Both the position numbers and the translations under genes were made by a program. The notes below the pieces were generated by a model. It had not been told where the DNA came from and searched no databases. It worked only from the letters and a program-made list of their open reading frames with translations. Below are positions 1-34,983 of a stretch of DNA of 34,983 nt, one piece after another. The stretch spans positions 1-34,983 of the forward strand of contig JAGLJF010000012.1 of NCBI GenBank assembly GCA_023142595.1, given 5' to 3'. This DNA is from Minisyncoccota bacterium (GTDB lineage Bacteria; Patescibacteriota; Minisyncoccia; JAHIHE01; JAGLIN01). Numbering within the stretch: the first letter of the stretch is position 1; every line of letters begins with the position of its first letter.

Positions 1-1086
1 GATGAATTAAAAGAACACAAGAAAAAAATCGGCTCAGAACATACCAACCCTGAACATAAAAAAAGCTATACAAAAGAAAATAAGAAAAAGTGTTGTAAAG
101 GGAAAGATTTTAACCTTCAATTTATTATTGGTTCATTGGTATCAATTATTATAGCTTTGTTAATATTTTTTGTTTTAATACCTTCTCTAGAACAAAAAGA
201 ACAACCCCTAGACTCTGAAAAGATCACCAATAAAATTGAAAGTTTTATTAATAAAAATTTAATGCAAGGAAACAGGTCTATAACAGTCACAGAAAAAGCA
301 GTCGAAGAACATGGATTATATAAAGTTGTGATAGATGTCGGCGATGGAAAAAATCTAAACTCCTATTTAACTAAAGATGAGAAAATTTTGCTCTTTGAAG
401 GAATCGACATTGAAGAGGTTGAAGCAAAAAAGACCGAAAGTTCAGATGAGACTCCATCACCTAAAACAACAGATATTCCCAAAAGCGAGAAGCCAAAAGT
501 TGAAGTTTTTGTAATGAGCCATTGCCCTTATGGAACACAAATTGAAAAAGGAATTTTGCCAGTTGTGAAAACGCTTGGCGACAAAATCGATTTTGAATTG
601 AAATTTGTTGATTATGCTATGCATGGAGAAATTGAAATCAACGAACAGTTACAGCAATATTGCATCAAATCACAAGAAAACGAAAAATTTATTCCTTATC
701 TTGAATGCTTTCTTGAAGCAGGAGACTCAACCAGTTGTTTGACAGAAGCCAAAATTAATATTTCAAAGTTAAATTCTTGCATCTCTACAACTGACAAAGA
801 ATATAAGCTAACAGCAAATTTCAAAGACAAAACAACTTACAAAGGACAATATCCCCCATTTAACATTCATAAAGAAGATAATGTAAAATATGGCGTTGGT
901 GGTTCTCCAGTTCTTATCGTCAATGAAGTCACTGCCAGCTCTGCGCGAGATTCAAAAAGTTTGCTTGCCACAATTTGCTCTGCTTTCGAAACTGCTCCAG
1001 AAGAATGCGCCACTGAACTTTCTTCAGCTCAACCAGCTCCAGGGTTTGGATCTGCTACTGGAGGAAGCGCAGCATCTTGCAACTAG
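1..1086 (+). CDS. Membrane-anchored DsbA/thioredoxin-fold protein, 5' end truncated by the window edge
   Basis: Frame is open from base 1 (DELKEHKKKIGSEHTNPEHKKSYTKENKKKCCKGKDFNLQFIIGSLVSIIIALLIFFVL...), so the TTG at 136 is unlikely to be the true start. TM helix followed by VEVFVMSHCPYGTQ (CxxY-type thioredoxin-fold active site) and GGSPVLIVN cis-Pro-like loop. Confidence 0.7.
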   Translation, partial: DELKEHKKKIGSEHTNPEHKKSYTKENKKKCCKGKDFNLQFIIGSLVSIIIALLIFFVLIPSLEQKEQPLDSEKITNKIESFINKNLMQGNRSITVTEKAVEEHGLYKVVIDVGDGKNLNSYLTKDEKILLFEGIDIEEVEAKKTESSDETPSPKTTDIPKSEKPKVEVFVMSHCPYGTQIEKGILPVVKTLGDKIDFELKFVDYAMHGEIEINEQLQQYCIKSQENEKFIPYLECFLEAGDSTSCLTEAKINISKLNSCISTTDKEYKLTANFKDKTTYKGQYPPFNIHKEDNVKYGVGGSPVLIVNEVTASSARDSKSLLATICSAFETAPEECATELSSAQPAPGFGSATGGSAASCN

Positions 1087-1115
1087 AAAATTAATTAAGA
1101 AATAACATTTTTCAA

Positions 1116-1146
1116 AACTCCACTTGCAAAAAGTGGAGTTTTTTAT
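1116..1146 (+). terminator. Rho-independent terminator
   Basis: AACTCCACTT-gcaaa-AAGTGGAGTT perfect 10-bp stem followed by a T-rich run. Confidence 0.85.
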
Positions 1147-1293
1147 TATGAATTAGATTTGTTAGATGCTTTTTAAATTACTAAATTTTAAATTATAATA
1201 AGCTATTCCTTATTTACCAACAGCACAATCGTTGACAAGTTCCAAACTTCCTGCTATTATATCACAGTAATCATTTTTCTATACGGAAATTAT

Positions 1294-1365
1294 GGCCTCA
1301 TCGTCTAATGGTTAGGACACCAGGTTTTCATCCTGGCAATAGGGGTTCGATTCCCCTTGAGGCTA
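1294..1365 (+). tRNA. tRNA-Glu (TTC anticodon)
   Basis: GGCCTCA/TGAGGCT acceptor arm, CCAGG-TTTTCAT-CCTGG anticodon arm with TTC, GGGGTTCGATTCCCC T-arm. Confidence 0.92.
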
Positions 1366-1370
1366 CAAAC

Positions 1371-1398
1371 AAAAAAACAGGTATAACCTGTTTTTTTT
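1371..1398. terminator. Probable bidirectional terminator between tRNA-Glu and the convergent FN3 gene
   Basis: AAAAAACAGGT-ata-ACCTGTTTTTTTT: A-tract and T-tract on either side of the stem. Confidence 0.75.
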
Positions 1399-1415
1399 AT
1401 TGTATAACAATCCAT

Positions 1416-2756
1416 TTATAAATATTCCCCAATTTTATATCTCACTCTTTTTGAAATTGTAATAATCTTATTCCAATCATATCCCATTCTAACAAATGTT
1501 TCTGCAGAAGAAAATGGTCTGATTTTTCCTTTCTCAATCAAATAAACTGCACCAGAATTTGGATACTTCACCAAAGTTCCATCAAGATGTCTGCCTATCT
1601 TTTGAATGCTTCTTCCCTCTTTATATTCTCGCAGTACAGTATTATCAACTTGAACAATCCAATCCCACTTATATCCAAACTTTGAAAATATTTCGGCAGT
1701 TTTAATCCAAAGTTTTTCACTGCCACTTATAACATAAACTTTATAATCAGAACCTTTCACTATGGTTCCAGATTTTAATTTACTTGCAAGCGAAGCTGTC
1801 GTGAAACTCATTTCTTCAGAATTAAATTTCTTTTTATATAAACCACTAGATGTTATTATTTTATAATAATAAGTTGTATTTGGTTCTAGGTCTCTTAATG
1901 TAATCTGATGGTTTAGAGAACTTAATTTTGAAACAACCGATTTTTTCCTATACTTTCCAGAGACAGTACCATAACTAATATGGACCTTAGCTGCTAAATT
2001 AGTTCTAAATTCAATTTCCACTCTTCTCGAAAAAATATTACCCTCACTAAAACTAAGTGGTTTAATATTTGAAACTTTCAAAACAAGCCCTTTATCATCA
2101 TAATCATGAGTATTTATTACAAAATATTTTGAAGACATATTTCCCGATCTATCCTTCGCTTCAATTCGAAAATAATATCTTTCGCCAGCTTCTAACTTGT
2201 GGATAAACGACTCGTGACTAACGGCATAATTTCTGACACCTATTCTTTTGGCCTTATCTGCTCCTAAAGAATCATTCCAATAATAAATATTTGCATTTGT
2301 TTCTTCATTTGTTTTCCAAAAAAGAACTGTGGCATTACTCGTAGTTTGCACAACTCTTTGCTCTAAAAACACAGGCTTAACTAATTCTGTTCGTTTCATA
2401 TTTTTTGTTGAAAAACTTTGCACAAATGCTTCTTTTTGATTTTGAACTCGATCTGTCGCCACAATTTTATAATAGTAAATTTTCTTTTTTTCAAGTCCTG
2501 TTAAAACAATTTCATGTCTTTGATCATATCTACTATAACCAGTTTTTCTATTTAAATCGTTAACATTATCACCAAAATAAACAACACCCGTTGTATCGTT
2601 ATTAGTCACCCACTTGATGGTTGCTTTTCCATTTTCAATATTCAAAACTTCAATGTTTCTGAATTGTATATCGCTATCAGCAATTGCACTAGAAGCAAAA
2701 AGGATAGATATAAATATCATAAAAGTAAAAAGCATATTTTTTCTCCAACTTTTCAT
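1416..2756 (-). CDS. Secreted fibronectin type III repeat protein with a C-terminal surface-type repeat
   Basis: Signal peptide-like N-terminus; FN3-like repeats (ATIKWVTNNDTTGVVYFG...YYYKIVATDR; ATVLFWKTNEETNANIYYW...YYFRIEAKDRSG; third copy YYYKIITSSG); C-terminal GTIVKGSDYKVYVISGSEKLWIKTAEIFSKFGYKWD / GTLVKYPNSGAVYLIEKGKIRPFSSAETFVRMGYDW repeats. Confidence 0.7.
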   Translation of the reverse strand: MKSWRKNMLFTFMIFISILFASSAIADSDIQFRNIEVLNIENGKATIKWVTNNDTTGVVYFGDNVNDLNRKTGYSRYDQRHEIVLTGLEKKKIYYYKIVATDRVQNQKEAFVQSFSTKNMKRTELVKPVFLEQRVVQTTSNATVLFWKTNEETNANIYYWNDSLGADKAKRIGVRNYAVSHESFIHKLEAGERYYFRIEAKDRSGNMSSKYFVINTHDYDDKGLVLKVSNIKPLSFSEGNIFSRRVEIEFRTNLAAKVHISYGTVSGKYRKKSVVSKLSSLNHQITLRDLEPNTTYYYKIITSSGLYKKKFNSEEMSFTTASLASKLKSGTIVKGSDYKVYVISGSEKLWIKTAEIFSKFGYKWDWIVQVDNTVLREYKEGRSIQKIGRHLDGTLVKYPNSGAVYLIEKGKIRPFSSAETFVRMGYDWNKIITISKRVRYKIGEYL

Positions 2757-2896
2757 AAATGTTTTTAATATTAATAACTCAATATTATTGCACGATTTTC
2801 ATCAGATGTCAAGGACCAAATAATAACAAACTTAAAAAATGCTGAATCCCATAAAAATTAAGAATCTATGGATATTTTCAAGCCTGCCTTTTTAAT

Positions 2897-3655
2897 TTAT
2901 TTATAAACATCACTCAAATCAAAACTTTCACAAAATTCAGAATTGTTTTTTGTCTTTTCTATGTCAGAAAATGAATACTGTTTCATTTTCATCGTCGTGA
3001 GTTCTTCATTAATATTTTCCCAAGGAAAGATTTTATACTCTTTATACTTTAATCCTAATTTTTTACATTCTTCTTCACTATACTCTTCACAATCATTTTG
3101 TAATCTTCCATAAAAACTAATTTTCGCATCTTTTATGACATTTTGATAATGATAATCCATATTTGAAGCGGCATAAATGATTTCGGAATTTGGAAATTGT
3201 TTTTTCAACCCTTTGGCAGCGTATGAGGCAGAAGTTCCAAAACAATGATTTCCTTCAACCAATAAAAAAACCGTCTTTTCCTCTCTTTTAAAAATCCCTT
3301 CGTTAATTTTTTGAATCTGTCGTAATTCAGCCAAATTATTCTCGAAAAAATATTTATATTGCACAGGTAAAATTTTCAATATATTTAGCCTATATGCTAA
3401 ATATGTTCCAGAAATATTTCCGCCTCTCAAAAGCGGAACAACTGCATCAATTTTAATCGATAGAATTCCCCGATGCTTGCATTGGTTGGAGTTGTCAAAA
3501 GGGATTTCTTCCTCTTGATACCTCGGCAGCTTGCTGCGAGGTTCTTCATTATTATTTTCTTTTACATATTTTTCAACTTTACTACCCAAGACATTCAATT
3601 CTTTCTCAAAATATTCATCCCAAGACATTTTTTTGATTTGTGATTTTTTTACCAT
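2897..3655 (-). CDS. Phosphoribosyltransferase-fold-like protein carrying a 33-codon repeat-element insertion
   Basis: DAVVPLLRGGNISGTYLAYRLNI resembles the PRTase N-terminal strand/PPi loop; KTVFLLVEGNHCFGTSASYAAKGLKKQFPNSEIIYAA occupies the PRPP-loop position but is degenerate. Residues EEPRSKLPRYQEEEIPFDNSNQCKHRGILSIK are encoded by the 99-bp repeat. Confidence 0.5.
   Translation of the reverse strand: MVKKSQIKKMSWDEYFEKELNVLGSKVEKYVKENNNEEPRSKLPRYQEEEIPFDNSNQCKHRGILSIKIDAVVPLLRGGNISGTYLAYRLNILKILPVQYKYFFENNLAELRQIQKINEGIFKREEKTVFLLVEGNHCFGTSASYAAKGLKKQFPNSEIIYAASNMDYHYQNVIKDAKISFYGRLQNDCEEYSEEECKKLGLKYKEYKIFPWENINEELTTMKMKQYSFSDIEKTKNNSEFCESFDLSDVYK
3452..3550 (-). repeat. 99-bp repeat element, copy 1 (in frame inside the PRTase-like CDS)
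   Basis: Exact reverse complement of 27663..27761 over 99 nt by direct comparison; contains three consecutive short hairpins. Confidence 0.97.
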
Positions 3656-3734
3656 GTTTATACTATAATTAGTTAATCTCTAGGAGGTCCTGATAAACTA
3701 ATAAATTTCAATTTTAGAATTTGTTTTTTGAGCT

Positions 3735-3811
3735 AAATCCTAGATTCCCGCTGGAGTTTATGCTGAATTTATTTCAGTGCGAGAATGACAAAAACTTCGT
3801 TTTTCAGAGGG
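3735..3811 (+). repeat. Interspersed repeat family A, copy 1
   Basis: AAATCCTAGATTCCCG-N-GTGCGAGAATGACAAAAACTTCGTTTTTCAGAGGG; shared with 20502..20578 (minus strand) and a shorter form at 12247..12298; similarity to the 12247 copy extends upstream to about 3688. Confidence 0.9.
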
Positions 3812-4180
3812 CCTTTTACATGCTAAATTTACATTTTAATAATAACAAATATTTTGCAATTTACAAGTAAAAAAGATAAAATAAGATAAGTCAGAACTAA
3901 TAACTAACATTAAAAATATTTTTATGAAAACAAAATGCAAACTTCGTTTAACTCTGATTATTTTTTTATTATTAACAATCGCTATAATAAAAATTATTTT
4001 ATCGGATTTATAATAATTATTTAGAGCTCGTTCTTCGGAGTGTGAGTCAATTGCGATAAGTTATTTATTGTAGGTTGAAATTCGAACCCCATCTATAAAC
4101 GGATCTGTAAAATTATGTTATGAATTTTAAATTAACAAAAAACTGAATACTTGAGAACAAAAACAATAAATTTTTATCAA

Positions 4181-4211
4181 AAAAAACAAGAAGGTCATGT
4201 TTAACCTTCTT
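4181..4211 (-). terminator. Rho-independent terminator with the stop codon in its loop
   Basis: Minus strand AAGAAGGT-TAAACATG-ACCTTCTT-GTTTTTTTT; the TAA stop of ORF 4201..4434 is the first part of the loop. Confidence 0.8.
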
Positions 4212-4434
4212 TTTTGAACATCAAAAAGTCACAACACTTGTTATCAAATGACTTTCTTTGAAAATCATCGTAAAGAAAGATTAATGTTGCAAACACAAAC
4301 ATCAATACCATTCCTGAAATACCGATAGAATTTTTAATTCCAATAACTATTTCGGGAAGTTGTAATGAAAATACTCCCAAAAAAATGATAGCCAAAAGTA
4401 TAGACAAGTTTTCTTTTATTGTCACTAAATTCAC
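4201..4434 (-). CDS. Small two-TM membrane protein (orphan)
   Basis: Two hydrophobic segments; own promoter and terminator; SD GAGG spacing fits the second in-frame GTG (about 4425) better than the first. Confidence 0.6.
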   Translation of the reverse strand: MNLVTIKENLSILLAIIFLGVFSLQLPEIVIGIKNSIGISGMVLMFVFATLIFLYDDFQRKSFDNKCCDFLMFKKEG

Positions 4435-4443
4435 CTCAATAAC

Positions 4444-4471
4444 ATCTTATCATTTTATATAATTTAGTCAA
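4444..4471 (-). promoter_or_regulatory. Sigma-70-like promoter for ORF 4201..4434
   Basis: Minus strand TTGACT-N16-TAAGAT. Confidence 0.55.
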
Positions 4472-4478
4472 TTCACAA

Positions 4479-5057
4479 TTATTTCTTCCCTAGCTCTTTC
4501 AATGCCCTTTTTATTCTTTCGCTTACATCTTTGATCTCGGACGGAATGTTAGCAAGCGCCTTTTTGGCCTGCTGTACGCTATAGCCCAGAGAAACCAATG
4601 CCTCAATAACATCTGTATGATCGTTGATTTCCTTGCTCTTTTCTTGCAAAACATCATCGCTATCCAAAGAAGAAAATTTATTTCGAAGCTCAAGAACAAC
4701 TCTTTCTGCTGTTTTTTTGCCAATTCCAGAAACGCGTGTCAAAATACTTGAATCACCTTTAGCAATTGCGACTTTGACTGTTTCAGGATCAGCCAAAGAC
4801 AAAATTCCAAGACCAGCTTTTGGTCCAATTCCTGAAATTGAAATCAAATGTTCAAAAAGTTCAAGTTCATTATAACTTGAAAATCCGTATAAAGTTAAAG
4901 CATCTTCTCTTACATTCAAATATGTGAAAAATTCAACCTCATCATCAATTTTATCCTGACAAGACAATAAAAAAACTTTATATCCAACTCCGCTAGATAA
5001 TAAAATGATAAAACTTTCGTTTTTAAAAATGATTTTCCCTTTTAAGTAAGCAATCAT
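4479..5057 (-). CDS. ruvA: Holliday junction branch migration protein RuvA
   Basis: MIAYLKGKI..., SGVGYKV, FEHLISISGIGPKAGLGILS, RVSGIGKKTAERVVLELRNK helix-hairpin-helix motifs, C-terminal UBA-like domain. Confidence 0.95.
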   Translation of the reverse strand: MIAYLKGKIIFKNESFIILLSSGVGYKVFLLSCQDKIDDEVEFFTYLNVREDALTLYGFSSYNELELFEHLISISGIGPKAGLGILSLADPETVKVAIAKGDSSILTRVSGIGKKTAERVVLELRNKFSSLDSDDVLQEKSKEINDHTDVIEALVSLGYSVQQAKKALANIPSEIKDVSERIKRALKELGKK

Positions 5058-5110
5058 ATATTTTTATTAGAGTATAAACACACCTGCTCAATAATTCAGC
5101 AATTTATTTT

Positions 5111-5698
5111 CTATTCATCTCTGTCTCCATAAATAAATTTATCTTTTTCTTTCGCCTGTTTATAAAGCTCAATAATTTTTCTTCGGGCTGTAACTGGATG
5201 CGGAACCGACTTAAGTTCGAATTTTTTTTCTTCAGCTGCGGTTTGAATTTGGATACTTCCAAAACCAAACATTGTTGGAATTATTCCTCTGACATTGCTC
5301 GTAATATCCTGTATCTTTTTTAGATCCAGTTCTGAAACCGTACGATTGAAAAATCCCTTTTGTTCGATATCAAGTAGTCGTTGATTTGTTATAATCCAAA
5401 TATCCAAATAATAGTCCACCCAAATCACAAAAGCTGTAATCCAAACAAATCCATAAAAGATAAGGGAGAGAAGAATATAAACATTTTGATAAGGATATTC
5501 TAAAAAAGCTGAAAATATTTCTGGAATAATAAAAACATATGCCAAAATAGGTAACAATAAAAAAAAGAAAATTTGTATTGCATAAGTAAGTAGCGAAATC
5601 GGGTGTTTTCGCAAAACAAGAACTACATTTTCGTTATGATGTTGTCCTGGAAAAGTATATTTATCTATTTTATGTAAATTTATTGATTTTTTAATCAT
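5111..5698 (-). CDS. Membrane protein with a bacterial PH-like domain (bPH2/YdbT-like)
   Basis: Two TM segments followed by DYYLDIWIITNQRLLDIEQKGFFNRTVSELDLKKIQDITSNVRGIIPTMFGFGSIQIQTA. Confidence 0.75.
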   Translation of the reverse strand: MIKKSINLHKIDKYTFPGQHHNENVVLVLRKHPISLLTYAIQIFFFLLLPILAYVFIIPEIFSAFLEYPYQNVYILLSLIFYGFVWITAFVIWVDYYLDIWIITNQRLLDIEQKGFFNRTVSELDLKKIQDITSNVRGIIPTMFGFGSIQIQTAAEEKKFELKSVPHPVTARRKIIELYKQAKEKDKFIYGDRDE

Positions 5699-5699
5699 A

Positions 5700-5972
5700 T
5701 CATTTATTGAGAAAATTTATATTTGATATTTCTATAAAATCTTTCACGTTCATTTCATTCCAATTTATTATACCGAAAAAATAAAGTATAAAAAAAGACA
5801 GAGAAAGAAGAACCACTAAAAAAAATATGGCAACTTTTTTTGTTGAATCTCCTCTAATTCCATAACGGTTCAAATGATAAAAAATAAGCCAACCGAATAA
5901 GAAAAAAATGCCCAAAGGAAGAAAAACAAAGGCTAGAAAATCCATGAGAGGGAATGATGCATCTAATGACAT
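5700..5972 (-). CDS. Small membrane protein, coupled to the downstream PH-domain gene
   Basis: Hydrophobic segments; stop TGA is separated from the next ATG by one nucleotide (TGATATG). Confidence 0.6.
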   Translation of the reverse strand: MSLDASFPLMDFLAFVFLPLGIFFLFGWLIFYHLNRYGIRGDSTKKVAIFFLVVLLSLSFFILYFFGIINWNEMNVKDFIEISNINFLNK

Positions 5973-5989
5973 AGTTTTTGAAAAATTAT

Positions 5990-7003
5990 TTATAATAATG
6001 TATTCTGGTTACCCTCTGGATATTCGATACCCAAGTGATCATAAGCCATTTTTGTCACTTTTCTACCACGAGGAGTTCTTTGGAGAAAGCCTAGTTGCAA
6101 AAGATATGGCTCATAAACATATTCAATCGTATCTTCTTGCTCTGAAAGACTGGCGGCAATTGTGGAAACTCCAACTGGGCCTCCACTAAATTTTTCTATG
6201 ATTATTTCAAGAATTTTTCTGTCAGTGTGTTCTAACCCGTAATTATCAATTTCAAGATGGTCAAAAGTTTGATTAACAATATCTTCATTTATCATTCCAT
6301 CTCCCTTGACTTGAGCAAAATCACGAACTCTTTTCAAAAGACGATTTGCAATTCTTGGTGTCTGTCGAGAACTTTGGGCAATTTTTTCTGCTCCGTCAAT
6401 ATCAATATCAATATCCAAAATTTTACCAGATCTTTTTACTATTTGTTGAATATCTTCATCTTTATAAAAATCAAGTCTTTGAGAAATTCCAAATCGATTC
6501 AAGAGCGGAGACGAGATTAAATCAATTCTTGTTGTCGCTCCGATGAGAGTAAATTTTGGCAAATCCAATCTGATAGTCCTGGCTGATGGTCCCTTTCCAA
6601 CAATAATATCTAAAGCGTAGTCTTCCATAGCTGGATACAAAACTTCTTCAATCAATTTATTCAATCTGTGAATTTCATCAATAAACAAAATATCACCATC
6701 TTCCATATTAGTTAGAATTGCTCCTAAATCTCCAACTTTTTCAATTGCTGGACCAGAAGTAATTCTAATATTTTTATTCATTTCATTAGCAATCAAATAC
6801 GACAAAGTTGTTTTTCCAAGTCCGCTTGAACCGTGAAACAAAATATGCTCAATTGTTTCATTTCTCTTTTGAGCTGCTTTAATGAGAATATCAACATTCT
6901 TTTTGATTTTATCTTGTCCAATAAATTCTTTTAAAAGCTTTGGTCTAAGCGACAAGTCTAAATTCTCATCTTCTGCTATTTCTTTTGCATCTGTAATTTT
7001 CAT
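5990..7003 (-). CDS. ruvB: Holliday junction helicase RuvB
   Basis: [38 protein letters not shown] (Walker A), [46 protein letters not shown]-terminal winged helix. Confidence 0.97.
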
Positions 7004-7097
7004 ATTATTATACTAACATATTATTTATATTATTATACTAACATATAACCAATGCTTTAAGCAATCTCGTTGTCTAAAAATATTAAAATTAGAGCTC

Positions 7098-7126
7098 TTG
7101 ACAAGATTGGTTATTTCTGCTAGAAT
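7098..7126 (+). promoter_or_regulatory. Strong sigma-70 promoter upstream of a structured RNA
   Basis: TTGACA (7098-7103)-N17-TAGAAT (7121-7126). Confidence 0.75.
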
Positions 7127-7132
7127 TGCTAG

Positions 7133-7326
7133 TCAAGTTGAAAAAGCGTTGATTTTTAAAAAGTATTTAGTAATTTGTAGGCAGTTGGGGACATTATCCC
7201 AGACCTGGGTAGTTTGGGTTCCTGTATTGGAATTTTCTGGTCTATTCCTCGGAAATTTCTCCACCCTCATTCTTTTGTAAGTTGAGGATCTAGCTGTCTG
7301 CAAATTATTAGATACTTTCTTTTTTT
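7133..7326 (+). ncRNA. Rod-shaped structured RNA, candidate 6S RNA
   Basis: 27-nt arms 7158-7184 and 7294-7320 pair at 26/27 positions (4 G-U) around a large internal bubble and an apical stem (GGAAT...ATTCC); a small hairpin CCTCAttCTTttgtAAGtTGAGG lies in the 3' strand of the bubble; U-tract follows at 7319-7326. Confidence 0.55.
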
Positions 7327-7374
7327 GCTTAAATTTGATATGCTATAAATATTACAAATTATAGTATTAATTAA

Positions 7375-8295
7375 ATGGTTTTTAGAAAAGATATTAGCGA
7401 AATGAAAAAGAAAATAATTTTGATTATTTTTTTTATTTTTTTGTCTCTTGTCGCTTTTTATAAATGGCAAACTTCAATCTCAAGTTTATACTCATTACAA
7501 GGAGATAAAAATTATAATACCAAAAACTACAACGAGGCATTGAAAAATTATAAATATACAACAGTTATAGATGGTGATAGAAATGTTATATATGATGCTA
7601 AAATTAAAAGGGCAAAAATATTTTTTGAGCACGGCGACCTAGAACAATCAAAGCAAGAATTATATAAAGCAATCAAAGATAAAAGAAGTAATTCTGTTGC
7701 TTATAAAATTATGGGAGATATTTATTACGCGGAGAGAAATATTAATAATGCGATAATTTATTATACTAAAGCAGATCAGATCAAAAGTTCAAAAGAAACT
7801 AAAATTAAATTAGGAAAAAGCTTTATCGCCATTAATGAAAAGAAAAAAGCTTATGACATTTTTTCACAACTATCTTTAAATTCTACTGATTCAGAAATAT
7901 TATATTATTTAGGTCTTCTTAATTTTTATAATAATCTTGAATATAATTCTTTTTTCCAAAAAATTGAGAAAGAAAATAATGATTATGAATTTGAGCTAAA
8001 AACAATAAAAGAATTTTCAAAAAATTGCTGTGATATTGAAAATGAAAGGTATAAAAATATTTTAATTGCTGATTTGTATAACAAAATAAATCAGCCCTAT
8101 CTGGCTATTAGTAAGATTAAAGAAAATGATTTCGATTACAGAGACGCTTGGATGATTCTAGGTAAAGCTAATTATATACTGGGAAATTATGAAGAATCTC
8201 ATAACAATTTTCAAAAAGCATTCGATATGGATAGTCACAACTCAGAAATATCTTTTTGGCTCAAAAGTTCTGCCGAAAGAATGAAAGATAAATAA
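7375..8295 (+). CDS. Membrane-anchored TPR protein
   Basis: N-terminal TM; TPR-like repeats (YSLQGDKNYNTKNYNEALKNYKYTTVID, AYKIMGDIYYAERNINNAIIYYTKADQI, AWMILGKANYILGNYEESHNNFQKAFDMD). Confidence 0.75.
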   Translation: MVFRKDISEMKKKIILIIFFIFLSLVAFYKWQTSISSLYSLQGDKNYNTKNYNEALKNYKYTTVIDGDRNVIYDAKIKRAKIFFEHGDLEQSKQELYKAIKDKRSNSVAYKIMGDIYYAERNINNAIIYYTKADQIKSSKETKIKLGKSFIAINEKKKAYDIFSQLSLNSTDSEILYYLGLLNFYNNLEYNSFFQKIEKENNDYEFELKTIKEFSKNCCDIENERYKNILIADLYNKINQPYLAISKIKENDFDYRDAWMILGKANYILGNYEESHNNFQKAFDMDSHNSEISFWLKSSAERMKDK

Positions 8296-8342
8296 AAGAA
8301 TTTTTTATAAATTAATAAAATTATTCGTTTAGGATTTTCAAA

Positions 8343-8376
8343 AAGAAGATGATGCTATATAGTATCATCTTCTTTC
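8343..8376. terminator. Rho-independent terminator between convergent genes
   Basis: AAAGAAGATGAT-gctatatagt-ATCATCTTCTTT perfect 12-bp stem. Confidence 0.8.
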
Positions 8377-8396
8377 TATATGAACATAAAGTGAAC

Positions 8397-10115
8397 TTAA
8401 TTTTTGTTAACAAAAATCTCTCCAGTCACTCTTCTTATTTCTTCTAGCGATGTTATTCCTTCAATTGCCTTTAAAATTCCATCTTCTTGTATTGTAATCA
8501 TTCCGTCTTCTCTCGCTTTTGCCATTACTTCTGAGGCAGATGTACTTTGAAGAATAATCTTTTCTATGTTTTGGGTCAATGTAAACATTTCGTAAAGCCC
8601 TATTCTTCCTGAATATCCAATGAAATTACATTTTGAGCATCCACTACTTCGGTATATTGTTTTTATATCTTTTGGAAATACCATCGTACTATTTCTTGGA
8701 ATTTTTGACATAATTTCCTTAAGTTTATCAATTGTCTCTTGGGCAGGAGCATATTCCTCTTTACAATGTTCACACAAAGTTCTAACCAATCTTTGCGCAA
8801 TAATAGCATTAATTGATGGAGAAATTAACGTCGGACTGACCTTAAGATGTAAAAGCCTTGGTATGGCGCCAGCTGCATTGTTAGTATGCAATGTTGAAAG
8901 TACTGAGTGCCCCGTCAAAGCAGCCTGAATTGATATTTCAGCAGTTTCAGGATCTCTTATTTCTCCAACCATTACTACATCTGGATCTTGTCTCACCACA
9001 GCCTTAAGACCCTCAGCAAAAGTTAATCCAGCATCAGGATGAATTTCAGTCTGAGAAATCCCCTCAAGTCTATATTCAACTGGATTTTCAAGAGTAATAA
9101 TTTTTATATTTGGTTGATTAAGCCTGTGAAGAAATGAATACAAAGTTGTTGTTTTTCCACTTCCAGTTGGACCCGTAACCAAAAGCATTCCAGTCGGTTT
9201 AAGAAGTTGCTCTTCTATTTTTTCCATATAATATTGGTTAAATCCTAGTTCATCCAATTTTAAACCTGTTGAATCTTCCGACAAAATTCTCATAACGATA
9301 CTTTCACCAAAACTACTTGGAAGAATAGATGCTCTAATATTTATTATTTTATTTTCCAAGTTTATACTAAAATGACCATCCTGTGGCATATTAGAAACAT
9401 TTAGTTTCATTTTTGAAAGCATTTTTACTCTTGATATAATTGTTCTGCTTGCTTTTATAGGAAGGTTAACGATGTCTTGAAGAACTCCATCAACTCTATA
9501 TCGAAGTCGTATATAATCAAGATTAGGTTCAATATGAACATCACTTGATTTTGTTTTTATGGCCCCTGCCATAATTATATTAAATATTTCGGTTGTATTA
9601 ATTTCTGCAATTCTTTTTTTGAGATCTATAATATTATGCACTCCTTTTTCAAATTCAGTTAAGTCTTCTTTTTTCAAAGTAACTCCTTGATCTTCAAATT
9701 TTTTAGTCACAGTTGAAGTATCATAGGTTAACCAAGCCTTTTTCAGGCTATCTTCTGAAACCACTATCAAAGTATAATTCATTCCATTTTCTGTTTTTAT
9801 TTTTTCAAGAGCCTTTTTTGTTTCATAGTTTTCAGGATCTTTTACTGCAATTTGTAATTTTTTTCCAACTTTATAAATTACAGCCAGACCAGCACTTTGA
9901 GCAGTTTCTTTTGGAATCAATTTTATTGTTTCAGCAACCACTGGAATTAAACTTAAATCTACATAAGGAAGATGATATTTGTTCGCTATAGCACTTGCTT
10001 TTTCTTCTTCACTCTTGTGATATAACTTTTGAATTGTTTCATCTTGAACTTTTTCTTTTAACTCTTTGATATCTTTTTTTGTATCATCGTTGTTTGTATG
10101 AATTAAATGTTGCAT
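8397..10115 (-). CDS. GspE/PilB-type assembly ATPase (type IV pilus / type II secretion)
   Basis: GPTGSGKTTTLYSFLHRL Walker A, VRQDPDVVMVGEIRDPETAEISIQAALTGHSVLSTLHTNNA, Cys-rich CEHCKEEY...CSKCNFIGYSGRIGLYEMF; N-terminal MshEN-like domain. Confidence 0.95.
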   Translation of the reverse strand: MQHLIHTNNDDTKKDIKELKEKVQDETIQKLYHKSEEEKASAIANKYHLPYVDLSLIPVVAETIKLIPKETAQSAGLAVIYKVGKKLQIAVKDPENYETKKALEKIKTENGMNYTLIVVSEDSLKKAWLTYDTSTVTKKFEDQGVTLKKEDLTEFEKGVHNIIDLKKRIAEINTTEIFNIIMAGAIKTKSSDVHIEPNLDYIRLRYRVDGVLQDIVNLPIKASRTIISRVKMLSKMKLNVSNMPQDGHFSINLENKIINIRASILPSSFGESIVMRILSEDSTGLKLDELGFNQYYMEKIEEQLLKPTGMLLVTGPTGSGKTTTLYSFLHRLNQPNIKIITLENPVEYRLEGISQTEIHPDAGLTFAEGLKAVVRQDPDVVMVGEIRDPETAEISIQAALTGHSVLSTLHTNNAAGAIPRLLHLKVSPTLISPSINAIIAQRLVRTLCEHCKEEYAPAQETIDKLKEIMSKIPRNSTMVFPKDIKTIYRSSGCSKCNFIGYSGRIGLYEMFTLTQNIEKIILQSTSASEVMAKAREDGMITIQEDGILKAIEGITSLEEIRRVTGEIFVNKN

Positions 10116-10232
10116 ATAATTATATTATTGAATAAGAATAAAATAAATTTAAATTATTGAAAATTTGACAATATACATAGCATAAATCAAAGATTAATTT
10201 TATTATACCATAAATTCAGCTTCATTAAAATA

Positions 10233-10258
10233 TAAAAAAACAAGACCGCTAAAGTCTT
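10233..10258 (-). terminator. Rho-independent terminator after the DHH-like gene
   Basis: Minus strand AAGAC-tttagcg-GTCTT-GTTTTTTT. Confidence 0.65.
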
Positions 10259-10284
10259 ATTTTGAAAATATTTATTAAAATAAA

Positions 10285-11430
10285 CTAGATTTTCATTTTT
10301 AAATTATCTTCATATTCTTTTATTTTTTTCAAAACTTCTTTCTCGGCTAAGTCAAGTTCGGTTTCATCGGCTCTAAAAAATATTTGATTTTCTTCTATCT
10401 GTCCTTTGAATAATTTTCTCAAATCGCTATAATCCATTTTTTCAGTACAATTGATAATACCATTTACGGCTCCATTATTTTTATACAAAATGAGCAATAG
10501 ATTAAATTCAGGAGAACTATTTGCAAGTTCACTGACAACTAAATTTAAATTTTCTGGAATAGTATTTGTTCTTTCAAAATCATCTTTGCCTACAATAGAC
10601 CATCCTAATTTATACTGACTATTATATTTCAAATTAGACATAATAGTTCCCATAATTTTCAAAACTGATATTGATTTTGTTTTATACAAATATCTTATTA
10701 TGTTTTCCTTGTTAGCTCCTTTTGATATCAAGGCAGCAGCAGTCATAAACGACTTTGGGGTTGTGTTCTTATTTTGAAAACTTTCCGTTTTTGAAATTAT
10801 TCCCGTCAAAAGATTAGTTGAAATATTTTCATTAAATAATTTTTCATCAAGTTCTGAAATAATGTTATGCACAATTTCAGAAGTTGAAGACATTGTCACA
10901 TCAACAAGATTTATTTTCCCAAAAAATTCATTTGAAGGATTATTATCAATATTTACAACAGGAATATCATAAAAAAGTTCTGAATTATCATCATAGACAG
11001 TACCTAAATTTTCAAGATCTGAAGTGCCAAGAATTATAATTAAATCATATTTAAATTTTGAAGATTCAAGGGATGTCTTTTTTTCATTTAAATCTCCGTT
11101 TTTCGCTGTGATAAAAATTTTCAATTTATTTTCTTCTACTTCATATCTGAGTTGTTGTAGTTTGTCTTTTTTAATATCAACAGAAAAAATATAATCACGA
11201 GCTCCTTCAAGCTTATGTGTAATTAATTCCGATGAAGGCATAAAAGAAAATTTTTCCAAAATTGCAGTTGGACTTACAATATCTGTTTTTTTGCCTAATT
11301 TTTTCAACGCAGTATAAAAACCCAAAGCTGAGCCTAAGGCATCGCCATTCGGATTTTTGCTTACACAAAGCAAAATTGTCTCGCTTTTATTAATTTGATC
11401 AATTATTTGTTCTTTCGGTGAAAGCCCCAT
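10285..11430 (-). CDS. DHH-family (NrnA/RecJ-like) phosphoesterase homologue with degenerate active site
   Basis: NPNGDALGSALGFYTALKKLGK (canonical HxNPDGDALGS), DLIIILGTSDLENLG (canonical vDTSD), VNIDNNPSNEFFGKINLVDVTMSSTSEIV (canonical IDHHxSN). Confidence 0.75.
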   Translation of the reverse strand: MGLSPKEQIIDQINKSETILLCVSKNPNGDALGSALGFYTALKKLGKKTDIVSPTAILEKFSFMPSSELITHKLEGARDYIFSVDIKKDKLQQLRYEVEENKLKIFITAKNGDLNEKKTSLESSKFKYDLIIILGTSDLENLGTVYDDNSELFYDIPVVNIDNNPSNEFFGKINLVDVTMSSTSEIVHNIISELDEKLFNENISTNLLTGIISKTESFQNKNTTPKSFMTAAALISKGANKENIIRYLYKTKSISVLKIMGTIMSNLKYNSQYKLGWSIVGKDDFERTNTIPENLNLVVSELANSSPEFNLLLILYKNNGAVNGIINCTEKMDYSDLRKLFKGQIEENQIFFRADETELDLAEKEVLKKIKEYEDNLKMKI

Positions 11431-11602
11431 TTTATTTAAAATTTAATAAAAATTAAAACTCAACGACAATCTTTTGTTGATTAGTTAATTTATCACATTG
11501 AAAAAATATGTCAAGAGGAAACATAAACGAAGTTATTTTTTTGATATATTTTCATTTATAAACTATAATTCAGATAATATCGCTCGTATTAGGTTTCTCT
11601 AG

Positions 11603-11633
11603 TTGTCATTTCGAATGATAGTGAAAAATCTAT
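11603..11633 (+). repeat. Possible degenerate copy of a dispersed intergenic repeat
   Basis: TTGTCATTTCGAATGATAGTGAAAAATCTAT resembles a TTGTCATTTCGA...GTGAGAAATCT motif recalled from many bacterial genomes; single copy here. Confidence 0.3.
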
Positions 11634-11676
11634 AAACTTAACCATTCTCACTCTCTTAAATTAAAATAAATTTTTT

Positions 11677-12138
11677 ATGTCAAAAAAAGAAATAACAACA
11701 AATAGTTCCGAAGAAACAAAGGAGTTTGCAAAAATGCTCTGCCAACAATGGCTGGAAATTAATAAAACCAAAAATTCAAATTGGTTGGTTTGTCTTTATG
11801 GAGATCTTGGAGGAGGAAAGACAACTTTTTCTCAAGGCTTGGGAAAAGAATTGGGCGTGAAAGAAATTGTAAACAGTCCAACATTTTTGATTATGAAAAA
11901 ATATATTTCTGCAATTAAAACAAACAAGAAATATACACTATATCATTTTGACTGTTATCGCATTTCTGATTATCAGGAAATTTTGGATTTGGGATGGGAA
12001 GATATACTCAGTGGAGAAAATAATATAATCCTAGTTGAATGGCCAGAAAGAATTGAAAAAATCTTGCCCAAAGAAAGATTGAATTTGAAATTTGAAGTTA
12101 TTGATGAGAATATGAGAAAAATTGTTTTTGATAAATAG
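11677..12138 (+). CDS. tsaE: tRNA threonylcarbamoyladenosine biosynthesis ATPase TsaE
   Basis: LYGDLGGGKTTFSQGLGKELGVKEIVNSPTFLIMKKY, YHFDCYRISDYQEILDLGWEDIL, IILVEWPERI. Confidence 0.93.
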   Translation: MSKKEITTNSSEETKEFAKMLCQQWLEINKTKNSNWLVCLYGDLGGGKTTFSQGLGKELGVKEIVNSPTFLIMKKYISAIKTNKKYTLYHFDCYRISDYQEILDLGWEDILSGENNIILVEWPERIEKILPKERLNLKFEVIDENMRKIVFDK

Positions 12139-12246
12139 ATAAAAAAAAGAGATAGCTTGATTGTCCTTAAGATTGATTTTTATAAAATATCAATAAAAAC
12201 TCTGATAAATTAATAAATTTTAATCATAGAATTTATTTTTTACCTT

Positions 12247-12298
12247 AAATCCTAGATTCCCTTCTGCAAGGGAATGACAAAAGCTTCGTTTTTCAGAA
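12247..12298 (+). repeat. Interspersed repeat family A, copy 2 (short form)
   Basis: AAATCCTAGATTCCCTTCTGCAAGGGAATGACAAAAGCTTCGTTTTTCAGA; contains ATTCCC-N8-GGGAAT; similarity to copy 1 extends upstream to about 12200. Confidence 0.88.
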
Positions 12299-12327
12299 GT
12301 TCTAACATTAATCATTAAAACAAATTT

Positions 12328-12642
12328 ATGATTACAAAAACATATCTTGATGGAAAACTAAATCAATTAGAGGAAAATTTAAAAAGAAGGATTGAGACAA
12401 AAGATAATTTTCAAACTGAAGAAATAAATAAAAAGATTTCAGACTTGAAGGATTCTGTGAATTTAATTAGTGAAAGAGCAATAGAGAACAAAGATATTTT
12501 AAACAATTATTTAGTTGAGCATAATGGGCTGAAAGAAGAAGTTCAAAAATTAAAACATAAAATTGAAAGCATTGAAGAGCACAAAAAAGATAATTCAAGC
12601 GTAAAATTAGAAAATGATGATATAATAACTTCTGATATTTAA
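12328..12642 (+). CDS. Small coiled-coil protein
   Basis: Charged heptad-like sequence throughout (LNQLEENLKRRIETKDNFQTEEINKKISDLKDSVNLI...), no hydrophobic core domain seen. Confidence 0.55.
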   Translation: MITKTYLDGKLNQLEENLKRRIETKDNFQTEEINKKISDLKDSVNLISERAIENKDILNNYLVEHNGLKEEVQKLKHKIESIEEHKKDNSSVKLENDDIITSDI

Positions 12643-12705
12643 TATAACTTGAGTACTTTTTTTGAATACAACAACCAGACATTTTACTTTCTATTAGCCC
12701 TGCTG

Positions 12706-12734
12706 TTGACATTTTTTAAAAAGTTGTGTATGTT
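12706..12734 (+). promoter_or_regulatory. Sigma-70-like promoter for the Cys-rich small gene
   Basis: TTGACA-N17-TATGTT. Confidence 0.6.
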
Positions 12735-12783
12735 GAATTTATTTGGAGAAAGAAGTATTATTTATTATTAATAAGCGGAGGTA

Positions 12784-13170
12784 TTGTTAATTATAAATAG
12801 AAAAGTGAGGGCAAAAAAACCCTCCAAGTTCACAGGGGAAAAACAGACTCAATTTTTTAAGAAATTATCTTCCAGAAAAAAAATGGAGAGGAGGCAAATA
12901 TTTAAGATTGAAGCTGGTCGTCAAATACAATTTTCAAAAAAAGATCGCGAAATAAGTTTTCTAAAGGGAGATTGTAAAAAATGTAATATTCATTGCGCTT
13001 GCGAAAACCAACGCACTAAAGCATGTAAGAGATGCAATGGAAATTGCACCTGTGAAAAGCGGAAAAAATTGGTACTAGCTATCACTAAGCGATGGAGGCT
13101 AAATAGCGAACCTTTAATAGATAGTAAACCTGGACAAAAATCTTTCTCGTATGAGAAATTTAGGCCCTGA
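12784..13170 (+). CDS. Small basic protein with duplicated CxxCxxxCxCE motif; start codon uncertain
   Basis: CKKCNIHCACENQR and CKRCNGNCTCEKR tandem motifs. SD GGAGGT at 12777-12782 is too close to the TTG at 12784; the in-frame ATT at 12790 has ideal spacing. Confidence 0.6.
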   Translation: MLIINRKVRAKKPSKFTGEKQTQFFKKLSSRKKMERRQIFKIEAGRQIQFSKKDREISFLKGDCKKCNIHCACENQRTKACKRCNGNCTCEKRKKLVLAITKRWRLNSEPLIDSKPGQKSFSYEKFRP

Positions 13171-13200
13171 TTTATTAATTTAAATTTTAGGGTCATTTTT

Positions 13201-13229
13201 TTGCCTAAAATCTGGAAAAGAACTATAAT
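13201..13229 (+). promoter_or_regulatory. Promoter, first copy of a duplicated promoter sequence
   Basis: TTGCCT-AAAATCTGGAAAAGAAC(17)-TATAAT. Confidence 0.65.
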
Positions 13230-13276
13230 GAAAGAAATTATATAAAATAAAAAAAATATAAAGATAGGTGATATAA

Positions 13277-13564
13277 ATGGCAAAGACTAATAATAAGATG
13301 AAAATGCACATTGCTGTGTGGATTATGATGAATTTATATGTATTGGAAGACTTTACAGAAGCAATCGAAATTTCAATTATTAAAAAGGTACTTGCTAAGG
13401 CTGGTTATTGTAACGAAGAAGTCTCTGAAATAATAGAAATTTTGAAAAATAATAAATTTATTTCTATTTCAGATGAATTTGTGGCTATTACTGAAAATGG
13501 AATTTCATTTTGGAATAGTAAAAAATTTCTAATAAATATTAGAAATATCATAAACAAGGGATAG
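13277..13564 (+). CDS. Small orphan protein, possibly winged-helix-like
   Basis: SD AGGTGA upstream of ATG; helical sequence ending in a possible wing (NNKFISISDEFVAITENGISFW). Confidence 0.6.
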   Translation: MAKTNNKMKMHIAVWIMMNLYVLEDFTEAIEISIIKKVLAKAGYCNEEVSEIIEILKNNKFISISDEFVAITENGISFWNSKKFLINIRNIINKG

Positions 13565-13580
13565 CCCTTGTTTCTTTTTT
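13552..13580 (+). terminator. Rho-independent terminator with the stop codon as its loop
   Basis: AAACAAGGG-ATAG-CCCTTGTTT-CTTTTTT; TAG stop at 13562-13564 lies in the 4-nt loop. Confidence 0.9.
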
Positions 13581-13606
13581 GCCTAAAATCTGGAAAAGGT
13601 TATAAT
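13579..13606 (+). promoter_or_regulatory. Promoter, second copy of the duplicated promoter sequence, upstream of polA
   Basis: TTGCCT-AAAATCTGGAAAAGGT(16)-TATAAT. Confidence 0.65.
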
Positions 13607-13744
13607 AAGATAATAAAAGCGATTATAATTATTAAATCGGAATATAAAAGATATGATGTGATATTTCAGTTCAACTCCGCTATCACTACGTTTAACATTC
13701 CAAACGATAAATCGTACTCCAAGATTTAAGCTTAAATTTTATAT

Positions 13745-16525
13745 ATGACTAATAAAAAACGATTAATTCTGATAGATGGGAATGCTTTGATGCATAGAGC
13801 ATATCATGCGATTCCACCTCTAACAACGAAAAGGGGGGAACTTGTAAATGCTGTTTATGGATTTACTTCTGTTCTTTTGGGAGTTATTAAAGAGCTCGAA
13901 CCTGATTGCATTATTTGTACATTTGATGTAGAGGGTGGCACTTTTCGCGATGAGATTTATTCCGAATATAAGGCAGGTAGAAAAAAACCTGATCAAGAAT
14001 TTTATGATCAAATTCCGAAAATCAAAGAAGTTGTCAAAACTCTTAATATTCCGATTATCGAAAAAAAGGGTTTTGAAGCAGATGATGTGATTGGTTCGCT
14101 TGCAAGGCAAGTTGGAAAAAATGGAAAATTCGAAACGATTATTGTGACGGGAGATCTTGATACTTTACAACTTGTTGATGAGAATACAAAAGTTTTTACT
14201 TTGCGCAAAGGAATAAAAGATACAATTATTTATGATGAAAAAGGAGTATTCGAAAGATATGGTTTTTCTCCGAATCAAGTTATAGATTATAAAGGTTTGC
14301 GAGGTGATCCATCGGATAATATTCCAGGAGTAACTGGCATCGGAGAAAAAGGAGCGACAGAGCTTTTGAAAAATTTTAGCTCAATTGAAAAACTTTATCA
14401 AGCAATCGAGAAAGATAAAGCCGAGGATTTGGTTAAACCAAAAATTAAAGAAAAATTAATTGCGGAAAAAGAAAAAGCTTTAATGAGCAAAAAATTGGCA
14501 ACAATCGATTGTGAGATGGATATAAAATTTGATTTAAAAGACTGCAAATGGGGAGATTATGATAAAGGAGAGTTAAACAATCTTTTCAGAGAATTAGAAT
14601 TTTATAGCTTAATAGATAGAGTTGAAAAAGCAAATGGAAATAATCAAGATCAGAAAATAGAATCAGAAAATCAAGCAGTAAAAAAATATGTAAAATATAT
14701 AATTTTAGATACTGATAAAAAAATTGATAATTTTTTGCTTGATTTGAAAAAGCAAAAGAACTTTGTTTTTCAAACAAGAAGCGACAATGAAGATATTTCT
14801 CAAAGAGATTTAACGGGTATTGTTTTCCTCTGGGAGGAAAGTCCGATATATTTTATTCCTCTTGTTTTGAAAGATAATAAGCCAAATTTATTTAACACTT
14901 CCGCTTTAGCTGAAAATTTATCAATTGATAAATTAAAGCCAATTTTAGAAGATGAGAATTATAAAAAAATTGGATATTTCTTCAAACGAGATATTGAAAA
15001 TCTTGCAAATCACAATATTGACATCAAGGGATTAGAATTTGATATAATGATTGCTGCATATCTTCTTGATCCTGGGAAAAGAGATTATAGCAAAAATAAA
15101 ATAATATTTGACTATTTGGGTCACAAAGATAATGAAGAAATTGAGAATGAACAAGAGATGAAAGAAAAAATAACAAGTGCGAGTATAATTGCAAAGCTTA
15201 GCCATTTTTTTGATCTATATGAAATTATGAAAAAAAATCTGGAAGACGAGGATATGGAAGATTTATTTTATAAAATTGAAATGCCAATAACAAAAGCACT
15301 TGTCAAAATGGAAATGAATGGAATTAGCTTAGATGTAAAATTATTGAAAATTTTGTCTGATGAAATTTCGAAACAAATCATTAAGCTTGAAAAAAAAATA
15401 CACTCTCTTGCTGGCGATGAGGTTTTTAATATTAATTCATCACAACAACTGTCGCATGTTTTATTTGAAAAAATGAAATTACCAACAGAGGGAATTAAGA
15501 AAACAAAAACAGGTTTTTCAATTGCAGCGCCAGAACTTGAAAAACTCAAAGAAGAAAATATTATTATAAGTTTCATTTCTGAATACAAGGAGCTTGTAAA
15601 ATTGAAAAATACATATATTAATGCTTTGCCAAAGTTAGTGAGTAAAAAAACAAACAGACTTCACACGACTTTTAATCAAACCATAACTGCCACTGGTCGT
15701 CTTTCTTCATCCAATCCTAATTTGCAAAATATTCCAGTGAGAACTGAGATTGGCAGGAAAATCAGAAAGGCATTTATTACTGAACCTGGACGAAAACTTG
15801 TTTCCGCAGATTATTCTCAAATTGAATTGCGAGTTGTAGCGATGGTCGCCGATGATAAAAAAATGAAAGAAATTTTTAATAAAGGTTTGGACATCCATAG
15901 TGCTACTGCCGCGGAAGTTAATCAAATTCCACTTGAAGATGTTACTGCTGAGATGAGAAGATCAGCAAAAGCCTTGAACTTTGGCATTATTTACGGGATG
16001 AGCACTTTTGGATTTGCACGGTCTGCTGGAATTGAAAATGACCAAGCAAAAAAATTTATTGAAAATTATATGGAAAAATTTTCAGGAGTTGCCAAATATA
16101 TTGAAAAATCAAAAGAAGACGCTCGAAAAAATGGTTATGCTGAGACGATTTGGGGAAGAAAAAGATATCTTCCTGAAATTAATTCCTCCAACGGATTGAT
16201 TCGCAGTTCAGCTGAAAGAATGGCAATTAATATGCCAATTCAAGGAGCAGCAGCTGATATTATGAAAATCGCGATGCTCAAGATTGACAGTTGGATTGAT
16301 GAATATAATTTAAAAAATAATGATGCCATAAAACTCCTGCTTCAAGTTCATGATGAATTGATATTTTCCATTAAAGAAGAGGATGTTTCTGAGGCGACAA
16401 AACATATTCGAGAAATTATGGAAAGCAGTCATTTGAAGCTTGATGGCAAAAAAATCGATTTCCCAGTGCCAATCGTGGTTGATGTGAAAATGGGAAATAA
16501 TTGGGAGGAGATGAAGAAGCTATAA
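13745..16525 (+). CDS. polA: DNA polymerase I
   Basis: 5'-nuclease domain (LILIDGNALMHRAYHAIPPL, GYKGLRGDPSDNIPGVTGIGEKGA-type) and family A polymerase motifs (TGRLSSSNPNLQNIPVRTEIGRKIRKAF, SADYSQIELRVVA, RRSAKALNFGIIYGMS, LLLQVHDELIF). Confidence 0.97.
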   Translation: MTNKKRLILIDGNALMHRAYHAIPPLTTKRGELVNAVYGFTSVLLGVIKELEPDCIICTFDVEGGTFRDEIYSEYKAGRKKPDQEFYDQIPKIKEVVKTLNIPIIEKKGFEADDVIGSLARQVGKNGKFETIIVTGDLDTLQLVDENTKVFTLRKGIKDTIIYDEKGVFERYGFSPNQVIDYKGLRGDPSDNIPGVTGIGEKGATELLKNFSSIEKLYQAIEKDKAEDLVKPKIKEKLIAEKEKALMSKKLATIDCEMDIKFDLKDCKWGDYDKGELNNLFRELEFYSLIDRVEKANGNNQDQKIESENQAVKKYVKYIILDTDKKIDNFLLDLKKQKNFVFQTRSDNEDISQRDLTGIVFLWEESPIYFIPLVLKDNKPNLFNTSALAENLSIDKLKPILEDENYKKIGYFFKRDIENLANHNIDIKGLEFDIMIAAYLLDPGKRDYSKNKIIFDYLGHKDNEEIENEQEMKEKITSASIIAKLSHFFDLYEIMKKNLEDEDMEDLFYKIEMPITKALVKMEMNGISLDVKLLKILSDEISKQIIKLEKKIHSLAGDEVFNINSSQQLSHVLFEKMKLPTEGIKKTKTGFSIAAPELEKLKEENIIISFISEYKELVKLKNTYINALPKLVSKKTNRLHTTFNQTITATGRLSSSNPNLQNIPVRTEIGRKIRKAFITEPGRKLVSADYSQIELRVVAMVADDKKMKEIFNKGLDIHSATAAEVNQIPLEDVTAEMRRSAKALNFGIIYGMSTFGFARSAGIENDQAKKFIENYMEKFSGVAKYIEKSKEDARKNGYAETIWGRKRYLPEINSSNGLIRSSAERMAINMPIQGAAADIMKIAMLKIDSWIDEYNLKNNDAIKLLLQVHDELIFSIKEEDVSEATKHIREIMESSHLKLDGKKIDFPVPIVVDVKMGNNWEEMKKL

Positions 16526-16609
16526 ATTGAAGAGGGGTCTAATTTCTATTGTTAATTGTTATTATTAAAAGAAGAGGGTAAATTAGATGAAACAGAAAAA
16601 AGAAAAGTA

Positions 16610-16909
16610 ATGCAAGTTGGTGATTATATTGTAATGTCAGGACATATATTTAAAGGATGGACTAGTTCTATTCCAGTTAGCGATGAAGACTCAAAAAAAA
16701 TAGAAGAATTAGATACAATAAAAGTTGTAATTAATGAGATAATATCAGAAAATCGCTTATTAGTTGAAGGAGAAGGAGTTCAAAAAGAAGTCTATTCATT
16801 ACGATCTGAGGAGATAAAAAAAGAAATTGTTTTTGATGATGAAATAGGAGGTTTTGATAATGGTGATTCTGACAGAAGTGATTCTGAAACAAGAGGAGTT
16901 TCTCCATAA
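16610..16909 (+). CDS. Small acidic orphan protein (ORF track extends it to a TTG at 16556)
   Basis: MQVGDYIVMSGHIFKGWTSSIPVSDEDSKKIEELDTIKVVINEI...; ATG at 16610 overlaps the TAA of a 7-codon upstream ORF. Confidence 0.5.
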   Translation: MQVGDYIVMSGHIFKGWTSSIPVSDEDSKKIEELDTIKVVINEIISENRLLVEGEGVQKEVYSLRSEEIKKEIVFDDEIGGFDNGDSDRSDSETRGVSP

Positions 16910-16949
16910 ATATCAAGTAATGAAATAAATAAATGATTTTTAATAAAAA

Positions 16950-16978
16950 ACAAACTATTAAGAAATAGTTTGTTTTTG
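16950..16978 (+). terminator. Rho-independent terminator
   Basis: ACAAACTATT-aaga-AATAGTTTGT-TTTTGTT. Confidence 0.8.
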
Positions 16979-17162
16979 TTTGGGTAATATTATATAATGA
17001 AAATAAGATGAGGATATTTTTTTGACCAGTGAATTAATTGAGGTCAAAAAATAACAGTCCTTTTGGGAGTGTAGAACGAAATGGAATGTAGTTTTACTGA
17101 AAGCGGATATAATAATATACTTTTGCTAAACTCCACTATATCAATTAATAAAAATATCAAAT

Positions 17163-18248
17163 ATGATCAAAATACAATTAAATAAAAATCAAAAAATTTA
17201 TCTGATTATAGCCACTGTGTTAATGATTTGTGCAGTGATCTTTTTTAATTCGCCGAATAAATGGCTTGGGAGCAATACAATAACGATTGAAAATGAAAAT
17301 CAAGACCAAATTGTAAAAAATGAAGTGAGCACTGATGAAAACAAAAAAGGGAACGTACAGAACAGAAACTTAATCAATGGAATTGAGTGTGAGAATTCAC
17401 AGGCAAGACCATTCGCCGTGATGCAGGCGGGAGATTGGGAAGCGTGGCCTTTGAGCGGAATGTCTGAGGCGGACTTGGTTATTGAAATGCCAGTTGTAAC
17501 AAATGGAATTACGCGTTATATGTCACTTTATGTTTGCTCAGAGCCCGCAGAAATTGGAAGTATCAGAAGCGCCCGACACGATTTTATCCCTCTAGCGATG
17601 GGATTTGATGCGATTTATGCTCATTGGGGTGGATCTCATTATGCTCTTGATAAACTGAATAATAAGATTATGGATAATGTAAATGCTCTGTATCTCGATG
17701 GAAGTGTATTTTTCAGAAAACCAGGATTACCAAAACCACACGATGGCTTTACGACAATCGAAAAATTACGAGAATACTCCGAGCGTGTTGGGTATAGATT
17801 GGAAAGTAATTTTGAAGGATATAAATTTTATGAACAAGAAAATCCAATAGATAAAAATGGAAGACTTAGCATCGGATATTCATCTTCATATAAAGTTGCT
17901 TATACTTATGATTTTGAAAAAAATCTTTATTCTAGGTTTAAGGGAAATAAGATTGATAAAGACAAATTAACCTCAGAGCAAATTAGTGCGAAAAATGTGG
18001 TGATTATGTTTGCAAAATCTCGACAAATTGAAGGACAATATAATGATATGGACATTGAAGGAGAGGGAGATGCAATTGTCTATCAAAATGGCTGGGAAAT
18101 CAAAGGAAAATGGAAAAAAGATAAATCTGATATGAAATCAAAATTATATTTTTATAATGAAGCGGGAGAAGAAATTAAATTTGTTCCAGGAAAAATTTGG
18201 ATTCAAGTTGTTCAAACAAATCAGAAAGTAAATTGGGAAGTTGAATAG
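17163..18248 (+). CDS. DUF3048/YerB-like membrane-anchored protein
   Basis: N-terminal TM; RPFAVMQAGDWEAWPLSGMSEADLVIEMPVVTNGITRYMSLYVCSEPAEIGSIRSARHDFIPLAMGFDAIYAHWGGS. Confidence 0.85.
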   Translation: MIKIQLNKNQKIYLIIATVLMICAVIFFNSPNKWLGSNTITIENENQDQIVKNEVSTDENKKGNVQNRNLINGIECENSQARPFAVMQAGDWEAWPLSGMSEADLVIEMPVVTNGITRYMSLYVCSEPAEIGSIRSARHDFIPLAMGFDAIYAHWGGSHYALDKLNNKIMDNVNALYLDGSVFFRKPGLPKPHDGFTTIEKLREYSERVGYRLESNFEGYKFYEQENPIDKNGRLSIGYSSSYKVAYTYDFEKNLYSRFKGNKIDKDKLTSEQISAKNVVIMFAKSRQIEGQYNDMDIEGEGDAIVYQNGWEIKGKWKKDKSDMKSKLYFYNEAGEEIKFVPGKIWIQVVQTNQKVNWEVE

Positions 18249-18277
18249 AAAAATAATAATTATTTTATTAAAATATT

Positions 18278-18774
18278 ATGAAAGTTCTCATAATTGGTTC
18301 TAGTAAAAAAGAAAAGGTAATAAATTTTGAAAATGAAGCTAAGGTTTTGGGAAAAATACTTGCTGAAAAGAATCATACAATGATTTCAGGGGGGGTTATG
18401 GTGTGTTTGAATTAATTTTTAAGTCATATAAAACAAACAGTGGTAAGAAATATGTTGTTTATTTACCATCAAAAAAAGAAATGGGAAGATGTGGAGGAGA
18501 AATAGGACCGAAGCCAAATAAAATTATATATACAAAATTAGATTATCCTGGAAGAAATTTAGAAATGATAAAAAACTGTGATTGTGTTATAGCGATCGGA
18601 GGAGGGCTATTTACTTTTACTGAAATAATTCATGCAAAAAAAGATTATGACAAAAAAGTTTGTGTAATAGACAAAGGGAATTTAGCATTATGGATAAAAT
18701 CGATTGATAAAATTAAAAAAAAGGTTTTTTTGACGAAGGACATAAAAGAAGCAATTAACTATCTCAAAAAATAA
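18278..18774 (+). pseudogene. SLOG/LOG-like Rossmann nucleotide-binding protein, split by a one-nucleotide deficit at a G7 tract
   Basis: ATG 18278 MKVLIIGSSKKEKVINFENEAKVLGKILAEKNHTMISGG then frame change at G7 (18389-18395), continuing GYGVFELIFKS...PGRNLEMIKNCDCVIAIGGGLFTFTEIIHA in the frame of ORF 18403..18774. Confidence 0.75.
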
Positions 18775-19848
18775 ATGGAAAATAATAAAAAATATATAAA
18801 CCTCTATTTCGGCGATGATGATTTTTCTATGGCTGAGGAAATGAAAAAAGAAAAGGATCTTTTCAAAAAACGAGGTGATGAGATGAATATTATTACAATT
18901 GATTGGAAAGACCAAAGCGTTTCTCAAGGAGAGAAAATAGGCAAGCTTCAGGAGGCTTTGATGGGGACTTCGCTTTTTAGTAGTGATAAATTGGTAATTA
19001 TTAAAAATAGTTTATTTTCCGCATCTAAGAAGAGCAAAGAAATAACAGAAAGTGAAGAAAATATTAAAGACGCAGTTAGTGATTTGATTTTGAAATATTT
19101 TGGAAATATTCAAGCTGGGATAAAACTTTTCTTCCTAGAGGAAAACCTAGACAAAAGAAAAAAGGTTTATAAAGAACTATTAAAAATGGAAAAGTCAGGA
19201 GCAGCTACAATAAAAGAATTCACTATGCCTTTGAATTTTCAGTTTGACAATTGGATAAAAAATCGAGTAGAAAAACAAAAAGGAAAAATTACTCGCGAGG
19301 TAGTTAATGCTTTGGCAATATCACTGGGAAAAGGGTTTGCGCAAAAAGACAAAAGCGGAAAAATTGTTCAGTCTTACAACTTATGGGAAGCGAGCAATGA
19401 AATTGAAAAGTTGATCAGTTATTGCGGTGAAAGCGAAATTGGTGTCGAGGATATTAAGCTTTTAGTAAAGTCAAAAGTTGATATGAATGTTTTTAATTTA
19501 ATCGATAGTATCGGAGCTAAAAATCGTGCGAAAGCTGTGATGATTTTAAATAAACAAATCGAAGAAGGATTAAATGAAAATTATATATTAACTATGCTTG
19601 TTTATCAATTCCGAAATTTAATCAAAATCAAAAGTTTATTAGAACAAGGTCTTCCAAAACAGGAAATTGTTTCTCAAACAAAATTACATCCCTTTGTCGT
19701 GCAAAAAAGTATCGGACAATGTCGAAATTTTAATTTAGAAAACTTGAAATTAATTTATAAAAAACTTTTTGACGCAGATTTGGCAATTAAGACAGGAAAA
19801 ATAAATCCAAATCTTGCTCTTGATTTACTGGTTGTTTCGATGGTATAA
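18775..19848 (+). CDS. holA: DNA polymerase III subunit delta
   Basis: NLYFGDDDFSMAEEMKKEKD, LQEALMGTSLFSSDKLVIIKN, C-terminal AIKTGKINPNLALDLLVVSM; located next to rpsT, a common arrangement. Confidence 0.88.
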   Translation: MENNKKYINLYFGDDDFSMAEEMKKEKDLFKKRGDEMNIITIDWKDQSVSQGEKIGKLQEALMGTSLFSSDKLVIIKNSLFSASKKSKEITESEENIKDAVSDLILKYFGNIQAGIKLFFLEENLDKRKKVYKELLKMEKSGAATIKEFTMPLNFQFDNWIKNRVEKQKGKITREVVNALAISLGKGFAQKDKSGKIVQSYNLWEASNEIEKLISYCGESEIGVEDIKLLVKSKVDMNVFNLIDSIGAKNRAKAVMILNKQIEEGLNENYILTMLVYQFRNLIKIKSLLEQGLPKQEIVSQTKLHPFVVQKSIGQCRNFNLENLKLIYKKLFDADLAIKTGKINPNLALDLLVVSMV

Positions 19849-19888
19849 ATTTATAAAGACAAATTACAAAAATATTACCAAAACAAAA

Positions 19889-19906
19889 CACCCCACTTGA
19901 GGGGTG
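19889..19906 (-). terminator. Terminator between convergent holA and rpsT
   Basis: CACCCC-tcaagt-GGGGTG followed by TTTTGTTTTGG on the minus strand. Confidence 0.7.
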
Positions 19907-19988
19907 ATTTGCTTTGGTCTATTTCTCGGTTTTTTGTTTTTAGACTTCTGCTATTGTCTTTTATTTTAATAAATATATGGGTGTATAT

Positions 19989-20309
19989 TTATTTCTTTTT
20001 CTTAGATTCAGTCTTTTTTTGTAAAGAATTCGCCTTTTTTGCTAAACCAGATTTTTTTCTAGAAGCATTGTTTTTCTTAATAAGGCCTTTTTTAGCGGTT
20101 TTGTCTATATGTTTATAAGCTTGTTGCAATATTTTTTGAATTTCTTCAATGTTTTCATCGGTGATTTTGTCAACTTGTTTCTCAAGTGTTTTTATAAGGT
20201 CATTAAAGCTCTTCAGGTCTTTTTTCATCTTACTCTTAGTCCTGATGTTGATTTTTCTCCTTCTTTCGTTTTGTCTCAAAGCTTTCTTCGCTGATGTCGT
20301 ATTTGGCAT
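19989..20309 (-). CDS. rpsT: 30S ribosomal protein S20 (bS20) with a basic C-terminal extension
   Basis: MPNTTSAKKALRQNERRRKINIRTKSKMKKDLKSF...AYKHIDKTAKKGLIKKNNASRKKSGLAKKAN. Confidence 0.95.
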   Translation of the reverse strand: MPNTTSAKKALRQNERRRKINIRTKSKMKKDLKSFNDLIKTLEKQVDKITDENIEEIQKILQQAYKHIDKTAKKGLIKKNNASRKKSGLAKKANSLQKKTESKKKK

Positions 20310-20430
20310 GATTATTATAAGTTATAATTATTATTCAATATAAGAATGTTATTACAATTTGCAAGAATTGTCAAATGCCAAACTGTTTTCGTTAAGTCAT
20401 TTTGACTGACAAGTTTTAAATCATAAAATA

Positions 20431-20466
20431 TCTCCCCCTCCTTTTGGGAGAGGGTTGGGGTGAGGG
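20431..20466 (+). repeat. GC-rich intergenic repeat family B, copy 1
   Basis: TCTCCCCCTCCTTTTGGGAGAGGGTTGGGGTGAGGG; similar to 23531..23564. Confidence 0.8.
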
Positions 20467-20501
20467 TAAATATGGGTTGAGTGAAATTTTTCATTTTAAG
20501 A

Positions 20502-20578
20502 CCCTCTGAAAAACGAAGTTTTTGTCATTCTCGCACTTCGACAACCTCAGTATAAAATCCATCGGGAATCTAGGATTT
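20502..20578 (-). repeat. Interspersed repeat family A, copy 3
   Basis: Minus strand AAATCCTAGATTCCCGATGG...GAAGTGCGAGAATGACAAAAACTTCGTTTTTCAGAGGG. Confidence 0.9.
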
Positions 20579-20638
20579 AATTCAAAAGATAAAATTTTTC
20601 GCTTCAAATATTTTTACAAATTCCTCTCGTTTTATTGT

Positions 20639-21850
20639 TTATATCACTTTTACTCTCCTTAACATCAAAAGCGAAAATATGCCAATTATCAAAGTTGTTA
20701 TTCCAAGAATTGTTAATGCTTGAGTTAAGCTATATATATCCACGACTAATCCAATTATTGGAATTATCATTGCATAAAAAAACCTTTGTGACATATTTTG
20801 AATAGATAAAGTGGTTGCTCTGATATCCGAACTAGTTAATTTGTTTATATAATCTTCTATCACTGGAGTTGCAAATCCCTTGGCAAACTGTTGCAAAAAG
20901 GCAAATGAAAAACTAAAAATATAAACAAAGTTACTCATTAAAAGATAGCCTATACCAATTAACAAAACAAGAGAAATAAGAGAAACTTTTGGACCAATAA
21001 TACCCTCAATTTTATGAGCATATTTTGAACCTAACGCAGCAACAACATTAAAAAAGGCAAATACAATTCCAAAATATACAATATCTAATCCAGAAATTTG
21101 AAAATATGGCTGATAGAGCCAAAGTGCCGCCCCATTAAATCCAAGCAAAACTCCTGAATAAATAATAATCCATTTCAATTTTTTGTTATTCAAAACGACA
21201 GTTTTGATAATTCTTAACATATCAACTATATATCCTTTCTTGAAAATCAATTTATGTCTTTGTGGCTCCTTTAGTGATATAGCAAGAGGAATAAGAAAAA
21301 ACATAGCCAGAAGTGTCATGTATATAGTCCATCTTAAATTTATTTTACCCACAAATCCTCCAACTATATATGCTAATGCTAAAGACATATATGAATAAGA
21401 TAAAATATTTCCCCAAATTTTTTTATACAACTTTTCTTTTTTCAAATCCTTCAAGGTATCATAAAGCATAGCTGAATTTGCGCCAGATATAAAAGCAATT
21501 GCAAAAGCAAATAAAATTTCAGCTAATAAAAATTGATAAAAATTATACCCCAAGCTATAAGTTAATAAAGCTAGAAAAGTAAAAAGGCTAGCATTTATTA
21601 ATGATGTTCTTCTCCCAAAAACATCAGCAAAATATCCTGTTGGAATTTCAAGCAGAACGATAATCACAGAATAAATTGACTGCAAAATCATTATCTCCGT
21701 TATACTTAAACTGTTCTCTTGCCAAAAAAGAACCATTATCGGCGTAAAGAAGAACAAACTACATAATATTTGAAACATATACAATTTCCAAATATTCCTC
21801 TCTATCTTTTTTATTTTCATAAGAGGTTGAGTTGAATTATTTAATCGCAT
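20639..21850 (-). CDS. Major facilitator superfamily transporter
   Basis: About 12 hydrophobic segments; GYFADVFGRRTSLI matches the MFS loop 2-3 motif. Confidence 0.9.
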   Translation of the reverse strand: MRLNNSTQPLMKIKKIERNIWKLYMFQILCSLFFFTPIMVLFWQENSLSITEIMILQSIYSVIIVLLEIPTGYFADVFGRRTSLINASLFTFLALLTYSLGYNFYQFLLAEILFAFAIAFISGANSAMLYDTLKDLKKEKLYKKIWGNILSYSYMSLALAYIVGGFVGKINLRWTIYMTLLAMFFLIPLAISLKEPQRHKLIFKKGYIVDMLRIIKTVVLNNKKLKWIIIYSGVLLGFNGAALWLYQPYFQISGLDIVYFGIVFAFFNVVAALGSKYAHKIEGIIGPKVSLISLVLLIGIGYLLMSNFVYIFSFSFAFLQQFAKGFATPVIEDYINKLTSSDIRATTLSIQNMSQRFFYAMIIPIIGLVVDIYSLTQALTILGITTLIIGIFSLLMLRRVKVI

Positions 21851-22006
21851 TTAAAACTCTTTTCTGCAAATTTTTATAAGGAAACACATTAACAAGTTGA
21901 TAATTATATTTCTTTGCTGAATTTAATTCAAAGTCTTTTATATATTACCTTGAATTACAAAATTCCACACAAAAACAATTTATGAAATATTTTTTTGTTT
22001 TTATAA

Positions 22007-22750
22007 TTAAAATCTTGGATTTTTTCTAGTATTGTCTTTAACGTCTTTTATAAACTTATCAACATTAAATTCTATGTCAAAACATTCTTTTAATAAAACA
22101 GAAGCAATTACTACATTGCCATATTTATTGAAATGAATAGTATCAATATCTCCTATTTTCGCACCGGTAATTTCCTCATTGCTTTCCTGAATTAAAGTAT
22201 ACATTTTCTCTCGATATTTTTTTTCAATTAACCTAAAAAAATCAATAAATAAAAAATTAGGACTATCTAAATAATTAAAAGCGATTTTTCTATCATTGTC
22301 TAAAAAAGTATTTATTTTATTATTTCTTTTTTCATCAGAAGATGGAATGCTTGTTGTAAAAATAATTTTAGCTCCTGTCTCTAATAGTTTGTCAATAATT
22401 TGTTTTGTGTTATTTTTAGTTTCTTCTAATTTAAAATTATAATAAAAATCATTTTTAGAAGTACTTAAAAATATCAAATCAGGATTTTCTTTGATTACAA
22501 ACATTTCAAGATTAGCCAATAAATCCTCAGAGCTAGCTCCGTCTAAGCCTCCGTTAAACGATTGAATAAACCAATAAGGAGCTTTCCAATCGCCTATAAT
22601 TTCTTCAAATTTTTCTCTTAATGCATATTTCACTATTTCAGCCCAGTTTGGGAAAGAATAAGCAACGACAGTCGTTGATGCTCCATAAAAAACAATCTTA
22701 AAAATATTCTCATCTCTTATTTTATTTTCTATTTCTTTTATCAAATTCAT
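22007..22750 (-). CDS. SGNH/GDSL-type hydrolase (divergent)
   Basis: IVFYGASTTVVA (GDS-like block), FLSTSKNDFYY (block III-like), DTIHFNKYGNVVIA (DxxH block V). Confidence 0.75.
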   Translation of the reverse strand: MNLIKEIENKIRDENIFKIVFYGASTTVVAYSFPNWAEIVKYALREKFEEIIGDWKAPYWFIQSFNGGLDGASSEDLLANLEMFVIKENPDLIFLSTSKNDFYYNFKLEETKNNTKQIIDKLLETGAKIIFTTSIPSSDEKRNNKINTFLDNDRKIAFNYLDSPNFLFIDFFRLIEKKYREKMYTLIQESNEEITGAKIGDIDTIHFNKYGNVVIASVLLKECFDIEFNVDKFIKDVKDNTRKNPRF

Positions 22751-22763
22751 ATTTTTATGGAAT

Positions 22764-23459
22764 TTATTTATCTTTACTTTTCAAAGACTCTAGTCTTTTA
22801 TTCTCTTCTACTACCCCTTTATCTAATAGAAAATCTTTTATAATCTCAAACATCTTTTTATGCCCAATTGAATTTGGATGCACGCCATCTTCTAATAATT
22901 CTTTATAATCCAATTTGCGAAATTCTTCATACATATTCACAAAATGCACGCCGATACTATCACAACAATGTCTTATAATTTCATTATATCCTTCGATTTC
23001 TCTATTTCCATATTCAATATTAAAATCCCATTTAGCAGGTTTTGTTCTTTTCTCATCAACGCATGCAGGTCCAATAAAAACAACCTTTGCAGAATATTTT
23101 TTGGCAATTATTAAGATCTTTTTAACATTTAAATTAAAATTGTCCAATGTTATATTAAAACAATTTTTACTTTTAACAAAAGCTGCATCATTTTTTCCAA
23201 TTGATATAACAATAATAATCTCTTCTTTCTCGCCAGTGTCTTCTCTCTCCCACAATCGATGTTGAATTTCATATTCAAACCTTTCAAGTAATTCTTTAGA
23301 TGTATCCCCAGAAACTCCAATATTATAAACCATATAATAATAATCAGAGTTATTTAAACTCTCCTTTATGTAAAAATTCTTTAATCTATTTGCCCAACCT
23401 CCTTGTTCATCCCAATTACCAAAAACAATACTATCCCCAAAAACTAAAATCCTTGCCAT
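22764..23459 (-). CDS. SGNH/GDSL hydrolase
   Basis: ILVFGDSIVFGNWDEQGGWANRLKN, YNIGVSGDTSKELLERF, ISIGKNDAAF, DGVHPNSIGHKKMFEII. Confidence 0.92.
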   Translation of the reverse strand: MARILVFGDSIVFGNWDEQGGWANRLKNFYIKESLNNSDYYYMVYNIGVSGDTSKELLERFEYEIQHRLWEREDTGEKEEIIIVISIGKNDAAFVKSKNCFNITLDNFNLNVKKILIIAKKYSAKVVFIGPACVDEKRTKPAKWDFNIEYGNREIEGYNEIIRHCCDSIGVHFVNMYEEFRKLDYKELLEDGVHPNSIGHKKMFEIIKDFLLDKGVVEENKRLESLKSKDK

Positions 23460-23530
23460 AATTATTCATTAAAAATAAAATTATATCCTTACCGTTAAAT
23501 TAAATTTCAAAATTAATCTAAAAAATTTCG

Positions 23531-23564
23531 TCCCTTCTCCTTTTGGGAGAGGATAGGTGAGGGT
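23531..23564 (+). repeat. GC-rich intergenic repeat family B, copy 2
   Basis: TCCCTTCTCCTTTTGGGAGAGGATAGGTGAGGGT. Confidence 0.75.
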
Positions 23565-23605
23565 TTAGAATTTCACAAAATAATTACAAATCTATAATAT
23601 TTAAA

Positions 23606-26600
23606 TTATTTTACCTCAACAAATCTCTTATTGCTCTCATATGACCTTCCATTTTTGTTATTCATAATTGCGAAAATTTTATACTTCCCTGAGATAAAAT
23701 ATTGCATATCTTCTTCCCATAAAATTTGATATAAACTGTCCTCTCCTGGAACTGGATATTGAGCCGAACCAATTTTCTTTTTAATTCCTGGCTTTTTAAC
23801 TAAATTCATATCAGCATCATATATGCTGTCGAGTTGATAATAAAAATCTACATTTCGAACATTCGAATCCGAAACCGCAACATTAAGAATAAATGGAAAG
23901 TCAGTGTCCAAAATTGGCTTAAGATATAATGAAGAATCGTTACTGACAATAACCGTTATTTCTTTTCGAGTTATATTTCCTACTTTATCATAAACTCTGA
24001 CAGAAACTACATGTAGCCCCTCCTTAGTTTCAGACGACAATCTATAAGAAACTTCGTAAGGAGAAACCTTGCCAACCCCGACAAGATTATTATCAAAATA
24101 AACATCAATTTGTTTCAAACCAAAAACAGTAGAAGATTCTGCTCTAACAACCAACTTACCATTTTTCACAATTTGATTATCTTGAGGATAACGCACATTC
24201 AAAATCGGCATCTTGTCCTCTTCTCTAACCGAACAAACTTCCGTCGGAATATTTGTATTAATTTCAGTTGCATTCTCCTCTGCCCACAGCAAAACTGACT
24301 CTTCCCAGTTTACAAAACTTGGATCAAGAGAAAATTCTTCCAGTATCTCCGACCTTGGATCATCTTTGTCAACATAATACAAAATATTATGAACTTCAAA
24401 ATATGATTTTTCTTCAATTTGGTCTTCTGGGGTAAGCTCAGTGGCAAGTTTGTCTTCGCAAGCTTTGTCAATTTTAATCACAACCTCATTGCTAAATTCT
24501 CCGTCTAAGATTCTTTTACCAGTTTCAATTGGTTCTGGAGAAATAAAATTTTCAACAGAGTCAAGCGCAAGTACTCTAGTCATAAAGTCATTCCATATCG
24601 GAGCGGCAACCGTGATCCCACCTCCTTGTTTCATTTTCTCTCCGTTATTATTCCCAGCCCAAACTCCAGCAACCAGACTTGGTGTATAACCAATTGTCCA
24701 ACCATCTTTGTAATCGCTTGTCGTTCCAGTCTTAGCAGCAACTGGTCTTTCCCCAAGATATAATTTATTTTTTAATCCAAAGGTCTTAGCCCTAGCATCA
24801 TTATCAGAAAGAATACTATTGATATTTCTAGCCACCTGTTTATCCAAAACATCTTTTGGATTTTCCGTAAATTCTTTCAAAACTTCTCCATATGAATCTT
24901 CTACTTTCAAAACACCTACTGTATCATTTCTTTTTCCATCATTTGCAAAAACACTATATGAAGAAACCATATCAACCAACTTCACCTCTCCCGTTCCAAG
25001 AACCAAAGAGAGTCCATATTTATCTGGACTATTAAGAGTTGTAATTCCTAAATTATGTGCCATTTGAACACTGTCTTTTATGCTAGATAAATACAACGCT
25101 TTTACTGCAGGTATGTTCAACGATCTCCCTAATGCCTCTCTAACGGTTACGGGACCAGAAAATTGAAAATTATAATTTTGGGGAATATATTCTTTCCCAC
25201 TTCCATCTTTACCAAAATTTGTTTCTACGTCAAAAAGAATTGTATCGGGAGTATAACCCTTCTGAAATGCCGTCGCGTAAATAAAAGGCTTAAACGACGA
25301 ACCAGGTTGACGATTTGAAATTGCTACATTTACATTTCCATCTTCTTCTATATTAAAATAGTCCTTACTTCCAACCATTGAAAGAATTTGCCCGTTTTTC
25401 GGATCAATCGCAACCAGAGATGCATTCTTGGCATTATATTGAATTGCATTATTCTCCGCTCCTTTTTTCACTGCATCTTCAGCAATAAGTTGCATATCAT
25501 AATCCAAAGTTGTATAAACTCGAAGACCTCCTTTTTCAACTTTTTCTTCTCCGTATTCATCAACTAATTGCTGTTTTATATACATCACAAAATGAGGAGC
25601 CTTGATGCTTGCTTCAAAGGGTTTAATTCTTTTTAATATCTCTTCTTCTTTGGCAATAGCCTCTTCTTCTTCGTTTATGAAACCCTCTCCTCGCATTTGC
25701 CAAATAATATTTTGATAACGATTTTCTAACGCCTCAGGATGAGCACCGTATGGAGAATAATATGTTGTCGCTTTTGGAAGTCCTGCAAGGAGCGCTGATT
25801 CTGAAATATCCAAATCATTGGCCGACTTTCCAAAAAATGTTTGTGCTGCCGATTCAATACCATACGCATTTGAACCATAAGGAATTTGATTCAAATACAT
25901 CTCCATGATTTCATCCTTACTAAACTTTTGCTCAGTTTCAATTGCCAAAATAAGCTCCTTAATCTTTCTCGTAAAAGTTCTCTCAGAAGTTAGAATTGAA
26001 TTTTTTATTAACTGCTGAGTTATAGTCGAACCTCCCTGAAGTTTTTCTCCGCTGATAACATCTTTATAAATTGCTCTGGCAATACCACGAAAATCAACTC
26101 CATGATGTTTATAAAAATCCTGATCTTCAGTAGCAATCGTCGCATTAATAAGATGTTGCGAAATTTGATCCAGTTTCACAACGCTTCTTTTTTCCTCTCC
26201 ATGTATTTCATATAATAAATGCTCACCAGCTCTGTCATATATTTTTGTCGATTGAGCAACGCTCCTGTCGGCAATCTTATCTGGATTTGGAATATCTTTT
26301 GAAAAATATATAAAAACGCCAATCATTGTCACAGTCCCAACAACAAAAAACATCATTGCTATTTTGAAAACTAATTTGAGAATTCTTTTACTTTTTCCTT
26401 TTTTTCTCTTACCCTTTTTAAGTCTAAAAATTCTCTCAAACAAAGACGGCACAACCTTTTTTTCAATAACGCCTTTTCGAACAATCCCTTTTCTAACCAC
26501 TTTTTTGCTACGAACTTTTTTAAGCAACTTAAAACCAAGACTCTTTTTTCGATTAGGTCTTTTTTTTGCCACTACTTTTTTTTCAATTCGATACTTTCTT

Positions 26601-26611
26601 CTAACTGCCAC
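23606..26611 (-). CDS. Class A penicillin-binding protein (PBP1A-like) with long cationic cytoplasmic tail
   Basis: Glycosyltransferase 51 motifs (ATEDQDFYKHHGVDFRGIARA, QGGSTITQQLIKN, KDEIMEMYLNQIPYGSNAYGIESAAQTFFGK); transpeptidase SNRQPGSSFKPFIYATAF and AAKTGTTSDYKDGWTIGYTPS; C-terminal Ig-like domain. Confidence 0.95.
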   Translation of the reverse strand: MAVRRKYRIEKKVVAKKRPNRKKSLGFKLLKKVRSKKVVRKGIVRKGVIEKKVVPSLFERIFRLKKGKRKKGKSKRILKLVFKIAMMFFVVGTVTMIGVFIYFSKDIPNPDKIADRSVAQSTKIYDRAGEHLLYEIHGEEKRSVVKLDQISQHLINATIATEDQDFYKHHGVDFRGIARAIYKDVISGEKLQGGSTITQQLIKNSILTSERTFTRKIKELILAIETEQKFSKDEIMEMYLNQIPYGSNAYGIESAAQTFFGKSANDLDISESALLAGLPKATTYYSPYGAHPEALENRYQNIIWQMRGEGFINEEEEAIAKEEEILKRIKPFEASIKAPHFVMYIKQQLVDEYGEEKVEKGGLRVYTTLDYDMQLIAEDAVKKGAENNAIQYNAKNASLVAIDPKNGQILSMVGSKDYFNIEEDGNVNVAISNRQPGSSFKPFIYATAFQKGYTPDTILFDVETNFGKDGSGKEYIPQNYNFQFSGPVTVREALGRSLNIPAVKALYLSSIKDSVQMAHNLGITTLNSPDKYGLSLVLGTGEVKLVDMVSSYSVFANDGKRNDTVGVLKVEDSYGEVLKEFTENPKDVLDKQVARNINSILSDNDARAKTFGLKNKLYLGERPVAAKTGTTSDYKDGWTIGYTPSLVAGVWAGNNNGEKMKQGGGITVAAPIWNDFMTRVLALDSVENFISPEPIETGKRILDGEFSNEVVIKIDKACEDKLATELTPEDQIEEKSYFEVHNILYYVDKDDPRSEILEEFSLDPSFVNWEESVLLWAEENATEINTNIPTEVCSVREEDKMPILNVRYPQDNQIVKNGKLVVRAESSTVFGLKQIDVYFDNNLVGVGKVSPYEVSYRLSSETKEGLHVVSVRVYDKVGNITRKEITVIVSNDSSLYLKPILDTDFPFILNVAVSDSNVRNVDFYYQLDSIYDADMNLVKKPGIKKKIGSAQYPVPGEDSLYQILWEEDMQYFISGKYKIFAIMNNKNGRSYESNKRFVEVK

Positions 26612-26789
26612 AATTTAGTGTTTAATATTTAGCAGTAAATCATATTCTAGCTTTGCTTAATACTTATACATTATAGCGATAATTTAATGTTTTGAAAAGT
26701 CCGAGAACTTGTCGTTTAAAATACTATCATTCTAAGTTTAATGACAACGTACTGAAAAATCCAGTTTCCATGCACACACTACTTTATAC

Positions 26790-26824
26790 AAATTCTTGTA
26801 TTTCACAAGAATTTATGATAATAT
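26790..26824 (+). promoter_or_regulatory. Promoter overlapped by a near-perfect palindrome (candidate operator)
   Basis: AAATTCTTGT-atttc-ACAAGAATTT (26790-26814) overlaps TTGTAT-N17-TAATAT (26796-26824). Confidence 0.6.
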
Positions 26825-26839
26825 TTTTATAGATAGGAG

Positions 26840-27310
26840 ATGAACAAAATGTTGTCTAAAACAAAAAATGCCCCAACAGAAACAAAAATATCGCGCGAAA
26901 CAGCACTAAAACTAAAATCAATAAACTATTTTATTGTTTCTATTTTCACGCTTGCTGTCTCACTGGTAACTTGGACAAAATTAGCAGAACTAAATCTATT
27001 ACTATATAAATTATTGTTGATTGCAATAACTATATTCGCAATATATTCTACTTCAAAACCAATCAAGAGAAATCTTAATGTCGAATCTACAATTGCACAA
27101 AATGCAAGGGCTCAAATAGAACGACTAAGAAAAGATGGAGTTCCAGAAGAAATGTTAGCAATAATGGAAATGCCCGTAAATATGTTTTATGATCTGGCAA
27201 AAAAAGAGCCTAAGCATACAAAAATATCGTTTGGATTTGTAAGAAGAATACGTTATGTGATAGTTAATATAAACAGAAGTTTTGCTCGTTTAAAGAATGC
27301 CTATACATGA
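26840..27310 (+). CDS. Small membrane protein (orphan); real start may be ATG at 26849
   Basis: Two TM segments (YFIVSIFTLAVSLVTWTKL, LLLYKLLLIAITIFAIYS); SD GGAG is adjacent to ATG 26840 but ideally spaced for ATG 26849. Confidence 0.65.
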   Translation: MNKMLSKTKNAPTETKISRETALKLKSINYFIVSIFTLAVSLVTWTKLAELNLLLYKLLLIAITIFAIYSTSKPIKRNLNVESTIAQNARAQIERLRKDGVPEEMLAIMEMPVNMFYDLAKKEPKHTKISFGFVRRIRYVIVNINRSFARLKNAYT

Positions 27311-27335
27311 GAGACAATTTTATCTCTCTTTTTAT
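27309..27335 (+). terminator. Rho-independent terminator overlapping the stop codon
   Basis: GAGAGA-caatttta-TCTCTC-TTTTTATTT; TGA stop at 27308-27310 overlaps the 5' arm. Confidence 0.65.
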
Positions 27336-27355
27336 TTGTTTTAAGACAAGAATCC

Positions 27356-27384
27356 TTGCGTAGTATGTTGATTTATAGTAGTAT
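27356..27384 (+). promoter_or_regulatory. Sigma-70-like promoter
   Basis: TTGCGT-N17-TAGTAT. Confidence 0.45.
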
Positions 27385-27403
27385 TTATATAGGAGAAGTG
27401 TAT

Positions 27404-27667
27404 ATGTCCGAAACAAACAATAATATTATTGTACCAGGAAAAGTGTTCCGACAAGGAATATTAGATGTAATTGAAAAGAAAACTGGAAGAAAAATTCCTT
27501 TTAAAGCATTCGACAATTTCGATGAGAGTGATTTTGGAAAATTAATTGGAATCAACACAGTAAGAGTAACAATTATACCAAGACTTCTTCATAGAGTTTT
27601 TTGCCTAAAAGGAACATATAATAAAGCTGTAGCAAGTACATGGCTGATAAAAAAAGGATTTAAATGA
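27404..27667 (+). CDS. Small orphan protein (87 aa) whose stop codon lies in the 99-bp repeat
   Basis: SD GGAGAAG upstream of ATG 27404 (MSETNNNIIVPGKVFRQGILDVIEKKTGRKIPF...); upstream TTG in the ORF track overlaps the promoter, so ATG 27404 is preferred. Confidence 0.6.
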   Translation: MSETNNNIIVPGKVFRQGILDVIEKKTGRKIPFKAFDNFDESDFGKLIGINTVRVTIIPRLLHRVFCLKGTYNKAVASTWLIKKGFK

Positions 27668-27761
27668 AGAACCTCGCAGCAAGCTGCCGAGGTATCAAGA
27701 GGAAGAAATCCCTTTTGACAACTCCAACCAATGCAAGCATCGGGGAATTCTATCGATTAAA
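27663..27761 (+). repeat. 99-bp repeat element, copy 2
   Basis: Exact reverse complement of 3452..3550. Confidence 0.97.
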
Positions 27762-27885
27762 TCCTTAAATCAGCTTTTTTTCTTGTATTTAAAAGATAAT
27801 TATGGTAAATTGAAGTTATTAATGTCAAATACGCAATAAAAAGTGGTTTTAAAAGAGATTTTAGATAAAAAAAGAAGAAGCACAC

Positions 27886-28128
27886 TTAAAGCACCTCAAT
27901 GTATCGATGCATTATACTACCAAAGAAAAAGCCATCACCCGTTCTAATAACTTTATCTTTCTCAATTAAGCTATTAAGAGCTTTTCCCATAGTAATATAA
28001 TCGCAACTCTCTCTTAATCTCATTTTAAGAAAAGTAAAGCTAAAATCTCCTCCTGATTTTTCTGCTTTAACTTTTTCAATGATTTCTTTTTCTACTTCTT
28101 CTATCGGTTTATCTGCAAATGGATGCAT
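27886..28128 (-). CDS. Small orphan protein, possible winged-helix
   Basis: MHPFADKPIEEVEKEIIEKVKAEKSGGDFSFTFLKMRLRESCDYITMGKALNSLIEKDKVIRTGDGFFF; preceded by an AGGA-type SD. Confidence 0.55.
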   Translation of the reverse strand: MHPFADKPIEEVEKEIIEKVKAEKSGGDFSFTFLKMRLRESCDYITMGKALNSLIEKDKVIRTGDGFFFGSIMHRYIEVL

Positions 28129-28230
28129 TTTATCCTCCGTACATATTCTAATATTATCTAAACCACAACCAATTTAAATAAATATGTCGATACTATTAGT
28201 AAAATTAATATTTTTTTTGAAAAAGTAAAA

Positions 28231-28252
28231 ACATCTATTAAAAAATAGATGT
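28231..28252 (-). terminator. Rho-independent terminator for the 39-aa basic ORF
   Basis: Minus strand ACATCTATT-tttt-AATAGATGT-TTTTAC directly after a TGA stop. Confidence 0.7.
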
Positions 28253-28372
28253 TCATCGATGTTTTTTTCCTCTTTGTCTTTTTTCTCCTTTTACGCTTCC
28301 ACCAATATTTTTTTGCTTTTTAGCTTTTAAAGCTTCTTGCCTTTTCTTATTTCCTTTTCCTGCCGTTGCCAA
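28253..28372 (-). CDS. 39-aa highly basic small protein, TTG start (absent from the ORF track)
   Basis: SD GAGGTGAT then TTG; MATAGKGNKKRQEALKAKKQKNIGGSVKGEKRQRGKKHR*; terminator immediately follows. Confidence 0.55.
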   Translation of the reverse strand: MATAGKGNKKRQEALKAKKQKNIGGSVKGEKRQRGKKHR

Positions 28373-28453
28373 AATAGATCACCTCATTTTTAATGATAAG
28401 ACTATTCCATATAATTCAAACAATACACAATAATTATATAACAGTCAATACTT

Positions 28454-29662
28454 ATGAACAAAATTAATACAGATTCAAAACAAATTGATGAAATTTTGAA
28501 CCGTGGTACGATTATGGAAATTTTACCGACTTCAAAAGAATTTCGCGAAAAATTAACAAGTGGCGAAAAACTTCGATTTTACATCGGAGCTGATCCGACT
28601 GCTAAAGCGCTTCATTTAGGACATGCGCAAAATTTAATGATTCTAGAAGATTTTCGCAAACTAGGACACGAAGTGATTTTTCTTATCGGAGATTTCACAG
28701 GTATGATTGGAGACCCAACCGACAAAAGTGCGGCCAGAGTTAGACAAACGCGAGAAGATGTTGAAAATAATTTCAAAGAATGGCTAAAGCAAGTGAAAAA
28801 CATCTTGTCTTTTGAAGATAAGGACAATCCAGTCAAAGTAAAATACAACTCTGAGTGGCTTTCTAAATTGAATTTTAAACAAGTTATCGATCTTGCTAGT
28901 AATTTTACAGTCCAACAAATGCTCGAACGAGATATGTTTCAAAAGAGAATAAATGAAAACAAGCCAATACACCTTCATGAATTTTTATATCCCTTGATGC
29001 AAGGCTATGATTCTGTAGCGATGGCTGTAGATGTAGAACTTTGCGGATCTGATCAGATTTTCAATGCGCTTGCGGGAAGAACTTTGATGCAAAAATTGAA
29101 AAACAAAAACAAGTTCGTGATTGCTGCCAAATTGATTGCAGATGAAAAAACGGGAATGTTGATGTCCAAGTCCAATGGCACTGGCATATTCCTTGATTTA
29201 AATCCCAATGACTTGTTCGGAGCAATTATGTCCCAGCCAGATGGAATGATAAAACCCTTGTTTTTGGGATGCACAAGAATTTACTTAATAAAAATCAATA
29301 AATTAATGAGCTTAGACAATCCACGAGACGCAAAAGCGAAACTTGCGCGAGAAATCACGGCAATTTACCACGGAGAAGATAAAGCTCAAAAAGCCGAAGA
29401 AGAATTTAATAAAATTTTTCGAGATAAAAGCAAACCGACCGACATTCCCGAAATCAAACTATCAAAAAAAGAATGTAGTCTTTTAGAGTTACTAATTGAA
29501 ACAAAACTCGCCTCTTCAAAATCTGATGCTCGCCGACTTGTTCAGCAAGGAGGAGTTCGAATTGATGATGTTGTCCAAAAAGATTTCGAAAAAGAAGTCG
29601 AAATTAAAAACGAAATGATTGTGCAAGTTGGAAAAAGAAGATTTGTGAAAATTGTTTTATAA
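28454..29662 (+). CDS. tyrS: Tyrosyl-tRNA synthetase
   Basis: FYIGADPTAKALHLGHAQNLMILEDFRKLGHEVIFLIGDFTGMIGDPTDKSAAR; GSDQIFNALAGR; LMSKSNG (KMSKS-like); C-terminal S4-like domain. Confidence 0.95.
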   Translation: MNKINTDSKQIDEILNRGTIMEILPTSKEFREKLTSGEKLRFYIGADPTAKALHLGHAQNLMILEDFRKLGHEVIFLIGDFTGMIGDPTDKSAARVRQTREDVENNFKEWLKQVKNILSFEDKDNPVKVKYNSEWLSKLNFKQVIDLASNFTVQQMLERDMFQKRINENKPIHLHEFLYPLMQGYDSVAMAVDVELCGSDQIFNALAGRTLMQKLKNKNKFVIAAKLIADEKTGMLMSKSNGTGIFLDLNPNDLFGAIMSQPDGMIKPLFLGCTRIYLIKINKLMSLDNPRDAKAKLAREITAIYHGEDKAQKAEEEFNKIFRDKSKPTDIPEIKLSKKECSLLELLIETKLASSKSDARRLVQQGGVRIDDVVQKDFEKEVEIKNEMIVQVGKRRFVKIVL

Positions 29663-29744
29663 AAATTCGTTGGCTCTAGTTTCTCAACTTGAACCAATAA
29701 AAAGTTAGGAAACTAAAACTAATTTATTCCTAATTTAAGATAAT

Positions 29745-29770
29745 AAAAAAACCGCTAAAGCGGTTTTTTT
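29745..29770. terminator. Bidirectional terminator between tyrS and the ROK gene
   Basis: AAAAAAACCGC-taaa-GCGGTTTTTTT. Confidence 0.9.
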
Positions 29771-29788
29771 ATTGTGAAAATTTTATAT

Positions 29789-30679
29789 TTACAATAACCC
29801 AGCACCAACTAAAGTCGCTTCATTCCCAAGTCTGGATTTCAAAATTTTTGTTTTTCTTCCTGGTATTAAAGCTCTTTTTAATGCCTCTTTTTTTGCTAAT
29901 TGCAAAATTTCATCCTGTTTCACAACACTGCCACCAACAAGAATTACTTCTGGATTTATCGTATTGATAATATTTACCAATCCTATTGCAAAATAATGGC
30001 TTGTTTGCTTGATAACTTTTTTATCTTTTTTTATTCCCTTAGCCGAATCAATCGCAATTTCTTTTGCCTTTTTTCTTTTTCCGTAAAATTCAAAATATAA
30101 TTTTTCAATCGCTCTTCCTGATACATATTGTTCGAGACAACCTCGGTTTCCACAGGAACATTTTTTACCATTTTCAACTATAATCATATGCCCGAACTCT
30201 CCAGCAATATTATTTTCTCCTCGATATAATTTATTATCAAACTCAATTGCTCCCCCAATTCCTGTTCCAATCGCAAGATAGACAATATTGTGATAATTTT
30301 TAACTCTTCCAAAAACATTTTCAGCCAAAGCAAAACATTTAACATCATTTTCAATTTCAACATCCTCGCCAATCATTTCTTTAATTTTTTTCTTTAAATT
30401 TAGGTTATCAAAACCATTTATATTTGGAGTATGAATTATCTTATCATTCTTATAATCAATTTGTCCTGCAATTCCAATGCCAATTTTTTCAAAATTATTA
30501 TCTTTTTTGTAATCAACTATAAGTTCTACTAGCTTTTGAATCACATCTTTTTTATTTTTTGGTGTTATATTTTTTTGATAGTCAAAAATTTTATATCCCT
30601 TTTGAGAAAACTCAATAATCCCACTGGCAATTTTTGTACCACCTATATCAAAAGCTAAAACTCTTTTATTATTTTTCAT
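29789..30679 (-). CDS. ROK family sugar kinase (glucokinase-like)
   Basis: LAFDIGGTKIASGII, AIGTGIGGAIEFDNKLYRGENNIAGEFGHMI, CSCGNRGCLEQYVSG. Confidence 0.93.
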   Translation of the reverse strand: MKNNKRVLAFDIGGTKIASGIIEFSQKGYKIFDYQKNITPKNKKDVIQKLVELIVDYKKDNNFEKIGIGIAGQIDYKNDKIIHTPNINGFDNLNLKKKIKEMIGEDVEIENDVKCFALAENVFGRVKNYHNIVYLAIGTGIGGAIEFDNKLYRGENNIAGEFGHMIIVENGKKCSCGNRGCLEQYVSGRAIEKLYFEFYGKRKKAKEIAIDSAKGIKKDKKVIKQTSHYFAIGLVNIINTINPEVILVGGSVVKQDEILQLAKKEALKRALIPGRKTKILKSRLGNEATLVGAGLL

Positions 30680-30739
30680 ATTTTTTTCTTAGCAAATTTA
30701 ACTTATATGTGTATTATAACACTAATAAATCAAAAATAA

Positions 30740-30757
30740 AACGGATATAATATCCGT
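30740..30757 (-). terminator. Rho-independent terminator
   Basis: Minus strand ACGGATATTATATCCGT-like stem followed by TTTTATTTTTG. Confidence 0.65.
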
Positions 30758-30762
30758 TGTTC

Positions 30763-30957
30763 TTATTGTTCTATGCCATATCTTAGATAATTATGCATTT
30801 TGATCAACGTAGAAACCATAATATAAAAACCTAAGAGCATTATAAACATACTTACCATGTTTATATCGCTTCCAAAACTAGTTGTCAAAAAAATATATAT
30901 TCCTAAAATTAATGTTATAATTCCTAAAATAATTATTTTCCATGCCTTAGCCTTCAT
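30763..30957 (-). CDS. Small two-TM protein
   Basis: IIILGIITLILGIYIFLTTSF and MFIMLLGFYIMVSTLI segments; AGGAGG SD upstream. Confidence 0.6.
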   Translation of the reverse strand: MKAKAWKIIILGIITLILGIYIFLTTSFGSDINMVSMFIMLLGFYIMVSTLIKMHNYLRYGIEQ

Positions 30958-31040
30958 TTCAATCCTCCTGAATTCTATAATAAAGCTTTTTTAGAATATT
31001 GCAACATCATATTAAATTATCGAGATTGAGCCTCCTTAAT

Positions 31041-32855
31041 TTAAATTTTATAAATATCTTCGGTTAAAAGCTCATAATATTTTCGAATAATTCTCCTAAT
31101 TCCAACTGCAGACCAAAGTTGAACCTCACTGCCTTGATTTTTATTTCCTGATAAATCGTGAAAAGGAACTGCCTTTCCATCTATATCTACATAGACCTCT
31201 GGAATTGAATTCATTTGCTGCACCGCACTCAGCGTATCTTCGGAAATTTTTAAAATAGTTTTTTTAATTAATCTCTGCGAATCAACAGACCAACCTTCAA
31301 TAATCGAATGCTTGAGATGTTTACTCAAGCCAAGAATAACAAAGGCAGTCTGCTTGATCCAAATAACCAACCCATGATATTCCTGTTTTGTATAAAAATA
31401 TTTGCTTTTATTTGCCACGAGAAGAGGACCTGACTTTGTATAAAAATAATCAGGATTTAACAAGCGATTGCAAAAACTCGTCACATCATCTTCACTTTCA
31501 TTCAAATATGTATAAAGATATGATTCATCGAGATGATTTAATTTCATTTTTTCATATTTTTGCGAACCCTTAGTACTCTTTCCATTTCCATAAAGAGCAA
31601 TGGCATATGCAGTACTTCCATCTTTATTTGTAAATTTATACTCTTCCTTTTTCTTTTTCCACTTCTGGCACACTTCTTTGATTTCAGATAAATCTTTTTT
31701 CTTAAAACCAAGTTTAATATAATGATTTTTTATAGCTTCCAATGCTTTTGGATAAAAAACAGCATTTACATCAAATGGAGCGATAAGACTATCAAGTCGT
31801 CGAAAAGCATCCCCACTATCCCTCCAATTTCCAGTATCGTGACTTTTCTTAAATGTTATATGATTTCTTGTCTTAGCTTGATGCAAAACAAATTTAGCTA
31901 CGAGATGCATTTTTTTTCTATTGCTCGTTTTTAACCAAAAATCTTCTGGCAAAAAATCTATGCTCATCAAATATTTAGGTTCAATATCAATCATATGTCT
32001 GTCTAGAATATTCTTGCCCGATATTTCATACTCATATTTGAATTCTCCCACAACATCTTCGTGCCATCCCTCTCCTTTCGAATTTACATTTTTTAAACTC
32101 TTTTCATACATGTAGCTTTGCAATTCAGAGGTAAAGTCATGATGCCCAATGTCAGCTGCCTCCATCCAGTCTCTTGGAAAAACCGTGCCAAATCGATCAC
32201 CAGAAGTTTTTTCCCACTCAAGAAGATGCTTAATCTCGACATCAGTTTGATTCCATATTTTTTGAATAAAATTGTTTTTATCTTTAAAAACACTGAAATC
32301 AAAATTGTTTTTTTCAATTAAACTAATTTTTTTGAATTTAGTAAAATTTAAATCATTTGTATTGGCTTTCAAAATCAAAGAAATTTTTTCCTCATTTGTT
32401 GAAATCTCAAATCCTGTGAATGGTCGTTTAATCTTTTTGATCTGAACATCACCGTCAAATTCAAATATTGTTTGATAAAACTTCTTGCCATAAGTTCTCT
32501 TGAACTTCAATTGAGTCTTTCCATTTTTCTTGATTAATCTCGCAATCTGAGGAACAAGACGATCATAAATTTCTCCTCTAATTTGCAAAAAAGTTTTTGA
32601 ATCAACAATATCCCGCACAGTTCTCATATCATCCATAGCAGGATAGTATAAATTTATTTTACTTGTGTTAAATTGTGCCTTAATCTGAAGAATATCATCC
32701 TCGCTTACAACTGAATCAATTGTAATTTTGTGTCTTGGAATATCAATTAATCCGCAATAAAGATGATTATTCGGACCAATAATCCGAAACTGCTCATGAG
32801 CATCAAAATCAACATAATACCCACCCGCAATCCATAAGTTTTTATTTATTTTCAT
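31041..32855 (-). CDS. Six-hairpin glycosidase, amylo-alpha-1,6-glucosidase-like
   Basis: SGDRFGTVFPRDWMEAADIG, KSHDTGNWRDSGDAFRRLDSLIAPFDVNAVFYPKALEAI, ending with a (beta-)helical barrel-type C-terminus. Confidence 0.65.
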   Translation of the reverse strand: MKINKNLWIAGGYYVDFDAHEQFRIIGPNNHLYCGLIDIPRHKITIDSVVSEDDILQIKAQFNTSKINLYYPAMDDMRTVRDIVDSKTFLQIRGEIYDRLVPQIARLIKKNGKTQLKFKRTYGKKFYQTIFEFDGDVQIKKIKRPFTGFEISTNEEKISLILKANTNDLNFTKFKKISLIEKNNFDFSVFKDKNNFIQKIWNQTDVEIKHLLEWEKTSGDRFGTVFPRDWMEAADIGHHDFTSELQSYMYEKSLKNVNSKGEGWHEDVVGEFKYEYEISGKNILDRHMIDIEPKYLMSIDFLPEDFWLKTSNRKKMHLVAKFVLHQAKTRNHITFKKSHDTGNWRDSGDAFRRLDSLIAPFDVNAVFYPKALEAIKNHYIKLGFKKKDLSEIKEVCQKWKKKKEEYKFTNKDGSTAYAIALYGNGKSTKGSQKYEKMKLNHLDESYLYTYLNESEDDVTSFCNRLLNPDYFYTKSGPLLVANKSKYFYTKQEYHGLVIWIKQTAFVILGLSKHLKHSIIEGWSVDSQRLIKKTILKISEDTLSAVQQMNSIPEVYVDIDGKAVPFHDLSGNKNQGSEVQLWSAVGIRRIIRKYYELLTEDIYKI

Positions 32856-33058
32856 AATTTTTATATAATTTAAGTTTTTAACTGTATCAACTAATGGTTA
32901 AACTGTTCCACTTAATTTCGCTAATATAAGCCAAAATTTGTATGAATTAACTATTAAGCTACTCCTAACTGTTTCACTTCTATTCTATCACTCTCCAAAA
33001 AAAATTTAAATTTTCATTTGAATTACTGCTTTGCCGCTATCAACAGAATAACAAATAG

Positions 33059-34756
33059 CTAGTCTTTAAGGTTTTTTAAATCCACCTTTCTGTTAAACTG
33101 CTGTTTTGCCGTTTCAACAGAAACTCTAACCCAGCTATCCTTCCCCTCTTTTTTTATACTTTTATTCTTCAATCTTCTTAATATATTATAAACCATATCA
33201 TAAGTATAGCCCTTATGTTCAAATATTTGCATAAAATCTCTAGTTTTCCCCTTATTATATTTCTCTAAATAATTAATTATTTCTGCTTCTTCTTGAGTCT
33301 TAGTTAATTTTTTAAATCGTTGTCTTTTACCCGTTATTTTATTCTTCTTCGAGAAAACTAAAGAATAATTACATATTTTTCTATGCCAATCAATTTCTAT
33401 AATTCCCTTGTCTTCCATTTCTTTTGCTTTTTTTATATCAATATCTCTCGATATCTCATTTTTTCCAGATGCAATGCTATCTAAAATCAACAAATCTTCA
33501 ATATCTAAATCACTTTCATAATTTAAAACATTTTTTGCAAAATCGATATTTTCAACCTTACCAGATAAAATTATGTCAACTCTATTCTCAACATTTTCCT
33601 TCTTATAAACCCTGACTCCTCTTTTCAATTGAGCTTCAAAAACTTTTCTCAATCCATTTCCTTCTCTTTCCATTAAATTTAAATGTTGCAAAAAGAGTGC
33701 TAATTGTTTATTTAAATATTCTGGTTTTTGGTTGTATTTTAAAACCTTGTCTAAATCTGCTCTAAAAACTCCAGGATTTCTAACGGTTAGACTTATTGGG
33801 GTTTGTATAATTTCAACCCACATATTAAAATTCCAATCCCTATGAACTATTGCATTTATTAACACTTCCTCAATAGACTTTTCATCATATTGTCTTATGT
33901 CTTCCCTAAACAAATCTAAATCCTTTAAAAACGTATTAAATCTATTAATTTTTTCTTGTATTTCAATTAATAAAATAATAAATGGCTTTGTCTGATCGTC
34001 AAAACTCAACCTCTCTTCGATATTATTTTTTTCGTCTCTATATTTCCAACTAATTTTATTTTTATCAGTTAAGAATTTATTAGTAATTTCTGGCTTACCC
34101 AAAAAAAGCAAACAAGTGTTATTTACTTTTCCATCCGTCAAAAGACCTACTCTGTTGAGTAATTTATTTAATTCAATAGACTTCCAATCTTTGTTATTTT
34201 TTACCTTACTTAATTTTTCTCTCAAAAAATCAACTGCCTCAATATCTAAATCTTCAAGACCAATCCCCTCACATACTTGAGCAGACCAATCATTGTTTTT
34301 AATTTGATTTCTTATTTCTTCATATTTACTTACACTTAATGCTGCTAAACTCTCACTATTTCGTGCATAATAGTGACCCTTAAATGAAACAGGCACACCT
34401 TGTGGTGCAGAGGGAATCTCAAACATTACAACCCTTCCTTCTTCAGTATTAACTGAATGTATATCAATAAAACTAATATTATTGAGATTTTTCGAGATTT
34501 CATGTTTTAGTGACTGTAAATCTTTTTTCTCCCTGCGATAATTTGTTCCTACAATTTCATGTTTATTATTAATACCAAAAATCAACCAAGCATGTCTTTT
34601 ACTCTTTAAATTTGCCTCATTTGAAAGCGCCGAAAAATATTTTCCAATTTTTTTAAAATCATAATCTTTTTCAGCAGTTTTAAACTCCAAGATTTCTGTT
34701 TCACAAGGCTCTTTTAATAGTTTATATAATTCTTCTTTTGCTTTTTCTTGATTCAT
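33059..34756 (-). CDS. AlbA_2 (Schlafen-type) DNA/RNA-binding domain protein with GHKL ATPase-like and C-terminal winged-helix region
   Basis: ETEILEFKTA...IGKYFSALSNEAN...AWLIFGINNKHEIVGTNYRR...YYARNSESLAAL (AlbA_2); EEVLINAIVHRDWNFNMWVEIIQTPISLTVRNPGVF (HATPase-like). Confidence 0.8.
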   Translation of the reverse strand: MNQEKAKEELYKLLKEPCETEILEFKTAEKDYDFKKIGKYFSALSNEANLKSKRHAWLIFGINNKHEIVGTNYRREKKDLQSLKHEISKNLNNISFIDIHSVNTEEGRVVMFEIPSAPQGVPVSFKGHYYARNSESLAALSVSKYEEIRNQIKNNDWSAQVCEGIGLEDLDIEAVDFLREKLSKVKNNKDWKSIELNKLLNRVGLLTDGKVNNTCLLFLGKPEITNKFLTDKNKISWKYRDEKNNIEERLSFDDQTKPFIILLIEIQEKINRFNTFLKDLDLFREDIRQYDEKSIEEVLINAIVHRDWNFNMWVEIIQTPISLTVRNPGVFRADLDKVLKYNQKPEYLNKQLALFLQHLNLMEREGNGLRKVFEAQLKRGVRVYKKENVENRVDIILSGKVENIDFAKNVLNYESDLDIEDLLILDSIASGKNEISRDIDIKKAKEMEDKGIIEIDWHRKICNYSLVFSKKNKITGKRQRFKKLTKTQEEAEIINYLEKYNKGKTRDFMQIFEHKGYTYDMVYNILRRLKNKSIKKEGKDSWVRVSVETAKQQFNRKVDLKNLKD

Positions 34757-34804
34757 ATTCTCATCAATAAATTACAACTTTTGTTTGCATTATAACATCA
34801 AACC

Positions 34805-34983
34805 TTAATTCTGATAATGTTTTTCCCAGTGGCTATTCCAGATATTTTCGATTATATCTAGAAACATTTTTTCGGCTTTTGTTCTTTTTTTTGTGTCTAA
34901 TTTTTTAAGTGAACGTACTGCTCGAACTAAATTCAAGGCGCCAGATTCAATCATATCTGGATTCCAAACTACATCTCGCCAAA
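34805..34983 (-). CDS. C-terminal fragment of an uncharacterised protein running off the window
   Basis: Open frame to the edge: WRDVVWNPDMIESGALNLVRAVRSLKKLDTKKRTKAEKMFLDIIENIWNSHWEKHYQN*; too short for the ORF track. Confidence 0.5.
   Translation of the reverse strand, partial: WRDVVWNPDMIESGALNLVRAVRSLKKLDTKKRTKAEKMFLDIIENIWNSHWEKHYQN

Follow-up and report, generated by a model that had tools for sequence, protein, structure and literature searches.

A non-autonomous IS200/IS605-type element, very probably mobilised in trans by TnpA, inserted in frame in a PRTase-like gene of a Paceibacteria genome

A short palindromic sequence occurs twice, in opposite orientations, in the window, the whole stretch of 34,983 nucleotides that was analysed, and one of its copies lies inside a PRTase-like gene whose reading frame it leaves open. 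This arrangement raises the question of what kind of element it is, which enzyme moves it and whether its presence within a protein gene reflects anything other than chance. The window corresponds to contig C4 of a draft Paceibacteria (Patescibacteria) MAG of 1.04 Mb in 74 contigs (genome G000). As detailed below, the element is very probably a non-autonomous PATE of the IS200/IS605 type, mobilised in trans by a TnpA transposase, whose in-frame insertion in the PRTase-like gene was presumably fortuitous.

An earlier note, made from the letters of the window, had described positions 3452-3550 as the exact reverse complement of 27663-27761, which sequence comparison bore out, with 95% identity over a 112-nt extension. 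The higher G+C content attributed to the repeat was also measured (47% against 26-32% on the flanks). The same note had the gene reading through 99 bp, or 33 codons; the read-through stood, but the size did not, because TTTAAT at 3452-3457 is the target common to the copies, host DNA directly 5' of the left end, leaving 93 bp or 31 codons of inserted DNA. Comparison of the copies, together with an empty site in the case of the first, places the element proper at 3458-3550 on the plus strand (copy 1, in the tnpA-sense orientation from left to right end) and at 27663-27755 on the minus strand (copy 2), the latter with its TTTAAT target at 27756-27761, read as ATTAAA on the plus strand.

Genome-wide, seven copies with equal boundaries were counted between unrelated flanks, six of them identical over a 95-nt query and the seventh with a single difference, and the element is thus dispersed rather than confined to a duplicated gene. 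All seven end in CTTCATT, and the copies have TTTAAT or a near variant just before their left end. Both the empty site at copy 1 and the comparison of all copies indicate insertion 3' of this fixed word with no duplication of the target. The 93-bp element opens with CGATAG and closes with TTCATT, which do not form an inverted repeat. These comparisons thus show neither terminal inverted repeats (TIRs) nor a duplicated target, the two features that define the classical DDE-type TIR MITE, and the element is too short to encode a transposase.

The empty site is given by genome G001, of the same genus, whose orthologue of the PRTase-like gene (78-79% identical as protein) matches both flanks of the insert and has a gap of exactly 93 bp (31 codons) in its place. 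The insert is also absent from the orthologues in G004, G008 and G244, the last belonging to another family, so that retention of these residues as part of the protein family across distant taxa was not found in any of the four. Copy 2 lies at the very end of the ORF at 27356-27667 and supplies its stop codon, altering one residue (GFK* with the element against GFN* in the rejoined flanks). For the copy on contig C23, the corresponding intergenic region is free of the element in G002 and relatives, which supports an empty locus, the spacer there being too diverged to place the exact boundary. The copy at C57 2021-2118 (L014) is also read through. Its host frame is membrane-protein-like, but it contains another stop upstream, and no orthologue of it was found; on these two counts the copy was dropped as a second clean in-frame case, and the frame is possibly a pseudogene.

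The repeat had been said to fold as consecutive hairpins, and the hairpins themselves are real, but the overall folding of the 93-mer beats shuffled sequences only modestly (z of about -1.4), fold energies alone not being significant. On the plus strand of the window, the left subterminal hairpin, CC-CCGATGC-TT-GCATTGG-(TT)-GG, occupies 3468-3489 in the DNA fold, directly preceded by the tetranucleotide AATT (3464-3467), the putative left guide. A central hairpin, CAAAAGGGATTTCTTCCTCTTG, is found at 3496-3517 in the consensus fold and is kept in family members, followed by the putative right guide GATA (3517-3520), pointed to by guide/cleavage covariation in IS relatives, and by the right subterminal hairpin CCTCGgCAGC-TT-GCTGCGAGG (3521-3541), which is common to the IS right end. 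The element closes with the right-end cleavage site TTCATT (3545-3550), present in 7/7 copies of the host genome and in 7/7 IS right ends. Structure is better supported by the fact that the two end hairpins are conserved, both between genomes and in the related IS. These two hairpins are near-terminal and equally oriented, and in DNA folds both form on the strand equivalent to the tnpA sense, whereas the left-end hairpin is lost on the opposite strand, as would be expected for single-strand transposition.

The possibility of a Y1 transposase associated with such a repeat had been raised in advance, and a Y1 gene was indeed found in G001 with the right hairpin of the element alongside, hairpin and flank recurring there as ATACC...GCAGC-TT-GCTGCG.GGT..TTCATT. 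This locus is a complete IS200-group element with an intact tnpA of 152 codons, its left end reading AATAGAATAAATTCCCCGTCAGC-TT-GCTGCGGGGT and its right end TGATACCTTGTCAGC-TT-GCTGCGGGGTAATTCATT. The encoded TnpA matches NF033573 with an E value of 7e-37 (126.5 bits) and Pfam Y1_Tnp with 5e-35, whereas on the REP (RAYT) model it reaches 21.5 bits, below the cut-off of 80. The IS and the element match in the right guide GATA followed by CC, in the right terminus TTCATT and in the left guide AATT followed by CCCC. The end signals are all that they have in common, the cores being unrelated and the left hairpin of the G001 IS differing in sequence.

No tnpA of the IS200 group was found among the assembled contigs of the host genome, and a search of it with the G001 left-end pattern gave no match, because the host IS carries CCTCG, not CCCCG, at that place. 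When all contig ends were read, seven of them stopped in a left hairpin after TTTAAT followed by AGAATAAATTCCTCGT, and seven stopped in a right hairpin, before GGGGTAATTCATT, the right ends reading GCTTGCTGCGGGGTAATTCATT. Since seven left and seven right ends lie at contig ends, we infer that the IS is present in this genome and that about seven identical, collapsed copies were probably lost in assembly. A gene for a D-2-hydroxyacid dehydrogenase (PF00389, PF02826) is divided between the ends of C53 (L291, a left end) and C49 (L139, a right end). When their flanks are joined again, the reading frame is continuous and no base is duplicated; an IS200 insertion thus appears to split this gene.

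Homologous IS found through TnpA belong to Saprospiraceae, other Bacteroidota, Chlorobiaceae, Treponema and Candidatus Paceibacterota RS_2_29. These relatives share the target TTTAAT, the left guide and hairpin start AATT-CCCC, a right guide GATA or AATA followed by CC and the end TTCATT or TTTATT. The left hairpin of the element is almost identical to that of the Saprospiraceae IS (L147), CCCCGATGCTTGCATCGG, and the layout with AATT directly before CC is also found in the IS of G000 and G001 and in most Bacteroidota relatives. The right guide and the cleavage site covary, GATA occurring with TCAT and AATA with TTAT in 14 of the 15 readable right ends (Fisher p = 0.0014, an optimistic value since the 15 relatives share descent). 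Across Paceibacteria and Bacteroidota/Chlorobi/Treponema, TnpA identity among loci L147-L166 is 53-68%. Sequence relationships of this kind suggest that the IS200 group may have moved between phyla.

Of the 289 genomes of the class searched with a covariance model made from eight copies, 8 carry the element, all of them among the 15 genomes of the host's family. Copies in the same-family genomes are diverged (72-91%) and, with flank, measure 88 to 99 nt; some, in G014, G008 and G001, no longer follow the guide/cleavage rule, probably because of decay. In contig C55 of G008 (L112; L084 near 3646), a single-hairpin element, AATGAACTACCTCGCAGCAAGCTGACGGGGAATATCTTGATTAA, has both termini around one hairpin. 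The host is placed in Paceibacteria by its named neighbours, which are Candidatus Paceibacterota RS_2_29 (the same as G001:C99) and Patescibacteria KA31 (G011:C31). Viral and genome collections scanned for exact patterns gave no matches to the element, because its own genome was possibly left out and the relatives are diverged, and an Rfam search returned a tRNA as its sole match.

From the shared guides, cleavage sites and target, a mechanism can be proposed in which the Y1/HUH transposase of an IS200-group element with matching ends and target would mobilise the 93-bp element in trans. With both subterminal hairpins of one strand recognised by TnpA, the left guide AATT would presumably pair with TTAA in TTTAAT, the target or left site, and the right guide GATA with TCAT in TTCATT, the right site. 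Excision would then release the element as one strand, to be integrated into single-stranded DNA 3' of TTTAAT, leaving the target unduplicated. One insertion struck the PRTase-like gene, whose ORF survived with a 31-residue loop insert because the element measures 93 bp and is open in two of the six combinations of phase and orientation. With these properties, an ORF would be left intact now and then by luck.

The interrupted gene (2897-3655, minus strand) encodes 252 aa, with the insert at residues 36-66, against about 218-221 aa in its orthologues. No Pfam or NCBIfam family was found for the protein. A Foldseek search placed purine PRTases at the top, although the model behind it is of low confidence (mean pLDDT 52). 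In that model, the insert follows an N-terminal helix (12-33) and precedes the first strand (71-75), in agreement with the site previously assigned to it, and is predicted to be unstructured. Outside the insert, a dN/dS of about 0.13 between G000 and G001 points to purifying selection on the gene. The insert does not differ from the other copies, so the insertion is recent. Nothing suggests selection on the element for coding, because stops interrupt its frame in the copies of G012, G014, G008, G004 and G001, that is, in most relatives' copies. A peptide that is unconserved in relatives and a recent insertion give no evidence of exaptation. Therefore, from the earlier claim that the element can become protein-coding, the frame-preserving read-through holds, but nothing was found for retention or translation. 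Translation of the insert may nevertheless take place. An unlikely extension is that the 31-residue insert is translated, that the PRTase-like enzyme is still active and that the PATE lineage acts as a frame-preserving inserter adding disordered loops; if true, a 93-bp inserter with two open frames would add disordered protein loops in a streamlined Patescibacteria genome.

Analogies with REP/RAYT systems and with Rickettsia palindromic elements had been drawn in the earlier note, and neither held. A REP/BIME-type repeat mobilised by a domesticated RAYT (TnpA-REP) would share with IS200 systems the combination of hairpin elements and Y1 enzymes, and the host genome encodes six weaker PF01797 matches of RAYT-like length. 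None of these loci carries the hairpin of the element, however, and two of them, on C43, are flanked by unrelated GGTTCCA-type repeats; they were thus rejected as the source of the element's ends. It is instead with classical IS200 that the left and right ends, the target word and the cleavage word are identical, and the TnpA in question scores far better as IS200 than as REP, as given above. Seven single copies, not the hundreds of REP/RAYT with their mainly intergenic singles, doublets or BIMEs, also argue against this reading, which is considered highly improbable.

Even less probable is a coding palindrome of the Rickettsia type, kept in protein genes as a tolerated or useful peptide. The element does have a length divisible by 3 and two open frames, and it sits in frame in a gene under purifying selection, between a helix and a strand of the model. 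Against this, the stops and the variable length in relatives' copies described above do not agree with a maintained peptide, a clear internal gene insertion is seen in one of the seven copies only, and the insert is too recent to show retention. The least probable reading is that an assembly artefact, or recombination between the two copies on the same contig, makes the gene merely appear interrupted, as might be suspected in a draft MAG of 74 contigs with a repeat identical in seven places. Ordinary sequencing reads are longer than 99 bp, so that a repeat of this length falls below them, and the join is not one between unrelated loci, because both flanks of the insert match one orthologous gene contiguously in G001, G004, G008 and G244. 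A mobile palindromic element, as first proposed for the window, is backed by the seven unrelated sites, the insert-free orthologues and the related element with a Y1 transposase, and its link is to a classical IS200 TnpA.

Other repeats were noticed in the same genome. A second dispersed family, with 49 matches in G000, lies at 3690-3840, 12202-12297 and 20484-20593 of the window; part of it is palindromic (GATTCCC...GGGAATC-like and GTCATTC), and it is possibly REP-type or another MITE family. At the start of C16, an IS200 left end, TTTAAT followed by AGAATAAATTCC, lies inside a member of this family, which offers the TTTAAT target. Additionally, two near-identical RAYT-like Y1 genes are found about 1.8 kb apart on C43 (1283-1672 and 3072-3348; L071), flanked by repeats of the type GGTTCCA..AGTCCCGA..GGGCTGTGGAACC, a pair that is likely a separate, recently active element.

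For the 93-bp IS200/IS605-type element, these observations name the likely mobiliser, the target word, the cleavage site and the guides of a small element in an uncultured, streamlined phylum. They also provide a clean natural case of in-frame insertion, with orthologues that show the empty site, and contig breaks of such MAGs become readable as lost IS copies. No paper on IS200-derived MITEs in Patescibacteria was found in the open-access literature searched, the coverage of which was incomplete.

The element is a well-resolved new family of a kind already known. The PATEs of Haloquadratum walsbyi lack TIRs and target duplication and have ends related to the IS605 type (PMC3119063). All testable features of the 93-bp element match the definition given there: near-terminal palindromes, no TIRs, no target duplication, no transposase gene and homogeneous copies, with the single-hairpin form in G008 resembling the 'terminal-only' PATEs. 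It is, consequently, a homogeneous PATE, or a MITE in the wide sense. It differs from the Haloquadratum PATEs in being bacterial (Paceibacteria), 93 bp long and low in copy number, and in being tied to a tnpA-only IS200-group IS with target TTTAAT. In IS608, the target TTAC, which is retained at the left flank, and the right cleavage site TCAA pair with the guides AAAG and GAAT, each immediately 5' of a hairpin (PMC5934647). As in IS608 and ISDra2 of the IS200/IS605 family, the element has subterminal hairpins on one strand, a tetranucleotide guide 5' of each and insertion 3' of a fixed target word with no duplication; it differs in having TTTAAT/TTCATT for TTAC/TCAA and no gene of its own. 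The covariation of guide and cleavage site extends the DNA-guided rule of the IS608 type to the TTTAAT/TTCATT group. Compared with its IS200-group relatives, which encode TnpA, the element consists of the ends around an unrelated core of 30-40 bp. Regarding insertions within genes, Rickettsia palindromic elements (Ogata et al. 2000, 2002, reviewed in PMC10969869) measure about 150 bp, lie in genes in many cases and encode a conserved peptide. The likeness is short mobile palindromic DNA in frame in a protein gene, whereas here the peptide is unconserved, a clear insertion in a gene occurs once and a mobiliser can be put forward by name. QMITE1/2 of Coxiella burnetii overlap gene 3' ends or lie in frame inside ORFs (PMC5896051), as copy 2 and copy 1 do, respectively, although they belong to another element family and are far more numerous. 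In-frame insertion of small elements was thus already known from the papers on both of these groups.
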